A stretch of 64,000 nt of DNA from a virus. Positions 1 through 64,000 of the stretch are shown here, piece by piece; positions within the stretch are counted from its first letter, which is position 1; each line of letters begins with the position of its first letter. The position numbers and the translations under genes were made by a program. The stretch lies in the IMG/VR virus record IMGVR_UViG_3300042898_000852, positions 1 to 64,000 of that record. One strand, 5' to 3'. The notes below the pieces were generated by a model. It was not told the origin of the DNA and ran no database searches. It saw only the letters and a program-made list of their open reading frames with translations.

Positions 1-458
1 GCCACAAGATGTTTGAACATGTCATGAGTCATACCAAACACATCTTCTATAGCTTTTTGTGTTTCTCTGCTGTCACCTTGACTTTCGTCTTGATCTAGAT
101 TTTCTTGTTCTCGTCCATTGACAGTAAACTTTAAAACGTTGGGCTTACGACCACGTTCAATATGATAGTCCACTCCGTCTTTTTCAAAACTCATGGTAAC
201 CAACATGCCTTTGTTGTTGATTTTGTTTACAAGATTATCTTTCTTGATGTTGGTTAATGCATTGCCATAGATAGCATAACTCAGGCCGTTGATGATTGTG
301 GTCTTGCCTGTGCCATTTCGAGCACCGCTATCGTCACCACCTAGATCAAGATTCTCGCCTAAGACTAATGTAAGTTGTCCTCGATCAAAATCAATGGCCT
401 GTGTTTGTGCGCCTACGCTCATGAAATTACGCACGGTTAAATTCTGTATCTTAATCAT
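1..458 (-). CDS. 46: Recombination endonuclease subunit gp46 (SbcC/Rad50-like ATPase), N-terminal part
   Basis: This is the ATPase subunit of the T4-type gp46/gp47 nuclease, which resects DNA ends for recombination-dependent replication. Only the first 152 codons lie in the window; the gene continues past base 1. The translation starts MIKIQNLTVRNFMSVG and carries a Walker A P-loop (GARNGTGKT, residues about 45-53). The stretch around residues 87-110 keeps the 'INNKG...ERGRKPNVLKFTVNG' pattern seen in T4 gp46. Its ATG overlaps the gp47 stop as ATGA, so the two subunits are translationally coupled, as expected for a complex. An insertion (residues about 36-45, LDLGGDDSG) lengthens the loop just before the P-loop relative to T4. 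Confidence 0.92.
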   Translation of the reverse strand, partial: MIKIQNLTVRNFMSVGAQTQAIDFDRGQLTLVLGENLDLGGDDSGARNGTGKTTIINGLSYAIYGNALTNIKKDNLVNKINNKGMLVTMSFEKDGVDYHIERGRKPNVLKFTVNGREQENLDQDESQGDSRETQKAIEDVFGMTHDMFKHLV

Positions 459-1465
459 AGGTCGTTATATATCTCCAACAGCAGACTCTTTTCAAAGGTA
501 TCGCTGTCAATGGCGTTTATCTGATTCATCACAATGGTGTCTACACTTTCAAAGTTGATATCAATCGGAGTTGAGTTAGCATCAACTTCAACTTTTTCCG
601 GAATTAACATGAGTTCTCGCAGTTTGTACTGCGGCATAAATGTTTCTTTGATGAAATTGGCTTCTTCAAAACTGAGAGGCAAATCAATAGTCACACGACA
701 GTGCATACGTTCTCGTAGCAATTGATCTGGTTTGTCAATGATCTGACTCAGTTTATATGTTCTAAAGGTAGGCTGACTAGGCCAAGACTTAAACTCAGGC
801 TCTCCACCCCACTCTAGCATCATCATACCACGATCGTCATCGCCTGCATCGGCATAGTTGTGAGGAAACGCATTACCGATATAATGTATGTTTCTACTGT
901 GTTGACGTTTGTGAAAGTGTCCTGTAAACACATATTCCTGATTTACAAAATGCCCAGACTGAATTGTGCCATGATCTGGCATCTGTATCATGGCATTCAT
1001 ATAAAAGCTAGGCAGTTCCAAATGTCCAAACATATATCTGCTTTTGATGTTAGGAATGTCCCGCCACTCATCGGCAACCAGCCAAGGCATAATAGTAACA
1101 TCGCCTAGCGTTAGCGTTTCTCTAATCGGAATAATATTAGGAAACAGGCGCATAAACTCTACGGAGTTAATCTCACGTTTGTCTTTGTAGAACAGATCGT
1201 GATTGCCTAAGATGAAATAGACTTTCTCAAATGATTGACTCAACTTCTCTAAGTTGCTGACAGTATAATTCATAGTACTAACATCTGTAGTACTACGATT
1301 GTGGTGCCAGTCACCTAGAAAGATAGCAGTTTCACAACCCTGTGCTTGAGCAGTATCACAAAACCAAGAAACAAAATCTTCGCAATCTTGATTGTGTGTG
1401 CGACTACCACCTTTTAGGCCAAAATGTATGTCAGTAAAACAAGCTACTTTTTTAAATAGGTTCAT
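455..1465 (-). CDS. 47: Recombination endonuclease subunit gp47 (SbcD/Mre11-like nuclease)
   Basis: Predicted metal-dependent nuclease partner of gp46. The 336-residue protein shows the calcineurin-like phosphoesterase motifs in order: TDIHFG (D12, H14), FLGDWHHN, LGNHD, GHLE and GHFHKR. Together these would coordinate two metal ions. The length is close to T4 gp47 (339 residues). The start ATG at 1465 is preceded by an AAGGAG ribosome-binding site. It ends inside the gp46 start (ATGA). It is probably transcribed from a sigma70-like promoter overlapping the gp55 stop. The order gp55-gp47-gp46 on one strand matches marine T4-like phages. Confidence 0.93.
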   Translation of the reverse strand: MNLFKKVACFTDIHFGLKGGSRTHNQDCEDFVSWFCDTAQAQGCETAIFLGDWHHNRSTTDVSTMNYTVSNLEKLSQSFEKVYFILGNHDLFYKDKREINSVEFMRLFPNIIPIRETLTLGDVTIMPWLVADEWRDIPNIKSRYMFGHLELPSFYMNAMIQMPDHGTIQSGHFVNQEYVFTGHFHKRQHSRNIHYIGNAFPHNYADAGDDDRGMMMLEWGGEPEFKSWPSQPTFRTYKLSQIIDKPDQLLRERMHCRVTIDLPLSFEEANFIKETFMPQYKLRELMLIPEKVEVDANSTPIDINFESVDTIVMNQINAIDSDTFEKSLLLEIYNDL

Positions 1466-1480
1466 AGAATCTCCTTAGTT

Positions 1481-1510
1481 ATTGTAACACATCTACAACA
1501 ACTAGGTCAA
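1481..1510 (-). promoter_or_regulatory. Sigma70-like promoter for gp47-gp46
   Basis: On the minus strand TTGACC (1505-1510) is followed after 18 bases by TACAAT (1481-1486), which is preceded by TGT, an extended -10 signature. The -35 hexamer overlaps the end of gp55 (its TGA stop), and the -10 lies 16 bases upstream of the gp47 ATG. The fit suggests early transcription by host RNA polymerase. This is sequence inference only. Confidence 0.55.
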
Positions 1511-2364
1511 TCCCAATCACTGCCATCCACTGAACTGGTACTAACAGCCCCACTGACTCCGTTTCCACTATTCTGTCGAGTCCAGCTTGGATTCATTCCA
1601 TTCATTTCTAGAATATCATCTCGAATATTTTGATTGCGTTTTTCAATATTAATGATTCTAACAAATGAGTTAGTAACAGCCGCAGTGTAGTAGGCAAAAG
1701 GATTGTCTGATTTTGATTCATCAAACTGTAAGCCAATCTGCGTTAGCTGTAAGATGGCCTGCCCACGCATTTCGTCGTTGTAAGTATATCCTCTAACATT
1801 GCCACGAGTGGCATATCTTTCACATAGTTTTATAAACATACGAGCTAGATTGTTAGTCATTTGTCCGTGTTCTTTGTTGAACTCGCCATCGAGTAATCCA
1901 CCTTTCCAATGGCTTTTTCCTACACAGATTAAATTGTCGTTGTCATCAAATTTCCAGTGCTGAAAAGGAGGAAAGTTAACTTTGTCGTGACTGTCAGCAG
2001 TATTCTTTAGAGTCTTTTTGCGCCCCGGCGCCAGCGGAATATGATCAAAAGTCATCACGCGAAATACTAAATCTTGCTTTTGCACCTTGCGATAGTCTAC
2101 TTCAAATTCTTTAATGGATATTTTTTTACCCCCGGCAATTACTGCCGCCTCGTGAGCCTGTTTGGCCATTTTTACAGCTCTGTTTCTTTTGGCTTCTGCT
2201 ACAGTTCTCACATTGATTTTTGCAAGATTAACAACAATAAGATCGTATTCGCTGTATTCGGGCAGAGTAAAACTACAATAGGTATTTTTACTAAGATGTA
2301 TTTCTCGGAGCAAATCCTTGTTGGTAAGGTATTTGATCTTGGGTGGCTGGACAATGATAGTCAT
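1507..2364 (-). CDS. 55: gp55-like sigma factor for late transcription
   Basis: A gp55-family sigma factor redirects host RNA polymerase to the octamer late promoters (TATAAATA), together with the sliding clamp. The 285-residue protein has the conserved core of the marine gp55 family at residues about 165-260: GQMTNNLARMFIKLCERYA, then DEMRGQAILQLTQIGLQFDE and the sigma region 2-like FAYYTAAVTNSFVRIINIEK. The N-terminal half is longer than T4 gp55 (185 residues) and basic, with an extra segment at about residues 55-80. Start ATG 2364 has an AAGGA ribosome-binding site. It is divergent from the tail block it would activate. Many matching octamers in the same window support the role. Confidence 0.88.
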   Translation of the reverse strand: MTIIVQPPKIKYLTNKDLLREIHLSKNTYCSFTLPEYSEYDLIVVNLAKINVRTVAEAKRNRAVKMAKQAHEAAVIAGGKKISIKEFEVDYRKVQKQDLVFRVMTFDHIPLAPGRKKTLKNTADSHDKVNFPPFQHWKFDDNDNLICVGKSHWKGGLLDGEFNKEHGQMTNNLARMFIKLCERYATRGNVRGYTYNDEMRGQAILQLTQIGLQFDESKSDNPFAYYTAAVTNSFVRIINIEKRNQNIRDDILEMNGMNPSWTRQNSGNGVSGAVSTSSVDGSDWD

Positions 2365-2387
2365 TAAGTGTTATTCCTTTTAGTAAT

Positions 2388-2396
2388 ATAATAGCA
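2388..2396 (-). promoter_or_regulatory. Extended -10 promoter candidate for gp55
   Basis: The minus strand reads TGCTATTAT here, a TGn-extended -10 about 23 bases upstream of the gp55 start. I see no good -35 at the usual distance. It lies in the 71-base divergent gap shared with the late octamer of the plus-strand tail operon. Confidence 0.35.
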
Positions 2397-2408
2397 CATT
2401 TTACAAAG

Positions 2409-2416
2409 AATAAATA
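2409..2416 (+). promoter_or_regulatory. Late promoter octamer (AATAAATA) for the tail/baseplate operon
   Basis: AATAAATA lies 19 bases before the ATG of the first tail gene, in the divergent gap with gp55. It matches the T4-type late octamer (TATAAATA) at seven of eight positions. With initiation about six bases downstream, a short leader of roughly 14 bases would result. Confidence 0.6.
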
Positions 2417-2435
2417 GACAAAACGGATATTAATT

Positions 2436-3464
2436 ATGTCATTGTCTATAAACCCTATTAAAAATCTAGCATCAAGCATCGGCAGTAGTCTTGGTAATCT
2501 AGCCAATGCTGCAAATCAGTCTGCTGGCAATTTCAGTATGCCTAGTGTAAATTTTGACAAACAACATCTAGATGCCACTGTCAATAGACTAAGTGGTGGT
2601 TTTGGCAGCAGCTTGAATGGTATCACTGGCAAATTAAATTCATCTAGTGTTAGTAATTTATCCGGAACTGTGCAAAATTTTGCACAAAATGGTTTGACAT
2701 CACTGTCAGGAGTTGCAGGTAGTTTTGCCACAGCTGGTCGAGGTGTTATTGAGAACATCGCATCAGGCGGTAGTGTTGCTGGATTAGCCACTGGATTATT
2801 GAACGGTGCAGGACAACAAACTGCTGCCGCATTGGCAAGTATAGGACTTGATTTGATCAGTGCCGCTAGAGCAAAAAATATTCCCAGTACAGCCACTCTA
2901 GCACTAGGCGAAGAAGCTTCAGTGGTGCAGGTATATCCCGGTAAGGAAGGTGATTGGCGTATAAAAATTTATTCAGTATTTGGAGAACTAGTTTTTCCAA
3001 CAACACCAACATTTAGTTTATCAAACAAAGCAAACTACAACAATCAAGAGTTAGTCCACGCAAATTTTCCACACCCTGTTTATAAAAACAGCACTTCGGA
3101 CGATATTTCAATCAGCGGAGAGTTTCCAGTTGAAACCGAAGAAGACGCTGCTAATTGGTTGCGTACCATTGCTCTAGGTCGTGGCCTTACCAAAATGTTT
3201 TATGGCAAAAGTTCTTTTCAAGGAAATCCTCCTCCTATTTGTACCTTGTCGGGATATGGTGCAGTTTTAAAAGATATTCCCGTAGTAATAAAATCTTTTC
3301 AGGTTGATTTCAAAGATGATGTTCACTATATACTTGCAGCTGGTTCATCTGTACCTAGATTAAGCACCATACAAATTACCTGCCAACCTGTATACAGTAA
3401 AAGTTCTCAAAGAGGATTTGATTTCCAATCGTATGCCAAAAACGGCGGCAACATTCCTTTCTAA
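2436..3464 (+). CDS. 48: gp48-like baseplate tail-tube cap protein
   Basis: First gene of the tail block, 342 residues, close to T4 gp48 (364). The first 150 residues are low-complexity (Ser, Gly, Asn, Ala) and probably flexible. The folded C-terminal half (about 155-335) carries VVQVYPGKEGDWRIKIYS, LVHANFPHPVYKNSTSDD and a late VPRLSTIQITCQPVY segment, like the tube-interface proteins gp48/gp54 whose C-terminal strand joins the tube ring. Position directly before gp53 and the spike agrees with a baseplate hub-to-tube role. gp54 is an alternative assignment. The ATG follows a late octamer with little sign of a strong ribosome-binding site. Confidence 0.6.
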   Translation: MSLSINPIKNLASSIGSSLGNLANAANQSAGNFSMPSVNFDKQHLDATVNRLSGGFGSSLNGITGKLNSSSVSNLSGTVQNFAQNGLTSLSGVAGSFATAGRGVIENIASGGSVAGLATGLLNGAGQQTAAALASIGLDLISAARAKNIPSTATLALGEEASVVQVYPGKEGDWRIKIYSVFGELVFPTTPTFSLSNKANYNNQELVHANFPHPVYKNSTSDDISISGEFPVETEEDAANWLRTIALGRGLTKMFYGKSSFQGNPPPICTLSGYGAVLKDIPVVIKSFQVDFKDDVHYILAAGSSVPRLSTIQITCQPVYSKSSQRGFDFQSYAKNGGNIPF

Positions 3465-3467
3465 TAT

Positions 3468-3779
3468 ATGGCAATTTATAAAAAAACTAGTCCCTGGTAT
3501 ATTACCAAACAAAATACACTTTACTTGGAATTATTGACTCTAAGAACAATTCCAACTTCCGATGATGATTTCAAATATGTCATTGAAAATCAATACAGAC
3601 ACCGCCCAGATCTATTGGCATTTGATCTTTATCAGGATGCAAAATTATGGTGGGTGTTTGCACAAAGAAACAGATCAATACTAAAAGATCCCATCTACGA
3701 TTTTTCTCCCGGAACTACAATTTTTTGTCCAGCTAGAGCCAATATTGATGCTGCCTTGTCAACCACTGCTGGAAATTAA
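3468..3779 (+). CDS. 53: gp53-like baseplate wedge protein
   Basis: Short (103 residues) protein with the compact pattern of the gp53 family: an aromatic N-terminus (YKKTSPWYITKQN), then RHRPDLLAFDLYQDAKLWWVFAQRN and LKDPIYDFSPGTTIFCP. The 'LWWVFAQRN...DPIYDF..GT' stretch also resembles LysM-like adaptor domains that clamp baseplate wedges. In T4, gp53 joins wedge to hub. It sits between the tube-cap and hub genes with gaps of two to three bases, so it is co-transcribed with them. T4 gp53 is about twice as long, so this is a minimal version. Confidence 0.7.
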   Translation: MAIYKKTSPWYITKQNTLYLELLTLRTIPTSDDDFKYVIENQYRHRPDLLAFDLYQDAKLWWVFAQRNRSILKDPIYDFSPGTTIFCPARANIDAALSTTAGN

Positions 3780-3781
3780 TT

Positions 3782-5698
3782 ATGGCGTTACCTAATATCT
3801 TAGAACAATTTACCTCATACAATTGTTTGTTTACATTTTCTTGTGCTAGTCCAGCACAGCTAAATTCTCAATCTTATCGCAGCGGCCCATTACCTAATGT
3901 CATTGTATCAAGTGGAGGTCGAGACGGTGCTGCAAGAGTACAAACAGCCTACGGTGCTCCTGAATATTACATTGACAATGTTTCAATAACAAATTTTGTA
4001 GTGCCTACTAAAGGCACAGGGTCGGGACCTTGGTCAAAACTTGAATTTGAACTATTTGAACCTTATAGTATGGGACTATTTCTTCAAAGCTGTCAGGCGG
4101 CCGCAATAAATTCGGGATACAAAAGCTATCTTGAGAATGCCGCCTATGTATTGAGACTGGAATTTCAAGGTTGGACAGGCCCCAGTTCCACTATGACTGT
4201 GGGTCCGTTTAATTGGTTGGTAAAATTAATGAATGCAAATTTTACAGTCAATGAAGCTGGCAGTACCTACAAGATAGAATGCTTCCCCTATAATCATGTG
4301 GCACTATCGGAGCAGATGAACAAGGTTTTCAACGACGTAAAACTTGTAGGCAAAAACAGTAACGAAGTACTAGTTGATCATCCTGAATATAGTTTGGTAT
4401 CCTTTTTAAATAAACGCGAAAATCAACTAGTAAAAGATAAGAAAAAAACCTATGAGGACAAATACAATATTGTATTTGTAGGAGATAATCCCTATGGCCG
4501 CGGCCCCGGCAATGATCTAGAGTTTACACCAGAAAGCCAAGGCGGAACTGAAAAACCCAAACGTGCAGGAGACATCTACGATGAAGCCAGCGGAAAAATC
4601 ATTAGAGGAAAAATGTCTATCAATCCCAAAGAAAAGTCTCTGCAATTTAGTCAAGATACCAGTATCACAAACATCATTGATCAGGTTGTTCTCAGCACCA
4701 AAGAAGCTAGAGATCGAGTAACCAAGGAAGACCTAATTGATGATCAAGGCCGTGTAACTTGGTGGAAAACTGATGTTGATGTTAAACTTTTTGAGAAACA
4801 ATTTGATCCTAAACTTAAGGATTATGCTAAAGATATTACTTTTAGAGTGCAGCCTTATAAAATACATCACAGTGCTTACCTATCGCCAGAAGGCACAAGT
4901 AAAGGAATAGCAGGCTGCAAAAAAGCCGCACAAAAAGAATACAACTACATATACACTGGTCTAAACACAGATATCATTAAATTCAACATTGACATTAAAA
5001 ATATGTTGTTCACAGCCATAGATCCCAACAAGGTTGAAGACTCTGGCGGAGTTGCTAGTGATTCTACAGGTCGATCAGTAACCGGCCCCAAGATGTCCAG
5101 CAAACAAGCCGAAGGAGCCGCAGCTCCGTCAGTGGGAGGAAATGCTGCTCCTGCAAAATTTGATATGGTCACGGGAAATCTTCCGTTTAAAGGTGGATCG
5201 GGTCAAACCAGTACCGAACAAAAAATTGCCAATGAATTTTATATGGCCTATCTAAATAGTGTGGGAAATCAAGTTAATTTAGATTTAGAAATTTTAGGTG
5301 ATCCTTATTTCCTTCCTGAAGTTGGATACAGTAATTTTCATAGTGATAGTGATGATCAAGTAACTGAAAATGGAACCATGAATCACGAAGCCACTGATAT
5401 TTGGGTGGTGGTAAATTTTAGAACTCCCGCAGATCCAGATGCCGGAGCCGCAGCAGCAAATTTTCCCGGCGGCTATTATTTTCCCGAAGGTCAAAGTCCC
5501 AGTCCGTTTAGCGGATTGTTTAAGGTTACAAAAGCAGAAGCTAGATTTAAAGGAAATTTATTCACACAGGTAATATCAGGTTTTAGAATTCCTGCTCAAG
5601 ATCAAGGTGGTAGTGGTGGCGGTGTTTTTCCAACAACGACAGATAAACCGGAACCAGATAGCGGAACGTACATAAACAATCCCGGAAGCGCAATATGA
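3782..5698 (+). CDS. Virion baseplate hub protein candidate (gp27-position)
   Basis: A 638-residue protein between gp53 and the gp5 spike. The first 190 residues are beta-rich and ordered (GPWSKLEFELFEPYSMGLF, YVLRLEFQGWTG, WLVKLMNANFTVNEAGSTYK), recalling tube-like or hub domains. The middle is charged and lysine-rich. The segment at about 430-470 is low complexity (Ala, Gly, Ser). The C-terminal part (490-600) returns to beta structure. By position next to gp5 it could be the trimeric hub that carries the spike, as gp27 does in T4, but I recognise no direct gp27 signature. Its TGA overlaps the next ATG (ATGA), so hub and spike are translationally coupled. Confidence 0.5.
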   Translation: MALPNILEQFTSYNCLFTFSCASPAQLNSQSYRSGPLPNVIVSSGGRDGAARVQTAYGAPEYYIDNVSITNFVVPTKGTGSGPWSKLEFELFEPYSMGLFLQSCQAAAINSGYKSYLENAAYVLRLEFQGWTGPSSTMTVGPFNWLVKLMNANFTVNEAGSTYKIECFPYNHVALSEQMNKVFNDVKLVGKNSNEVLVDHPEYSLVSFLNKRENQLVKDKKKTYEDKYNIVFVGDNPYGRGPGNDLEFTPESQGGTEKPKRAGDIYDEASGKIIRGKMSINPKEKSLQFSQDTSITNIIDQVVLSTKEARDRVTKEDLIDDQGRVTWWKTDVDVKLFEKQFDPKLKDYAKDITFRVQPYKIHHSAYLSPEGTSKGIAGCKKAAQKEYNYIYTGLNTDIIKFNIDIKNMLFTAIDPNKVEDSGGVASDSTGRSVTGPKMSSKQAEGAAAPSVGGNAAPAKFDMVTGNLPFKGGSGQTSTEQKIANEFYMAYLNSVGNQVNLDLEILGDPYFLPEVGYSNFHSDSDDQVTENGTMNHEATDIWVVVNFRTPADPDAGAAAANFPGGYYFPEGQSPSPFSGLFKVTKAEARFKGNLFTQVISGFRIPAQDQGGSGGGVFPTTTDKPEPDSGTYINNPGSAI

Positions 5699-7470
5699 TT
5701 GAAAAAAGAGAAGACCAACGAGAAAATTCACAGGGTAGTCTTACCGGTGCTCCTTATTTGGCCAAAATAATAGGTCATGCAGATTTGTTGTTTCAAGGCG
5801 GGCTCGAAGTTGTGCTTATTAGAGATTCTGGAAATCAAGTAGGTAATGAAAGCCAAACCTATTTTGTAAAATATGCCAGCCCGTTTTATGGATGCACACC
5901 TTTTGAGTTTACTGGACAAAATGTCACAGCAGATGATGCCCAGATGAGCTATGGATTCTGGGGCGTTCCTCCTGACACTGGTGTAACTGGCATTGTGCTT
6001 TTCATAGACGGAAAACCAGATCAGGGATATTGGGTGGCAAATGTTCAAGATAAATTTCAAAATCACATGGTCCCTGCTATTGGCGGAACTACTGTATATA
6101 AAACAGATGAAGACTACAAGCAAGCAGAACATCCGTTGCCGGTAGTTGAACACAATAGAAAAGCCAATGAAGGTGACAAGAATTTAGAAATTGATAAAAT
6201 ACCTAGAGCTGTACATCCTATCGCTAGACGATTTAAAATCCAAGGACTAACTAGAGATGAAGTAAGAGGCACTACTACTTCTACATCAAGACGAGATGTG
6301 CCAAACATGGTGTTCGGAATGAGCAGTCCTGGGCCTGTAGATAGAAACGGCAAGAAAAAGTTTTTGGGAAATAGAGAAAGTCCTACGCCAGTTCCGGTCC
6401 CAGTTCAAAGACTTGGCGGAACACATTTTGTCATGGATGACGGCGATGATAGATACTATAGAGAAACAAAACCTACTGACGGATCTCCTACCTATGTAAA
6501 AAATCCCGAAGGACTAAAAGATATTCCCTACAACGAACATTTTAGAATTAGGACTAGAACAGGACATCAACTGTTATTCCATAATAGTGAAGATTTGATT
6601 TATATCGGAAACAGTAGAGGCACAGCCTGGATTGAATTTACCAGCGACGGTAAAATTGACATCTATGCTGAGGACAGTATTAATATTAGAACCAAACAAG
6701 ATTTTAATTTTGTTGCCGATCGTGATATTAATATGGAAGCAGGCCGTAATTTTAATATCAAAGTAAACGGAGAAATGCATACCCATGTGATAAAAGATCA
6801 CATTTTAATTGTAGATGCTAATCAAAAAATACACATTAAAATGGATGTTGATAAAACTTACGATAAAACTTATAAGCATAATGTAAAAGAAAATGTAGAT
6901 AAAGTTTATCAACAAAATTTTACGCATACAGTTTATAATTCAGTTAATGAAAATTTTGCAAGTCAAGGCGGAACAGTTAAAAATTCTAATGGTGGAAATA
7001 CGGATGTTACTATTAATGGAAATATAAAAATATCTCACAATGGAAGTTTAGATCATACAGTTACAGGCGACAGAAAAGTAACAACCGGCGGAACCCTTCA
7101 CATAAATTCGTCAGGACAACATATAGAAACTGCTTCTCAGATTCACATGAACGGACCAACAGCTGCCGCAGCTGCCGCAGCTGCCGCACCCGGAAGTGCA
7201 GCTCAAGCAGTGTTACCAAAAATATTAAAGACACATAGCCTTCCGGATCTTCCTGCACCTAACGAAGACGATGTGGATAAAAAAGTTATAGTGAGAAGAA
7301 TGCCCACAGCTGAACCGTACCCCTTCCACGAAAATCTAGATGCTACAAAAGTCAAACCAAGTCTAACAGATCGAGACGTAGATGGCCGCTACGAGGGAGA
7401 AAGTTCTAGTATGAGAACCCCACCAGTTGATTGGCGCAAATATAAAAAACCAAGCGATACTCCGTTCTAA
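5695..7470 (+). CDS. 5: gp5-like baseplate central spike, no lysozyme domain
   Basis: The central spike of the contractile tail, 591 residues. Residues about 20-145 look like the OB-fold of gp5/VgrG. Residues about 280-480 show the octad-like repeats of the spike beta-helix (GTAWIEFTSDGKIDIYAEDS, DFNFVADRDINMEAGRNFNI, then NVKENVDKVYQQNFTHTV and GDRKVTTGG). In T4 a lysozyme domain sits between these parts. Here residues 150-280 hold a proline-rich linker and no E-D-T type lysozyme active site. After the helix comes an alanine run coded by a 9-base repeat, then a charged tail (about 510-591). The start overlaps the preceding gene as ATGA. Confidence 0.82.
   Translation: MIEKREDQRENSQGSLTGAPYLAKIIGHADLLFQGGLEVVLIRDSGNQVGNESQTYFVKYASPFYGCTPFEFTGQNVTADDAQMSYGFWGVPPDTGVTGIVLFIDGKPDQGYWVANVQDKFQNHMVPAIGGTTVYKTDEDYKQAEHPLPVVEHNRKANEGDKNLEIDKIPRAVHPIARRFKIQGLTRDEVRGTTTSTSRRDVPNMVFGMSSPGPVDRNGKKKFLGNRESPTPVPVPVQRLGGTHFVMDDGDDRYYRETKPTDGSPTYVKNPEGLKDIPYNEHFRIRTRTGHQLLFHNSEDLIYIGNSRGTAWIEFTSDGKIDIYAEDSINIRTKQDFNFVADRDINMEAGRNFNIKVNGEMHTHVIKDHILIVDANQKIHIKMDVDKTYDKTYKHNVKENVDKVYQQNFTHTVYNSVNENFASQGGTVKNSNGGNTDVTINGNIKISHNGSLDHTVTGDRKVTTGGTLHINSSGQHIETASQIHMNGPTAAAAAAAAAPGSAAQAVLPKILKTHSLPDLPAPNEDDVDKKVIVRRMPTAEPYPFHENLDATKVKPSLTDRDVDGRYEGESSSMRTPPVDWRKYKKPSDTPF
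7161..7187 (+). repeat. 9-bp x 3 perfect tandem repeat (poly-alanine tract in the gp5 spike)
   Basis: AGCTGCCGC is repeated three times without change and codes for an uninterrupted alanine tract between the spike helix and the C-terminal tail. Such a repeat can change length by slippage in multiples of three codons. Confidence 0.85.
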
Positions 7471-7481
7471 GGAAATAAATT

Positions 7482-7916
7482 ATGGCAAAAATATACACTA
7501 ACAAAGTCATTGCAAAAAACAAAGCCAGCATAGGAAATGCAAATTCTGGCAACTTTCGATACAAGGGATTTAGTTCTAAAGAATTCAAACGAAACTACAA
7601 GTTATACGATGCAGAATTGATCAAACAAGATCTTATCAACCATTTCTATATTAGAAAAGGTGAAAAACTAGAAAACCCCAAATTTGGAACAATTATCTGG
7701 GATACACTATTTGAGAATTTCACCCCAGAAATAAAATCGGCAATTGCCAAAGATGTTGAAGAAATTATTAATTTTGATAAACGTGTAAAAGTAAACTCAG
7801 TGTCCATAGACAGTACTCAACAAGGTATACGTATAGAAGCAGAAATAGTAATCCTTCCATTTGATATAACCGATACACTACGTTTGAATTTTGATAGAGA
7901 TAACACAATAACATAA
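7482..7916 (+). CDS. 25: gp25 baseplate wedge protein
   Basis: Conserved gp25-like wedge protein (144 residues; T4 gp25 is 132), a sheath-initiator-like component found in all contractile injection systems. The core motif is visible at residues about 60-85 (RKGEKLENPKFGTIIWDTLF), followed by an alpha-beta region (IKSAIAKDVEEIINFDKRVKV) and a final beta strand set (IRIEAEIVILPFDITDTLRL). A TAAGGA ribosome-binding site precedes the ATG. Located as in T4-like phages just before gp6, with which it forms the wedge core. Confidence 0.9.
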   Translation: MAKIYTNKVIAKNKASIGNANSGNFRYKGFSSKEFKRNYKLYDAELIKQDLINHFYIRKGEKLENPKFGTIIWDTLFENFTPEIKSAIAKDVEEIINFDKRVKVNSVSIDSTQQGIRIEAEIVILPFDITDTLRLNFDRDNTIT

Positions 7917-7936
7917 AATGCGCATTTTATTTTTAC

Positions 7937-7944
7937 GATAAATA
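7937..7944 (+). promoter_or_regulatory. Late promoter octamer (GATAAATA) for gp6
   Basis: GATAAATA, seven of eight matches to the T4-type late octamer, lies 18 bases before the gp6 ATG in a 46-base gap after gp25. An A/G-rich ribosome-binding region (AGGGAAAGAAA) follows. Confidence 0.6.
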
Positions 7945-7962
7945 TCAGTATAGGGAAAGAAA

Positions 7963-10900
7963 ATGACCACTACGTCTCGACAGAACAATTTAATTTTAAA
8001 CCAGGACTGGAAAAGAATTTATCAGACCTTTAAAAATGCTGACTTTAAAAGCTATGATTTTGAAAATCTGCGTAGAGTTATTATTACCTATCTCCGTGAA
8101 AATTATCCAGAAGATTTCAACGATTACATTGAAAGTTCAGAATATCTAGCACTGATAGATGCAGTAGCGTTTTTAGGGCAGAGTTTGGCCTTCCGTACTG
8201 ATCTAGCCAGCAGAGAAAACTTTTTAGAACTAGCTGAAACCAAAGAATCTGTGTTGAGACTGGCACGACTGATTTCTTACAACAGCAGAAGAAATATTCC
8301 TGCACAAGGCCTAATTAAATTTGACACAGTGTCTACCACTGAAGGGGTATTAGACAGCAACAACAAGAATCTTGCCAGCCAAACAATCATATGGAATGAC
8401 CCTACTAATTCAAATTGGCTAGAGCAATTTATTCTAGTTATGAATTCTGCAATGGCAGACAACACTGAATTTGGTAGAAGCCAAGGTACAGACACAATTC
8501 AAGGCATTGACTCACAACAGTATAGATTTAGATCTAATTTTACAGATGTACCAATTTTTAACTTTGAAAAAATAGTAGCCAGTAGAAAGATGCCGTTTGA
8601 ATTGGTAAGTACCAGCTTTGTTGGCGCAGAAGATTATTATGAAGAACCGCCTATTCCGGGCAGTCAATTGGGATTTATCTATAGACAAGACGGCAAAGGC
8701 AGTGCTAGTGCTAACACTGGATTTTTTATGTTGTTGAAACAGGGCAGTCTAGAATTAACTGATTTTAGCGTTGATGTTCCTACTACCAACGAAGTGGTTT
8801 CTGTTGATGTTACTGGAATTAATGATTCAGATGTTTGGTTGTTTGCCACAAATTCAGACGGTACACAGGCATCTGAATGGACCAAAGTCAGTAGTATTAC
8901 AGGCAGCAACATTGCCTACAACAGTATCAATTCAAACATAAGAAATATCTATAGTGTGATTACCAAAGAAGATGATAAAATTGATTTGGTATTTGCAGAT
9001 GGTACCTATGGCAACTTGCCCCAAGGCGCTTTCAAAGCCTATTATAGAGTTAGCAACGGGCTAAGTTACACAGTTAGTCCCGCTGAAATGCGAGCAATTA
9101 ATATCTCTGTGCCTTATATAAACAAAGCAGGAGTGAGACACGAACTATTAATTAGTTGTAGTTTGAAATATACCATCAGCACTGCAACAGCTTCAGAAGA
9201 CATTGACAGTATCAAATCTCGCGCTCCTGCAATTTATTACACACAGAATCGCATGATCACCGGAGAAGATTATAATCTAGCTCCATTGTCTAGCAGCCAA
9301 GATATTTTAAAGGTCAAAGCTATTAATCGAACCAGCAGCGGCATTAGTAGAAATTTTGATGTAATAGATGCCAGCGGAAAATACTCAAGTGTAAATGTTT
9401 TCGCAGACGATGGAGTAATATACAAAGAACAAACAGAAAGAACAGAGTCTTTTAAGTATACTAATAGAATTGACATTATAAATTATATTAGAAACAATAT
9501 AGAACCCCTGTTGACCAACACGGATGTGTATAATTTTTATCTAACAAATTTCACTAAAATACAATTTACAGATTCAAATACACTTTGGGCTCAAACTACT
9601 AACGATGTAAATTCATCCACAGGTTATTTTATCAACAACATAGATCAATCATTGTTCAAAGTTGGAACATATACCACTAACTCTTTGAAATATGTGTTTG
9701 CGGGAGCACTAATTAAATTTGAACCTCCTGCAGGTAAGGCCTTTAAAAAGGGTGCAATTGTCAACATCAGTGCAACAGATGTAGAACAAACAGATAGAAT
9801 TTGGGTCAAGGTTGTTAAGATTACAGGAGATGGAACTAACGCCGGCCGCGGAGTATTAGCCAACGGACTTGGCCCTATTGTGTTTAATGATGTTGTACCT
9901 AGCGGAGCAATTGCAACACGGATCGTTCCTAGATTCATCAACAACTTGCCAACGGCTCTAGAAAATGAAATGACCAATCTCATCAGTTTAAATGTGAATT
10001 TTGGCCTAAGATATGAGTCTATAGAAAGTTCTTGGAAAATTATTACATCTGCAAACATTGATCTATTAAATGATTTCAGTCTAGGTCGTGCTGGAGACAC
10101 TACTAACAGTAATCTAGACACTGCCTGGATTATAGCGTTTGTTAGACAAGCAGACAGTTACAATGTAAGAATTAGAGGACTAGATTATATTTTTAGAAGT
10201 CTAGAACAGAACAGATTTTATTTTGATGTAAATCAAAAAACCTTTGATAGAAAAACTGGAAAAGCAGTTAAAGACAAAGTTAACATTCTTGGCATCAATG
10301 CCGACAATGGGTTGATTACTGCATTAAAAAATGACAAAACATTTGAAGTTAGTGATGTAATTAAATTTGAAGATGGTTATCAAAGCGCCAATGAAATAAA
10401 ACTGTCATTTGCTGATAGTGACGACGATGGCGTTATTGACAATCCTGATTCGTTTGAACAGATAGTTGGCCAAGATCTAGATCTAAAATACTTGTTTTTT
10501 TATAAAACAACAGATGCTTCCGGGTACACAACCTACTCTTATGTTGATAACGTCAATGACACTATCCTAATTAGACAAACTGAAAGTAATATCATTATTT
10601 CTGATTATGCCAACGGTCAATTAATTTATTTTTATGCCAGTAATGAAAACAGAATAAAGCGTGTTGATCTAGGCACTAACACATTGATAATCGAATCTGA
10701 TTACAAAGCAGTGATAGGTCGAGCAGACCTCAAATTTCAATATATTCACAATGCCAACATTGATCGAAGAATAGATCCTAGTGTAAGTAATATAATGGAT
10801 ATTTTTCTTTTAACAAGAACCTACGATACTGAATTTAGAAAGTATATATCGGGCGCCATAAGCCAACCCGAAGTTCCGACCAGTGACGCATTGAGAATAG

Positions 10901-11364
10901 CATTTGGTAAACAGTTGAATTTAATTAAATCTATTAGTGATGAACTAATCTATCATCCTGTGAATTACAAAATTTTATTTGGAAGCACGGCAGATCCTAA
11001 ACTTCAAGCACAATTCAAAGTAGTTAAAAATCCCTATAAAACAATTAACGACAATGATCTAAAGGTAAGAATAGTCACTGCAATCACCAGTTTCTTTGAT
11101 ATTAACAATTGGGATTTTGGAGACAGATTTTACCTAGGAGAATTAATTACATACATCACTAACGAAGTTGCACCGGACGTCAGTAATCTTGTGATTGTAC
11201 CTAGACAACCAGATCAAACATTCGGTAGTCTATTTGAAATACAAAGTCAACCAGAAGAAATTTTTATCAGCGGCGCAACAGTAGATGATATCGTGATTGT
11301 TACAGCAATTACCGCGGTTGAAATACGTGCAGAAGTAGCATCTATAGTAAACTCAACACAATAA
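7963..11364 (+). CDS. 6: gp6-like baseplate wedge protein (enlarged)
   Basis: The N-terminal 120 residues match the gp6/baseplate J family: YESS-type YIESSEYLALIDAVAFLGQS, LAFRTDLASRENFLELAETK and ESVLRLARLISYNSRRNIPA. Gp6 forms the inner ring of the baseplate and triggers sheath contraction. At 1133 residues it is much longer than T4 gp6 (660). The C-terminal 150 residues (VVKNPYKTINDNDLKVRIV, FFDINNWDFGDRFYLGELIT) look like the conserved gp6 C-terminal dimerisation part, so the extra length is in the middle, which is beta-rich with DGYQS- and DDDGVIDNPD-like loops that may bind calcium. Preceded by its own late octamer. Confidence 0.85.
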   Translation: MTTTSRQNNLILNQDWKRIYQTFKNADFKSYDFENLRRVIITYLRENYPEDFNDYIESSEYLALIDAVAFLGQSLAFRTDLASRENFLELAETKESVLRLARLISYNSRRNIPAQGLIKFDTVSTTEGVLDSNNKNLASQTIIWNDPTNSNWLEQFILVMNSAMADNTEFGRSQGTDTIQGIDSQQYRFRSNFTDVPIFNFEKIVASRKMPFELVSTSFVGAEDYYEEPPIPGSQLGFIYRQDGKGSASANTGFFMLLKQGSLELTDFSVDVPTTNEVVSVDVTGINDSDVWLFATNSDGTQASEWTKVSSITGSNIAYNSINSNIRNIYSVITKEDDKIDLVFADGTYGNLPQGAFKAYYRVSNGLSYTVSPAEMRAINISVPYINKAGVRHELLISCSLKYTISTATASEDIDSIKSRAPAIYYTQNRMITGEDYNLAPLSSSQDILKVKAINRTSSGISRNFDVIDASGKYSSVNVFADDGVIYKEQTERTESFKYTNRIDIINYIRNNIEPLLTNTDVYNFYLTNFTKIQFTDSNTLWAQTTNDVNSSTGYFINNIDQSLFKVGTYTTNSLKYVFAGALIKFEPPAGKAFKKGAIVNISATDVEQTDRIWVKVVKITGDGTNAGRGVLANGLGPIVFNDVVPSGAIATRIVPRFINNLPTALENEMTNLISLNVNFGLRYESIESSWKIITSANIDLLNDFSLGRAGDTTNSNLDTAWIIAFVRQADSYNVRIRGLDYIFRSLEQNRFYFDVNQKTFDRKTGKAVKDKVNILGINADNGLITALKNDKTFEVSDVIKFEDGYQSANEIKLSFADSDDDGVIDNPDSFEQIVGQDLDLKYLFFYKTTDASGYTTYSYVDNVNDTILIRQTESNIIISDYANGQLIYFYASNENRIKRVDLGTNTLIIESDYKAVIGRADLKFQYIHNANIDRRIDPSVSNIMDIFLLTRTYDTEFRKYISGAISQPEVPTSDALRIAFGKQLNLIKSISDELIYHPVNYKILFGSTADPKLQAQFKVVKNPYKTINDNDLKVRIVTAITSFFDINNWDFGDRFYLGELITYITNEVAPDVSNLVIVPRQPDQTFGSLFEIQSQPEEIFISGATVDDIVIVTAITAVEIRAEVASIVNSTQ

Positions 11365-11368
11365 GATT

Positions 11369-14300
11369 ATGGCAAAAGATATTTTCCCTCAAAGTCAGTT
11401 ACCGATTCGTAGAACTGTAGAACTCCTACCAGAAGTCTTTCAGACCGAAACCAATGCAAAATTTATGTCTGCAGTTGTTGATCCATTGGTTCAACCTGGC
11501 ACATTATCTAAAACAGTTGGCTATGTAGGTCGTAGATACGGTAAAACTTATAATGGTTCGGATGTATACTTAGACACAGATGCAACTCTTAGAAGTAGAT
11601 ATCAATTAGAACCTGGCGTCACAGTCAAAGACAAAGATAAAGTAGAAAATTTTTATGATTATATTGATTTTAAAAATCAATTAAAGTTTTTTGGTAACCA
11701 TCTAGAAAGAGATGATCTAATCACAGATCAAGATCATTATTCTTGGAATCCACCAATTGATTGGGACAAGTTTGTAAATTTCCGTGAATATTATTGGGTA
11801 CCAGATGGTCCCCCGCCTATCACGATATTCGGACAACAACAGTCTATAACCAGCACATATAGAGTAAGATTAGGAGTAGGATCGTCTTGGATATTCTTCC
11901 CAGACGGACTATCATTGAATCCCACCCTCACACTCTATAGAGGACAAACATACAAGTTTCAAGTCAATGCGCCGGGTGAGGGTTTTGTTATTAAAACTGC
12001 TTATGATACAGGGTCATTAGTTTACAAACCTTATCTACCATATCAACAAGGTCAATTTGCTGTATTCAACAACAAGTTATGGAAAGCCAAAACTTTTATT
12101 GCAATCACTGATGGAAGCACCATAGATGAAGACAGCCAGGATTGGGAATATGTTGAAGCAGCTAGTCAGGCCACTGCATTAGACTATAATACAGGAATCA
12201 CCGGTCAAGGCGCAACCAATGGCACCTTGACTTTTACTGTGCCTTTCGATGCACCTGATGTGTTGTTTTATCAAAGCGCCACAGACATCAATAGATTTGG
12301 CAGGTTCCTTATTGCTGATATTGAATCAAATACCAAAATAGATATTACTAATGAAGTTGTTGGCAAAGCCACATATGTCAGTAGTAACGCTATTACATTT
12401 ACCAACGGTATGAAAGTTAGATTTTCTGGTCAAGTGACGCCTACAAAATATTCCACAGACACTTGGGTAATAGAAGGTGTTGGAGAATCTATTAGGTTAA
12501 TAAGATTTCAAGACTTGTCCCCTCCAACTCTTAGCACAACAAGTTTAGAAGTGTTGTTTGACGACGGCGGATTTGATACAGAGCCTTTTGATGATGCGGC
12601 CACATATCCAGAATCAAAAGACTACATTACAATTAATAGAGCTAGTCAAGATTCAAATCCTTGGAGCAGATACAATAGATGGTTTCACAGATCAGTTCTA
12701 GAACAAGCACACGCCCTCAACAACAGCGAGTTTGACTCAATTGAAACAGCTCGAGCCAAAAGACCTATTATTGAATTTTCTTCAAACCTACAGTTATTCA
12801 ACCACGGTAGCCTAGCAAAAACGCCAGTTGACTTTATTGATACTTTTACCACTGACGTTTTTTCAACCATAGAAGGCAGTATTGGATACAATGTCGACGG
12901 GGAAGAATTATTTAATGGTGCTAGACTATTGGTCACAGCAGATACTGATACACTGGCCAACAATAGAATTTATACAGTAAACTTTATAATTCACAACAAT
13001 CGCAGACAAATCAATTTGGTAGAAACTGTCGACGCAACTTCTACCATTGGTGACGGAGTGTTTGTTAGACGAGGTTTACTAAACAAAGGAATAATGTACC
13101 ACTTTACTGGTACATCTTGGGTCCCTAGTCAAAAGAAAACCGCAGTAAATCAAAGTCCATTATTTGATGTATTTGATGATAATGGTGTCAGTTACGGAGA
13201 CATGGATACATATCCTGTTAGCAGTTTCTTAGGAACTAAACTAGTAAGTTATAAAGTCGGAAACAGTATTATTGATAAAGAATTAGGATTTAGTCTAAGT
13301 TATCTAAACATCAACAATGTAGGGGATATTGAATTTAATTTTGATTGGGATGTAGATACATTTGATTATCACTCTAGTAAAGAAGTATTTTTTAAAACCA
13401 TAAGACAAGGTTATTACAAATTTACACATACCGGAAGTTATGCTAACGGATGGCTTAAATCTGATCGAACATATTTACAGCCGGTAATTTACAGTACCAC
13501 AGTTGCTGAAGTTTCAACACGAATCGTCAGCAATGGAATCAAATGGACAGACGTTCAAGACAGTGAAATTTCCAAAATTTTAATCTACATTAATGGAATA
13601 AAATATTCTGGAAGCTACACTAGAAATCAAAATATTTTTACGTTTCCTAATAGTTTTAAAATAAATGACATTGTTACAGTTAAGGTTTTTGCAGATGCAG
13701 ATCCTCATCTAGGATATTATGAGATTCCAGTAGGACTTGAAAAAAATCCGTTAAACGGAGAAGTAAAAACATTTACTCTAGGACAGGCAGTTGACCATGT
13801 TTCAACAGCAATAGACCTATTCGAACAATTCAGCGGTGCATATCCAGGTGTGAGCAATTTGAGAGATCTTACTGGGTATCAAAATCTAGCACGAAGATTT
13901 TTAAAACATTCGGGAATTACACCTACAGCAATAATGTTGCTGTGCGACAAGCACGTAAACATTATTAAATCTATTCAATTTGCAAAAAAATCTTATACAG
14001 AATTTAAAAATAACTTTATTAAATTTGCTGAAACTGCCACATACAATCTAGATCCTGTTGAATTTGTTGATGATATATTGGCCACTATGTCCAAAATTAA
14101 AACACAAAAAGATGCGTTTGCAGATTCTGACATGGTAGGTAGTGGCGCCTACAATCTCAAAGAATACATTGTAGAAGACACAGAAATCACGACCTTTGCA
14201 CTGAATACAAAATTTAATTTAACTCAACTTAGTAGAACAGCAGTTTATATCTATATCAACAATACGCAGTTGACACACGGTATTGATTATACATTCAATG

Positions 14301-17300
14301 ATACGTTTGGATTTGTTAGTATTTCTAAATCTCTAGCAGAAGGAGATGTTATTCAAATAAAAGAATACGTTTCTTCAAGTTTCTGTTTTATTCCACCAAC
14401 TCCTTCAAAATTGGGTCTATATAAAACTTTTATTCCGTCTTTGTTTTTAGATGATACTTATGTGACGCCAATTAATGTTATCCAAGGACATGATGGCAGT
14501 ATCACAGTGGCCTACGGTGATTTTAGAGATGATGTGCTATTGGAATTAGAAAAACGCATCTACAACAACATCAAGCAAGTATACACAGAAGATTTGTTTA
14601 GTCAAGATGCTATCCTTGGAGGATACTACGGATCATCTACATATACCAAACAAGAATTAGACAGCGTGATTAGTTCTGAATTCCTAAGATGGTTTAGTGA
14701 AACAAATGTAGACTATCTGACCAACACATTTTTTGACAGTGAAGATTCTTTCACATATACCTATTCAAATATGGGAGACCCAACCGGTCAGCTAAATTTG
14801 CCCGGATGGTGGAGAGGAGTGTACACCTGGTTGTACGATACTGATAGGCCACATCGTTGTCCTTGGGAAATGTTGGGATTTAGCCAACAACCTAGTTGGT
14901 GGGAAGATCAATACGGTGCTGCACCGTATACAAAAAATAATTTACTATTGTGGGAAGATCTAGCAAGTGGTATAATTCGCCAAGGACCTCGAGTAGGAAC
15001 GTATGATAGATATAAAAGAGCCACTCTGCTAAATCATATTCCTGTAGACGGTGACGGCAACCTATTAAGCCCATTTGAATCCGGAGCAGCTACTAATTTT
15101 GTTTTATACAACAACAAAGGCACATTTAAATTTGGTGATCTAGCTCCGGTGGAATATGCCTGGCGCAGCAGTAGTGATTATCCATTTGTTATTATGCTGG
15201 CTCTATGTCTAATGAGACCTTATGAATTTATCATTGAAACTCTTGATAAATCTAGAATCAAAGTTAACAAAATTGGTCAAACAGTTAATAAAAACACAAA
15301 TTTATTCTTTAAAAATTCGGACATTGTTATTCCGACGTCCGGAGGCAATCAAACTTCTGGACTTGTAAATTATGTTGTAGATTATTTGAGGTCAAGAGGA
15401 CTAACTGAATCTGTGCTTCAGAAGAAAATAGACAATCTAGATGTCAATTTATCTACCAGATTAAGCGGATTTGTAGATCAGAGTCAACAAAAATATATTT
15501 TAGACAGTAAAAATCCCAGCGCCAGCACCAGTAATATTTTTCTTCCTCAAGAAAATTATGACATTAATTTTAATATCAGCGCACCAATTTCCAGTCCAAG
15601 TTACAGTGCAGTAGTAGTTGAAAAACTAGCTAGCGGCTTCAAACTTTTTGGTTATGACATCAGCGAACCTTATTTTAAATATTTTGAAGCTGTCAAAAGC
15701 GCCAATGATCCTTTGCTGTCAGTTGGCGGCGTGAGTGAAAATTTTATCGATTGGGAAGCCAACAAGATTTTTGGTAATGGAACAATAATTAGAGTATCTG
15801 ATATTTTTTACAGATGTATTAAATCACACACAAGTGGCATAGAATTTGACGCACAATTTTGGCAAAGAATCGCAAAATTACCGTTAGTAGGTGCAGTAGA
15901 AGTTTTTAGAAGAAGAACGGTAAACAGTGCCGCAGTAAAAGAACTACCTTACGGCACAGTATTTTCATCTCTACAAGACATAGCAGATTTTATCATAGGG
16001 TATGATGCATATCTACAATCACAGGGATTTGAGTTCACCGGCTATGACGGAAATCTAGAATCGGCTAAAGATTGGATAACATCGATAAAAGAGTTGTTGT
16101 TTTGGTCAAAACATAAATGGGCCGAAAGTTCACTAATCACGTTAAGTCCAGCTGCTGCAAAAATAGAGTTGAATATTGATATCGGAGTTGCTGACAATCT
16201 GCTTGATAGCTTTTATGATTATAATATTTTAAAAGTTGATGGAACCATTTTGCCTGTGGAATTTATAAATGTCAACAGAGAGTTTAAAAAAATAACGGTA
16301 GATGTTGTCAACGACTCGGACGGCATATACTTTTTTAGATGTTATTTTGTTTTGAAAGAACACGTAACAATTTTTGATGATCGTACAGTTTTTAATGATG
16401 TGTTATATGACAAGCCAACAGGCTATCGTCAAGAACGTATAAAGAGTCGCGGATTCCGTACAGTTGACTGGGACGGTGATTATACTAGTCCGGGATTCTT
16501 GTTTGACAATGTCAATATACAGATATGGCAACCCTTCACAGATTACAAACTAGGTGACATTGTCAATTATAAATCTTACAATTGGACCAGCCTTGTAAAT
16601 CAACAGGGTGCTATTCAATTCAAAGACAGTAATTGGACTAAATTAGACACAACTCCTGCCAAAGGATTGATCAGCAATTTTGATGTCAGAGTCAGCCAGT
16701 TTGAAGATTACTATAATGTAGATGCCGACGGCGCCGGCGCCAGTCAGCGTGAACTAGCAAGACACCTCATAGGATATCAAACTAGAGAATATTTACAAAA
16801 TCTTGCAGAAGATAATGTTACTCAATTTAAATTGTATCAAGGATTTATTAGAGAAAAAGGCACAGCCAATGCTGTGGTCAAGGTTTTTGACAAGCTCAGC
16901 AGAATCACTGCCGACAGCATTGTGTTAGATGAAGAATGGGCATTTAATGTTGGTAGATTGGGAGGCATAGATCAACTCAACGAAATAGAATTTGAAATTG
17001 TCAAAGATAATCTACTAGTAAATCCTCAGGCCATAGTTATTACTAACGGACCAATTTCTAAAAATTCATTGGACAAATATCTAAGAGTAAATCAAACTAA
17101 CTTTACTAGGTCCTTGATTCCTTATAGTGTTGACATCAATCCATTGACCGTCTATCAAGGAATTACTAGAAATGCTGGATACGTTAAAACAGATCAAATA
17201 GAATTATTTGTAAGATCAAGAGAAGACATATTATCACTGGATATTTCGTCTTTGGTTGAAAATTCTCATATATGGATTACCTTTGATAATGCATCTTGGA

Positions 17301-20300
17301 CAGTGTTGAGATTAAACCTCAACACAGCCCTAATAATTGAAGACATCGTCAAAGATTCTACCACAAGCGTAATTACTGTAACTGTGAGTCGAAAACACGG
17401 ACTAACAGTAGATGAAATTGTAGGCATAAAAGACATTGTAAATTTCACCGGATTTTATAAAGTTGTAGCTGTTACTGATTATACCTTTGGTGTCCAAGAC
17501 GGCCCCGGTCCTGTGCCAAGTGCTCCAGATATAAGTTCTATACAATACAACATATATCAGTTGACACAATCCAGATTTAATTCTTATCAAGACCTTGGAG
17601 ATCAAACCGCAGCTCTGTTAAAACAAGGATCAAAGTTATGGATCGACAACACCGACGCAACTGTAGGCAATTGGGAAGTTGTTGAAAAACAAAGACTGTA
17701 CGTTGAAAAACCAATCACCAATTTTGGAGCCACTGATCCCAGAAATACAGGAAGAGCTGTGGTATATGCTGACAACCTCAAACAGGTTATTACAGGAATA
17801 CCCTCTGCCAACTCTGTAATGGTTTACTCAGAAACTGTCACAGGATTATCTGTAAAAGAAATACTACAACCAGAAACTGAATTTACAAATACAACGGCAA
17901 ATAGTTTTGGAGATGCCATTGCTATCAGTCCTGATAATGTTTGGTTAGCAGTAGGAGCTCCTTTGGCTTCTGGAGTACCTAGTAGATTCAAAGGAATTTA
18001 TGAGGACAGCTATATAGATCCACTTATACCAGCAGCATCTTATCGTGCCGGCGATATAGTGTTGCAAAATGGAAAATTATGGGAAGCCACTAACGATCAA
18101 CAGCCCGGCGATGGCAGCACCAATACTCTGAACACATTGTCTGTGAATTTTAGAAATGAAGATTGGAAACTGGTTGACGTAGTCTATGCCAATTCATCGG
18201 GATCGCTAGGACCAGTAAAACAAGGTATGGTGGTTCTATACAAACGAAAAAATAATGCATGGGAATTGCAACATACAATTCTTAGCCCTCGAATTGAAGC
18301 AAATGAAAAGTTTGGATCGAGTATCTCTATTGGAGTTTCTGGCGCAAATTATTATATGTCAATCTCTGCTCCTGGATCTCTTAACGATCTAGGCAGAGTT
18401 TATCTTTACAAATATACTGGTACAACAGCAGGATCAACAACACAGATTCTGACGTTTAATGGAACCAGTGCTGTAAATTATGCAGTGAATACAATTACGT
18501 TTTCAAGAAATCATAATTATATTACCGGCCAACTTGTGAGGTATCTCAACGGCACATATGCCGGAGATGATAAATCTCTAGCTACATCGCCTCCACCACC
18601 TGAAGATTACACAATCTTATACGCAATAAGAATTACAGATACTGTTATACAATTGGCAACTTCAGTAGTAAACGCCACAACCGGAACAGAAATTGATCTC
18701 AAAGATTTTGGTATAGATGATTCAAGTTCCCATACCTTAATCAGCACAGCGACTGTTGGTTGGAAACAGATGGGAGATCCTGAATACCGAGGACTTTATA
18801 CTAGTAGCGTTAGTGCTATTTACAGCCAAGGATCTAAAGTTTGGTATGAAGGAAGAATATATCAAGCACTAGAAGATACCTATGGTGACGGAACATCACT
18901 TGATTTATCTACCAGCAATTCTTGGCAGGTCCTAGATGAATCAGTAACTGAAGTTTCATTACCATCTAACATTGCCTTGATTGACAGTGGAAATGTTCTT
19001 CCAATTCTTCAAGACAGCTCTACAGCTATTCTGGGATCGATATATCCTTTGGTCACAGCTGGCAATTTTAAACTAGGTGAAATCTATAGAATTGAAGATT
19101 ATGGTACTACAAATTTTCAACTTATCGGTAATAATCCTGCAGCTGGTGACGGCCTAACGTTTAAAGCCACTGGAGTTGGTTCAGGTACAGGTACAGCAAG
19201 ATGGATATCCTATCAGTTTGCAGAATTGATTAAAGCTGGTGATATGTTTGGCCAAAGTCAGGCCATGAGTCGAGACGGCAGTGTATTAGTAGTCGGGGCT
19301 CCTGAAAGTGACGGAATATACATTGCCAACTATAAAGGAGTATGGACAGATTATCAAACATATTACGAAGATGATATAGTAAAATATAATGGAGATTATT
19401 ATAGATTAGTCGACTATGATCCTCTTACAGGCGGCGAAGCAGATTCGTCTGAAGATTCTACTTATATAACTACTAGTAAAAATGATGTGCCCACAAACAG
19501 CAGTCTACAAGGTCCGTGGACTTTTGTTAGCTCTGAAATTTCTAATCCTTCTGGGAAGATTTTTATCTATAAAAGAAATACCAATGATGTTTACGAACTA
19601 GCTCAAACTATCACTGCTGGGTCGTTGATTGAAATTAGCGATGTATTAAATATTGACAACCTAAATACCGGAGACAAGTTTGGAGCAGCAGTAGACATTG
19701 ACTATAACGGAACTACAATTATTGCCAGTAGCCCACAAGCAGATGTAAAATCCACCGATCAAGGTGCAGTGTTTGTGTTTAAGTCCGCACAGTCGGATAC
19801 TATTTCTTATAGATTGAAACAAAGACTAATCAGCCACGAAAATTATGCCAACGAGTATTTTGGGTCTGCTATCAGCATTAGTCCCGCAACAGAAAAAATA
19901 GTTGTAGGTGCCAGTAATGCCAGTTTTAACCTGTTTACAATATATGATCAAGGTTCAACATCTTTTGATAATACTAACACCACATTTAGTTCTGACGAAG
20001 GCAATACAGGCCAGGTCTATGTGTTTGAAAGAAAAGATCAAACATATCACCTAACAGAAAAATTATATGTACCAGACCTACAAGACTGGGAATCATTTGG
20101 TTCTAGTGTAGACTGTGTGGGATCTGTGATAGCAGTGGGATCTCCTACATATCGAGATACAGTTTATAGAATAGGTGTTAATTTTACAACTACTATTCTA
20201 TTGGGAGCCAGCGGCAATAATGCACTCACAGTAGATGTAATAATACAAGACGGAGTTATTGTATCTGCTATAGCTAAAGATTCTGGAGCTGGATATACTG

Positions 20301-23300
20301 TTAGTGACTTCGACGATGATACCGATGCTATTGAAATTAATGGATCTGCAGACAAAGCTCGTATCAAAGTACAGTCGATGTCTGCTGGTACTATAACTAA
20401 GTTGTTTGTGTCCTATGGAGGTAGCGGATATACCGGCAGCGCAGAAGTTATTGAAACTGGCCAGGTTAGATTGTTTACTAAAGATACAACTAAAAATCCG
20501 TGGAATACCATCGCCTCAAGACAAGACCTAACTGATATAGAATTGTTTAAAAACATTTCAATATACGACAATGAAACCAATGTGAAAATTTCAGATATTG
20601 AAATAGTTGATCATTACAAATTAAAAATACTAGGTGCAGCCGAACAAGAATTAAAATTCAAAACGCTGTACGATCCTGCAACATATACCAACGGCACCGA
20701 TCAACAAGAAGTTGATGAATCCCAGGCCTGGTTTGAAAAACACGTTGGAGAACTGTGGTGGGACCTAAGTACTGCCAAGTGGTTGCTCTATGAACAGGGT
20801 GATATTTCCTATCGAATTGGCAACTGGAATCAATTAGCCTACGGCGCCAGCATAGATGTGTATGAATGGGTAGAATCAAAATATTTGCCCAGCAGATGGA
20901 ATGTGTTAGCAGATACAACTGAAGGTCTTGCACAAGGAATTTCAGGCCAGCCGCTATACCCGGATAACACAGCGTATTCTGTAAAGATTTTAACCAATTC
21001 TTCAACAGGTGAAACTACAGATACAAAATATTATTATTGGGTCAAGAATAAAAATATAGTGCCAAAAAATGTTCCAGGCAGAAGAATTACAGCATTGGAT
21101 GTAAAGAGCTATATTGAAAATCCAATAGGCACAGGACAGCCTATACTATCTCCGATAGCCGCAGATACTTTATTGGCTTTCAATTTTGAATCTTTGATTT
21201 CTTCAAATACCGCGTTGATTAATATTCAATATAGAAAAAATCTAAAAGCCTTGAATTCTATTCACAATGAATATCAGTTATTGACCGAAGGGGTTGCAGA
21301 CAGTCTCCCAACAGAAACCCTAGAAGCCAAATGGATAGACAGTTTGGTAGGGTATGACCTTGCTGGTAACATAGTGCCGGACGCCGGTATACCTATCAAG
21401 CAGCGATATGGTCTAAGTTTTAGACCCCGTCAGACAATGTTCAAAGATAGATTTGCCATTTTAAAAACAGTAATTATCAACATCAATTCAGTATTAAAAA
21501 CTCGAGCGTTTTCCGATACTTTGAATTTTATCAATCTTGGATCAGTTGATCCAGAACCTTCCAGTGTATTAAATCAATATGATGTACGTGTGGACACACT
21601 AACTGATCTTGCAGAAGTAGGAACAACAAGAGTTAAAAAAGCTGTGCTTAGAGCTAATATTGTTGACGGAGAAATTGATACTATTGATATCACAGATTCT
21701 GGATTTGGTTATAGAAATGCTCCATTTGTCAACATTGAAGGGAATGGACAAGGAGCCACAGCACGAGTCACTATAGACAGTCAAGGTAGAATAAATTCTG
21801 TCACAGTGTTGTCTAAAGGTCGTCGCTACACATCAGCTGTAGCAGAAATAAGATATTTTTCTGTGTTAGTTGCACAAGATAGTTCGATCAATAATTATTG
21901 GAGTATCTATTCCTGGGATGATATAAGAAAAACTTTCTTTAGATCTAAGTCTCAGGCATTCAATACTAGCAAATATTGGGAATACATTGATTGGTGGCAA
22001 GATGGTTACGGAGTAACTTCTAGAATAGTCAAAGAAATCACCGACCTTTATCAAGAACCTTCAATTTCTGTCAAGGTTGGAGATCTAATACGTATCCAAG
22101 AATTTGCCAATGGCGGATGGGCAGTATTAGAAAAAACTGATCCAACCCAAGGAAATATTCTAGATAATTACATTCTTGTTGGCAGAAAAAATGGTACCAT
22201 CAATTTAATTATTGATGATCTAGTGTCGGTGCAAAATATAGGATACGACAATACCATTGCCTTTGATGCTGATGTATATGATATAAATCCCACACAAGAA
22301 TTACGCAATATATTAAAAGCGGCCAAAGAAGATATATTCACAGAAGACCTTAGAGTAGAATGGAATAAATTATTCTTTACCAGTATTCGATATGCGTTTG
22401 TAGAGCAGCCGTATATTGATTGGGCGTTCAAAACAAGTTTCTTAAATGCCACTCACAATGTTGGAGATTTAGAGCAAAAAATAAATTATAAAAATGATAA
22501 TTTAGAAAATTTCCAAGAATACATAGAAGAAATCAAACCCTATAGAACCACAATTAGAGAATATATTTCTAAATACACAGATAGGGACATTTCATATTCG
22601 GGAACCACTGATTTTGACCTACCTCCAGAGTACTCTACTCAAGATGGAAAAATATTACCAATTAGATCAAACAGCGACAGATTCACTAGTTATCCTTGGA
22701 AATGGTGGACTGACAACAACGGATACGTTGTTACTGAAATTACTGTGTCTAACGGGGGTGCTGATTACACAGAAGTCCCTAGTGTAATAATCGAAGGCAA
22801 CGGCACCGGCGCAACAGCTCAGGCATTTGTGGCCAATGGCAGTGTTGTAGCTGTAAAGGTTCTAACCAAAGGTCAGGGTTATACACAGGCCCCTAGTGTC
22901 AGTCTAGTTGGCGGCAATGGTACCAGTCAAAGCATTGCCAAAGCTGTGGCCACAATTGGTGAAACTGCGGTAAGAACATTTGATCTTACTGTGAAATTTG
23001 ATAGAATTGCTAAACAAGGAATATACCAAACATTTACCAAATCTGAAATTTTTACAGCCACAGGAGTTTCTGCAGTTTTCCAATTGCAATATGCACCTAA
23101 TAGAGACAAGAGCAAGATTTCAATAACTAAAAATAATCAAATTGTATTGAACAGTGAATATACAATCACATTGTATACTTCCACAACGGATACATATAGC
23201 TTGATCAAAGGCAAACTAATTTTCAATACAACCCCAACTCTAGGTGATATAATAGAAATCAACTACGAAAAGAATGTAGAATTATTTGACAGTATAAACA

Positions 23301-26059
23301 GAATCGAAAACTACTATTCACCCACTGACGGAATGCGAGGCAATGAACTGGCACAACTAATGACCGGTATAGATTTTGGCGGTGTACAAATTCAAGGAAC
23401 AACTTTTGATGTTACCGGCGGCTGGGATGCTCTTCCGTGGTTTACTGACAGTTGGGACAGCGTGGAATCTAACAGTGATTTTTATTATGTGGCCGACGGA
23501 AGTACTATTGCAGTAACATTGCCATTTATTCCTGCAGCGGGAGAACAGATTTCTGTATATTGGAAACCTTCGGGAACCAGGATTCCGGGCGATATACAAA
23601 CACTCGGCGGCACCACAAATCCACAAGTTATTATAGAATCAGGAATCACTGCCCCTAAAACAATTAGAGTAGATGATCCTAATTGGATTCAAAATTGGGA
23701 TAGCTCAAATGCCACTAATCCCAACGCCCAGATGCCTACATTTGTAGGAGATGGATCTACTAGAGTAGTTGAAATCGGTCAATATATCAGTGTAGAACCA
23801 GGTGATACATTGATCTTCCGCAAGTTAGACAGTGACGGATCAGTGACCATCACCGACGTAAATCTTTTAGATACTAAATTGAGTGGCGGATCACTATCAA
23901 ATATTAGTGGTGCGTATCAAACAGCCAACGGCCTCACAGCCGAAGAAATTGTCGTAGACGGCGATAAATTTATTAGCCCAGATCAAGTGCCAGCGCCCGA
24001 AGAAAACATTCCCGGCCAAGTGCTAGAAAGTGTAAGCATCAAAGTGTTCCACACCTATCCTCAAGGATCTGCCCTGATACAAAATACCATTGCATATTCG
24101 GACGGTGTAAAATTTAAATATGCCATAGGTATTAATATATTAGAAAACAATTCAGTAATTGTTTACATTAATAAAATCAAACAAGAACTGGTTCAAGATT
24201 ATATTATAGACTATGAAACCAATGAGGTGGTATTTAATTATGTACCGATCAGTACCACCATAATTGAAATACTGGCATTTGGTCTAGGCGGTATACATTT
24301 ATTAGATTATCAAGAATTTGTTGCAGACGGTGCAACTACATTGTTTTTAACTAAAGCAATTTTCAGTCAAACTTCGTCAATATTAGTTACAGTCAACGGT
24401 GATGCCGTTGATGCTGGATTCCTAGACAGTGCTGATTTTACAGATACACTAGATAAAACTTTAGTACAGTTTGGTATTGCTCCGGCTATTGACAGTGTGG
24501 TCAAGGTGGTATGTCTAGGACCCGGCCTAGATGCAGACTCCACAGGACAGAGTATAATTAGAGTTAATAATCAAACTATTGTCTACGATGGATCAACCAC
24601 TAGATTTGTAGTAGACAAATTTGTTAATTTATCTAGGGCCTCCGCGGTATCTAACTTACTGATAAACATTAATGGACAACAGATCAAAGGACCTGATACT
24701 GTGTTAACAGTCTACGACGGAACCAACAATCAAATTACTATTGGAGTAGATCCAATAAGATTTCCAGGTTCAATAACTTATCCTGATATTCGAGTATTTG
24801 TAAACAACGACCCAACGATTCAGGTGGTAGACTATACGCTTAATTCTGGATCTAATATTATTACAGTGCGTTCAGATATTCTAGATATAGGTGATGTTAT
24901 TAGAATTGTTGTTACCGCATTTGCAGATTATCAAATAGACAGTGATGAAATTGTTTTCACAGATGCAATTATGGCCACTCTGGAAAACAATGATGACAGC
25001 ACTGCAAAAGATATAATTGAAATTGTTTGGTTTAGTGAATATCCTAGTATGGATATTGTAGCTGATCAATTTGCAGGCGGAAAAGTTCAATATCAACTTT
25101 CTAGAACTCCTATAAATTCAAATTATGTATGGGTCTATGTAAACGGAGTGAGACAAACACAGGACCGTGATTTTAGTGTATCTTTGCCGAGAGGTGTGGT
25201 ATATCTAGATGTTGAAACAACTACCGAAGATGATGTAAAAATTGTTGAATTTGGCAATGACGTATATAGATTTCCTAGTGCATATGAAATTTACAAAGAC
25301 ATGTTAAACATATACCATTTCAAACGCTACAGCAGAAATGATGTTAAACTAGCCGTAGCATTGAATTACTACGATCAAAGTATTACAGTGGTCAATGGTG
25401 ATCAACTGTATGACCCGACCGACCGACCAGTATCAGGTATTGTATACATCAACAACGAAAGAATAGAATATTTACAAAAGTCTGGAAATGTACTTACACA
25501 GCTTCGTAGAGGAAGTCTAGGAACTGCTATTGCAATAATTCACGAAGCGGGTAGTTTTGTAACAGACAGCGGCCCATTAGAAACTATTCCGTATAATGAA
25601 ACACAACACCGTTTGGATTTTGTCAGCGACGGTAGTACATTATTAGTTGGTCCTTTAGATTTTGTTCCTACACAAGGAACTAGAAGTTCATGGTACCGTG
25701 GAATTGACATTGCAACAGGTGGCCCCAACATTCCTGTAACACACGGACCGTGTGATCAATTGGAAATATTTGTAGCTGGTACTAGATTACGTAAAAACCC
25801 TGTCGATGTATTTGATGAAGATCTAGGCCCTAACGGAAGCAAAGAAATAGAAGCAGAATTCAGTGTAGATGGAACAAGCTCTTATATAAGGCTAACAAAA
25901 GCAATACCGGCGGGCACCCGTATCACGGTAATTAGGAAAACAGGAAGAACTTGGTATGATCGAGGTGTTACAACGGCATCAGCCGGAAGAACTCTACAGA
26001 AAAATGCTACTGCGATCAGCAATTTTATTTTACAAAAGACAACCATCATACCAGAATAA
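11369..26059 (+). CDS. Giant baseplate/virion structural protein (4896 residues)
   Basis: One uninterrupted frame of 14.7 kb lies directly after gp6, where T4 has gp7 and gp8, so a wedge or tail-peripheral role is likely; I see no gp7 sequence signature. Parts that can be read: an N-terminal region (1-200) rich in aromatic residues; a conserved Trp-rich stretch near 1140-1200 (LPGWWRGVYTWLYDTDRPHR); six FG-GAP-like propeller repeats starting near residues 2180, 2315, 2627, 2771, 2831 and 2910; six short W/Y modules resembling chitin-binding type 3 domains near 225, 1466, 1724, 2224, 2484 and 2662; three 'GSGYT' beta repeats near 2971, 3425 and 3790; and many 'DGSTxxF' beta-sandwich units in the last third. 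No signal peptide or membrane segment. It begins four bases after gp6. Confidence 0.8.
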   Translation: MAKDIFPQSQLPIRRTVELLPEVFQTETNAKFMSAVVDPLVQPGTLSKTVGYVGRRYGKTYNGSDVYLDTDATLRSRYQLEPGVTVKDKDKVENFYDYIDFKNQLKFFGNHLERDDLITDQDHYSWNPPIDWDKFVNFREYYWVPDGPPPITIFGQQQSITSTYRVRLGVGSSWIFFPDGLSLNPTLTLYRGQTYKFQVNAPGEGFVIKTAYDTGSLVYKPYLPYQQGQFAVFNNKLWKAKTFIAITDGSTIDEDSQDWEYVEAASQATALDYNTGITGQGATNGTLTFTVPFDAPDVLFYQSATDINRFGRFLIADIESNTKIDITNEVVGKATYVSSNAITFTNGMKVRFSGQVTPTKYSTDTWVIEGVGESIRLIRFQDLSPPTLSTTSLEVLFDDGGFDTEPFDDAATYPESKDYITINRASQDSNPWSRYNRWFHRSVLEQAHALNNSEFDSIETARAKRPIIEFSSNLQLFNHGSLAKTPVDFIDTFTTDVFSTIEGSIGYNVDGEELFNGARLLVTADTDTLANNRIYTVNFIIHNNRRQINLVETVDATSTIGDGVFVRRGLLNKGIMYHFTGTSWVPSQKKTAVNQSPLFDVFDDNGVSYGDMDTYPVSSFLGTKLVSYKVGNSIIDKELGFSLSYLNINNVGDIEFNFDWDVDTFDYHSSKEVFFKTIRQGYYKFTHTGSYANGWLKSDRTYLQPVIYSTTVAEVSTRIVSNGIKWTDVQDSEISKILIYINGIKYSGSYTRNQNIFTFPNSFKINDIVTVKVFADADPHLGYYEIPVGLEKNPLNGEVKTFTLGQAVDHVSTAIDLFEQFSGAYPGVSNLRDLTGYQNLARRFLKHSGITPTAIMLLCDKHVNIIKSIQFAKKSYTEFKNNFIKFAETATYNLDPVEFVDDILATMSKIKTQKDAFADSDMVGSGAYNLKEYIVEDTEITTFALNTKFNLTQLSRTAVYIYINNTQLTHGIDYTFNDTFGFVSISKSLAEGDVIQIKEYVSSSFCFIPPTPSKLGLYKTFIPSLFLDDTYVTPINVIQGHDGSITVAYGDFRDDVLLELEKRIYNNIKQVYTEDLFSQDAILGGYYGSSTYTKQELDSVISSEFLRWFSETNVDYLTNTFFDSEDSFTYTYSNMGDPTGQLNLPGWWRGVYTWLYDTDRPHRCPWEMLGFSQQPSWWEDQYGAAPYTKNNLLLWEDLASGIIRQGPRVGTYDRYKRATLLNHIPVDGDGNLLSPFESGAATNFVLYNNKGTFKFGDLAPVEYAWRSSSDYPFVIMLALCLMRPYEFIIETLDKSRIKVNKIGQTVNKNTNLFFKNSDIVIPTSGGNQTSGLVNYVVDYLRSRGLTESVLQKKIDNLDVNLSTRLSGFVDQSQQKYILDSKNPSASTSNIFLPQENYDINFNISAPISSPSYSAVVVEKLASGFKLFGYDISEPYFKYFEAVKSANDPLLSVGGVSENFIDWEANKIFGNGTIIRVSDIFYRCIKSHTSGIEFDAQFWQRIAKLPLVGAVEVFRRRTVNSAAVKELPYGTVFSSLQDIADFIIGYDAYLQSQGFEFTGYDGNLESAKDWITSIKELLFWSKHKWAESSLITLSPAAAKIELNIDIGVADNLLDSFYDYNILKVDGTILPVEFINVNREFKKITVDVVNDSDGIYFFRCYFVLKEHVTIFDDRTVFNDVLYDKPTGYRQERIKSRGFRTVDWDGDYTSPGFLFDNVNIQIWQPFTDYKLGDIVNYKSYNWTSLVNQQGAIQFKDSNWTKLDTTPAKGLISNFDVRVSQFEDYYNVDADGAGASQRELARHLIGYQTREYLQNLAEDNVTQFKLYQGFIREKGTANAVVKVFDKLSRITADSIVLDEEWAFNVGRLGGIDQLNEIEFEIVKDNLLVNPQAIVITNGPISKNSLDKYLRVNQTNFTRSLIPYSVDINPLTVYQGITRNAGYVKTDQIELFVRSREDILSLDISSLVENSHIWITFDNASWTVLRLNLNTALIIEDIVKDSTTSVITVTVSRKHGLTVDEIVGIKDIVNFTGFYKVVAVTDYTFGVQDGPGPVPSAPDISSIQYNIYQLTQSRFNSYQDLGDQTAALLKQGSKLWIDNTDATVGNWEVVEKQRLYVEKPITNFGATDPRNTGRAVVYADNLKQVITGIPSANSVMVYSETVTGLSVKEILQPETEFTNTTANSFGDAIAISPDNVWLAVGAPLASGVPSRFKGIYEDSYIDPLIPAASYRAGDIVLQNGKLWEATNDQQPGDGSTNTLNTLSVNFRNEDWKLVDVVYANSSGSLGPVKQGMVVLYKRKNNAWELQHTILSPRIEANEKFGSSISIGVSGANYYMSISAPGSLNDLGRVYLYKYTGTTAGSTTQILTFNGTSAVNYAVNTITFSRNHNYITGQLVRYLNGTYAGDDKSLATSPPPPEDYTILYAIRITDTVIQLATSVVNATTGTEIDLKDFGIDDSSSHTLISTATVGWKQMGDPEYRGLYTSSVSAIYSQGSKVWYEGRIYQALEDTYGDGTSLDLSTSNSWQVLDESVTEVSLPSNIALIDSGNVLPILQDSSTAILGSIYPLVTAGNFKLGEIYRIEDYGTTNFQLIGNNPAAGDGLTFKATGVGSGTGTARWISYQFAELIKAGDMFGQSQAMSRDGSVLVVGAPESDGIYIANYKGVWTDYQTYYEDDIVKYNGDYYRLVDYDPLTGGEADSSEDSTYITTSKNDVPTNSSLQGPWTFVSSEISNPSGKIFIYKRNTNDVYELAQTITAGSLIEISDVLNIDNLNTGDKFGAAVDIDYNGTTIIASSPQADVKSTDQGAVFVFKSAQSDTISYRLKQRLISHENYANEYFGSAISISPATEKIVVGASNASFNLFTIYDQGSTSFDNTNTTFSSDEGNTGQVYVFERKDQTYHLTEKLYVPDLQDWESFGSSVDCVGSVIAVGSPTYRDTVYRIGVNFTTTILLGASGNNALTVDVIIQDGVIVSAIAKDSGAGYTVSDFDDDTDAIEINGSADKARIKVQSMSAGTITKLFVSYGGSGYTGSAEVIETGQVRLFTKDTTKNPWNTIASRQDLTDIELFKNISIYDNETNVKISDIEIVDHYKLKILGAAEQELKFKTLYDPATYTNGTDQQEVDESQAWFEKHVGELWWDLSTAKWLLYEQGDISYRIGNWNQLAYGASIDVYEWVESKYLPSRWNVLADTTEGLAQGISGQPLYPDNTAYSVKILTNSSTGETTDTKYYYWVKNKNIVPKNVPGRRITALDVKSYIENPIGTGQPILSPIAADTLLAFNFESLISSNTALINIQYRKNLKALNSIHNEYQLLTEGVADSLPTETLEAKWIDSLVGYDLAGNIVPDAGIPIKQRYGLSFRPRQTMFKDRFAILKTVIININSVLKTRAFSDTLNFINLGSVDPEPSSVLNQYDVRVDTLTDLAEVGTTRVKKAVLRANIVDGEIDTIDITDSGFGYRNAPFVNIEGNGQGATARVTIDSQGRINSVTVLSKGRRYTSAVAEIRYFSVLVAQDSSINNYWSIYSWDDIRKTFFRSKSQAFNTSKYWEYIDWWQDGYGVTSRIVKEITDLYQEPSISVKVGDLIRIQEFANGGWAVLEKTDPTQGNILDNYILVGRKNGTINLIIDDLVSVQNIGYDNTIAFDADVYDINPTQELRNILKAAKEDIFTEDLRVEWNKLFFTSIRYAFVEQPYIDWAFKTSFLNATHNVGDLEQKINYKNDNLENFQEYIEEIKPYRTTIREYISKYTDRDISYSGTTDFDLPPEYSTQDGKILPIRSNSDRFTSYPWKWWTDNNGYVVTEITVSNGGADYTEVPSVIIEGNGTGATAQAFVANGSVVAVKVLTKGQGYTQAPSVSLVGGNGTSQSIAKAVATIGETAVRTFDLTVKFDRIAKQGIYQTFTKSEIFTATGVSAVFQLQYAPNRDKSKISITKNNQIVLNSEYTITLYTSTTDTYSLIKGKLIFNTTPTLGDIIEINYEKNVELFDSINRIENYYSPTDGMRGNELAQLMTGIDFGGVQIQGTTFDVTGGWDALPWFTDSWDSVESNSDFYYVADGSTIAVTLPFIPAAGEQISVYWKPSGTRIPGDIQTLGGTTNPQVIIESGITAPKTIRVDDPNWIQNWDSSNATNPNAQMPTFVGDGSTRVVEIGQYISVEPGDTLIFRKLDSDGSVTITDVNLLDTKLSGGSLSNISGAYQTANGLTAEEIVVDGDKFISPDQVPAPEENIPGQVLESVSIKVFHTYPQGSALIQNTIAYSDGVKFKYAIGINILENNSVIVYINKIKQELVQDYIIDYETNEVVFNYVPISTTIIEILAFGLGGIHLLDYQEFVADGATTLFLTKAIFSQTSSILVTVNGDAVDAGFLDSADFTDTLDKTLVQFGIAPAIDSVVKVVCLGPGLDADSTGQSIIRVNNQTIVYDGSTTRFVVDKFVNLSRASAVSNLLININGQQIKGPDTVLTVYDGTNNQITIGVDPIRFPGSITYPDIRVFVNNDPTIQVVDYTLNSGSNIITVRSDILDIGDVIRIVVTAFADYQIDSDEIVFTDAIMATLENNDDSTAKDIIEIVWFSEYPSMDIVADQFAGGKVQYQLSRTPINSNYVWVYVNGVRQTQDRDFSVSLPRGVVYLDVETTTEDDVKIVEFGNDVYRFPSAYEIYKDMLNIYHFKRYSRNDVKLAVALNYYDQSITVVNGDQLYDPTDRPVSGIVYINNERIEYLQKSGNVLTQLRRGSLGTAIAIIHEAGSFVTDSGPLETIPYNETQHRLDFVSDGSTLLVGPLDFVPTQGTRSSWYRGIDIATGGPNIPVTHGPCDQLEIFVAGTRLRKNPVDVFDEDLGPNGSKEIEAEFSVDGTSSYIRLTKAIPAGTRITVIRKTGRTWYDRGVTTASAGRTLQKNATAISNFILQKTTIIPE

Positions 26060-26062
26060 ATA
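26055..26062 (+). promoter_or_regulatory. Late promoter octamer (AATAAATA) overlapping a stop codon
   Basis: AATAAATA contains the TAA stop of the giant virion gene (26057-26059) and ends four bases before the next ATG (26067). If initiation occurs about six bases after the octamer, the first transcribed base falls within or next to that ATG. Confidence 0.55.
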
Positions 26063-26066
26063 CACT

Positions 26067-26729
26067 ATGAATAATAATTTCAACGAGCTCGATATGCCCA
26101 ACGAACAAAAACAACCAGAAAAAACACCCAACGAAAGTGGTGGATTCCACGTCGAAGGACACATAAAAATATTTGATCCCCAAACAGGCGAGGTATTTCA
26201 AGACAAACGCAATGCCATTCATTATGAAAATATGAGTGTGGCAATGGTCAACAGTCTTAGTAATCAAGGCCAAGGCTGGATTTATCAAATGGTTTTTGGC
26301 AACGGCGGAACCACAGTAGACCCAACTGGACTGATTAGCTATCTAACACCAAACACTGTAGGAGTTAACACCAGTCTGTATAATCAAACCTATGCCAAAG
26401 TGGTGGATAAAAATGCTACAGAAAATACAGATCCTATTAGAAATAAAATGGAAATTAGGCATATAAGTGGAGCCACTTACAGTGATATTATTATTAGTTG
26501 TTTGTTAGATTACGGCGAACCAGACGGACAAGATGCATTTGACAACAGTCAAGATATGAGTGGTAATTTTGTTTTTGATGAATTGGGTCTAAGATCGTAT
26601 AGCGACAGCGGCACAGGCAAATTATTAACCCATGTGATTTTTCACCCTGTTCAAAAATCTCTGAACAGACTATTACAAATTGATTATACAATTCGTGTAC
26701 AGAGTTTAACTGGATTCACGGAGGTGTAA
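26067..26729 (+). CDS. Conserved virion protein between giant baseplate protein and tail fibres
   Basis: A 220-residue protein I do not recognise by name. An acidic, Pro/Asn-rich N-terminus (1-30) precedes a beta-rich body (GGFHVEGHIKIFDPQTGEVF, then WIYQMVFGNGGTTVDPTG). The 'vTGfv.i.d..tGev' beginning and 'fGNGG' segment are common in small fibre-adapter proteins. Sandwiched between the baseplate and fibre genes, it may connect fibres to the baseplate. I start at ATG 26067 rather than upstream because the earlier part of the frame overlaps the giant gene. If transcription begins at the late octamer, ATG 26094 (MPNEQ), after a GAG-containing stretch, could be the real start. Confidence 0.6.
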   Translation: MNNNFNELDMPNEQKQPEKTPNESGGFHVEGHIKIFDPQTGEVFQDKRNAIHYENMSVAMVNSLSNQGQGWIYQMVFGNGGTTVDPTGLISYLTPNTVGVNTSLYNQTYAKVVDKNATENTDPIRNKMEIRHISGATYSDIIISCLLDYGEPDGQDAFDNSQDMSGNFVFDELGLRSYSDSGTGKLLTHVIFHPVQKSLNRLLQIDYTIRVQSLTGFTEV

Positions 26730-26732
26730 TAA

Positions 26733-28814
26733 ATGCCATATATTGTAAATTTTACTGATAACGAAAATAAGACACCGATCACGGTGTACGATAACACCTC
26801 AAACACAGATACCAGCTTGACATTTCCAGGAAGAAATGTAACTGGGTATGGTCAGACTATTGGTCAAAATTTTCTAGCCCTGTTAGAAAATTTTGCAGGC
26901 CCGGCTCAACCAGTCAACCCTACTGAAGGACAGTTATGGTTTGATACCAACACAAGAACACTACAAATCTATGACGGTGTTGGTTGGAAAGCAGCCAGCG
27001 ACATTCAAAAGAGTGTTGTAGCTCCTTCTGTTGAACAAAGCAAAGTTGGCGAACTTTGGGTAGATACCGTAAATCAACAATTATATGTTTTCTCAGGCAC
27101 AGACTGGATTTTAGTTGGACCTAATTTTTCAACAGGACTATTGAGCGGCCCGCTAGTTGAGCAGATTGTAGACACCAACAATATTACCAAAGTAGTTTTA
27201 ACCTTTTATGTAGAAGATAAACCGGTTGTAATTATCAGCAAAGACAGTTTTACTCCAAAAAATTCTATCACAGGATTCCTTGCAGTAAGATCAGGAGTGA
27301 ATATATCATCTACAACAGATCTAGGACTGGGTGGATTTAGTCCCAAACTGTACGGAACAGCCACTTCAGCAGACGGATTAAATGTCAGTGGTGTGGTGAT
27401 TGACAGCGGTAAATTTCTTAGATCGGATATCACTAATACCACTGAATTTGGATTGAACATTAGAAACAACTCAGGTATCAATATCGGAGTAGACAGTTCA
27501 TTTAATCTTTCTAATTCAGCTACCGCTGCTAAAATCTATAATTCCTCAGCAGGTAGCAGTATTGATATTCAACTGAACAGTGACGGTATACCTAACACAA
27601 TATTACGAGTAATTGATAATAAAGTTGGAGTTAATAATCTCAGCCCACAAGAATCGTTGGACATAATTGGTAACACTAAAATTAGTGGAAACTTGATTGT
27701 TGATAGCACAGTAGGAACCACTAATCTCAGCAATGGTTCAATTAGAACTGCTGGGGGACTAGCTGTAACCAAAAATGCATTAATCGGTACAACTTTAGAA
27801 GTAGTCGGAACTACTACCGCACGGAATATTGATCCAGCACTGAATGATACTTTTGAATTTGGTAGTGCTACCAAGCGTTGGAAAACAATCAGAGCACAGA
27901 CTATTATTGCAGAAACTGTGGAAGGAGTACTTGGAGGAGATATCAGTGGTAATGCTGTTACTGCCACAAGTTTACAAAACACCACAGCATTCTCTATCAC
28001 AGGAGACATAGCTTCAACGGCTCCAATAACTTTTAACGGCAGCACAGGCGGTTATACAAAAACATTTAATACAACACTTTCTTCTTCTATCATTAGTAGT
28101 AAAGCAGAACCTATTCCTAATAGATCTAAAACAGATGATTTTGTTTTGGTTTTTAGATCAAGTACCAGCGGCCTGCTTAAACAATCTAGAGATACATTTA
28201 TAGCTGATTTAGGATTGCCAATTGGTGCTATTCTGCCTTATGCAGGTTCTAGTGCTCCTTATGGATTTTTGTTTTGCGATGGTGGCGAAGTAGAAAGAGG
28301 AAAATTTTCTGATTTGTACGATATCATTGGCACAACCTACAACGGTGTTGATCCGTTAGTTGGAGTTAATACTTTTAGAATTCCCGATCTAAGAGGTAGA
28401 TTTGCTCTAGGAAGAGATAATATGGACAACGGTATCACAGTGCCTAACAGCACTGGTGGATATGTAGAAGGCGGTGGCGGCGCGGTAGGAAGAGTATCTG
28501 GAACTGAACCACAAAATATTGGTCAAGGCAGCGGTACATCAACTCAAACACTGTTGATTAGAAATCTTCCAGATCATGAACACGATATGGTAGGTAGCAC
28601 CGGCGGACAATATGCTGCGGTAAAATTAGACACCGCTTTGCCAACTGATTTTGGTGCATTTTTAGATGCAGGGCCAACAGCAGCAGGTAAATTCAATTAC
28701 CTTCCTAATTCAGGGGGTATTAAAACTACAAATCCGTTAAGCGAAGCATTTTCATTAATGAATCCGTTTCTAACAATAAACTACATTATTAGGTCAGGAC
28801 CTCCTGCATTCTAA
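26733..28814 (+). CDS. Tail fibre protein with C-terminal tail-collar domain
   Basis: A 693-residue fibre. The N-terminal 130 residues carry the module shared by the next three genes: GRNVTGYGQTIGQNFLALLE, NFAGPAQP, then twice 'GxLWxDT...LYvf.G..W.lVGP'. This probably attaches the fibre. The centre is a repetitive beta region. Residues about 480-693 are a phage tail-collar domain like T4 gp12: IGAILPYAGSSAPYGFLFCD, FRIPDLRGRFALGRDN, the metal-site-like NLPDHEHDM and the closing NPFLTINYIIRS. This end is the likely receptor-binding tip. A strong GGAGGTG ribosome-binding site precedes the ATG. Confidence 0.82.
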   Translation: MPYIVNFTDNENKTPITVYDNTSNTDTSLTFPGRNVTGYGQTIGQNFLALLENFAGPAQPVNPTEGQLWFDTNTRTLQIYDGVGWKAASDIQKSVVAPSVEQSKVGELWVDTVNQQLYVFSGTDWILVGPNFSTGLLSGPLVEQIVDTNNITKVVLTFYVEDKPVVIISKDSFTPKNSITGFLAVRSGVNISSTTDLGLGGFSPKLYGTATSADGLNVSGVVIDSGKFLRSDITNTTEFGLNIRNNSGINIGVDSSFNLSNSATAAKIYNSSAGSSIDIQLNSDGIPNTILRVIDNKVGVNNLSPQESLDIIGNTKISGNLIVDSTVGTTNLSNGSIRTAGGLAVTKNALIGTTLEVVGTTTARNIDPALNDTFEFGSATKRWKTIRAQTIIAETVEGVLGGDISGNAVTATSLQNTTAFSITGDIASTAPITFNGSTGGYTKTFNTTLSSSIISSKAEPIPNRSKTDDFVLVFRSSTSGLLKQSRDTFIADLGLPIGAILPYAGSSAPYGFLFCDGGEVERGKFSDLYDIIGTTYNGVDPLVGVNTFRIPDLRGRFALGRDNMDNGITVPNSTGGYVEGGGGAVGRVSGTEPQNIGQGSGTSTQTLLIRNLPDHEHDMVGSTGGQYAAVKLDTALPTDFGAFLDAGPTAAGKFNYLPNSGGIKTTNPLSEAFSLMNPFLTINYIIRSGPPAF

Positions 28815-28824
28815 AGGATAAAAA

Positions 28825-30648
28825 ATGGCGTATTCGATTAATAAAACAGACGGAACACTATTAGCTACTGTGGCTGATGGTCAAGTTGATGACCTAACAA
28901 CTGACATTACCTTGATAGGAAAAAATTACAGTGGCTTTGGTGAATCGTTAAATGAAAATTTTATAAAACTTTTAGAAAATTTTGCAGGCACCGGTAGACC
29001 TGAGCATCCAATTAGGGGACAGCTATGGTTTGACTCTAGCGAAGCAAAACTAAAAGTTTACACGGGTACAGGATTTGTTCCAGTAAGCTCGGCTAGTATT
29101 TCAAATTCTCAGCCCAGTCAACCGGGTGCCGGAGATCTATGGTTTAACAACATCAGTAAACAACTATACTTCTATGACGGTGTTAGTTTTATTTTGCTTG
29201 GTCCTGCTTATTCTCAGGCACAGGGACTTAGTGGATTCAAAGTTGAAACTATTTTAGATTCGTTAAATGCATCCCGTGTTGTAACCTATCTATACAATAA
29301 TGGAATTTTGTTAGGAATATTTGCCAAAGACACATTTACTCCTAAATTAAACATTGAAGGTTTTAGTGGAAGTATTATTCCTGGATTTAATGTCGGAACA
29401 CTAGCGGGCATAAAATTCAATGTCACCGCAACCAACGCAGATCGACTTGACACTGTCATTGCATCCCTTTATGCTCGACGTGATCAAGCAAACAATTTTG
29501 CAGAGCCGTTAATTATTACCAATAACAGCGGACTTAATGTAGGAGCTGGAACTGAAGGAGCATTTAATGTTGCCGCCGGCAATGTGAGATTGTACAATAC
29601 AGCTTCAAATAAAAATCTCAGTTTTGCTGTACAAAAGGGAGTTGTTAGCGAAACAGCTGTTAACATTATTTCACCAACTCGAGAAATAAAAATTTATGAT
29701 GGGTTTACTGATAGTTTAACCACAGTTGGGGGTAATCTAACAGTGGTAGGCGATCTTGTGGTTCAAGGAAATACAACCACAATCAATACCAGTGTACTTA
29801 CTATTGAAGATAAAAATGTTGTTTTAGCCAGTCTTGGCGATAGTTCTTCCAATACCGACGAATATGCTGACGGCGGTGGAATTATTCTAAGGGGAAATAG
29901 TGACCATGAATTTACTTGGGATAAAAATGTTGGATGGTTTAGCACAGAAAATATTAATTTAGCCGCCGGACAAAATTATAAAATTGCTGGAAATACAGTG
30001 TTAACTTCAACACAATGTTTTTCAAGTTCTTTTCCTAATTTGAACAATGTGGGAACTTTGGTAAATTTATCAGTAGACAATATTTTTATAGACAATCAAC
30101 GAATATCTACTATAAGTTCTTTAGATCTAGAACTAGCGCCAGATGGCAGCGGGAATATTGTATTAATTGGTTCACCTTTGCTGACGGGATTGATTACTAC
30201 TAGTCAAAATTCACCTGTACAAACTACTGAAAATACTGGATCAATTGGCACTGCATTGGGTGCTACTGAATTATCTGAAGCCACAAACAAGAAATATGTT
30301 TTGAATGTGGTAAGAACTCGATCACTAGTATTCAGCATAGATGTATCAGATTTTCCAACTGACGGAGATATTGCTATAATTTTAACAAGTCTGGCTCCTG
30401 TAAACGAATATGAAAACGGCACATTAGCTAGAATTTTGTGTACAAGACTAGCAAATATAAGTTCTACTGCTACTACCAGTCTCGGAGCCCCGTCTACCGC
30501 TGAATTTGTTACCCCAACAGGCACTGCATTTGCTATAACAAATCAAACAATTGTGAGTCCTATTACTGTTGGTGCTCAACCTATCAGCGTTTTTAGAACT
30601 GTTAAAACTTTTATACTACAGGCCGGTGTCTGGACATTTAGCTCTTAA
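28825..30648 (+). CDS. Tail fibre paralogue 2
   Basis: 607 residues sharing the N-terminal module of its neighbours (IGKNYSGFGESLNENFIKLL, then GQLWFDSSEAKLKVYTGTGF and GDLWFNNISKQLYFYDGVSF). The body is beta-rich with a pattern common in fibre shafts (VGGNLTVVGDLVVQGNTTTI, then VLTIEDKNVVLASLGDSSSN). That segment is typical of phage fibres where a structural repeat introduces the distal part. The tip (about 500-607) has no tail-collar or YADLAE domain and looks different from the other three copies. A TAAAGGA ribosome-binding site precedes the ATG. No late octamer is visible just upstream, so it probably shares its transcript with the previous gene. Confidence 0.72.
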   Translation: MAYSINKTDGTLLATVADGQVDDLTTDITLIGKNYSGFGESLNENFIKLLENFAGTGRPEHPIRGQLWFDSSEAKLKVYTGTGFVPVSSASISNSQPSQPGAGDLWFNNISKQLYFYDGVSFILLGPAYSQAQGLSGFKVETILDSLNASRVVTYLYNNGILLGIFAKDTFTPKLNIEGFSGSIIPGFNVGTLAGIKFNVTATNADRLDTVIASLYARRDQANNFAEPLIITNNSGLNVGAGTEGAFNVAAGNVRLYNTASNKNLSFAVQKGVVSETAVNIISPTREIKIYDGFTDSLTTVGGNLTVVGDLVVQGNTTTINTSVLTIEDKNVVLASLGDSSSNTDEYADGGGIILRGNSDHEFTWDKNVGWFSTENINLAAGQNYKIAGNTVLTSTQCFSSSFPNLNNVGTLVNLSVDNIFIDNQRISTISSLDLELAPDGSGNIVLIGSPLLTGLITTSQNSPVQTTENTGSIGTALGATELSEATNKKYVLNVVRTRSLVFSIDVSDFPTDGDIAIILTSLAPVNEYENGTLARILCTRLANISSTATTSLGAPSTAEFVTPTGTAFAITNQTIVSPITVGAQPISVFRTVKTFILQAGVWTFSS

Positions 30649-30656
30649 GTTAAATA
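30649..30656 (+). promoter_or_regulatory. Late promoter octamer candidate (GTTAAATA) for fibre 3
   Basis: GTTAAATA starts one base after the stop of fibre 2 and lies 16 bases before the next ATG, followed by an AAGGAGCG ribosome-binding site. It matches the octamer TATAAATA at six of eight positions. Confidence 0.45.
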
Positions 30657-30672
30657 CATAAGGAGCGAATCA

Positions 30673-32484
30673 ATGCCATACATCATAAACAAATATAACG
30701 GGTCAGAACTTGTTGTTCTTCAAGACGGAACTTTAGATACTTCTACAAGTATTGGGTTACTTGGTAGAAATTATGTGGGCTACGGTGAAGTACAGAACGA
30801 AAATTTTCTATTTCTTTTAGAAAATTTTGCCGGAACAAATCCTCCTGCTCGTGCGGTAGAAGGTCAAACCTGGTATGATAGTGTCAATAACAAATTAAAT
30901 ACCTATGACGGCACCAATTGGGTGCCTGTGGGAGCTGCTACAGCTTTGGAAAATGCACCTTCTGGACCAACTGAAGGTGCTCTTTGGTATAAAATTTCAA
31001 CCAAACAATTGTATGTTTATTCTACTATATCAGGTTGGACGCTTGTAGGACCTGAGGGAGTATCTGGCTTTGGTGAAACACGGATCAAAGCAGCAATTTT
31101 AAGAGATGTTAACAGTATCAATCATGCAGTGTTATTGGTATTGGTTAATGATGAAGTATTGTCCATACACAGTTCAGATACTTTTACAATCAATGCTTTA
31201 GACGCTATTATTGGTTTTAATGAATTACAAAAAGGTGTTACACTGTCAACAAACACCGTAATCAACGGTAATCTTTTAGGTAATTCGTCCACTGCCACTA
31301 GATTACAAAACGGAAGATTTATCAACGGTGCTTATTTTGATGGTAACAATGATATTACTATTACTGCTAATACTCCTGCTATCCTTACTAGAGGCACATA
31401 TTTAACAGGCAGTAATTTTAACGGCAGTGCAGCTGCCACTTGGTCAGTAGATGCATCGTCGATCAATACCATAGGTAAGGTAGTTGCTAGAGATAGCACA
31501 GGCAGTTTTGCAGGCGGCACAATCTCCGCAGATCAATTTATTGGACCATTAACAGGCAATGTTACTGCAATATCTGGTACTAGTTCATTTTATAGTCTTG
31601 TAGCTAACAATATACAGGGTTTTACTTTCAGCGGGCTTGCAGCGCAGGCCAGCACACTAGCGCCCGGACGAGCCATTAATGGTGTGCAGTTTAACGGATC
31701 GCAAGATATTACAGTTACAGCCGCAGCTAACACCTTGAGTGGAACAACTCTAGCTGCTGGCATAATTGATTCATCGTTGACTTCGGTGGGAACATTAGCA
31801 GGTGTCTCAGTTACTGATGCAGGAGCAACCATAGGAGATGCAGGAGAAATACATTTTTTTATAAATGGAAACGCTCCTACTTTAGCTATTACTAATGGTC
31901 TGGGTCTTACAATCACTATCAATGATGCGTTTCAAACCGGCGATGAAGCAAGTTTTGAGTTTATTTCAAGCTCTGTAGCACTTGCTGCCGGCGGCACATC
32001 AGATCCTACTTTTGTAGGAGATGCTAACAGTAAATGTAATATAGGACTACCGGGACGAACGTTTGGCAGCGTATATGCAGATATTTTTAACGGTGTTGCC
32101 ACCAGCGCACAATATGCTGACTTGGCTGAAAATTACACAGCAGATGCAGAATATGCCCCGGGTACAGTGCTAGAATTTGGTGGTGAATTTGAAGTTACAC
32201 TGGCACAAGATGGTACTAACAGAGTAGCAGGAGTTGTCACTACAAATCCTGCTTATTTAATGAACAGTAACTGTCAAGGAACATATGTGGCAGCTGTGGC
32301 TTTACAGGGAAGAACACCTTGTAAAGTTAGAGGCCTGATAAGAAAGGGCGATATGTTGATCAGCGGTGGAAACGGGTTTGCTAGAACTACCCAAACTCTA
32401 CAAATGGGCACTGTTATAGGCAAAGCACTGGGTGATTTCGATGGCATAGAAGGCATAATCGAAGTTGCTGTGGGTAGATTATAA
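30673..32484 (+). CDS. Tail fibre paralogue 3 with YADLAE C-terminal domain
   Basis: 603 residues. The N-terminal module (LGRNYVGYGEVQNENFLFLL, GQTWYDSVNNKLNTYDGTNW, GALWYKISTKQLYVYS) is shared with the adjacent fibres. The middle is repetitive with 'FNGSQDITVTA'-type beta repeats. The last 130 residues begin with the marker SAQYADLAENYTADAEYAPG and continue through GVVTTNPAYLMN and ALQGRTPCKVRGLIRKGD. This terminal domain, shared with the next gene, resembles self-cleaving or chaperone-like ends of other phage fibres, but no cleavage is proven here. Preceded by a candidate late octamer and an AAGGAG ribosome-binding site. Confidence 0.75.
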   Translation: MPYIINKYNGSELVVLQDGTLDTSTSIGLLGRNYVGYGEVQNENFLFLLENFAGTNPPARAVEGQTWYDSVNNKLNTYDGTNWVPVGAATALENAPSGPTEGALWYKISTKQLYVYSTISGWTLVGPEGVSGFGETRIKAAILRDVNSINHAVLLVLVNDEVLSIHSSDTFTINALDAIIGFNELQKGVTLSTNTVINGNLLGNSSTATRLQNGRFINGAYFDGNNDITITANTPAILTRGTYLTGSNFNGSAAATWSVDASSINTIGKVVARDSTGSFAGGTISADQFIGPLTGNVTAISGTSSFYSLVANNIQGFTFSGLAAQASTLAPGRAINGVQFNGSQDITVTAAANTLSGTTLAAGIIDSSLTSVGTLAGVSVTDAGATIGDAGEIHFFINGNAPTLAITNGLGLTITINDAFQTGDEASFEFISSSVALAAGGTSDPTFVGDANSKCNIGLPGRTFGSVYADIFNGVATSAQYADLAENYTADAEYAPGTVLEFGGEFEVTLAQDGTNRVAGVVTTNPAYLMNSNCQGTYVAAVALQGRTPCKVRGLIRKGDMLISGGNGFARTTQTLQMGTVIGKALGDFDGIEGIIEVAVGRL

Positions 32485-32496
32485 TAAATCTACTCA

Positions 32497-32504
32497 GATA
32501 AATA
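32497..32504 (+). promoter_or_regulatory. Late promoter octamer (GATAAATA) for fibre 4
   Basis: GATAAATA lies 24 bases before ATG 32529, in a 44-base gap after fibre 3. A GGAG ribosome-binding site at 32518-32521 lies between them, seven bases before the ATG. Confidence 0.6.
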
Positions 32505-32528
32505 ATAGAATAATATTGGAGTAGATTG

Positions 32529-34277
32529 ATGGCATATCAAGTAGACAAATTTAATGGCACGTTTTTAGTCTCAGTAGAAGACGGTACCATTGATACCACT
32601 ACTGATCTACGCTTCTTAGGTAAAAATTACGCAGGCTATGGCGAAGTACAGAACGAAAATTTCTTACACCTTTTAGAGAATTTTGCCAATACTTCTGCTC
32701 CACCGAGAGCTGTGTTAGGTCAAGTTTGGTACGACAGCACAAACAAAAAGATTAAATTCTATGATGGATCTAGATTTAGAACATCTGGCGGATCGGAAGT
32801 TAGTGCAACAGCACCTTCCGGACTTGTTGCAGGAGATTTTTGGCTAGACACTACCACTGAGCAACTGTATGTATCTAATGGTACATCCTTTGTGCTGGTA
32901 GGACCGCAAATAGCAGAAGACCCCGGAGCCACAGCTGTAGAAGTGGTGGTAGTAAAAGATGTCAGTAACGTAAATCACACAATTATTAAATTTACTGTTA
33001 GCAGCGATACGCAATATATAATGAGCAAGACTGCGTTTACATTGAGTCCGTCAGTGAATCCTATTACTGGTTTTAGTGAAATCAAGAAAGGTCTTACTTT
33101 AATCAATACTCCGTCTACCGGGGTGACCACAGATGATCATATTCATTGGGGCACAACTTCTAATGCAGCTAAACTAGGAGGATTTGCAGCCAGTGAATAT
33201 CTAAGAAATACCAATGCACTGTTTCCAAACGGTGCCAAGTTTTATGATGTTGGTTACACCTTGGGTGACACTGATGATTTAAAAGTATTTGTTGAATCCG
33301 GTGATCAACCGATTATTTCTAATCAACTAGGATCTTCTGGATCTCAAACAATCACAGTGAGAATTGTGACATCTGGCGGTGATAGAGACTATGTATTTGG
33401 TGCAGATGCCATCTACCCAGCAGCAAACAATGCAAGAAATCTAGGTGCTACATCTGCAAGATGGGCCACAGTGTTTGCTACCACATTTAATGGGGCTCTT
33501 ACTGGCAACGTCACTGGCAACGTCACTGGCAACGTCACTGGCAACGTCACTGGCTCAGTCAACGGATCGTTGACTGGTAATATAATTTCGTCCACAGGAG
33601 TCACTGTATTAAATTCCGGTGCAGGTGCAGGTACAGCGGTATATGTGGGATCTGTAAACGGAACGGCCAGTAATGCCTTGCAATTGAATAATAAAATACA
33701 AGATGTTACTGCTGCTGCCGATACCATTGCGCTAAGAGATGCTAGTGGTAATCTAGTGGCCAATCAATTCACCGGCACAGCTACCCAAGCAGACACACTA
33801 TTGTGGAGCGGCTCGTATAGAACAGCAGCTAGTACTTCAACAGCTAACACTGTTGTGATTAGGGATGCAAGTTCTAACATTTATTGTAATGTTTTAAATG
33901 GAACTGCTACTTCAGCACAGTATGCTGACCTTGCAGAAAAGTACCTAACAGATCAAGAATACGATACCGGCACAGTGGTAGTTGTCGGCGGCGAAAAAGA
34001 AGTCACTGCTAGCACTTGGGGTAAACGTGCTATTGGTGTAGTAAGTGCTAATCCTGCATTTATGATGAATCGAGATCTAGAAGGCGGTACATATATTGCC
34101 CTTAAAGGTCGAGTTCCAGTAAAAGTAATAGGATCAGTTAAAAAGGGAGACAATCTAATAGCAGCCAATGACGGTTGTGCTTCTGTAGCAGTTCACCATT
34201 CCAGTGAAGTGTTTGCAGTGGCATTAGAATCTAATAGCGATACAAGTGTGAAACTTGTTGAAGCTGTAATATTGTAA
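32529..34277 (+). CDS. Tail fibre paralogue 4 with TGNV repeat and YADLAE domain
   Basis: 582 residues. I choose ATG 32529 because GGAG (32518-32521) is seven bases upstream; an in-frame TTG just before it is less likely. The N-terminal module (LGKNYAGYGEVQNENFLHLL, GQVWYDSTNKKIKFYDGSRF) is closest to fibre 3. Residues about 325-340 consist of four exact TGNV repeats from a 12-base DNA repeat. The C-terminal domain starts SAQYADLAEKYLTDQEYDTG and continues KRAIGVVSANPAFMMN and ALKGRVPVKVIGSVKKGD, homologous to the end of fibre 3. It likely forms an elongated trimer; the conserved end may act in folding. Confidence 0.75.
   Translation: MAYQVDKFNGTFLVSVEDGTIDTTTDLRFLGKNYAGYGEVQNENFLHLLENFANTSAPPRAVLGQVWYDSTNKKIKFYDGSRFRTSGGSEVSATAPSGLVAGDFWLDTTTEQLYVSNGTSFVLVGPQIAEDPGATAVEVVVVKDVSNVNHTIIKFTVSSDTQYIMSKTAFTLSPSVNPITGFSEIKKGLTLINTPSTGVTTDDHIHWGTTSNAAKLGGFAASEYLRNTNALFPNGAKFYDVGYTLGDTDDLKVFVESGDQPIISNQLGSSGSQTITVRIVTSGGDRDYVFGADAIYPAANNARNLGATSARWATVFATTFNGALTGNVTGNVTGNVTGNVTGSVNGSLTGNIISSTGVTVLNSGAGAGTAVYVGSVNGTASNALQLNNKIQDVTAAADTIALRDASGNLVANQFTGTATQADTLLWSGSYRTAASTSTANTVVIRDASSNIYCNVLNGTATSAQYADLAEKYLTDQEYDTGTVVVVGGEKEVTASTWGKRAIGVVSANPAFMMNRDLEGGTYIALKGRVPVKVIGSVKKGDNLIAANDGCASVAVHHSSEVFAVALESNSDTSVKLVEAVIL
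33501..33560 (+). repeat. 12-bp tandem repeat (four perfect copies plus one diverged)
   Basis: ACTGGCAACGTC occurs four times in succession (33501-33548) and is followed by a diverged fifth copy (33549-33560). It codes for TGNV repeats in the shaft of fibre 4. Copy-number change would stay in frame and alter fibre length. Confidence 0.9.
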
Positions 34278-34286
34278 GGATTTAAA

Positions 34287-35174
34287 ATGGCTGCAGGTAC
34301 AGGATCAATAATTGAAGCAGTAGACTATAATACAATAAGAACAAAAATTATTGGTATTATGGGAACAGGAGCCGGCCAATCGGGCTACGGCCAAACACTG
34401 TTAAGTTCGGCTGTGGCCTTTGGCAATACAGTGACAAAAGTACAATGGGACAATTTGAGATTTGACATATTCAACGCTAGACTTCATCAAGATGGCTTAT
34501 CACCAACTATTGTCAATGCAGTATCAGGGCAACCTGTGAGATTTGGTGCAGGACATCCCAACAATCAATACAACACTCAAGCAGATACTGCAATTGCAAA
34601 TAAATTTAATATAGGCACTGGCCAATTTGTTGTTGAGTCAGCCACGTCGGCTACTCGTTCTACAGCATGGAATTCAAGTCTTACAGCAACAGTTACAGTG
34701 ACTTTTTCCACAGCTGATCAAGCTCGTCACTTTTTTAACAGCGGCAGCAAGGTAAGGTGTGCAAGTTCTAGAACAGGTGGTACAGCAAGTCCACAAAATT
34801 CTTCATGGTCAAATATACTAGATACTGCTGGTACAGTGGCTTTTGGTGGAAATACCGCAGTATTGAATTTTTATAATTTGACAAATAGTTATCAAACATT
34901 TTTTAACTTGACCTCTAGTGCTCCGTATTCAGCAAATCAATATAGAATCGAAGTGGTTTCAAATGTGGCTGACAACAGTGTGGGCGGCGCAACTGTTTTG
35001 ACCTTTAGAGTCACGTATACTGATACCTATTCGAATTCTCCAGATAACGTTGATGGTACATTGACTCTTACTGTAGATGAATTAAGAGCATCAGGTACAC
35101 TGCAACCATTAGGGACTGGGCCATTTGTTATAACAAGACCCGGTTACTCCATCTCTGGTATATCTGGCTCTTAA
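34287..35174 (+). CDS. Virion structural protein, tandem paralogue A
   Basis: 295 residues, clearly related to the next gene. Shared landmarks: 'DYNtiR..Ii.imG.G...yGYGQTL', a WDNLRFDIFNARLHQDG segment, GQFVVESATSATRSTAWNSS, and a C-terminal FVITRPGYSISGISGS end. The body is beta-rich with small polar residues. It is followed by a late promoter and comes directly after the fibres, so a peripheral tail or fibre-tip role is plausible; I know no function. A GTAAGGA ribosome-binding site precedes the ATG. Confidence 0.65.
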   Translation: MAAGTGSIIEAVDYNTIRTKIIGIMGTGAGQSGYGQTLLSSAVAFGNTVTKVQWDNLRFDIFNARLHQDGLSPTIVNAVSGQPVRFGAGHPNNQYNTQADTAIANKFNIGTGQFVVESATSATRSTAWNSSLTATVTVTFSTADQARHFFNSGSKVRCASSRTGGTASPQNSSWSNILDTAGTVAFGGNTAVLNFYNLTNSYQTFFNLTSSAPYSANQYRIEVVSNVADNSVGGATVLTFRVTYTDTYSNSPDNVDGTLTLTVDELRASGTLQPLGTGPFVITRPGYSISGISGS

Positions 35175-35180
35175 CACCCG

Positions 35181-35188
35181 TATAAATA
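35181..35188 (+). promoter_or_regulatory. Late promoter octamer, perfect TATAAATA
   Basis: An exact T4-type late octamer in the 41-base gap between the two structural paralogues, 27 bases before the next ATG. AAGGATTAAGGA between them supplies the ribosome-binding site. Confidence 0.75.
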
Positions 35189-35215
35189 GTCTTATGAAAA
35201 GGATTAAGGACTACA

Positions 35216-36121
35216 ATGGCTGTTAATGATCTTATAAAGACCACAGACTACAATAATCTACGTGCCAACATAATTGATATCATTGGCAACGGTTCAGCTA
35301 CCTATGGATACGGTCAAACTTTGCAGAGTTCAGACAAATCTACCCACGAAAAGATTAGTCAAACTGATTGGGATTTACTTCGATTTGATATTGTAAATGC
35401 AAGAACACATCAAGATGGAGTAGCACCAACAATCACAGATATCGATGAAGGTCAACTTTTATCTTTTAGTAATAACACTCAGTATAGCGGAGTAATTACG
35501 CCTGCCGTAACAAATAGATTCAATATAGGTTCAGGTAGATTTTTGACTGAAAGTGCAGTGAGTTCTACCAGGTCCACACAATGGAATAGTTTAGTTGTGT
35601 GTGAAGTCACAGCAACTTTCGCCAATGCCAATCTATGTCGTTGGTTTTTTAACAGCGGAGGACAGATTAGAATTCAATCTTCTAGAATCGACGGAGCCGG
35701 CACTGCTCAAAACAATGATTGGTCTAATTTAACCACCACCGCCGGAATGCAAGCATTTGGAAGTCAAACACCGTCTGCTGGATTTAGTCCAATGAACGGT
35801 CAAAATTTTTATAGATTAACTAACTCTTATCAAAATTTCTATACTTTATCTTCATCCGCCCCATATTCGTCAAATAGTTATAATTTAGATGCCAAGTGTG
35901 ATGTTGCAGATAATTCTGCTGGTACAGCTACCACGGTGTTTATCCGAGTTAGATTTGTTGACAATTACACTGATCCAGGAGCACCAGGCCCCGACGACAT
36001 TATCGACGGAACACTAACAGTTACAGTTACTGAAAAAAGAGCCACAGGATCTTTAGTTCCATCTGGAACCTTCACTATCACTAGACCCACATATTCAATC
36101 ACCGCAATCGGCGGAACATAA
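35216..36121 (+). CDS. Virion structural protein, tandem paralogue B
   Basis: 301 residues, paralogous to the gene before it: LIKTTDYNNLRANIIDIIGN at the start, TDWDLLRFDIVNARTHQDGV in the first quarter, then FLTESAVSSTRSTQWNSL, RWFFNSGGQIRIQSSR and a closing TFTITRPTYSITAIGGT. The shared 'NsyqnFytLsSsaPYssN' segment lies near residue 210. It has its own perfect late octamer, so the two copies can be expressed at different levels. Function unknown; a minor tail or fibre component is inferred from position. Confidence 0.65.
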   Translation: MAVNDLIKTTDYNNLRANIIDIIGNGSATYGYGQTLQSSDKSTHEKISQTDWDLLRFDIVNARTHQDGVAPTITDIDEGQLLSFSNNTQYSGVITPAVTNRFNIGSGRFLTESAVSSTRSTQWNSLVVCEVTATFANANLCRWFFNSGGQIRIQSSRIDGAGTAQNNDWSNLTTTAGMQAFGSQTPSAGFSPMNGQNFYRLTNSYQNFYTLSSSAPYSSNSYNLDAKCDVADNSAGTATTVFIRVRFVDNYTDPGAPGPDDIIDGTLTVTVTEKRATGSLVPSGTFTITRPTYSITAIGGT

Positions 36122-36139
36122 TTTTTCATCGATGACAGC

Positions 36140-36158
36140 AGCATATAAATAATATGCT
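36140..36158. repeat. Inverted repeat enclosing a late promoter
   Basis: AGCATAT and ATATGCT (7-bp arms) flank AAATA, so the late octamer TATAAATA lies inside a perfect palindrome. In a read-through transcript from the tail operon the sequence would fold into a weak AT-rich hairpin; no T-run follows, so it is not a typical terminator. Confidence 0.6.
36144..36151 (+). promoter_or_regulatory. Late promoter octamer, perfect TATAAATA, for the glycosyltransferase cassette
   Basis: Exact TATAAATA 26 bases before ATG 36178. It is the only promoter-like signal I see ahead of the overlapping run of genes to 40774, so the cassette is probably transcribed late with the virion genes. Confidence 0.72.
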
Positions 36159-36177
36159 ACTATAACTGAGGATGATT

Positions 36178-36528
36178 ATGGACGACCGTTTACAAACTGC
36201 ATTGGATTTTTCTAAGTATCGCCAAACACTTTCAATACAACGAAGGCTTCTAAAAGAAAAACTACAAGCTAAATTAACCTATGGCACTGCCGGTGGCATT
36301 TTTTACATTGATCATTCTTTAATTTCTTTTGTACAATTATGTATTGATCAAGGGAGAGTATCTGGTATACCGTTAATTGATAGCAATGAAAATCCTGTCC
36401 TAATCGATGACTTAATTAAATTTCGAGATGAAATTTTTGATAGATATTTCTCAGCTAGTTTCCAATATATGAGCGAATATGACGCTATTAAAAAAAGTAG
36501 AACAGTTGAAAAATTAGTAGATTTATGA
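36178..36528 (+). CDS. Conserved hypothetical protein at the head of the glycosyltransferase cassette
   Basis: 116 residues, charged and helical, no recognised domain. It begins MDDRLQTALDFSKYRQTLSI and has a basic helix (QRRLLKEKLQAKLTYG), a central GGIFYIDHSLISFVQ and a helical C-terminus with YFSASFQYMSEYDAIKKS. ATG 36178 is chosen because GAGG (36168-36171) is six bases upstream; the earlier in-frame ATG touches it. Its stop overlaps the next gene as ATGA. Similar small proteins are, to my memory, frequent at the end of tail operons in marine T4-like phages, but I cannot name a role. Confidence 0.6.
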   Translation: MDDRLQTALDFSKYRQTLSIQRRLLKEKLQAKLTYGTAGGIFYIDHSLISFVQLCIDQGRVSGIPLIDSNENPVLIDDLIKFRDEIFDRYFSASFQYMSEYDAIKKSRTVEKLVDL

Positions 36529-37382
36529 AAAGAGGAATATTAATATTTGCTCACAACAGCAGAGACGTCGATTATGCTTTAATGTCTTTGGTATCTGCAA
36601 AGTTTGCAAAAGCAAATTTACAAGTTCCTGTATCTTTAGTAGTTGATAAATTTACTGTGGAATGGATGCAGACATCTAATATCTATAATCTTTCTCAGGA
36701 AATTTTTGATAAAATTATAGAAATTGAAAAACCAGTAACTCAAAATACTCGTGTGTTACACGATGGATATACTTCTAAAACAGTTCCTTTTGTAAATTCA
36801 AATAGGGCTTCAGTTTGGGATCTTACTCCATATGACAGAACATTATTAATAGACAGTGATTTTTTGATAATGTCTGACAGACTCGAAGAGTATTGGGAAG
36901 TTGATTCGAGTGTAATGTTATCTTCATCTATGCAAGATGTTAGGGGAGATAGGAAAGGTATTTTAGATTCTTGGGTGTCTGAAACTGGAATTGCCTTATA
37001 TTGGGCTACCACAGTGATGTTTACTAAGAATAATGAATCTAAAATATTTTTTGATCTAGTAGATGTTATTAGAACAAACTACAATTATTTTGCAGACTTA
37101 TTTAGATTTAATCCTAAACAATACAGAAATGACATTGCTTTTAGTATAGCAAAGCATATGCTAAATGGCTTTGAAACTAGAGGAGAAAATCTTCCTCCGA
37201 TACTAACATTATTAGATAAAGACCTAATTCATTCTATTGACAAAAATCAACTGCGTGTTTATCTAAATGACAATATGTCTGAGGATCATGTGGTTATTGC
37301 ATCAATCAAAGATTTAGATGTTCACGTAATGAATAAACAAAGCATAATTAGGAATGCAAAAGAATTTTTGGAAATACTATGA
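36525..37382 (+). CDS. GT-A type glycosyltransferase-like protein 1
   Basis: 285 residues. The N-terminus KRGILIFAHNSRDVDYALM looks like a nucleotide-sugar Rossmann strand and helix, and TLLIDSDFLIMSD contains a DxD motif (D110, D112) for metal and sugar-nucleotide binding. The layout recalls glycosyltransferase families with GT-A fold such as GT8, but acceptor and sugar are unknown. The gene overlaps both neighbours by four bases (ATGA), forming a coupled unit. No membrane segment is visible, so it acts in the cytoplasm, possibly on virion or host-surface precursors. Confidence 0.6.
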   Translation: MKRGILIFAHNSRDVDYALMSLVSAKFAKANLQVPVSLVVDKFTVEWMQTSNIYNLSQEIFDKIIEIEKPVTQNTRVLHDGYTSKTVPFVNSNRASVWDLTPYDRTLLIDSDFLIMSDRLEEYWEVDSSVMLSSSMQDVRGDRKGILDSWVSETGIALYWATTVMFTKNNESKIFFDLVDVIRTNYNYFADLFRFNPKQYRNDIAFSIAKHMLNGFETRGENLPPILTLLDKDLIHSIDKNQLRVYLNDNMSEDHVVIASIKDLDVHVMNKQSIIRNAKEFLEIL

Positions 37383-38218
37383 CTTTTGGATATCTTATTG
37401 TAGTTTCTAAAAACGATTCGGTTGATTATTTAAAATTGGCCTATGCTCTAGCATTAAGCATTAAAAATACTCAACAAAAAGGATTTGACAAAGTAGCATT
37501 AGTAACCGATAATATTGAAGATGTTAAAAAACTAAAAAGTTCCTGGGTGTTTGATAAAATTATTGAATGGAATCAAGAAACTTTTTGGGATGGTCGAAGT
37601 TGGATGGATAAATTAAGTCCTTGGGATCACACTATATGTCTAGATGCAGACATGTTGTTTTTTAGAGACTGCAGACATTGGGTTGAATACTTTATTGAGA
37701 ACACTGAATTATATATTCCCAACAAGGCGTATACCTATCGCGGAGAACTTGTAAAAGATTCATATTATAGAAAAACATTTGAACGTAACGATCTACCTAA
37801 TTTATATTCTTTTTATACATTCTTTAAAAAAGATTCTAAACTAGCTGAAGAATTCTTTTTACTAGGTAGGTATATTTTAAAAAATCCTAATGAATTTAAA
37901 AATCTATTTCTAGAAAATTATCTTCCAAAAGTTGTAGGCACAGACGAAGCATTTTCTCTAGCTGCAAAAATTTTAGACATTCAAGATGATATAAGCTATG
38001 ATTTAGAATTTCCCAAGGTAGTACATTTAAAACCAATGATACAAAATTGGCCGTGGCCTGCTGATAAAGTTTCTGATCATGTTGGATTTTATTTTGATCT
38101 GCAAGGTAAATTAAAAATTGGAAATTATCAGCAACAGGATATTGTTCATTACAACGAAAAAAATTACATAACCGACGAAATCACTAACATTTTAGAGGAA
38201 ATATTATGGAAGAAATAA
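37379..38218 (+). CDS. GT-A type glycosyltransferase-like protein 2
   Basis: 279 residues. It starts TFGYLIVVSKNDSVDYLKLA, and the DxD motif is in HTICLDADMLFF (D89, D91). Further landmarks are VVGTDEAFSLAAKIL near residue 180 (a GTDE-like acidic motif typical of the catalytic loop) and a Trp-rich IQNWPWPADK near residue 220. It resembles its upstream neighbour in layout more than in sequence. The start overlaps the previous stop (ATGA) and the end overlaps the next gene by 13 bases. Confidence 0.62.
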   Translation: MTFGYLIVVSKNDSVDYLKLAYALALSIKNTQQKGFDKVALVTDNIEDVKKLKSSWVFDKIIEWNQETFWDGRSWMDKLSPWDHTICLDADMLFFRDCRHWVEYFIENTELYIPNKAYTYRGELVKDSYYRKTFERNDLPNLYSFYTFFKKDSKLAEEFFLLGRYILKNPNEFKNLFLENYLPKVVGTDEAFSLAAKILDIQDDISYDLEFPKVVHLKPMIQNWPWPADKVSDHVGFYFDLQGKLKIGNYQQQDIVHYNEKNYITDEITNILEEILWKK

Positions 38219-38796
38219 TTGATTTTGACAGTTGGTTACAACAATATACTGCACCACAAGTAGAATACTGGGCAATTTTTGAACCTACTACTGGTGAAGT
38301 CACTGGAATTTATCCCGATTCTGCTGCTGATGATAAACAATATAAAATAAAAATTGATAGCGATCTGGCAGAAGATATACATAACGGAATAATTCAAATG
38401 AGTTCTTGTTTTGTAGATATAGATTCCGAAACAATTGAAATTGTTACTAAGCACAGTCTTATTAAAATTGACGATGTTTTGCATAGAGTAATTGATAAAA
38501 AATATAGGGCAACTCAAAAAAATGATATTATTATTCAATTTAACGAATTAGAAAATAAAATAATTTTTGTTTTATACAGTTCAACTAACACTAGAAAAAT
38601 ACATCGGGACGGCAGTACTGAAATGCAGTTTTTTATCACCTCCTATAATGATCCACATAATCTTTACCAAACAATAACTTTTCAACTAAAAGATTTAGAA
38701 CAAGGTTCTAAAGAATTTATATACACTGGCCCCCACAAACGATTTAGTATTTTTACAAGAAGAATATTAAAAAATTATGTTTTTGAAAAAATATGA
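38206..38796 (+). CDS. Hypothetical protein within the glycosyltransferase cassette
   Basis: 196 residues, no domain recognised. The first third (FDSWLQQYTAPQVEYWAIFE, PTTGEVTGIYPDSAADD) looks like a small beta domain often seen near phage fibre or neck genes; the rest alternates charged strands and ends basic (FSIFTRRILKNYVFEKI). It starts inside the end of glycosyltransferase 2 with a GAGG ribosome-binding site and overlaps the next gene by ATGA. Position suggests it works with the enzymes around it, perhaps as acceptor or scaffold; this is inference. Confidence 0.55.
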   Translation: MEEIIDFDSWLQQYTAPQVEYWAIFEPTTGEVTGIYPDSAADDKQYKIKIDSDLAEDIHNGIIQMSSCFVDIDSETIEIVTKHSLIKIDDVLHRVIDKKYRATQKNDIIIQFNELENKIIFVLYSSTNTRKIHRDGSTEMQFFITSYNDPHNLYQTITFQLKDLEQGSKEFIYTGPHKRFSIFTRRILKNYVFEKI

Positions 38797-39689
38797 AAAC
38801 CATAGAACTAGATATTGTATTTTTAAGCTATGACGAGCCTAATGCAGATTTACATTATGCAGATCTATGCAATAAAGTTCCTTGGGCTAAACGAGTACAC
38901 GGAATAAAAGGCAGTGATGAAGCACACAAAGAAGCTGCAAGACAATCAGAAACAGATTGGGTTGTTACTATAGATGCAGACAATATTGTTGACACAAAAT
39001 TTTTTAACACAGAGTTTGATTCCGATCAAAAAAATTTACAAGTAGTTAGCTGGTTAGCACGTAATAGAATTAATGGATTAAGATATGGCAATGGCGGCCT
39101 TAAAATTTGGCGTAAAGATTTTATTCTAAATATGAAAACGCACGAAGCTAGTAACAATGAAAGAGCACAGGTAGACTTTTGTTGGGAACAAGGTTATCAA
39201 CAATTTAAAGAGTGCTATAGCGAAACAGTTATCACAGGATCGCCTTTTCAGGCCTGGAGAGCAGGATTTCGTGAAGGAGTAAAAATGACATTGCTTGACG
39301 GAGTTCGAGTCCCGCCGGATGAAATTCGTGAACGAGTGTGGTGGCATAACTTACATAGACTGCGTATGTGGTCAACTGTGGGCTCACATGAAGAAAATGG
39401 TATATATGCTGTCTACGGAGCTAGACTGGGTACTTGGTTAGCAAATTGCACTAAGTGGAATTATGTGGAAGTTAGAGATTTTGAAATCCTTAAAGATATT
39501 TGGAATCAATATGGACGTCCGTACGAAAAGGTTAATCAAGAAGGACTGGTTGAAGAAATAAAATTACTTGGTGAAAAAATTAAATTAGGATTGGGATTTG
39601 ATTATCCTTATTTAGATCCCAAACAAAGTAAGTATACCTTGGACTTGTATAACGAAACAATAAATTTAACAAATACCTATTTAAAATGA
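38793..39689 (+). CDS. Glycosyltransferase-like protein 3
   Basis: 298 residues. The N-terminal signature DIVFLSYDEPNADLHYADLC and AKRVHGIKG is shared with the next gene. DWVVTIDADNIVD carries the DxD motif (D61, D63). A later LRYGNGGLKIWRKDF segment and a Trp-rich RERVWWHNLHRLRMWST region follow. The family looks like a phage-associated GT-A glycosyltransferase. Start and end both overlap neighbours as ATGA. Substrate unknown. Confidence 0.62.
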   Translation: MKTIELDIVFLSYDEPNADLHYADLCNKVPWAKRVHGIKGSDEAHKEAARQSETDWVVTIDADNIVDTKFFNTEFDSDQKNLQVVSWLARNRINGLRYGNGGLKIWRKDFILNMKTHEASNNERAQVDFCWEQGYQQFKECYSETVITGSPFQAWRAGFREGVKMTLLDGVRVPPDEIRERVWWHNLHRLRMWSTVGSHEENGIYAVYGARLGTWLANCTKWNYVEVRDFEILKDIWNQYGRPYEKVNQEGLVEEIKLLGEKIKLGLGFDYPYLDPKQSKYTLDLYNETINLTNTYLK

Positions 39690-40774
39690 TCTACGATATT
39701 TTTTATGTAAGCAAAAACACCGTTAATGACACCAAGTGGCTATCTTTTAATAAAAGATTTCCATTATCTCAAAAAATTGAAAATATAAAATGTTTCTCAG
39801 ATATTTCTAACAAAACATTTACTAAATTATTTTGGGTAGTTTGGGATGATTTAATTATTTCGAATGATTTTAATTTTAATTATATTGTTCCAAAATGGGA
39901 TGAAAAATATATTCATGTTTTTAAAAATGCAGAGCACTTTGATGGCGTAGCATTATTCTCAAAATATTCAGATGTAAGTGACAAAGAATTTGAAAAAAGA
40001 TTTTACAGAAATCACAAAAAAATAGATATAATTGCCAGCAACCCAACAGACACTGAACTTTATGATATAGTGTTTATCAGTTATAATGAGCCGACCGCTG
40101 ATATTAATTTTATAAATTTAAAATCAAAATTTCCAAGAGCTAAAAGAGTTCACGGAATAAAAGGAATACACCAAGCACATATTACAGCTGCCAAACTAGC
40201 AGATACCTGTATGTTTTGGGTAGTAGATGGTGATGCTGAAATTTTAGAAGATTTTAATTTTGATCATGAAGTATCTACTCATGAAAAAGATATCGTACAC
40301 GTTTGGCGTAGTAAAAATCCTATTAATGATTTAGTATACGGATATGGTGGTGTGAAACTATTGCCAACTTTGTTGACTATGGGTATGGATGTATCTAAGC
40401 CAGATATGACAACTAGTATATCTAATAAATTTAAAGCAGTTAAAGCTATATCAAACATCACGGCATTTAATACTGATCCGTTTAACACTTGGAAATCAGC
40501 GTTTAGAGAATGTTGTAAATTATCTAGTAAAATTATTGATAGACAAAAAAGCGAAGAAACATTGTATAGACTTGACGTATGGTGTACGCTAGGTATTGAT
40601 CGACCGTTTGGACAAGATGCGATTGCCGGAGCAATAGCAGGTAAGGAATATGGTAGTGCAAATATAGATAATTTAGAAGCACTAAAAAAGATTAATGATT
40701 TTGATTGGTTAAAAGAATATTATGAACAACAAACAAAAAATAAACCTCAAGCAGGCATCAATCGTCTTGACTAA
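39686..40774 (+). CDS. Glycosyltransferase-like protein 4 with degenerate duplicated N-terminal domain
   Basis: 362 residues in two related parts. Residues 124-362 match glycosyltransferase 3 (YDIVFISYNEPTADINF, RAKRVHGIKG, VVDGDAEILEDF with DGD at 181-183, YGYGGVKLL). Residues 1-110 repeat the same plan (YDIFYVSKNTVNDTKW, FWVVWDDLIISNDFNF) but have WDD at 53-55 in place of DGD, lack the HGIKG motif and are truncated. I infer an intragenic duplication whose first copy has probably lost catalysis. The start overlaps the previous stop (ATGA). It is the last gene of the coupled cassette; a 45-base gap follows. Confidence 0.62.
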   Translation: MIYDIFYVSKNTVNDTKWLSFNKRFPLSQKIENIKCFSDISNKTFTKLFWVVWDDLIISNDFNFNYIVPKWDEKYIHVFKNAEHFDGVALFSKYSDVSDKEFEKRFYRNHKKIDIIASNPTDTELYDIVFISYNEPTADINFINLKSKFPRAKRVHGIKGIHQAHITAAKLADTCMFWVVDGDAEILEDFNFDHEVSTHEKDIVHVWRSKNPINDLVYGYGGVKLLPTLLTMGMDVSKPDMTTSISNKFKAVKAISNITAFNTDPFNTWKSAFRECCKLSSKIIDRQKSEETLYRLDVWCTLGIDRPFGQDAIAGAIAGKEYGSANIDNLEALKKINDFDWLKEYYEQQTKNKPQAGINRLD

Positions 40775-40798
40775 TCAAATCACAAGACAGTCGTTAGG

Positions 40799-40806
40799 CC
40801 TAAATA
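40799..40806 (+). promoter_or_regulatory. Late promoter octamer candidate (CCTAAATA) for the radical SAM gene
   Basis: CCTAAATA in the 45-base gap before ATG 40820 matches the octamer at six of eight positions. The same string occurs by chance inside another gene, so this assignment is weaker than the others. Confidence 0.3.
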
Positions 40807-40819
40807 AGAAAAAACTATA

Positions 40820-42076
40820 ATGACATCATCTACCCTATGCGCCGTGCCATGGATGCATTTAAATTTTGAACCTAACGGAAAAGTTGTACCATGTTGTTTA
40901 ACTTCGGCACACAACTACTTTGCAGGTGACCTCAATACTCAATCTATTGAGGAGATTTGGAATAGCAATAATATGAAAAATCTCCGTAAAGATATGATAA
41001 ATGGTGTTGAGCCTAAAGTGTGCGATAAGTGTTTCAACAGAGAAAAGGTAACTGGTGAAAGTGGCAGATTTTATCACAACCACGACTTTCCAGAGGTAGT
41101 GGCAAAAATTCCAAACATTACGTTAGCAGATGGAACGTGTACTACTATGGAGTTAAAGTACTGGGACTTCCGTTTTAGTAATCTTTGCAATTTCAAATGT
41201 CGAAGTTGTGGCCCACGTTATAGTTCAGCCTGGGTCCCAGATGCTAAAAAACTAGGACACACTGATCAAGAAAAAGTATGGAACATCGATTCGATAGATA
41301 ACCAAACCAATTTTGATTTTCTTAAAGATCAAATTGATGTTGTTAAACGCATTTATTTTGCGGGTGGTGAGCCGTTGTTAATGCCTGAACATTGGCAAAT
41401 TTTAGACATGCTGGTAGAGAAGAAACGTTTTGATGTCAAGCTAAGTTATAATACCAATGCGTCCGTATTATCCTATGGCAAAAAGAATATCATCGATTAT
41501 TGGAGTCAATGGCAGTTCGGTAAACTGGAAGTATGGCCAAGTATTGATGAAATAGGTGAACGTGCTGAACTAATTCGCTCAGGTACAGTATGGTCCAAGG
41601 TAGAAGAAAACTTAAAAGAACTTGCTAAACACGCTAACATTATGCTTCGCCCAGGGCTTACTATTGGTGCGTGGAATGTACATCGCTTACCTGAAATTAT
41701 TAATCATTTGATTAGCATCGGGGTAATTAGATCTCACCCAACGTCTAAGAATAGCAATTACAATAATTTCTTTATCAACTTGCTAGAACATCCTGTCCAC
41801 TATCATGTAAACATCCTCTCCGACGAATATAAAGAACAGATATCTGCTAAACTAAAAGCGTTTGTTATCGAACATAACAAAAAGTATAATACAGATATTA
41901 CAGCAACATTTAAACACATCTTGCACGAATTAGAAAAGCCGTTTAACTTAGAAGCCGCAAAGGAATTCTTAAAGATAACTAGTCAATTGGATATACTGCG
42001 GAACGAAGATACATTTAAGATATTGCCAGAAATGGAAGATGTTAGACGTAGTGTTTTAAAGACGTTTGATGTTTAA
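40820..42076 (+). CDS. Radical SAM protein with extra N-terminal cysteine cluster (twitch/SPASM-like)
   Basis: 418 residues. The radical SAM 4Fe-4S motif CX3CX2C is at C123, C127 and C130 (NLCNFKCRSCGP), followed by FAGGEPLLMPEHW, the family's SAM-binding GGEP motif. Ahead of it is a second cysteine set: C7, C25-C26 (GKVVPCCLTS), C68 and C71 (VCDKCF), like the auxiliary cluster domains of peptide-modifying enzymes but placed at the N-terminus. Such 'twitch domain' radical SAM proteins are known in phages without assigned substrate. It lies after the glycosyltransferase cassette and ends the plus-strand block. Confidence 0.8.
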   Translation: MTSSTLCAVPWMHLNFEPNGKVVPCCLTSAHNYFAGDLNTQSIEEIWNSNNMKNLRKDMINGVEPKVCDKCFNREKVTGESGRFYHNHDFPEVVAKIPNITLADGTCTTMELKYWDFRFSNLCNFKCRSCGPRYSSAWVPDAKKLGHTDQEKVWNIDSIDNQTNFDFLKDQIDVVKRIYFAGGEPLLMPEHWQILDMLVEKKRFDVKLSYNTNASVLSYGKKNIIDYWSQWQFGKLEVWPSIDEIGERAELIRSGTVWSKVEENLKELAKHANIMLRPGLTIGAWNVHRLPEIINHLISIGVIRSHPTSKNSNYNNFFINLLEHPVHYHVNILSDEYKEQISAKLKAFVIEHNKKYNTDITATFKHILHELEKPFNLEAAKEFLKITSQLDILRNEDTFKILPEMEDVRRSVLKTFDV

Positions 42077-42120
42077 GATAACAAAATGTATTAAACTTTG
42101 CAGAGATCCAGTTTTTAAAC

Positions 42121-42142
42121 AAATTGTTTAAAACAATTTTTT
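42121..42142. terminator. AT-rich hairpin between convergent operons
   Basis: AAATTGT and ACAATTT (7-bp arms, 5-base loop) are followed on the plus strand by more T residues. It lies 45 bases after the radical SAM stop and overlaps the stop of the convergent minus-strand gene. The symmetry allows action in both directions; the low GC makes it a weak call. Confidence 0.4.
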
Positions 42143-42433
42143 AGTTTTGTCAGTTATGTCTTGCTTCAGCCGTTGAATATCTATAGTAAAATCTACTTTA
42201 GTAATTTCTTCTTTATATTCTTGAAATGTATCCAAGAGTTTTTCAGCAACGATGTCATTGGTTGCATTGCCAAGCTGCTCTTGAATATCTATTTCCCATA
42301 TTCTACCATTGTTAAATTCTAATCGAACACTTTTTAAATATGCCACCGGCATGGTGTTCATATACATATCTTCAAAAACTTCCGGCCACTCCTTAACCAA
42401 ATGACTAGGTGGCCTAAATAAATGTTTAGGCAC
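42128..42433 (-). CDS. Conserved phage hypothetical protein
   Basis: 101 residues, last gene of the minus-strand block. It begins PKHLFRPPSHLVKEWPEVFE, then MYMNTMPVAYLKSVRLEF and a WEIDIQEQLG segment, ending in a charged helix. The start codon is GTG at 42433 inside the end of the preceding gene (overlap of eight bases), since no ATG is available upstream in frame and the conserved-looking sequence begins there. From memory similar proteins occur in marine T4-like phages near virion genes. Function unknown. Confidence 0.62.
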   Translation of the reverse strand: MPKHLFRPPSHLVKEWPEVFEDMYMNTMPVAYLKSVRLEFNNGRIWEIDIQEQLGNATNDIVAEKLLDTFQEYKEEITKVDFTIDIQRLKQDITDKTKKLF

Positions 42434-43034
42434 CTTCGGTTTCTTTAGATTTGGTAGCTTTCTTTGCTGGAGGATCTAAATCGTCTGCTTGTTTTCTCAG
42501 CCTAGCTGCTTCTTTGTACATGGCATCTGCTTGACTTCTAAAATTGCGAGCTATGTCACGATCAGTAAGTACTTCATTAGCTGAGGCAGGTACACTAGTA
42601 GATTCTTGAACTGTTTTTGCAGGTTCTTTCTTAGTAGGAGCACCTTTGGTAAACGTATACAAATCATCTATTGCACAATTTTTTTGTTCTGCAATAAATG
42701 AATTTAGTTCATGCAACGAAATTTCTGAATTCGGAGTGGGCGTCATGATAACAGTATCAGTGGCCACTTTTATCAAACGATTATCTGCCTGCAGGGCCTG
42801 TAGCATAGGGCGGCCGTCGGGGAATGGTCGAGTAAAAAGAATTTCTCCGAATTCCCATGCATCTTGTGCAACATCTTGATCTACAAGATCAATGATTGCA
42901 TTGTGATATTGATCTGGCAACGGAGATGTTTGCACAACCAATGCCATATTTGACTCACCGGGTAAGGTTCTAAAAACTACAAGAACTTTTGATCCTGTGT
43001 TTTTTATCTTACCTACGTGTTTGAGATTTTTCAT
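42426..43034 (-). CDS. Conserved phage hypothetical protein, regulator-like layout
   Basis: 202 residues from ATG 43034, chosen because AAGGAA lies seven bases upstream and the sequence MKNLKHVGKIKNTGSKVLVV looks like a true beginning; seven earlier codons overlap the preceding gene. Residues 1-100 form a compact alpha/beta domain (VFRTLPGESNMALVV, FGEILFTRPFPDGRPMLQAL). The rest is a charged, Ala/Lys-rich helix (RSQADAMYKEAARLRKQADD) ending in basic residues. No domain name is known to me. Its start touches the end of the gene before it. Confidence 0.62.
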   Translation of the reverse strand: MKNLKHVGKIKNTGSKVLVVFRTLPGESNMALVVQTSPLPDQYHNAIIDLVDQDVAQDAWEFGEILFTRPFPDGRPMLQALQADNRLIKVATDTVIMTPTPNSEISLHELNSFIAEQKNCAIDDLYTFTKGAPTKKEPAKTVQESTSVPASANEVLTDRDIARNFRSQADAMYKEAARLRKQADDLDPPAKKATKSKETEGA

Positions 43035-43035
43035 A

Positions 43036-43257
43036 TTATTCCTTTTTGGCTGCAACAGATTCTAGAAAGGTATTTAACTTATTGTAAGCCTTACCTACTG
43101 CTTCTAATTCTGCAGCTTTGAACGCCCCTCGACTACTGGCAACTTCTAGAATACTACGCAAGGAAGCTAGGTCGCTGAGATTAAGATCAGCACTTGCAGC
43201 ACTTGGTGGTTGTTGAGGTTGCTCTTGTTCTGGGGTTGTTGTTACTTCTTGGTCCAT
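43036..43257 (-). CDS. Small acidic conserved phage protein
   Basis: 73 residues from ATG 43257, chosen for the AAGGAG ribosome-binding site; the eight codons before it overlap the preceding gene. A Gln/Pro-rich head (TTTPEQEQPQQPPSAA) is followed by a helical domain (LSDLASLRSILEVASSRGAF, KAAELEAVGKAYNKLNTFLE). Small proteins of this plan with the 'SRGAFKA.EL..VG..Y.k...FL' pattern are, to my memory, widespread in marine T4-like phages. Function unknown. Its ATG overlaps the previous stop as TAATG. Confidence 0.62.
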   Translation of the reverse strand: MDQEVTTTPEQEQPQQPPSAASADLNLSDLASLRSILEVASSRGAFKAAELEAVGKAYNKLNTFLESVAAKKE

Positions 43258-43529
43258 TAGTTTCTCCTTAGATATGGGCAAGCTAACATAAAATATGTTA
43301 GTTCTTTATGATCTTCAAATCCCGCAAACATTGCGGATTTCAATCTGCTGTCGTTTTCTATACTTGAAAGTTTCACGACAGCATATCTACCTTTTAATTT
43401 GATTCGAATCCAGTTTTCAACTTCGTTTGTAAAAAAATTTATCTCTTCAAGTTTAATTTTTCCAAAATGTGGAGGCATCACTTGAAGTGATCTTTTGTTT
43501 AAAATTTCTAAAGGATTATATTCGATCAT
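43257..43529 (-). CDS. Hypothetical protein after a minus-strand late octamer
   Basis: 90 residues from ATG 43529. It contains PLEILNKRSLQVMPPHFGKI, NFFTNEVENWIRIKLKGRYA and a closing YFMLACPYLRRN. No known domain. A perfect late octamer (43538-43545) lies only eight bases before this ATG, and I see no ribosome-binding site. Upstream in-frame codons to 43553 cross the octamer and are less likely. It is followed by a gene overlapping it by one base (TAATG). Confidence 0.52.
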   Translation of the reverse strand: MIEYNPLEILNKRSLQVMPPHFGKIKLEEINFFTNEVENWIRIKLKGRYAVVKLSSIENDSRLKSAMFAGFEDHKELTYFMLACPYLRRN

Positions 43530-43537
43530 TGTGAAAA

Positions 43538-43545
43538 TATTTATA
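43538..43545 (-). promoter_or_regulatory. Late promoter octamer, perfect TATAAATA, minus strand
   Basis: The minus strand reads TATAAATA, eight bases before ATG 43529. If the start site is about six bases after the octamer, the leader would be about three bases. Confidence 0.6.
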
Positions 43546-43562
43546 GATAACAAATAAATTGT

Positions 43563-43955
43563 TCAGGATTCTTGGCTAAGTCTTTGATGCATTGCTTTGG
43601 CATAACCCATTTTTCTTACATCTCCGTGAAACAGATATAATTCAAATGCAGATTTTTCTTTTAGAACAACAATGTGTTTTTTGGTTAAGTGATAGGGAGA
43701 TTCGATAAATTGATCTAACCAAACTAGTATTTGTGGAGTTATACTAATTTCTTTTAATATTTCAACTTTATATGTTTTGATTTGAGAATAAGTTTCTACA
43801 AATTCTAGTCCTTGATCAGTGAGTCTTAGACCGCCACAGTCTTTACCTCTGACATTTTGCCACCAGGCACTGCGGAATTTTTTTATGATATTCTCGTCAA
43901 AAGATTGACCAGCAGCTTTGAGGAATACCGAAGTATAGGTATCCTTTAAATCCAT
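43563..43955 (-). CDS. Conserved phage hypothetical protein
   Basis: 130 residues. The sequence SAWWQNVRGKDCGGLRLTDQ, GLEFVETYSQIKTYKV and LVWLDQFIESPYHLTKKHIV is distinctive and, from memory, resembles a small protein family in cyanophage-like myoviruses. The C-terminal HGDVRKMGYAKAMHQRL is basic and could contact nucleic acid. No catalytic pattern seen. It starts one base after the preceding stop and shares the transcript from the octamer at 44271. Confidence 0.65.
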   Translation of the reverse strand: MDLKDTYTSVFLKAAGQSFDENIIKKFRSAWWQNVRGKDCGGLRLTDQGLEFVETYSQIKTYKVEILKEISITPQILVWLDQFIESPYHLTKKHIVVLKEKSAFELYLFHGDVRKMGYAKAMHQRLSQES

Positions 43956-44240
43956 TTAGTCTACTCGCTCTCCAGCATTTAACTTAAACACTGCAAAGTC
44001 TGTGGTCTTAAACAACTTGTTTAACTTTTTGGCCAAGTTTCTTGCGTGTCCTGGATTACTAAAACTGACCTTTTTGTATTTCGGGCCAGGATAACTGGAT
44101 ACCATACTACCACTTTTTAAGTTGAAAGGTTGTTCTTTGTAAAACACAGCCCAAATGGCATCGCTATCGAGAATTTGCTCAACTTTGTATGTTTCCTTGT
44201 TGGTGTATTCAAGAATAACTTTGGGTTTTGGTCTACTCAT
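43956..44240 (-). CDS. Conserved phage hypothetical protein behind a perfect late promoter
   Basis: 94 residues, compact alpha/beta: SRPKPKVILEYTNKETYKVE, then DAIWAVFYKEQPFNLKSGSM, KYKKVSFSNPGHARNLAKKL and a KTTDFAVFKLNAGE end. The SNPGHA-helix segment suggests a small folded domain; function unknown. It is the first gene after a perfect minus-strand late octamer with a leader of about 25 bases, so late expression is inferred. Confidence 0.65.
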   Translation of the reverse strand: MSRPKPKVILEYTNKETYKVEQILDSDAIWAVFYKEQPFNLKSGSMVSSYPGPKYKKVSFSNPGHARNLAKKLNKLFKTTDFAVFKLNAGERVD

Positions 44241-44270
44241 ATCTATACGTGTAATAATAAAGCACGTATA

Positions 44271-44278
44271 TATTTATA
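44271..44278 (-). promoter_or_regulatory. Late promoter octamer, perfect TATAAATA, minus strand
   Basis: TATAAATA on the minus strand in the 39-base gap before the gene starting at 44240; the octamer is 30 bases upstream of the ATG. Confidence 0.7.
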
Positions 44279-44279
44279 C

Positions 44280-44531
44280 CTAACTGAAGTTGCCCCCATC
44301 AAATTTAACATTGATATTGGTAGTAGATTCACGTATTTCCGCCAGCATTGCGTGTATTTCCTGAACGGTTTTTCCTAATTTACTAGTCATTACTGCTAAT
44401 TCTTGGGTAAGCTCTCTTGCTTCTTGAATTGTTAATCTTATATCTTTTTGCTGACCACGCTCTGCAACTGCTATGCGTTGAATAAGTTTTTCAACGCCTG
44501 GTAACGTATTTGGAATGTTATTTTGAGACAT
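44280..44531 (-). CDS. Small coiled-coil protein
   Basis: 83 residues, nearly all predicted helix with heptad-like spacing (KLIQRIAVAERGQQKDIRLT, IQEARELTQELAVMTSKLGK, TVQEIHAMLAEIRESTTNIN). It ends in a short FDGGNFS tail. It overlaps the preceding gene by 14 bases. A structural or complex-assembly role is possible, but I recognise no family. Confidence 0.55.
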   Translation of the reverse strand: MSQNNIPNTLPGVEKLIQRIAVAERGQQKDIRLTIQEARELTQELAVMTSKLGKTVQEIHAMLAEIRESTTNINVKFDGGNFS

Positions 44532-44994
44532 TAGCTAATACCTGTTTCATTTCAATTTCGGATTGAAACGGACCTTGATACTCATACCTTTGTAATGTTA
44601 TCAATTTAGGGCAAAAACTTTTTACCCATCCTTTATCAAACCGTATCACATAAAAGCCTGCACAGTATAAACTCTTGCTATCGCCGCTTTTTGTAAACAA
44701 CGGTAACTTTCTTTTTATATCATACATTGCATTGTGCGGCTCGGCACTTGTGGCATAACCGTGAACTTCGTTGGGTAATGCATCGTTGGCTTCTTTAATA
44801 ATTTTAGCTACAAAGAAATTTTTACCAAATTGTCTAGTAAGGCTTTCTTTTGTGTCGTAGATTTTTACACCTAATTCATTGCTCATAACAAATCTATTAT
44901 CTTCATTTTTTCTTAGAGTGGCGAACTTTTCACCATCTCGTTCAACAATCCAAAATTTATCTTTAATAATTGGCTTTGCTTGTATATCGGACAT
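44518..44994 (-). CDS. Conserved phage hypothetical protein with alternative in-frame start
   Basis: 158 residues from ATG 44994, which has GGGAGA six bases upstream. The body is MSDIQAKPIIKDKFWIVERD, then FVMSNELGVKIYDTKESLTR, FFVAKIIKEANDALPNEVHG, and SLYCAGFYVIRFDKGWVKSF near residue 130. No known domain. An earlier ATG (45063) also has a GAGG signal and would add 23 residues with three cysteines (CPYEDTCQSKTVDCW), overlapping the upstream nuclease gene by 26 bases. Both forms may be made; I annotate the shorter one. Confidence 0.58.
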   Translation of the reverse strand: MSDIQAKPIIKDKFWIVERDGEKFATLRKNEDNRFVMSNELGVKIYDTKESLTRQFGKNFFVAKIIKEANDALPNEVHGYATSAEPHNAMYDIKRKLPLFTKSGDSKSLYCAGFYVIRFDKGWVKSFCPKLITLQRYEYQGPFQSEIEMKQVLANVSK

Positions 44995-45037
44995 GTTATT
45001 CTCCCAGCAGTCAACAGTTTTTGATTGACACGTATCT

Positions 45038-46045
45038 TCATACGGACAAAGTTTTAATTTCATTTGAATACCTCGCATTCAGTGGCTCAGCATATGCCTG
45101 TGCCTGATCAGCAATCTTTTTAAGATCATAAAGATTACAAAATTTCATTAATCTAATTCCAACTTGACTGATATTTTTATTTGCACCTGTTGCTGTAGCA
45201 ATTGTTTCTGTAATGATGTTTTTAATTTCTTCGGGCTGTGCAGAGAGATCAATTAAAATACGATTACGTTCGTAATCATCTAACACACGATGTTCTTTAC
45301 CTTCGTGGTCGGACCAACGCTGAAGCATGAGATTGTTCCACGAGTAGCCTTTTGAGTCTCGGTCACCGTAGGCTTCACGGAGACCAACCTTATTCTTTGT
45401 GCCTTTTTCCCGTACTCCCGGATATGCAGAGAATACATTGTCTGAGGTATCGCCTCGCATACACTTCTCAAAGAGTAACCACTGAGGGTCCGGAATGGCT
45501 TTTGGCTCTTGAGTCTTTTTATCAATAACTCTCTTACCTTTTGCATCAAATATACCTTCATGTGTGATAGTAGTTTCCATAACACCGTTAAATTGTTTAA
45601 CATTGGGTGCAATTAGTTGTACAAAATCTGTGTCTGTCGAAATGATCACGTGATTGTCGTTTGGATGACTCTGTATCCAGCCAGCAATAAGATCATCTGC
45701 TTCTAGGCGTGAATGTTGTAAGACTGTGCAATTTGTCTTTTCTGTCACAAATTCTTTAAAAGTATCAAAGGCTTCCCAAAACACTTTCTCTTCTTCTGCT
45801 TCTCGTTCTGTATGTGCTGCACGACTAGCAGCTCGTTGTGCTTTGTAAGGCTTGTAATGATCTTTACGCCAACTGCGTCCCTCTAAACAGAATACTACAT
45901 GACTTCCACTAAAGTCTTGCCAGGCCTTTTTAATGCTGTTTAGTGTAATGTGAAAAGCCATGCCTAACTTAATGTCAGCATCACCGTTGATAACGTGTCT
46001 AGCACGAAAAAAAGTATTAGCAGTATCAACTAAAATATATGTCAT
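45038..46045 (-). CDS. rnh: RNase H / 5'-3' exonuclease (T4 rnh-like, FEN family)
   Basis: Removes RNA primers and short flaps during lagging-strand synthesis. The 335-residue protein (T4 Rnh is 305) shows the FEN-family acidic motifs: YILVDTANTFFRARH at the start, the LEADDLIAG segment near residue 115, STDTDFVQL near 137 and MRGDTSDNVF near 197. The helical arch region (RSWRKDHYKPYKAQRAASRA) is basic as expected for single-strand threading. Its ATG overlaps the upstream gene stop by four bases. Confidence 0.88.
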   Translation of the reverse strand: MTYILVDTANTFFRARHVINGDADIKLGMAFHITLNSIKKAWQDFSGSHVVFCLEGRSWRKDHYKPYKAQRAASRAAHTEREAEEEKVFWEAFDTFKEFVTEKTNCTVLQHSRLEADDLIAGWIQSHPNDNHVIISTDTDFVQLIAPNVKQFNGVMETTITHEGIFDAKGKRVIDKKTQEPKAIPDPQWLLFEKCMRGDTSDNVFSAYPGVREKGTKNKVGLREAYGDRDSKGYSWNNLMLQRWSDHEGKEHRVLDDYERNRILIDLSAQPEEIKNIITETIATATGANKNISQVGIRLMKFCNLYDLKKIADQAQAYAEPLNARYSNEIKTLSV

Positions 46046-46482
46046 AGATTCTTTTTTCTAACAGAGTTGATATCAATAACGCCAGTATTTACAGCGCCAC
46101 CAAAATCACCATCAACTACTACATTAGCACACAGTTCACGGAACCAACGATCCACAATTTCTTCGTCTTTGTCACCGTCAAAACCATATCCCTCTTGCTT
46201 TAATTTTAACACAAAAAGCTCGTTCCAGTCAAGCTCAAAAAAGCCATTACGTATGTTATCTTTGTTGATGTGTGTATTAAGCACCCCTACCCACGGTTCT
46301 TTCAATTTGGTTGCTCGATCTTTTGGACTTAGTTTGGCAGTTTCTTCTGCTTCTACAGCACGTTCTGCAGATGCAACTGCGTCTTTAGCAATCTTTGTGG
46401 ATTCTTCAGCCAACTGTACTGCTGCTGCTGTTTCGGCCTTGAGTTTATCAATGCCAAATAATTTTTCTACAAATCGTCTCAT
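46042..46482 (-). CDS. Conserved phage hypothetical protein with coiled-coil N-terminus
   Basis: 146 residues from ATG 46482, which overlaps the QueE stop as TGATG. Residues 10-55 form an Ala/Glu/Lys helix (TAAAVQLAEESTKIAKDAVA, SAERAVEAEETAKLSPKDRA). The folded C-terminal part has KEPWVGVLNTHINKDNIRNG, FFELDWNELFVLKLKQEGYG, FDGDKDEEIVDRWFRELCAN. From memory this combination is a recurrent small protein in cyanophage genomes. The DWNE/FDGDKDEEIVDRWFR pattern might serve a binding role; function unknown. Confidence 0.62.
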   Translation of the reverse strand: MRRFVEKLFGIDKLKAETAAAVQLAEESTKIAKDAVASAERAVEAEETAKLSPKDRATKLKEPWVGVLNTHINKDNIRNGFFELDWNELFVLKLKQEGYGFDGDKDEEIVDRWFRELCANVVVDGDFGGAVNTGVIDINSVRKKNL

Positions 46483-47327
46483 CAAGTACCCCACTCATTT
46501 TTAAATAACGGCACTTGTAATCTATCACTATAACGCCATCCACGTTTCATAGCTGCCAGTGCCACATTCTTTGCGTTGAGTGTATAAACACTTTCCACAC
46601 CACCAACTGGCATTAGATAAACATGCCCGTTAAATCCAGCATTACGGAATGCACCCACAGCACATTCAGCATCTGAAATATCCTGCTCTGTTGCAACAAC
46701 AAATTTAAGATAAACTGTTCCTACTTGTTCATACTCACACACAATTTCTGGACAGATAGCTTCCTCCCACTTCTCTCCACTTGCTGGAAGTTTAGCACTT
46801 ACACTGAATGTAAGTTCTTTATTATCTGTCCATTCAATTAGATATTCTTTAAATTTAGGATCAAGTTTTTGAGTACCATTTGTTTCAAAAGTAATCTCTT
46901 GCAAGTCACGCATCTTAGGATGATCTAGTAGATCTGGATAAGCACGTTGCCACCCTAACAATGGTTCGCCGCCTGTAATAACTAAGTGTTCGTCAATCCA
47001 ATGATCCTGCGGAAGCATTTCCATAATTCGATCTACAATAGCTTCGCTAGTAAGCATAGGCGACAAATCTTTAAAGCGTGGATCCCAACTAGCATAGCTG
47101 TCACAGCCTGTGCTAACAAGTGGCAAATCTTTATAATCCTTGTAAGGAATATTGTCGTGAGCAAAAGCAATAGTTTCAACTTCTGTACTTATTTCACCCC
47201 GCGGCATACCGAAGCCTGCACATTTAAAGTTACAGCCGAAGGTTCTAAGGAACACACTGGGCACCCCCATATATCTACCCTCGCCCTGTATAGAGTAGAA
47301 AAGTTCCGCTATTTTAATCTTGCTCAT
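46482..47327 (-). CDS. queE: 7-carboxy-7-deazaguanine synthase QueE (radical SAM)
   Basis: Converts 6-carboxytetrahydropterin to 7-carboxy-7-deazaguanine, a precursor of preQ0. 281 residues from ATG 47327. The start SKIKIAELFYSIQGEGRYMG is diagnostic of QueE (IQGEG). LRTFGCNFKCAGFGMPRGE gives C32 and C36, but the third cysteine of CX3CX2C is Phe39; STGCDSYASWDPRF supplies C75 as a likely replacement. LVITGGEPLLGWQ is the SAM-binding motif, and ITFETNGTQ is typical of the family. The gene starts within the end of the MazG-like fusion gene. FolE, a QueD-like and a DpdA-like gene lie in the same block. Confidence 0.9.
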   Translation of the reverse strand: MSKIKIAELFYSIQGEGRYMGVPSVFLRTFGCNFKCAGFGMPRGEISTEVETIAFAHDNIPYKDYKDLPLVSTGCDSYASWDPRFKDLSPMLTSEAIVDRIMEMLPQDHWIDEHLVITGGEPLLGWQRAYPDLLDHPKMRDLQEITFETNGTQKLDPKFKEYLIEWTDNKELTFSVSAKLPASGEKWEEAICPEIVCEYEQVGTVYLKFVVATEQDISDAECAVGAFRNAGFNGHVYLMPVGGVESVYTLNAKNVALAAMKRGWRYSDRLQVPLFKNEWGT

Positions 47328-47781
47328 GCTCAACCCCACTTTTAAATATATTTGACCATTTTTTTAATTTGGCAATTTTGTTACCTGCTGCCGCAAGCAC
47401 TTCCTCTTTATCTACTATATTATGATCAATACAAAGATCGATCATGGCCTGTAAATCTCCTAGTTCTTCTGCTAGATGTTGTCTGTTAGTAAGTGGCTTA
47501 CCGGGTTTGACATTATCTAAACCGAATCGACTTATCTTGCTGATAGCAACAATTACTTCTGCACATTCCTCTTGAGTAATGTCTAGGATTTCTTTTTCTT
47601 TATTATTCATATTACTAGTATACACTCTTTTTGTCAAAGACCAAGAGCCATTTTGATTATCTTTCCAGTCTAATACATCACCTTCTTTCCAACCTGTTTC
47701 TTCGATCATATCTTCAGGGAATGGTAGTATCAAGTCACCGGTTTCGGGATCGTCTTGTAGTTCAATTGTCCAATTTTTCAA
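47314..47781 (-). CDS. Fusion of an AbrB-like small domain and a MazG-like nucleotide pyrophosphohydrolase
   Basis: 155 residues from a TTG start at 47781, chosen because AGGAG (47788-47792) is six bases upstream and the conserved-looking sequence KNWTIELQDDPETGDLILPF begins there; earlier codons overlap the dCMP deaminase gene. Residues 1-55 (EETGWKEGDVLDWKDNQNGSW) resemble an AbrB/SpoVT-type beta domain. Residues 58-155 look like a MazG-like helical fold (ITQEECAEVIVAISKISRFG, HLAEELGDLQAMIDLCIDHN; ExxE and ELGD metal motifs), which would hydrolyse NTPs or dNTPs. The two halves meet at an internal Met (47610) with no ribosome-binding site, so a true fusion is likelier than two genes. Confidence 0.7.
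   Translation of the reverse strand: MKNWTIELQDDPETGDLILPFPEDMIEETGWKEGDVLDWKDNQNGSWSLTKRVYTSNMNNKEKEILDITQEECAEVIVAISKISRFGLDNVKPGKPLTNRQHLAEELGDLQAMIDLCIDHNIVDKEEVLAAAGNKIAKLKKWSNIFKSGVEHEQD
47609..47637 (-). promoter_or_regulatory. Internal sigma70-like promoter candidate
   Basis: On the minus strand TTGACA (47632-47637, perfect consensus) is followed after 17 bases by TAATAT (47609-47614). It lies exactly at the junction of the two domains of the fusion gene and would transcribe toward QueE. It may be fortuitous in AT-rich coding DNA. Confidence 0.4.
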
Positions 47782-48283
47782 TGCTAACTCCTGATTTTTT
47801 AAGGAACTCGATTCCTGCATCGTCTCTATAGTTTTCACCGTAGTAGACACCATTTATGCCAGACTGGTATATAAGTTTGGCGCATTCAATACAAGGGGCA
47901 TGAGTAATAAAAATATCAGCACCAAGCCCACTTTCATTGGACTTTGCCAATTTTGCAATAGCATTTGATTCAGCATGAAGTACTTCTGGTTTAGTTTTTA
48001 AGGCATATCTTCTAGCATATCCTAGATCGGGATCGATATCCTCTTCTTCAAATGGCCATCGATCATAAATCTCTTCGGGGCTTAGCCAACCCCCAGCATC
48101 ACCGCCCATGTACTCTTTGTGCTCACAATCATTATTCCAACCTGCCGGCATACCATTGTAGCCAATACTAATAATACGATCATCTTTAACAACAATAGCA
48201 CCAACGTGCAATCTACGTGCGTGACTAAGTTCTGCGAATACCTTTGCGGTCTTCATATAAGTTTGTTTGAACTTTTCCTTCAT
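47762..48283 (-). CDS. cd: dCMP deaminase (ComEB/T4 Cd-like)
   Basis: Deaminates dCMP to dUMP, feeding dTMP synthesis. The 173-residue protein has the zinc site HAESNAI (H103, E105) and HAPCIECAK (C131, C134). The N-terminus (MKTAKVFAELSHARRLHVGA, then IISIGYNGMPAGWNNDCEHK) also fits the family; the 'GYNG.P.G..n.C' segment is typical of dCMP deaminases. An insert of about 35 residues (GGDAGGWLSPEEIYDRWPFE and on) before the zinc site is common in T4-like versions. Its start overlaps the preceding small membrane protein by 59 bases. Confidence 0.92.
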   Translation of the reverse strand: MKEKFKQTYMKTAKVFAELSHARRLHVGAIVVKDDRIISIGYNGMPAGWNNDCEHKEYMGGDAGGWLSPEEIYDRWPFEEEDIDPDLGYARRYALKTKPEVLHAESNAIAKLAKSNESGLGADIFITHAPCIECAKLIYQSGINGVYYGENYRDDAGIEFLKKSGVSIEKLDN

Positions 48284-48464
48284 TTTGTTTCTTCCATTCT
48301 TGTTGTTTAAGTTCTCGACATTGCTTTTTTACTTCTACGGGAATATCAGGATGCCATTCAGCCATACCACAATCGTATACTCTATATTCAGGCATTGGTG
48401 TCAGACTGAGTACTACTACCCACATTAAAAATCCTATTGCAAATCCCACTAGATATTTTGTCAT
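48225..48464 (-). CDS. Small single-span membrane protein
   Basis: 79 residues. Residues 4-24 (YLVGFAIGFLMWVVVLSLTP) are a membrane segment or uncleaved signal anchor. The rest is hydrophilic: PEYRVYDCGMAEWHPDIPVE, then a basic, Gln/Lys-rich tail. The 'YDCGMAEWHPDIP' block looks conserved in marine phage small proteins as I remember them. It overlaps the dCMP deaminase start by 59 bases and the upstream gene by ATGA. Function unknown. Confidence 0.65.
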   Translation of the reverse strand: MTKYLVGFAIGFLMWVVVLSLTPMPEYRVYDCGMAEWHPDIPVEVKKQCRELKQQEWKKQNEGKVQTNLYEDRKGIRRT

Positions 48465-48655
48465 AGTCTATCACTTAGTAATAGATTACACATTAATACA
48501 TCTTGTTCTGTTTTAAAGAAAAATTTCATATAGTCTGCAGAAACTTCTGTGGTATATCTATGTCCCGGCAATCCGAAATGTTCAATTACCATAGCGCAAC
48601 TTTCGTTCCACCATTTATTTTCCTGCGAGTTCCAAGTTAGATTAACGACGTTCAT
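48461..48655 (-). CDS. Small conserved phage hypothetical protein
   Basis: 64 residues starting at ATG 48655 (a TTG just before it is in frame but less likely). The sequence ENKWWNESCAMVIEHFGLPG, HRYTTEVSADYMKFFFKTEQ shows a folded small domain with a conserved-looking Trp pair and 'HFGLPG.RYTTEVS' block. No function known. The stop overlaps the next gene as ATGA, and it begins inside the end of the previous one. Confidence 0.62.
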   Translation of the reverse strand: MNVVNLTWNSQENKWWNESCAMVIEHFGLPGHRYTTEVSADYMKFFFKTEQDVLMCNLLLSDRL

Positions 48656-48833
48656 CAACTAATACTTTTCTAAACCTATGTGTAAAACTTTCTTTTAGGC
48701 ACGAATATTCGAGATTGTCTCGGAGACGCATATAGTGTACCCAAGTTTGATTTCCTATATCAACTACATAAATTACTCGAAAATATTCTCGAGCCCCTGC
48801 TTCCCACACTTCGCCATTACTAACTTCTTGCAT
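48642..48833 (-). CDS. Small hypothetical protein
   Basis: 63 residues from ATG 48833, chosen because AAAGGG lies six bases upstream; ATG 48863 would overlap the preceding gene by 44 bases. It is beta-rich (EVWEAGAREYFRVIYVVDIG, NQTWVHYMRLRDNLEYSC) with a basic end. The 'yfrViyV....nWV.Y.rlrd..e.sC....F..RFr' flow resembles small phage domains of unknown function. Confidence 0.55.
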   Translation of the reverse strand: MQEVSNGEVWEAGAREYFRVIYVVDIGNQTWVHYMRLRDNLEYSCLKESFTHRFRKVLVDERR

Positions 48834-49287
48834 TTTTAGCCCTTTCAGATAGATATGTTTCATTATGAATCCACCTGTTATTTACTAAAAATCCCCATTC
48901 ACGCTTTTGCGGCCCTGGCATAAACATAGTCCAGGCAGTCACACTAGGATCAAGCTCAATACGATGATAGCTGTTAGCCCTACATACACGAAAATGGCCG
49001 GGTCCTCGCCATTTACATATCTCATTAAATTTACGACCCTGTTCGTCAAATTGAGGAATCCATTCATAATATCCACCTTTAAGTATTAGTGTTGCGTATG
49101 GCCAAGGATGATCATGAACATCATCTGGATCTGATTTAAGAAATTTATGAATAAAAACATTAAACGGAAACCAATCTCTATCTTTTAGAAAAACGTAATA
49201 TCTTTCAAGATATGGCTGATCGTTCACACGATCCATTATGATTCTTTTACGTTCTAATCGTTCTAAAAAATCGAGAAACCATTTCAT
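48820..49287 (-). CDS. Cupin-like conserved phage protein
   Basis: 155 residues. A cupin-type metal motif is visible: SDPDDVHDHPWPYATLILKG (H-D-H), followed by GYYEWIP and, later, the second-motif-like ANSYHRIELDP and AWTMFMPGPQKREWGFL. Proteins of this plan ('DpDD.HDHPW.y.tLIL.GgY.E') are common in phages and bacteria and may be dioxygenase- or isomerase-like, but no reaction is assigned. Overlaps its upstream neighbour by ATGA and its downstream neighbour by 14 bases. Confidence 0.68.
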   Translation of the reverse strand: MKWFLDFLERLERKRIIMDRVNDQPYLERYYVFLKDRDWFPFNVFIHKFLKSDPDDVHDHPWPYATLILKGGYYEWIPQFDEQGRKFNEICKWRGPGHFRVCRANSYHRIELDPSVTAWTMFMPGPQKREWGFLVNNRWIHNETYLSERAKNARS

Positions 49288-49499
49288 TTACAAGTCTCCA
49301 GAAATTCATTTAACCTATGGGCAGCCTCGTTAAAATCTACAGCCCAAACCTTTGCTTTAATTTGATTATCAACAATACTCATATCAAACGGAACAACGCC
49401 ATTAAATCTGAAGTTATCTGGGACTTCGGTAGTGACAGTAAACTCGTGCAAGTTCTTCGCTCTAAAAATAAGATTAGTTGCCATGTCTACTGAATTCAT
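49284..49499 (-). CDS. Small hypothetical protein
   Basis: 71 residues from ATG 49499 with AGGTGG five bases upstream; a GTG nine bases earlier is in frame but has no better signal. It has two beta strands (LHEFTVTTEVPDNFRFNGVV, PFDMSIVDNQIKAKVWAVDF) and a final helix (NEAAHRLNEFLETCK). The pattern of 'Kvwavdf.eA..rl.efl' is found in small phage proteins. Function unknown; ATGA overlap with the cupin-like gene. Confidence 0.58.
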   Translation of the reverse strand: MNSVDMATNLIFRAKNLHEFTVTTEVPDNFRFNGVVPFDMSIVDNQIKAKVWAVDFNEAAHRLNEFLETCK

Positions 49500-49500
49500 A

Positions 49501-50010
49501 TTATCCACCTTGTGTTGAGTCTTTTGGAAATACTTCGCTGAACGGCCACGATGTATTTGGATCTGGGCGAGATTTAAGTTTTACATTTTCTTCAATAACT
49601 GTACCATCATCTTCGCACAGGTCAATTTGATACGGTGCAATAATATGTACGGCAGTGTCTTCTTCTGCCCAATCATGCTCGCCGTCAAATAACCAACCTG
49701 CTCCACCTTCGTAGTAGAGTTCTTTTAGTTCTTGCTGTTCTAGTTCACCAATGTCATCACTGAATTCCCACTCAACGCTAACACTGTCATCAAACTCACA
49801 GCCCCAACCACAATCGGTTCGAGCATAGGCAACTGTATCACCTTCCCAGGGAAGATTGCAATCTAAATCACCTTCGACAAAACCTTGACCCCAACGATAT
49901 GTTTCGTCAATGTTAAACCAACTGACGCTATCATCGGGGTTCCTACGATACATTTCTACATGGTAGACAATGCTTTTCTTTTCTAATGGTTTGATTACGT
50001 ATACAGTCAT
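49501..50010 (-). CDS. Acidic hypothetical protein
   Basis: 169 residues, strongly acidic and rich in Trp and Gly (TDCGWGCEFDDSVSVEWEFS, GGAGWLFDGEHDWAEEDTAV). It begins TVYVIKPLEKKSIVYHVEMY. The acidity could mimic nucleic acid, as some phage anti-host proteins do, but this is speculation. It is located directly after the 37-residue micro-gene and shares the FolE transcript. Confidence 0.58.
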   Translation of the reverse strand: MTVYVIKPLEKKSIVYHVEMYRRNPDDSVSWFNIDETYRWGQGFVEGDLDCNLPWEGDTVAYARTDCGWGCEFDDSVSVEWEFSDDIGELEQQELKELYYEGGAGWLFDGEHDWAEEDTAVHIIAPYQIDLCEDDGTVIEENVKLKSRPDPNTSWPFSEVFPKDSTQGG

Positions 50011-50011
50011 A

Positions 50012-50125
50012 TTAGAGTTCCATAATAAAATATTTCGATGCAGGATATTGCGTCTGCAACCATTCTAACAGGCCTTCTTCAACTGGCAAACGAACGCTGT
50101 CAAATTTGTTAGTAATGTATCTCAT
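50012..50125 (-). CDS. 37-residue micro-protein coupled to FolE
   Basis: A short frame filling the 111-base gap between FolE and the next gene. Its ATG (50125) overlaps the FolE stop as ATGA, and it ends one base before the spacing that precedes the following ATG. The translation is MRYITNKFDSVRLPVEEGLL, then EWLQTQYPASKYFIMEL; this looks protein-like, with an amphipathic helix and a hydrophobic end. The perfect fit between neighbours and the coupled start argue that it is a real gene. Function unknown. Confidence 0.6.
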   Translation of the reverse strand: MRYITNKFDSVRLPVEEGLLEWLQTQYPASKYFIMEL

Positions 50126-50868
50126 CGCGGTGCAAACTCCTGTTGTAGTTTAATATTGTCAAAGAATTCTTTCTTTGTATGTGGATCATCTTTAAATGAA
50201 CCTTTCAATACAGTAGTCTGTGTTAGACTTGAGTGTGCCATGATGCCGCGATTCTCACAACAGCCATGAACTGCCTGCACGTAGACTGCTACGTTTTCTG
50301 ATTCGGTTGCTTTGCTGATTTCGCGGGCGATGTCGTTGCACAATTCTTCTTGTAATGTTCCACGACGAGCACACCACTGTGCTATTCTGGTATACTTTGA
50401 GAGACCAATAAGTTTATTAGCGGCAATGATACCGATGTAGGCAACCCCAGAAACAGGCTGGTGGTGATGAGAACACATACTTCGTAGCTCACTACGTACC
50501 ACAAGCATACCCTCGTAACGGTCGGCGCTGTCATTTGGAAAAGCTGTTGCATCTGGTGCCGGATCATATCTACCTGCCATTACTTCGTTAAAATACATTT
50601 TAGCAAGACGTCTTGCGGTACCTTTACTATTGGGATCGGTTTCGCGATCAATAAGTAATTTATCAAGCACTTGTTCAAATGCAGGTGTTGCTTCGTCAAT
50701 TAGTTTCTCTAGATCACCTTGCCAAAGGTATTCACTAATATTGTCACCGGCCCAAAATCTTTTACCATCACGTTTCATTTTAAAGCGAATATGGTCGCCT
50801 AGGTAAGCTTCTGAATATCCGCCATCGCCTGCCATTGCGTCTAGGCCTGTTTCTGTTTTATCTGTCAA
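50122..50868 (-). CDS. folE: GTP cyclohydrolase I (FolE)
   Basis: Opens GTP to 7,8-dihydroneopterin triphosphate, the first step of both folate and 7-deazaguanine synthesis. 248 residues. The zinc ligands are visible: SMCSHHHQPVSG (C132, H135) and HGCCENRGI (C203). LLIDRETDPNSKGTARRLAK and IGLSKYTRIAQWCARR are family hallmarks. The start is TTG at 50868 with GGAG eight bases upstream; an in-frame stop lies just before, so no ATG is possible. Coupled to a micro-gene by ATGA. With QueD-like, QueE and DpdA-like genes in the same block it is best explained by deazaguanine synthesis. Confidence 0.93.
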   Translation of the reverse strand: MTDKTETGLDAMAGDGGYSEAYLGDHIRFKMKRDGKRFWAGDNISEYLWQGDLEKLIDEATPAFEQVLDKLLIDRETDPNSKGTARRLAKMYFNEVMAGRYDPAPDATAFPNDSADRYEGMLVVRSELRSMCSHHHQPVSGVAYIGIIAANKLIGLSKYTRIAQWCARRGTLQEELCNDIAREISKATESENVAVYVQAVHGCCENRGIMAHSSLTQTTVLKGSFKDDPHTKKEFFDNIKLQQEFAPR

Positions 50869-50908
50869 TTTATATTCTCCGAGTTAGTGTCGTGGATGAC
50901 ATACATTA

Positions 50909-52009
50909 TTATTTTAACATCTTTAATAGTTGAGTGCAACTAAAAAAGTTTTCTTTCAGTATATCTACTTGTTTATTTAGGCTAGGCAAGAATTTTTCGT
51001 AATTATTCATGTATTGAATAATCTTATTACAAATATCAGGTCTGTGTGCCTCGTATGCACTATAGCTTTCAGTCCATTCGCTAGGATATTTAAATGTATC
51101 TAATGCCATTTCGCTGTAGCTTAGTCTATCGGGAACCATAGGAATCGCATCTACAATAGCACCTTCATACCAACTGATGCCAAGCGTTTCTTGTAGGTTA
51201 GCACTGAATATCAGTTTAGCTTCTCCTAACAAATTGTGATATTCATTTTTGGTCAACTGTTGATCTTGACAAACAACAAATTCATATTGCGGCAACTGAT
51301 GTTTTAGATCACGGAAAATTTCTACCTGCTTCTCAGGAGCAATTCGATGTGGGAACAAGATAAGATCACGCTTGGGCATACCTTTGTACATTGCTAATGT
51401 ATCCTGCATATACTCCATGGGCCAACCTGTGCGTACAAACTTAGGATACTCGCCTGCAAGTATTTCTTTAAGTTCTTCTTCGTACCAAGGATTTTCTACA
51501 GAATGCCCATTGTTCAACAGTTCTCTATTAAACATTTCTATATGAAAGTCAGTGGCAAAGTAGTTGTGATCAAAGGCTGAAAAGAATGATTTCTCTGCAT
51601 TACGCACCCAAGGCTTATTACCAACAAGTCTGCCTAGAAAGTCTTGAGGATCATAACTGCCAGCATGCCACAAGCCATGTGTAACAACTGGAATGCCCAG
51701 CAGTTCACTCATGTACTTGAGATTGATGATGCCAGGGTGCCAAGCATCAGTAAATAAGAAGTGATCATTGGCGCGAATGCTTCCGTCGCAAAATAACCGA
51801 CCCATCTGCTCAACTTGACTAGCCTTGTAGATATTAGTGCCGCCAAAGTTGAGAAATGCCCCAGGAGTGGTAGCACTAGGAATATCCGTAGGACCTGATA
51901 TAATGTTGACATTGTGTCCTGCCTTTCGTAGGAGGGTAGGTACATGAGTCTTCCATTGACCAGTGTACCTTGTCTCGACTGCTTCTAGATCAACGAGAAA
52001 AACTGTCAT
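50909..52009 (-). CDS. GT-B fold glycosyltransferase-like protein
   Basis: 366 residues from ATG 52009; upstream codons are a frame-shadow of the neighbouring gene. It begins TVFLVDLEAVETRYTGQWKT, HVPTLLRKAGHNVNIISGP, an N-terminal Rossmann-like pattern. The C-terminal half shows GT4-family features: LFPHRIAPEKQVEIFRDLKH (R..pEKq), FVVCQDQQLT and LIFSANLQETLGISWYEGAI with the E-x7-E-like nucleotide-sugar site. It would transfer a sugar from a nucleotide sugar to an unknown acceptor; DNA, virion proteins or host polysaccharide are possible. It lies between FolE and the QueD-like gene. Confidence 0.7.
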   Translation of the reverse strand: MTVFLVDLEAVETRYTGQWKTHVPTLLRKAGHNVNIISGPTDIPSATTPGAFLNFGGTNIYKASQVEQMGRLFCDGSIRANDHFLFTDAWHPGIINLKYMSELLGIPVVTHGLWHAGSYDPQDFLGRLVGNKPWVRNAEKSFFSAFDHNYFATDFHIEMFNRELLNNGHSVENPWYEEELKEILAGEYPKFVRTGWPMEYMQDTLAMYKGMPKRDLILFPHRIAPEKQVEIFRDLKHQLPQYEFVVCQDQQLTKNEYHNLLGEAKLIFSANLQETLGISWYEGAIVDAIPMVPDRLSYSEMALDTFKYPSEWTESYSAYEAHRPDICNKIIQYMNNYEKFLPSLNKQVDILKENFFSCTQLLKMLK

Positions 52010-52265
52010 TGCGCTGACGGAAGTTATTGTTTCCGCTACGATTGTACTCGCCGCGATTGTTAGTGTACTCACCACGTGGACGACGTGGGCGTGTGCTGTA
52101 GTAATAATTATTCCAAATCTGACTATCTCTATTGTAGAGATTAGCCTCGTTAAAATCACACAGTTCAAAGCGACAGAAGTCTTTAAACTTTTCCAGATCA
52201 TCAAAGATTTTAACAATGTCTGGACGATCTTCGAAATACGAAACGTTTTTATAATTCTTAGCCAT
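51990..52265 (-). CDS. Conserved small protein with Arg/Asn-rich tail
   Basis: 91 residues. The N-terminal 50 residues are ordered and acidic (DIVKIFDDLEKFKDFCRFEL, CDFNEANLYNRDSQIW), and the C-terminal 40 are disordered and rich in Arg, Asn and Gly (RPRRPRGEYTNNRGEYNRSG). The tail suggests RNA or DNA binding. The 'DLE.FKDFCRFELCDFN.A.LY' block looks conserved in marine T4-like phages. It ends 20 bases inside the glycosyltransferase gene. Confidence 0.62.
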   Translation of the reverse strand: MAKNYKNVSYFEDRPDIVKIFDDLEKFKDFCRFELCDFNEANLYNRDSQIWNNYYYSTRPRRPRGEYTNNRGEYNRSGNNNFRQRNDSFSR

Positions 52266-52279
52266 TTTAGCTTTTCCTA

Positions 52280-52669
52280 TTAATACTTAATAAATGAACC
52301 ATTTTCTCCGTCTTCGGAGACCTCAATCCAAACCTCACGGTTGGGATACTTTTTGGAGATAGCGTCATATAAATCACCTGACATCATCTCACAACTCTTG
52401 TAGTCTAACGCTAGTATACTATCTTTATAAAGATTTAGCAACCATCGTTTGAACTGAATAAACTCAATATCGCGATCATCGTGTGTTACACCTATCCAAA
52501 CTTTAAAGTGGAAGATATGGCGATGCGGATAGCCTAGAAAACTTACATCATACTCGTCACCTGTAGCAAGATTAGCGTCTGTAAGTGCGGCTGGATATTT
52601 GTGCATACCTTCTTTGTTAAAGGTAACCCAAATCATTTTGTTTGGTCGAATGTCTTGTTTAATAATCAT
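52280..52669 (-). CDS. QueD-like / 6-pyruvoyltetrahydropterin synthase-family protein
   Basis: 129 residues, the usual size of QueD. Landmarks align in order with the PTPS fold: VTFNKEGMHKYP (zinc ligand H23, like F.F.AAHR), YPHRHIFHFKVWI (H49, H51, like LHGHSF.V), DRDIEFIQFKRWL (like V.DF..lK), YKSCEMMSGDLYDAI (like PTsE.la..i) and IEVSEDGENGSFIKY (like v.v.Et...). The catalytic Cys that normally sits a few residues before HxH is not there. The expected product would be 6-carboxytetrahydropterin, the substrate of QueE. Moderately sure; the ATG overlaps the upstream stop by ATGA. Confidence 0.55.
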   Translation of the reverse strand: MIIKQDIRPNKMIWVTFNKEGMHKYPAALTDANLATGDEYDVSFLGYPHRHIFHFKVWIGVTHDDRDIEFIQFKRWLLNLYKDSILALDYKSCEMMSGDLYDAISKKYPNREVWIEVSEDGENGSFIKY

Positions 52670-52893
52670 ACTGATAACAATCCTTTGGCAAATGTTTGAA
52701 TTTCTTCTTTAGTCATATGGAAGTTATAGGTGCTGGTAAAATCTACTTGACCGTTGTCATTGAGGCATTCTTGAATAACATCAAGAGATAAGCAACCTTT
52801 AGGACTTACTGCTTCCCATGATTCTACACGCACTCTAAATGCAGAATCTTCTTTAACTGTAAACTTTTTTACTTTTAAACTTTCGTGTTTCAT
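52666..52893 (-). CDS. Small hypothetical protein
   Basis: 75 residues, a beta-rich head (KVKKFTVKEDSAFRVRVESW) followed by LSLDVIQECLNDNGQVDFTS and a helical FHMTKEEIQTFAKGLLSV tail. No domain recognised. Overlaps both neighbours as ATGA, so it is translated together with the QueD-like gene. Confidence 0.58.
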   Translation of the reverse strand: MKHESLKVKKFTVKEDSAFRVRVESWEAVSPKGCLSLDVIQECLNDNGQVDFTSTYNFHMTKEEIQTFAKGLLSV

Positions 52894-53252
52894 CTCAAAC
52901 TCTCCATAGTGATAATTTTTGCTAGCTCTTCACCTAGGTCTTTATCGTCTGTGACCACGTGCAGACTGTGTCTATGATCGTCCTTTTGACGATCATACTT
53001 GGTTGTTTCAATAATAGTTCCACCACCAGCACTGTAAACATTTAATCTAAACCCTTGTGACTGAATGTTTGGCCCTTCACTGTCAACGCTGATAACATTT
53101 CCACTGTAATCGGCACTATCATCCATTATCCAGTTTCGAATTCTTTGTTTAAATGTTAGTTTCATAGGTTTATTTGTCATGTATGATCTGGTCATTGATT
53201 TCTGCAATCGATTAACGGACTTAGCAGTCGAGGCATACGGGTTTGTTGCCAT
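52890..53252 (-). CDS. Conserved phage hypothetical protein
   Basis: 120 residues. The first 30 are basic, with several Met codons (22-30), so the true start may be the internal MTNKP or MKLTF; the rest, KLTFKQRIRNWIMDDSADYS, VISVDSEGPNIQSQGFRLNV, GGTIIETTKYDRQKDDHRHS and DKDLGEELAKIITMESLR, forms one beta-rich domain with a helical end. From memory this block is widespread in cyanophage-type genomes. Function unknown. Overlaps its neighbours by one and four bases. Confidence 0.6.
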   Translation of the reverse strand: MATNPYASTAKSVNRLQKSMTRSYMTNKPMKLTFKQRIRNWIMDDSADYSGNVISVDSEGPNIQSQGFRLNVYSAGGGTIIETTKYDRQKDDHRHSLHVVTDDKDLGEELAKIITMESLR

Positions 53253-53785
53253 TATTTGATAATCTCATCTTTGCCATATTGATCCCAACTAGTAAACTTA
53301 TTTCTATCTAGTAGGTCATGGAGGTTATGGCACCACACTCCGGGATTAGTTGCTTTAAAATCTTTGTCGTCTATCTTTATTGTAGCATTATATCCCAGCT
53401 GTTGTAAATAGGGCAGTTTAACCGAAATCTGTGGAATGAACTGACGCTTCTCAACCAGACCGCTTTCAAGAAGTCCTTCTACTTGTGCTAGATCTAGATC
53501 TAGTGTACACCAAAATTCATCATCGGCATCTAGACAAACATAGATCATATTTTCCCAAAGACGCCATTGATCTGCATCGTTGAATTTTAGATTAGGAAAA
53601 CTTTGATTAGCACCAAAGTAGATGTGAGTACATCTATGGTTGCGAGCAAGTTCCATGATCATATACTCGTCGTGTACACCTGTTACAAACAAAGTTTTCA
53701 TTCCGTAAGCAGGAGTCTTTTCGATCTCGATTCCTGTAAAGAATGTGATGCTGTCTGCAACACCTGATTCGTAATTTCTTTTCAT
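53252..53785 (-). CDS. Conserved phage hypothetical protein
   Basis: 177 residues. It starts KRNYESGVADSITFFTGIEI, with EIEKTPAYGMKTLFVTGVHD next and CTHIYFGANQSFPNLKF near residue 55, then DADDEFWCTLDLDLAQVEGL. The 'KTlFVtGv' strand followed by 'i...a....CtHiyfGANqSFp' resembles a Rossmann-like half; a conserved WCHNLHDLL segment is near the end. From memory it travels in phages with deazaguanine genes, but I cannot assign a reaction. Confidence 0.6.
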   Translation of the reverse strand: MKRNYESGVADSITFFTGIEIEKTPAYGMKTLFVTGVHDEYMIMELARNHRCTHIYFGANQSFPNLKFNDADQWRLWENMIYVCLDADDEFWCTLDLDLAQVEGLLESGLVEKRQFIPQISVKLPYLQQLGYNATIKIDDKDFKATNPGVWCHNLHDLLDRNKFTSWDQYGKDEIIK

Positions 53786-54198
53786 TCTGCAAACCTTTCT
53801 TTCATACGTTGTTGACGTTCTGCTTCGTGATGATCACAGAGAGTCTTAATCCACCCACCTTGTCTACTTTTACCAGGAGCACCACATTCTTCACAACTGG
53901 CATCGGCCCACGTTTCCGCCATACGAACCATTCCATTGATATTTTCGTCACCACCATCGTAGTAGAAACGTAGTCCGCCAAACTTCTCTTTAATCTGTGC
54001 TACTGTTACCTGCGGCACTACTTCAGACTGTTTGTTCTTCCAATCAATATGATGCTGAATATTACTGCACAACTTTTCTAGAATTGGCCACCAACCTTCA
54101 CCACATGCAAATCCACCATACTTACCACTAAACATCTTTGGAAATCGTTCTTCCATGTGTTTGGCAAAAGCGTCATATTTTTCAAATTCGTCACTCAT
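53782..54198 (-). CDS. Putative zinc-binding phage protein
   Basis: 138 residues from ATG 54198, which overlaps the previous stop as TAATG. A zinc-finger-like C-terminus is visible: SCEECGAPGKSRQGGWIKTL followed by CDHHEAERQQ (Cys-x2-Cys, then Cys and His). The middle IKEKFGGLRFYYDGGDENIN is typical of a small protein family found in many phages and prophages, with no assigned function. The N-terminus GFACGEGWWPILEKLCSNIQ is helical. Confidence 0.65.
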   Translation of the reverse strand: MSDEFEKYDAFAKHMEERFPKMFSGKYGGFACGEGWWPILEKLCSNIQHHIDWKNKQSEVVPQVTVAQIKEKFGGLRFYYDGGDENINGMVRMAETWADASCEECGAPGKSRQGGWIKTLCDHHEAERQQRMKERFAE

Positions 54199-54386
54199 TA
54201 CCAAGTACTCACGTCAGTGTTATCAACTTTAATATCCTTGCCCAGCAATTCAAAATGAACTGTTGTGGTAGGCCCAATACCACTAGAGTGTTCCTCAACA
54301 ATTTCAAATTGAGGAACCTCCGGAAAACGATTGGCAATATCTGTCAATGTTTTAATTTGAGTCTGTGTTAATATATATTTTTTCAT
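54198..54386 (-). CDS. Small hypothetical protein
   Basis: 62 residues: a helix (ILTQTQIKTLTDIANRFPEV) followed by beta strands (FEIVEEHSSGIGPTTTVHFE, LLGKDIKVDNTDVSTW). No known domain. Its ATG overlaps the upstream stop (ATGA) and its stop overlaps the downstream start (TAATG), so it belongs to the coupled run below the DpdA-like gene. Confidence 0.58.
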   Translation of the reverse strand: MKKYILTQTQIKTLTDIANRFPEVPQFEIVEEHSSGIGPTTTVHFELLGKDIKVDNTDVSTW

Positions 54387-54592
54387 CGCTCGTCATCAAA
54401 GTCAACAGTTTCGTGATCGTGTTCCCATTGCTTACGTCTTAGTATAGCAAGTTCGTCTCTTAAAAGCAACCTCTGTTTCTTCAATTCTTGCATTTTCATA
54501 TCTTCAAACAGTCCATTCTTTTCTAGTGTATCGATTTTTTGGTCCAACACTCTATGAGATTCCTCTAAATGTTTAATTCTGTTTTCGTACAT
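54383..54592 (-). CDS. DUF465/YdcH-like coiled-coil protein
   Basis: 69 residues, one long helical hairpin: NRIKHLEESHRVLDQKIDTL then QELKKQRLLLRDELAILRRK. The 'h.le..H..ld..I..le......d...i..LKk.rL.lkDEla.lrr' pattern is that of the YdcH/DUF465 family. It ends with the acidic HETVDFDDER. Role unknown, possibly a small regulatory or assembly coiled coil. It follows the DpdA-like gene by nine bases with an AAGGAG ribosome-binding site. Confidence 0.65.
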   Translation of the reverse strand: MYENRIKHLEESHRVLDQKIDTLEKNGLFEDMKMQELKKQRLLLRDELAILRRKQWEHDHETVDFDDER

Positions 54593-54601
54593 AGTTACTC
54601 C

Positions 54602-56137
54602 TTATTCAGCTACAAGTTTATCCAATTCACCATCTTCACGATCGTCGTTCCATGAGTCTTTATCTTCGCTGCCTTCTTCGTAGAACAGGTCATTAGAGAT
54701 ATTTGTAACACCACCACGTAGGCGTGAGCCTTCCAAATTCTGCATAAAGCCTCTGGTCTCTGCATCAGCAATCATTTCAAATGCAGATTCTTTGTTAGGA
54801 CAATTAAACAGTTCTTCAACAAAGCGATCAAAGTACAAGATGTTGCGTGGAACCCAATCACTGTACTCATCACTCATATCACGATCTTTGTTTTTCTTCC
54901 ACATTCTCCAGTCAGGTCGAATCTTAGCTTGTTCAATATCTGCCAAGTTGTTAGCACGTTGTACAGCAACAATGTGTTGATAGACATTATGTCCCATCAT
55001 TAGTGCATAACCGAAGCTATCCCACGATGTTTTGCCTTCTTTACCGATCTTGTTTAACATTCCTGGCTTGTAATGACACACATCTGAAACATTAAGTCTA
55101 CGTCCAATTTCGCTTTCGAACGGAAACGGAATGTCTGGACGTGATGCAAGTGCTTTGTTATCTGGGGCCTTGTCCATAATAACACTCCAACGCTTGGCTG
55201 TATGCTGACTGTTAGTATAGACCAGTCCGTGTGCAGTTGCAATAAACGGTGATGCACAGTCAAAGCTGATGGTAAAGTTAGGATTGACGTGTTTACGGAT
55301 CTGACGTTGAATACTGGTCAAGTAGCATGACCAATCTAACTGTGCAGTACCCAAGAAGTGCATCCAATCCTTGCCTTCTAACATACCGTCGAAGCGCATA
55401 GTGATCAATCGGCGAAGAGTAATATGCATCTTGCACATGTTAGCACCGCCCATCGCCCAACCTTCGGCGGCTTTATCGCCCCAGACAGTCTTGTCACTGA
55501 ACTCTTTAACGCCTTCATACCATGCTTCAGCAGTATCCCAGTTACTGCCCTGTAGAACGTTTAAGAACTTAGTAGCACCTAAACGATTTTCTAAGAAGTA
55601 CTTGTTGTTGTGACGAGTTTTTTCTAGACAGTCTTCAAAAGACTTCAATCCAGTCTTTGGGGAGTGAATATGATCGCAGGCCCAAGTCGGAACGTCAAGC
55701 ATCATTGACCAGTCAGCAGTTAATTCAAGCCAGTTAAGAATATCATCTCGAGTTTTGTTAGCTGCTTTACCTTCAAAGTCTAGCCAATCAAACTTAAGAA
55801 TACCTTTACCAATCTGATAACCGCCAGAGTCACCCAAGATCATTGTCTTGCTACGATCACGTTGTTGAATCATTGAATCATGATCCATTGTTTTAGTAAG
55901 ATCTAATTGTGCGTGACCTGCTGAATACAAACCATACTTGTAATAAAAGTATCCTTGCTCCGGGTTTAAAAAGTTCATACCTTCAATGCCACGATCAAAT
56001 CCTTTAGGAATACGATCTTTAGGTACGAACTCTTCCTTACGTTGTTTTGCAATGTAAGTGCTGTAGAAACTACTGATTGCAGGCAAATAGACTGCGTAGT
56101 CTTTCTGTAGGGGTGTTAAATCAACTGGTTGTTTCAT
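54602..56137 (-). CDS. dpdA: TGT-superfamily DNA-guanine transglycosylase candidate (DpdA-like)
   Basis: Tentatively an enzyme that exchanges guanine in DNA for a 7-deazaguanine base. The 511-residue protein shows the TGT motif series in order: MILGDSGGYQIGKG (DSGGYQ 103-108, base-binding Asp), MMLDVPTW (D148), LNVLQGSNW (QG 196-197), GWAMGGANM (GG 230-231), MHFLGTAQLDW and TISFDCASPF (D293, matching the TGT nucleophile). The zinc-binding C-x-C-x2-C/H site of tRNA enzymes is not visible, as in DpdA proteins. The acidic tail (470-511) is an extension. FolE, QueE and a QueD-like gene in the same block supply the substrate. Confidence 0.68.
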   Translation of the reverse strand: MKQPVDLTPLQKDYAVYLPAISSFYSTYIAKQRKEEFVPKDRIPKGFDRGIEGMNFLNPEQGYFYYKYGLYSAGHAQLDLTKTMDHDSMIQQRDRSKTMILGDSGGYQIGKGILKFDWLDFEGKAANKTRDDILNWLELTADWSMMLDVPTWACDHIHSPKTGLKSFEDCLEKTRHNNKYFLENRLGATKFLNVLQGSNWDTAEAWYEGVKEFSDKTVWGDKAAEGWAMGGANMCKMHITLRRLITMRFDGMLEGKDWMHFLGTAQLDWSCYLTSIQRQIRKHVNPNFTISFDCASPFIATAHGLVYTNSQHTAKRWSVIMDKAPDNKALASRPDIPFPFESEIGRRLNVSDVCHYKPGMLNKIGKEGKTSWDSFGYALMMGHNVYQHIVAVQRANNLADIEQAKIRPDWRMWKKNKDRDMSDEYSDWVPRNILYFDRFVEELFNCPNKESAFEMIADAETRGFMQNLEGSRLRGGVTNISNDLFYEEGSEDKDSWNDDREDGELDKLVAE

Positions 56138-56504
56138 GTTCTCTCGCTAATTTTGCTGTAATGTCTAATTGACGTTTTGCCTGTTCTACGTTTTCTAATG
56201 CTATTTTAACAGCCTTGTTTTCATTTGCCAAGCTCTTCCACATCATTTCTTCGTTACGTTTCTCACGGGCCCAATCTAATAAAGATTCTGCTTCACCATT
56301 TAGACCTACACTGGCATAATACATATTCAGTATAACCCAATTAGATCCGTCAAACACTTCCATATTTTGATTAGAAGTGTTATAACGCATATTGCCAACA
56401 CCTTGTGCTCCGTTATAGCCTCCGCTATAGCCGTTCACATGGGTACTGGTATTACTGCCAGTGACTTGAACATAACGACTCGAAGAAGTAATGTTCTTAA
56501 TCAT
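56121..56504 (-). CDS. Conserved phage hypothetical protein with fibre-like N-terminus
   Basis: 127 residues. The N-terminal half is Ser/Gly/Asn-rich and ends in a fibre-type sequence MRYNTSNQNMEVFDGSNWVI, as seen at the foot of phage tail-fibre domains ('G.mRyN....l.v.dG..W'). The C-terminal half is helical (AESLLDWAREKRNEEMMWKS, KAVKIALENVEQAKRQLDIT). It may be a minor virion protein; its transcription with replication genes is then odd. It overlaps the DpdA-like gene by 17 bases. Confidence 0.58.
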   Translation of the reverse strand: MIKNITSSSRYVQVTGSNTSTHVNGYSGGYNGAQGVGNMRYNTSNQNMEVFDGSNWVILNMYYASVGLNGEAESLLDWAREKRNEEMMWKSLANENKAVKIALENVEQAKRQLDITAKLAREHETTS

Positions 56505-56506
56505 AT

Positions 56507-57244
56507 TTAGGCCGCCTGTGCTGGAATGATATATTTGTAAGTAGCAAGTCCGCTGTCCAAAGTAATCTGAATAGCACCTTCATTGCTCAAGGACATCTTT
56601 GTGTTGTTGACATCTGCAATCTTGAGAATACTCAAGATTGGTAGCACTGGCCAAGTCCAACCACGATCTAATTTACCAGTAATGCCCATGGCAAATATAA
56701 ACTCTCCGCCGTGTGTTGAAGCATCGCCAAAGATAAATTTCAATTTATCACCATCAGTCTTTGCCAAGAATGTTGGATGTTCGTTGTTAGCACCTGCTTG
56801 AAAGTTGAAACGTTGCACAGCACTAACTGTGGGTTCAACCTCCACGTCCCACTTAACACCTCGAAACTTAACTGTTTTCATTTTTTCATTAATGATCTCA
56901 GTATTCATAAAACGATAATCGTTTTTAAAATCGCCATCTTTGTTTTCAAAGTGTAGACCAGTTGGAATTGTTTCGCCATTGCGATCTGCGGTAGTGATAC
57001 TAATCTTGGCATTTTCTTTGTACTCAGCACCGTCTAACAAATATTTTAATTTGTTTAGTTGCGGCATACCAAATACACCCATCATATCTGGATACGGTGC
57101 ATTAGTTTCAGCTTCCATAATCACTGAACGGTCCTCAGCCATTGAATTGATCACGGTTTTATTTTGATCGCCGGTGACTTTAACTGTGGTTAAAAAGCCT
57201 AGGTTCTGTGTGTGCGATACGATATCTTGTAAAATGTCTTTCAT
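56507..57244 (-). CDS. Sliding-clamp-like protein (putative gp45 analogue)
   Basis: 245 residues. The plan recalls a T4-type processivity clamp: a first beta-alpha domain (LGFLTTVKVTGDQNKTVINS, then GVFGMPQLNKLKYLLDG), a linking segment, and a second domain ending ALATYKYIIP-like (DSGLATYKYIIPAQAA). The location next to gp43 and its own early-type promoter agree. Overall identity with T4 gp45 (228 residues) is not visible by eye, so another role cannot be excluded. If real, it would tether gp43 to DNA and, with gp55, activate late promoters. Confidence 0.42.
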   Translation of the reverse strand: MKDILQDIVSHTQNLGFLTTVKVTGDQNKTVINSMAEDRSVIMEAETNAPYPDMMGVFGMPQLNKLKYLLDGAEYKENAKISITTADRNGETIPTGLHFENKDGDFKNDYRFMNTEIINEKMKTVKFRGVKWDVEVEPTVSAVQRFNFQAGANNEHPTFLAKTDGDKLKFIFGDASTHGGEFIFAMGITGKLDRGWTWPVLPILSILKIADVNNTKMSLSNEGAIQITLDSGLATYKYIIPAQAA

Positions 57245-57267
57245 TGAAAGTTCTCCTGTATATTAAG

Positions 57268-57296
57268 ATTATATTTAGATCTAGAGTAAAAAGCAA
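57268..57296 (-). promoter_or_regulatory. Sigma70-like promoter for the clamp-like gene
   Basis: On the minus strand TTGCTT (57291-57296) is followed after exactly 17 bases by a perfect TATAAT (57268-57273), 23 bases before the ATG at 57244, with AGGAG between. It lies in the 59-base gap after gp43. Confidence 0.62.
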
Positions 57297-57303
57297 CCGC
57301 AAT

Positions 57304-59973
57304 TTACTCAAAGTCAAACAATTTTGCAAATGTGTTATCACTGCGAGTTGAACTGATATCCCATTCCAAGACACCAATCAAGTTTTCTAGCTTTTCATCG
57401 ATGACTGCGTTTTCCATTTCAGCATCGTTGAAGGGCAAGTCTTTGAACCATTGAGGTAATCTCAGTTCATCTACCGGATAGGCCACTGATGTATACCCCA
57501 TTGGATTATCTTTGACCTTGCAGACAATGACTTTAGCACCGTCTGTAATGGCTACAGAGTATTTGTCATCCATCATACGTTTCAAAGTATTCCAGTTAAG
57601 ACTTGCTCGAACGTGTCCGGGCATGTTAGTCTTACCTGCTTTCTTTTCTTTGTCGCGATATTGAGAAATGTTATTGGCACGTTTTGGACTACCCTTCTCC
57701 CAACCCGGTCTAGTTTTAAATTCAGTGCGGAAGTTAGTGATATATTCTAACACTTCCTCCTTACCTGCACCGTTGAGCACTTTAGTAAGTACTTCACTAA
57801 GAAAATCTTGAATTACTACAGGAGTATCAGATCTTTTTAAATCAAGTCCCATTGCTTTGATTTTTCCAGGAGTACCCCCAGTGTCTGTTCTTTTTCCTTC
57901 TTTGTCGTAATAAAGGACTGCATATCTCTTCTTGGTGATGAATAGTCCTTTGGAAGCAACAATCTCGCGACCTGCTTTGATGACCTCTCCTCGAGACTTC
58001 GGGCAGTGAAAAGCATCTTGCATAAATTTTGGGAAAGTTCCATTGACAGTTTCTCCTATAGTATCATAAAGTTCAACAACTGATTCCTTACTCCAAGGAA
58101 TTGCTCCTTTCTCAATGTCCTTCTTTAACGTAGCATACGCTGAGAAGTAACAAGAGTCTGTGTCACCGTAAATGATTGCTTTGCCTATATGATCATTTTC
58201 TCCGGTGATAATTTCGTTTACTTTACCTGCCATGTGACGAGCAATGGCACGCCCTGTAAGTGTAGTCGACTGTCCAATTCGATTGTCAAAGAAACGGCAA
58301 CCTGGATTCAAAATAGCACCATACAGGCTGTTCAAGTTAATTTTCTTGACCAACTGACGTTTGTCCCAATATTCTTCTTCAATTTTATTACCGGCTGCAA
58401 TACAATCCTTTAACTTAGCCTGCATGTCTTTACGTTCAGCATACCACCGCTTGAGTAGTCCTGGAATGATACCTTCTTTCTCATAGGTAAAGATTGTACC
58501 GTTTGCTGAAAGCATCCAAGGCTGATTACTTTCAAAGATTAGATCATAGGCCTGTGCTGCACTTAGTGTATCTACTCCTCCATCTTCCCAATCAATAGTA
58601 ATTTCTCTTCCAACATTTCGTTCTAACACAGCGGAATATTCTAGTGAACCAAATACGCCTTCCCATGCTGATGCAAATGATTTACCTTTAGCAATTTCGG
58701 CAGCAATATAATCTTTAGTACCATCTTGACGCAGTTGTCCTACAATAGTTTCCGGACCCATGTTCAACGCTCTAATTGCAGAGGGATACAATGAATTAAT
58801 GTCTAATGAGCCAATCCACTCGTGAATGCCTTTTTTGGGATAAGCAACATAAGCACCAGCGGCTTGATTACTAAATCCTTCCTCTCGACTTATTCTATTA
58901 GGAACAATCATTCCGCGTTTGTGAGCTTCGTTGATAATGGCCTGCTCTGTAACAGCCACCGCACCCATTGTTGTTTGAAGTAGCACAGTACATTCATGAG
59001 CCAGTGTGTTAGCAAGGGCTAAGAACTTTAATTTCTTGTCCAACTTTTCCAATAGCATACAGTCTTGTCTATTGTATTCGATAAATCTACGGAAGTCATT
59101 GTTGTACAATTGATCAAGTGTGCCTTCGTAGACAGTTTTATTTTCTCCAATCTCCATCTCACCGATAGCATCTAATCGATATGTATGACGTTCTTCATAT
59201 GTGTATTTTCGATATAGTTCGAGACTGTCTAAGTGTACACGACCTATAAGATCATATGTAACCGCAGCCTTGCCATACTTTTCGTATTCACGTTTCTTGG
59301 GGAATTGATTCCATAAACAAAAACGTCTTGTATCTTCTTTACTGAGCACTTTGGTAACACGATTAACTGTATAAGGAATATCAAAGCCTTCTGAGTTCCA
59401 ACCACTCAGTACATCCGCATCTTGTATTAAATCCAAGAACATGTCTAACATATCTGCTTCGTTATCAAACAAATAAGTGTTAGGAAATTCTTCGACCTGC
59501 TTCTTAGCTTCTTCCATACTCAACGTTTTGGGCGGAATTGCCAAACAGATCATGGTCTGCATCCATTGTAGGTAGACAGCAATGGCAGTGATTGGCATAA
59601 ATGCATCTTCTGGTGATGCATAGCCACGTTCTGGATCAAAGTCTACCTCAATGTCAAAGAACGCTATGTTTAATTTTGGTGCGTCTTGATTGAGATAATG
59701 ATCTTCCAGGCAACGATATATGGGATTGATATCACTTTCAAACAGTTTTTTGTTTGAATGAATTGCAAGTTCTTTGCGATGTTCTTTGACATTTTTGGAA
59801 CTCACTCTTGAAAGAGGTTGTCCAAAAATACTTGTGAATTTACCCTTGGCGTCTGGGTAATAAAATATATGACGGGCAGGGTATTCTTTGTAATGCCGTT
59901 CGCCTTTATCATTGCGCTCAACAACATTGATGATATCCTGCTCTCGATTATAGAAAGCGTCTACGTAACTCAA
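57304..59973 (-). CDS. 43: DNA polymerase gp43 (family B)
   Basis: The replicative polymerase, 889 residues (T4: 898). Exonuclease motifs: AFFDIEVDF (D107, E109), NSEGFDIPYTV and EYNRQDCMLLE. Polymerase motifs: DINSLYPSAI (motif A, about 390), KKINLNSLYGAIL (motif B, about 545), IIYGDTDSCYFS (motif C, about 602) and the FITKKRYAVLY block. The C-terminus keeps a short hydrophobic-acidic peptide (NTFAKLFDFE), like the clamp-binding tail of T4 gp43. The start codon is TTG at 59973, with AGGAG seven bases upstream; the next in-frame ATG is far inside the exonuclease domain. Downstream of the DsbA-like and membrane protein genes. Confidence 0.96.
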   Translation of the reverse strand: MSYVDAFYNREQDIINVVERNDKGERHYKEYPARHIFYYPDAKGKFTSIFGQPLSRVSSKNVKEHRKELAIHSNKKLFESDINPIYRCLEDHYLNQDAPKLNIAFFDIEVDFDPERGYASPEDAFMPITAIAVYLQWMQTMICLAIPPKTLSMEEAKKQVEEFPNTYLFDNEADMLDMFLDLIQDADVLSGWNSEGFDIPYTVNRVTKVLSKEDTRRFCLWNQFPKKREYEKYGKAAVTYDLIGRVHLDSLELYRKYTYEERHTYRLDAIGEMEIGENKTVYEGTLDQLYNNDFRRFIEYNRQDCMLLEKLDKKLKFLALANTLAHECTVLLQTTMGAVAVTEQAIINEAHKRGMIVPNRISREEGFSNQAAGAYVAYPKKGIHEWIGSLDINSLYPSAIRALNMGPETIVGQLRQDGTKDYIAAEIAKGKSFASAWEGVFGSLEYSAVLERNVGREITIDWEDGGVDTLSAAQAYDLIFESNQPWMLSANGTIFTYEKEGIIPGLLKRWYAERKDMQAKLKDCIAAGNKIEEEYWDKRQLVKKINLNSLYGAILNPGCRFFDNRIGQSTTLTGRAIARHMAGKVNEIITGENDHIGKAIIYGDTDSCYFSAYATLKKDIEKGAIPWSKESVVELYDTIGETVNGTFPKFMQDAFHCPKSRGEVIKAGREIVASKGLFITKKRYAVLYYDKEGKRTDTGGTPGKIKAMGLDLKRSDTPVVIQDFLSEVLTKVLNGAGKEEVLEYITNFRTEFKTRPGWEKGSPKRANNISQYRDKEKKAGKTNMPGHVRASLNWNTLKRMMDDKYSVAITDGAKVIVCKVKDNPMGYTSVAYPVDELRLPQWFKDLPFNDAEMENAVIDEKLENLIGVLEWDISSTRSDNTFAKLFDFE

Positions 59974-60048
59974 ATTTTTCTCCTATGCAATTTACGGCTT
60001 GCAAATACCAGTGTGCGGATTATGGCCTCGCCTACCTTCTAACTTTAT

Positions 60049-60339
60049 TTAACTAATTAGCATCCGGACGAGTCCGACGGTGTCGATTGCGGTAAGCAAG
60101 ATATAATTAGCCAGCATACCAAAGGAACGACGACTATAAGCACACCAAGCGTATATAGCACAACCTGCAATCCAAATGGGGTACAAGACCAGAAGAGGAG
60201 GATTAGGCACGGTTGCGGCCATAGTGATAGAACAGCCAATAGATATAGCCCAAGCAAGGACCTCAAGACAAAAACGTACTCTATGACTTTTGTAGTCCTC
60301 TCGGATCCAGCTAAATGTTCCACCTAGTATCTCATTCAT
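60049..60339 (-). CDS. Small multi-span membrane protein
   Basis: 96 residues with three hydrophobic segments (VRFCLEVLAWAISIGCSITM, LLVLYPIWIAGCAIYAWCAY, MLANYILLTAIDTVGLVRML), separated by short loops. Similar short membrane proteins with 'PNPPLL.LYPIWIaGC.iY' are, as I recall, frequent in marine phages near replication genes. It might be a transporter subunit, holin-like or a membrane anchor; nothing decides. Its start overlaps the DsbA-like gene (ATGA). Confidence 0.62.
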   Translation of the reverse strand: MNEILGGTFSWIREDYKSHRVRFCLEVLAWAISIGCSITMAATVPNPPLLVLYPIWIAGCAIYAWCAYSRRSFGMLANYILLTAIDTVGLVRMLIS

Positions 60340-60599
60340 TCCGGTAGACGTTTAGTGACACCGAGAATCATTTCAATGTCATTCCATTCTTGTTCGTGGT
60401 CTTTCCAGTTGTCTTTGTGTGCAATTCGAATTGCCTTGTTTATGATACTGGGTTTGATCTGCAGTTCTTCTGCCACAGCTTTAACAGTTTCTTTAAGACC
60501 CTCTTGCAGATCTTCTAATTCACGAAGCACATTAGAACCTTCACTGATCAAACGTTCTAGTTTGGCTTTTTCTTCGGGACCGTACATTCTTGTTGACAT
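60336..60599 (-). CDS. DsbA-like double-stranded DNA-binding protein
   Basis: 87 residues, the size of T4 DsbA (89), which binds DNA near late promoters. The C-terminal half aligns in pattern with DsbA: KETVKAVAEELQIKPSIINK, AIRIAHKDNWKDHEQEWNDI, EMILGV. The 'AHKDN' motif corresponds to 'YHKDN' in T4. The N-terminal half is a charged helix (EEKAKLERLISEGSNVLREL). First gene downstream of an early-type promoter, co-transcribed with the membrane protein and gp43. Confidence 0.6.
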   Translation of the reverse strand: MSTRMYGPEEKAKLERLISEGSNVLRELEDLQEGLKETVKAVAEELQIKPSIINKAIRIAHKDNWKDHEQEWNDIEMILGVTKRLPE

Positions 60600-60618
60600 A
60601 ATTCTCTCCTATAGGACT

Positions 60619-60647
60619 ATTATATAGTCAAAGAAAAAGCCGGTCAA
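60619..60647 (-). promoter_or_regulatory. Sigma70-like promoter for the DsbA-like/gp43 operon, overlapping a terminator
   Basis: On the minus strand TTGACC (60642-60647) is followed after 17 bases by a perfect TATAAT (60619-60624), 19 bases before ATG 60599, with AGGAGA as ribosome-binding site. The -35 hexamer lies across the loop and second arm of the terminator hairpin of the upstream gene. Confidence 0.68.
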
Positions 60648-60662
60648 CTAATTGCCGGCTTT
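60636..60662 (-). terminator. Rho-independent terminator
   Basis: In the minus-strand transcript AAAGCCGG pairs with CCGGCTTT (8 bp, 11-base loop that can pair further as CAA/TTG) and is followed by TTCTTT. It ends the operon of probable virion genes before the replication operon. Confidence 0.8.
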
Positions 60663-60685
60663 ATGTTACCAAACGGCAAATCTAT

Positions 60686-62113
60686 TTAACTAGATCCGTC
60701 TCTGCTCATTCCGACTTGGCTCAAGATCATAATACTTAGTACGCCTGGAATAATTAACCAAGCTGGGCCACCGAAAATTCCTGCGATCGTTGCGGCTGCG
60801 CCTCCTAGTATTCCTGTTAAACTTGTAAGTTTTTCGCCCAAGGTTGCACTTGGATGCCAAGCATCGATGCCACCTAATGTTCCCATACCGCTCTTTGGAT
60901 CTTTTTTCTTCTGACCAAAGAAGTCACCAATTGGACCTTCTTCAATGGATTCACTAGCAGCTTCTGGTTTAACACCTAGTGCCTTAGAAATTGCTTTGAT
61001 ATTTGCTAATGTAAAATCGCTTTTATCTGCACGGTCTTTACCTAACACTTGTTTAGCAACTGATGCCATTTTATCTTTTTCTTCATCTGAAAGTTTTGGT
61101 GCTAGTTTAGACATCAGCATGCTTTTGACTTTGTCCATCGTGCCTTCATCTAAACGTGAGCGATTTTCAACTATTTTTTTTTTCGACTCGCTCAATACAT
61201 CATACATTTCAAATGCACCACCCATACGTTCGTAGACCATACCAGCATAAACATCAGCCTTCATGCCTTCGCCAATCTTGGTTTTAGCAACACGTTGTGC
61301 CCAAGCCCACAGTTGATTGTCTACGGGATCAATCTGTTGCTGGCCACCACTTTCAACAACCAGTGCCATCATTTCTTTGAATGATAGATTAGATTCAATT
61401 GATTCTTTAACGGTCTTCTTTTTTCCAAAGAATTTTTCTTGAGCAGCACTCATTCCCTTCTTGCCGGCTGGCTTGTTACCGCCTTTGTCAGCAACTGCCT
61501 TCTTCATTGGCTCTTTCTTGTCACCGTCTTTGTCCATGTCTAAGAAGTCTGGCTTAGCACCTTCGTCCATGATCTTGGACATCTTCTTTTTCTTATCTTC
61601 TTTTTTCTTCTTGGCCTCAGCGGCGCTTTCTTCTTTCTTGGCCTCAACCATCTTCATGAACTTGCTTTTGAATTGTGGCTCAATGCTTTCTACTTTCTTG
61701 CCATCTTTAACACGAGTCACTGAACCCTTGCCGTGTGCTTTTTCATAGTCCTTGCTGTCTTTGGCATGGGCTTTGTCTGCTGCCTTGTCGCCTTCCTTGT
61801 CTGCTGCACTTTGTGATTTAGCATTTGACTTAGGTTCAGTATGCGGGTCATCGCTGAAACGATTTGGATTTTGTTTATGCTTGGTTACGCCTTTTGTTGA
61901 ACGATCAATAGTTCCACCTGTAGACGATTTTTCTTCTTTTACATCTTCTTCTTTCTTCTTCTTGGCTTCAGCAACATAAGTTGTTTGGCCAGCTAGAACA
62001 CGAAGTTGCGCATCTTCGTTGAGCTGCACAGCTTTGTCTAGTACAGGGGCTGCAGGAGTTGTCGGTGGTGCTTCCATCCCGTCAAGTTTGCTGAGTATTG
62101 CTTTAAAGTCCAT
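60686..62113 (-). CDS. Lysine-rich virion-type protein with hydrophobic C-terminus
   Basis: 475 residues. The first 240 are disordered and very rich in Lys, Ala, Asp and Glu (VAEAKKKKEEDVKEEKSSTG, PDFLDMDKDGDKKEPMKKAV). The 'KpDFLDmDkDGdKkEPMkKA' phrase is one I associate with virion or head-internal proteins of marine T4-like phages. A helical middle follows (residues about 245-390), and residues 430-467 are hydrophobic (ILGGAAATIAGIFGGPAWLI). Codons 311-313 are a run of ten A on the coding strand. It probably belongs to the packaged proteins; several L/I-x-E sequences would suit a prohead protease. Confidence 0.6.
   Translation of the reverse strand: MDFKAILSKLDGMEAPPTTPAAPVLDKAVQLNEDAQLRVLAGQTTYVAEAKKKKEEDVKEEKSSTGGTIDRSTKGVTKHKQNPNRFSDDPHTEPKSNAKSQSAADKEGDKAADKAHAKDSKDYEKAHGKGSVTRVKDGKKVESIEPQFKSKFMKMVEAKKEESAAEAKKKKEDKKKKMSKIMDEGAKPDFLDMDKDGDKKEPMKKAVADKGGNKPAGKKGMSAAQEKFFGKKKTVKESIESNLSFKEMMALVVESGGQQQIDPVDNQLWAWAQRVAKTKIGEGMKADVYAGMVYERMGGAFEMYDVLSESKKKIVENRSRLDEGTMDKVKSMLMSKLAPKLSDEEKDKMASVAKQVLGKDRADKSDFTLANIKAISKALGVKPEAASESIEEGPIGDFFGQKKKDPKSGMGTLGGIDAWHPSATLGEKLTSLTGILGGAAATIAGIFGGPAWLIIPGVLSIMILSQVGMSRDGSS
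61174..61183 (-). repeat. A10 homopolymer within a coding sequence
   Basis: Ten consecutive A on the coding strand at codons 311-314 of the lysine-rich protein. One base more or one base less leads to a stop within three codons. Confidence 0.9.
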
Positions 62114-62114
62114 T

Positions 62115-62426
62115 TTAGTTTCCTTGATTTTTTCTGTTCTGCCACTGATCTTTGAGGCTTTGTTTTACTGAGTTTTGAATAGATTCTTCAAAATCTCGAG
62201 GTCCTGATTCAATTTGTCCAGCTGCCATTTTTTCATATTCCATATAGTGATATACGGAACTGATATAATCAGCAGCTTTGGTAATTTTTGATTGTACCCA
62301 TCCATCTAATTCGTCGTTTTCTCCGATCAGTTTAAACAATTTGGCAGAGTACTGATTGAGCTTATATAGCTCAGCTCTGGCCATTTTGGCTTCGTGATCG
62401 TCGACTGGTTGTTTTTCTAGGTCCAT
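62115..62426 (-). CDS. Small helical virion-type protein
   Basis: 103 residues, mostly helix: DDHEAKMARAELYKLNQYSA, KLFKLIGENDELDGWVQSKI, TKAADYISSVYHYMEYEKMA. The combination 'dHEakMa..el.k...ya.kl...i...ddLdgWvqsKItkA.DYissVyhYm' is one I associate with structural or assembly genes of marine T4-like phages. It has a late octamer ending five bases before its ATG and no clear ribosome-binding site. Function unknown. Confidence 0.62.
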   Translation of the reverse strand: MDLEKQPVDDHEAKMARAELYKLNQYSAKLFKLIGENDELDGWVQSKITKAADYISSVYHYMEYEKMAAGQIESGPRDFEESIQNSVKQSLKDQWQNRKNQGN

Positions 62427-62431
62427 AAATG

Positions 62432-62439
62432 TATTTATC
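62432..62439 (-). promoter_or_regulatory. Late promoter octamer (GATAAATA), five bases before an ATG
   Basis: The minus strand reads GATAAATA, then five bases, then ATG 62426. If initiation is six bases after the octamer, the A of this ATG is the first transcribed base. Confidence 0.58.
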
Positions 62440-62617
62440 TTCTTATAATAGATTCGCTGGGAGACTTACGTTTTCTTTTTGCAGTGTTATTTTGTTTATA
62501 ACTGCCGCCAAATAGTGTGCCTACAGCTGAACCCGTGCCACCTTTAATAAACGTGGCTCCCATACCAGCACTTGTAGCACCTGCTGTAGCTGTTTCCAAC
62601 AGTTCTTTAATCTTCAT
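62435..62617 (-). CDS. Small Gly/Ala-rich basic protein
   Basis: 60 residues: MKIKELLETATAGATSAGMG, ATFIKGGTGSAVGTLFGGSY, then a very basic tail (KQNNTAKRKRKSPSESIIRR). The head resembles the short 'MKI.EL.E' beginnings common to virion-associated proteins in marine T4-like phages, and the Gly/Ala section might insert in a membrane or assembly. It ends over the octamer of the next gene and has its own octamer five bases before its ATG. Confidence 0.58.
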   Translation of the reverse strand: MKIKELLETATAGATSAGMGATFIKGGTGSAVGTLFGGSYKQNNTAKRKRKSPSESIIRR

Positions 62618-62621
62618 ACTG

Positions 62622-62957
62622 TTATTTATTTTTCTTGGCGCGGCCTGCTTTCATGTTAGCTAACCAATGTGCTAGTTGCCCTTTACGCCCACCAGATTTA
62701 GCAGTTTTACGTAAACTACTTACTGATGCTTTAGTATTAATACCATGACGTTTAGAATCACCTTTATCTTGTGGATTCCGCCCGTCAGCAAAGTTTTCGT
62801 GCTCTACGCTTTCTCCGCCCCCACCATCGCCACCTTCACCTGAGTCTCCGCTGTAGCCAGCATAGTATCCATAGCCGCCGTACGGTCCCGGTCCGTAAGC
62901 AGCCCAACGGGGTCGCTTACGTTTTTTTCTTTCAATTATAAATTCTACAGCTCTCAT
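62622..62957 (-). CDS. Gly/Tyr-rich basic virion-type protein
   Basis: 111 residues. A basic start ([20 protein letters not shown]) is followed by a Gly/Tyr/Ser-rich section ([20 protein letters not shown]) and a basic C-terminus ([20 protein letters not shown]). Low complexity prevents assignment; similar '[14 protein letters not shown]' proteins accompany structural genes in marine phages as I remember. The stop codon region overlaps the octamer of the downstream gene, and the start overlaps the Fe-S gene by four bases. Confidence 0.58.
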
Positions 62958-63313
62958 TCGTGAAATTGATGATCGTCATGATAATTATCGGCTACAGAGA
63001 AACTTGAACCACAGCCACAGGATGTTTCTGCATTAGGATTACTAATACTAAATTGACTGCCTGATAGATCTTCTTTATAATCTATACTGGCACCCTGCAG
63101 ATATTGCATACTGGTAGCATCAACTAATACTTTAAAGTTACCTACAGGAAATTCGAAATCGTCTTCATTTTGTTCTTCGTCAAGAGTGAATCCGTAGCTC
63201 ATACCACTACATCCTCCACCCTGCACAAACGTACGAAGTTTAAGATTTGGGTTGCTTTCTTCAGCAAGAAGATCGGTAATTTTAGACTGAGCGTTTTCTG
63301 TAATTGTAATCAT
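62954..63313 (-). CDS. A-type iron-sulfur cluster carrier (ErpA/IscA/HesB-like)
   Basis: 119 residues. It is a clear HesB-family protein: [20 protein letters not shown] at the start, [17 protein letters not shown] with C35, the [20 protein letters not shown] core and [10 protein letters not shown] with C99 and C101, the three cysteines that hold the cluster in IscA and ErpA. It would deliver Fe-S clusters to host or phage enzymes; the two radical SAM proteins in this window are possible clients. An AGGAG ribosome-binding site precedes the ATG, and both ends overlap the neighbours by four bases. Confidence 0.88.
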
Positions 63314-63510
63314 ATTGGTTTTTCTCCTGTTAGGTATGGCTTACTAAACCATAATTGAAACCATTCTTTTGTGCCTGGTTGAATATTATGTTTTTTCATT
63401 AGTTCGCCTTTTTCATTGCCTGTAATACTTATATTGCTGCCGTCGTAGAGTTGATAGCCTTTGAATTCATTAATGCCTGCTAATTTTTTAATATGTTCCA
63501 GCTCATCCAT
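63310..63510 (-). CDS. Small conserved phage protein
   Basis: 66 residues from ATG 63510, one base after the preceding stop; upstream codons overlap the previous gene. The sequence [20 protein letters not shown] and [20 protein letters not shown] looks conserved, with '[13 protein letters not shown]' as a typical small-phage-protein beginning. The C-terminal '[14 protein letters not shown].PYLTGEkPi' could be a short binding domain. Coupled to the Fe-S carrier by ATGA; function unknown. Confidence 0.6.
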
Positions 63511-63511
63511 A

Positions 63512-64000
63512 TCACATTCCGCCGCCCACAAGGTCTCCTGGTTTAGCCGACTTATTTTTCTTAGCACCATCATTGCGCCACTGGCCTGCTGGTCCTTCCT
63601 TGTGTCCAATCTTGGCGCCAGCAAACATGGAACCCTCGCCGACCTTAGTATCCATTTGTTTTAATAGTTCTTGTGCCTTTTCAACACTAATCATATATCT
63701 ACCAAAGCGATCGGGATTGGCAGCCTTTTGTAGATACTGTTTACTAAATCCAGTCGGTGTCGCAGCCGCCGGTGCATCAGCCGCCGATTTATTGTCAGAT
63801 GGTGCGGTTACTGTTGCTGTGGGTTTAAATCCACCAGTGTAGCCACCTTGTCCATCGGGTGTAACTCTAGCATTAGCACTACCTGCACCAAATGCCATAG
63901 CCCCTGCAAGTCCAGCAGCAGCAGCACCTTGTTTAATTCCTTTCCAACTAACTTCATCTAAACTTTCTGTAGCTGTTTCGCCTGTAATAGAAACGGTCCA
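63512..64000 (-). CDS. Virion-type protein, C-terminal part (starts beyond the window)
   Basis: The frame is open from the window edge at 64000, so at least 34 codons precede the internal Met at 63898; the gene must begin outside. The visible part reads ETATESLDEVSWKGIKQGAA and AAAGLAGAMAFGAGSANARV, a hydrophobic Ala/Gly segment like a membrane or signal region, then a Pro/Thr/Ala-rich linker and QYLQKAANPDRFGRYMISVE, AQELLKQMDTKVGEGSMFAG. 'W..iK.G..aA.lAGamA.G..anARvtp' is found in several low-complexity virion proteins of marine phages. Function unknown. Confidence 0.6.
   Translation of the reverse strand, partial: WTVSITGETATESLDEVSWKGIKQGAAAAGLAGAMAFGAGSANARVTPDGQGGYTGGFKPTATVTAPSDNKSAADAPAAATPTGFSKQYLQKAANPDRFGRYMISVEKAQELLKQMDTKVGEGSMFAGAKIGHKEGPAGQWRNDGAKKNKSAKPGDLVGGGM

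Follow-up and report, generated by a model that had tools for sequence, protein, structure and literature searches.

A probable DpdA-type DNA guanine transglycosylase, separate from DpdA2 and linked to QueC-free 7-deazaguanine genes in phages

What is the function of a phage protein that carries the motif series of tRNA-guanine transglycosylases (TGT) but lacks their zinc site? The question is raised by an open reading frame in a stretch of 64,000 nucleotides (the window), positions 1 to 64,000 of the 77,936-base IMG/VR virus record IMGVR_UViG_3300042898_000852. The record covers part of the genome of a T4-like phage and includes a family B polymerase as well as tail and baseplate genes. The reading frame is real: it lies on the minus strand, begins with ATG, encodes 511 amino acids, and its start overlaps the upstream reading frame by a few bases in an operon-like manner. 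An earlier note on this DNA had interpreted the product as a divergent DpdA, and this is still the best reading, as a TGT-barrel fold is predicted and the profile match to DpdA2 lies well above shuffled controls. With high probability the protein is a DpdA-type DNA guanine transglycosylase of a clade apart from DpdA2, which would insert a QueC-independent 7-deazaguanine that is possibly glycosylated afterwards. The gene and its motifs are as follows:

54602..56137, minus strand: predicted DpdA-like DNA guanine transglycosylase, 511 aa (AlphaFold2 model with Foldseek matches to TGT, hhalign to DpdA2, tree)
55814..55831, minus strand: DSGGYQ, residues 103-108, with D103 as predicted catalytic Asp, compare DSGGFQ of TGT (D-S-G-G-x-Q invariant in 34 homologues)
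55694..55696, minus strand: D148, the FDE/LD position of TGT (invariant in 34 homologues)
55547..55552, minus strand: Q196-G197, QG motif of TGT (G197 invariant; in register with DpdA2)
55445..55450, minus strand: G230-G231, GG motif of TGT (in register with DpdA2)
55349..55360, minus strand: HFLG, residues 260-263, the H-x-L-G common to DpdA2 (H260, L262 and G263 invariant; HxLG invariant in DpdA2)
55259..55261, minus strand: D293 in FDC, predicted nucleophile, compare FDC of TGT (invariant in 34 homologues)

The order DSGGYQ (103-108), D148 (in MLDVP), QG (196-197), GG (230-231) and D293 (in FDC), in which the earlier note had recognized the TGT series, was borne out. D103, S104, G105, G106, Q108, D148, G197, H260, L262, G263 and D293 are invariant across 34 diverse homologues; in the same alignment H383 and H388 are invariant and C354 is nearly so. 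The ordered series was found in 174 of 187 family members and, among the 14,103 open reading frames of all fetched loci, elsewhere only in four DpdA2 genes, which is well above chance. No model of the Pfam, PHROG and NCBIfam scans matches the protein, and the proposed profile check against PF01702 (TGT) was run and returned no match. A profile search of PDB sequences gave a chance RNase match only.

Structure prediction, likewise proposed beforehand, yielded a TGT (beta/alpha) barrel. The AlphaFold2 model, based on a 34-row homologue alignment, has a mean pLDDT of 87.9 and a pTM of 0.88, and disorder is confined to the last ~40 residues. In Foldseek, the best 38 PDB matches are all TGT (E 3e-8 to 6e-4, probability 1.00; 38 of 38 matches at E < 1e-3) with moderate TM-scores (0.42/0.54); the first match of another fold, to an unrelated radical SAM enzyme, follows at E 4e-3. 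In the model, D103, D148, Q196, G230 and D293 are located at or just past the C-terminal ends of the predicted strands 99-103, 143-145, 190-195, 226-229 and 289-294, which is where the active site of the barrel lies. Invariance and strand-end placement together suggest that the two catalytic Asp residues are situated on the active face of the barrel. Following the ping-pong chemistry of TGT, D293 would attack C1' of deoxyguanosine in phage DNA, releasing guanine, and D103 would act as general acid/base while the incoming 7-deazaguanine base is joined. The likeness to bacterial TGT (E. coli Tgt, Z. mobilis 1pud) comprises the barrel fold, the two catalytic Asp and the QG and GG motifs, whereas the phage protein has lost the zinc site, contains insertions and an acidic tail and is missed by PF01702.

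The closest described relative appears to be DpdA2, defined from Vibrio phage nt-1, whose DNA contains dPreQ0, dADG and dG+ (PMC6884629). By BLAST, no link was found between the window protein and nt-1 DpdA2. Alignment of the family profile to DpdA2 by hhalign resulted in a probability of 94.6, an E-value of 7e-8 and a score of 67.6, compared with at most 26.9 for 20 column-shuffled DpdA2 alignments and 15.6 for the reversed one, and the DSGG, LD, QG, HxLG and F/YD blocks are in register. Moreover, the family profile alone is sufficient to detect DpdA2 in phage ACP17 (E 4e-4). The hhalign match to E. coli Tgt is weak (probability 23, E 9e-4), and the DpdA of Enterobacteria phage 9g did not match by profile (E 0.57). 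The homology to the DpdA2 group of nt-1, a phage with 7-deazaguanine DNA, would make the protein a DpdA in the broad sense.

A branch with 100/98 support at both labels separates the family from DpdA2 in the tree; deeper joins are unsure owing to long branches. The protein also has no PHROG match to phrog_10773 (DpdA2) and lies outside the DpdA2 clade. In this comparison with DpdA2, a clade of its own is supported. The DpdA2 proteins of Vibrio phages nt-1 and KVP40 (phrog_10773) share with the family the order DSGGxQ, FDE/LD, QG, HxLG, Y/FD without CxCxxC; both phages are large myophages with FolE and QueE, and four of seven DpdA2 proteins have C-terminal ends of the LFE/LFG/FFD type. In contrast, identity over the aligned part is 17%, single-sequence BLAST links the two only weakly via Vibrio phage 2.275.O, and the clades are separate.

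The earlier note was also right that the zinc site is missing, CxCxxC being present in 0 of 187 family members. It had regarded this loss as the expected shape of a DNA-directed relative. CxCxxC is present in E. coli Tgt and also absent from seven DpdA2 proteins and from 9g DpdA, but Xanthomonas phage PhiXhv-12 has a 573-aa open reading frame that is detected with the family profile as well as with the DpdA2 profile, matches the family by hhalign at E 1e-10 and keeps CTCPIC. The absence thus stands, whereas its use as proof of DNA targeting is ruled out by this related enzyme: the zinc site varies in its presence between phage enzymes, so that loss by itself is no mark of DNA targeting.

Members of the family are present in 13 of 50,697 phage records, every copy annotated as hypothetical. 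Eleven of these records are PA5oct-like Pseudomonas phages, and the other two are Sinorhizobium phage Phosso and Vibrio phage 2.275.O. IMG/VR contains relatives at 592 places at least, and none of bacterial origin was found in the genome collection. Viral scans with single PA5oct or 2.275.O proteins as query found nothing, unlike alignment queries, which recovered the family. A putative function is offered for an abundant aquatic phage gene family missed by Pfam, PHROGs and NCBIfam.

The genes around the reading frame bear on its substrate:

57304..59973, minus strand: family B DNA polymerase, C-terminus NTFAKLFDFE (phrog_262, E 2e-197)
56507..57244, minus strand: probable sliding clamp (phrog_12062; 2.275.O homologue matches phrog_223, Phosso homologue annotated sliding clamp)
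53252..53785, minus strand: 177-aa protein without assigned function, a conserved neighbour of dpdA (147 of 162 loci)
52280..52669, minus strand: small protein of predicted QueD fold, 129 aa (phrog_17812), with three His retained but without the catalytic Cys (AlphaFold2, Foldseek, 89 of 91 loci)
50909..52009, minus strand: GT4-like glycosyltransferase, 366 aa, ATG at 52009 (homologues beside dpdA or folE/queE in PA5oct, ACP17, X1, Phosso)
50122..50868, minus strand: FolE, GTP cyclohydrolase I (phrog_2197, E 5e-44; NCBIfam FolE below cut-off)
46482..47339, minus strand: QueE, 7-carboxy-7-deazaguanine synthase (phrog_2076, E 2e-51; TIGR03365 below cut-off)

The polymerase and the probable clamp genes are upstream of the dpdA-like gene, and polymerase, clamp-like gene, 177-aa protein, 129-aa protein, glycosyltransferase and FolE recur across 162 loci. 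The product of 56507-57244 is taken as a probable clamp from a PHROG bridge, the 2.275.O homologue matching phrog_223 (DNA polymerase processivity factor) at E 6.7e-5; hhalign to nt-1 gp45 gave no support. Polymerase, clamp, DpdA and FolE are found in matching order in phage 9g, whose DpdA is likewise a phage DNA transglycosylase adjoining polymerase, clamp and FolE but differs in its length of 317 aa and in having no profile match to the family. The 177-aa protein has no family match; in ACP17 a weak homologue (29%) directly precedes the DpdA2 gene. Between FolE and QueE, a cupin-like gene (cysteine dioxygenase PHROG) is located at 48820-49287 and recurs in 77 of 162 loci. In the QueE of the window, CNFKC is followed some tens of residues on by GCDSYASW, as if the CX3CX2C radical SAM motif had been split by an insertion; a similarly split-looking motif is seen in Aeromonas phage Ahp1 (L202:6292-7197).

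Deazaguanine synthesis genes are linked to the dpdA-like gene, as expected of a DpdA in the broad sense. In the 91 loci whose downstream flank measures 6 kb or more, the gene for the divergent 129-aa QueD-fold protein lies shortly downstream in 89, the glycosyltransferase likewise in 89, FolE in 83, QueE in 75, QueD in 6 and QueC in 0. In whole records, QueE was found in 23 of 23 searched and FolE in 22 of 23 (19 of the 23 carry the family). This neighbourhood bears on the idea that the enzyme is a phage tRNA-guanine transglycosylase that modifies tRNA of the host or of the phage in the course of infection. It does have the fold and the catalytic residues of TGT, but the profile is nearer to DpdA2 than to E. 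coli Tgt, the zinc site is absent from 187 of 187 members, the 64-kb window contains no tRNA genes, the neighbours (polymerase, probable clamp and deazaguanine genes) are those seen with phage DpdA, and the tail carries a polymerase-like motif described below. Modification of tRNA is thus very improbable, and we infer DNA as the substrate.

Which base would be inserted? Phage FolE and QueE, with QueD from phage or host, would supply 7-carboxy-7-deazaguanine (CDG). PF06508 (QueC) is absent from the searched records carrying the family, except for 2.275.O (full length) and one IMG/VR record (partial match), and the search performed as expected on its controls (12 of 14 known genomes, nt-1, 2.275.O). 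The nt-1 QueC and QueD as queries gave no match in the record of the window, a 78-kb fragment whose own missing QueD and QueC therefore prove little. In place of a phage QueC step from CDG to preQ0, the 129-aa protein is a candidate to act on CDG. Its AlphaFold2 model (pLDDT 92.6) has E. coli QueD (4ntk) as best Foldseek match (E 2.5e-4, probability 1.00), and H23, H49 and H51 are invariant, consistent with a QueD T-fold with three zinc-type His. The catalytic Cys and DHxxL of QueD are not retained as such, the Cys position being L45 and DH appearing as DY, DF, DG, DH or NH. The protein is taken as QueD-fold from its predicted fold and not from hhalign, which was not significant against QueD (score 21.8, shuffles up to 19.6). 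Copies of phrog_17812 in Phosso, PA5oct, ACP17, X1 and BUCT-ZZ01 are 36-70% identical, and 26 phage records encode the protein.

The QueD-fold gene and full-length QueC were found to be mutually exclusive in 18 of 18 named phages compared. PA5oct, Phosso, ACP17, X1, ZZ01, phiST, Ahp1, RHph_I1_18, Bakedbeans, D479 and MA9V-3 (n = 11) have the former without the latter, with a sub-threshold QueC match in X1 and a 69-position partial match in D479. QueC without the QueD-fold gene was found in nt-1, KVP40, pf16, Moby, 2.275.O, 9g and PhiXhv-12 (n = 7), the match in Moby being partial in a gene annotated QueC. On the DpdA2 side, nt-1, KVP40, pf16 and Moby thus differ from the family by having QueC and neither the QueD-fold nor the glycosyltransferase gene. 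The 9g pathway also includes a QueC-type protein and yields dG+ (PMC6884629). These data argue against an enzyme working just like DpdA2 and inserting preQ0 made with host QueC. Such a role would agree with the homology to DpdA2, the shared motifs and the co-occurrence of the family with QueC and QueF in 2.275.O, where the dpdA-like gene is near QueF, a COG1738 transporter, QueC and FolE. It is nevertheless unlikely in view of the separate clade (100/98), the presence of FolE and QueE with QueC missing, and the exclusion among the 18 phages.

A named subfamily might already cover the family. Cui and colleagues (2023) reportedly predict a CDG decarboxylase and name DpdA3 and DpdA4, and the family might equal DpdA3 or another of their subfamilies. 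We consider this rather improbable on indirect evidence: the short TGT-like proteins encoded next to the QueD-fold gene in Cellulophaga phage phiST and similar phages match the family poorly (E 7e-4 at best), and a search of the whole phiST genome with a profile found nothing. The preferred reading is a QueC-independent base inserted by a separate DpdA clade. The general idea of a deazaguanine system is not new, as a deazaguanine synthesis/incorporation system was predicted for PA5oct in 2021 (PMC7824862). PA5oct encodes a family member (44% identity) together with FolE, QueD and QueE. The accessible part of that paper does not specify the gene and mentions neither the glycosyltransferase nor the QueD-fold partner nor the QueC absence (PMC7824862). 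No earlier account of the separate clade, of the mutual exclusion with QueC, of the two partners (QueD-fold protein and glycosyltransferase) or of the tail motif was found in the accessible literature.

The linked glycosyltransferase may decorate the inserted base. PF00534/PF13524 matches are weak and occur in the PA5oct and ACP17 copies. Homologues are present in 19 records, with identities of 50% in Phosso, 38-40% in PA5oct-like phages, 35% in ACP17, 25% in X1 and 28% in four PhiXhv/Ep032 phages. A DpdA-type protein accompanies it in Phosso, ACP17, X1, PhiXhv-12 and all eleven PA5oct-like records; of the four PhiXhv/Ep032 phages, this comparison covered PhiXhv-12. That the enzyme accompanies transglycosylases of more than one type points to a common task. 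The genes that follow dpdA in 2.275.O and in Phosso, the latter annotated as a primase, were considered and are not the glycosyltransferase. In PhiXhv-12 (L199:6669-9903), a QueC-domain open reading frame (annotated glutamine amidotransferase), a PIG-L-like deacetylase and the same glycosyltransferase family lie in a row, which suggests an amino-sugar step tied to the deazaguanine base.

Modified guanine is predicted in the DNA of cultured phages, e.g., PA5oct, Paride and Phosso. From the absence of QueC in the gene set, this base would differ from preQ0, and from the glycosyltransferase it may carry a sugar. Going further, QueC-free CDG might be reworked by the QueD-fold protein, a DpdA tethered to the clamp might insert the product behind the replication fork, and the GT4-like enzyme might then glycosylate it in DNA, so that a 7-deazaguanine with a sugar results; as a complete, undescribed hypermodification pathway this is put forward tentatively and is, as a whole, doubtful.

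The tethering would be provided by the tail:

54605..54727, minus strand: disordered acidic C-terminal tail, residues 471-511 (pLDDT mostly < 50; D/E content)
54677..54703, minus strand: NISNDLFYE, clamp-binding-like peptide, residues 479-487 (family tail motif)

An acidic tail, as the earlier note had described, is present (31% Asp/Glu in the last 45 residues), and such tails are general in the family. The note had taken length and tail as possible marks of a subgroup; the subgroup agrees with the separate clade (100/98), but the tail itself looks more like a linker bearing a clamp-binding-like peptide than like a simple subgroup mark. Within the final 70 residues, 22 of 33 family members have F-x-x-[LF]-F-[DEYG] (shuffled tails: mean 0.4, maximum 3). 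The window copy, NISNDLFYE, starts with I and is a weak version fitting the relaxed motif only. The motif also ends the DNA polymerases of these phages, NTFAKLFDFE in the window, and T4-type polymerases bind the clamp via such a C-terminal peptide. Polymerase end and dpdA-like tail read VFGSLFDFE and TFGGLFEVEE at locus L149, ALQAFFEF and VLNEFFEF at L120, and NNTDLFDW and NNNDLFGW in 2.275.O; in ACP17 the polymerase has SLDDLFE and DpdA2 TTLDELFE. The agreement in L/F between polymerase and tail has a Fisher p of 0.008, uncorrected for relatedness and confounded by shared ancestry. The tail is probably a sliding-clamp tether, a disordered linker whose peptide would bring the enzyme to newly made DNA, which suggests a way for enzymes of this kind to be directed to DNA and not to tRNA.

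Finally, phrog_10773 (DpdA2), phrog_17812 (QueD-fold partner) and phrog_12062 (probable clamp), all labelled "unknown function", could be renamed. Short proteins (260-290 aa; phrog_20335 and relatives) are encoded near a QueD-fold gene at L201:16813-17592, L206:7818-8612, L202:9450-10322 and L205:7683-8540. They display the TGT-like blocks LDNGAGD, IPLD, PQG, HFLGAGE and STDS and may represent another, shorter type of phage transglycosylase.
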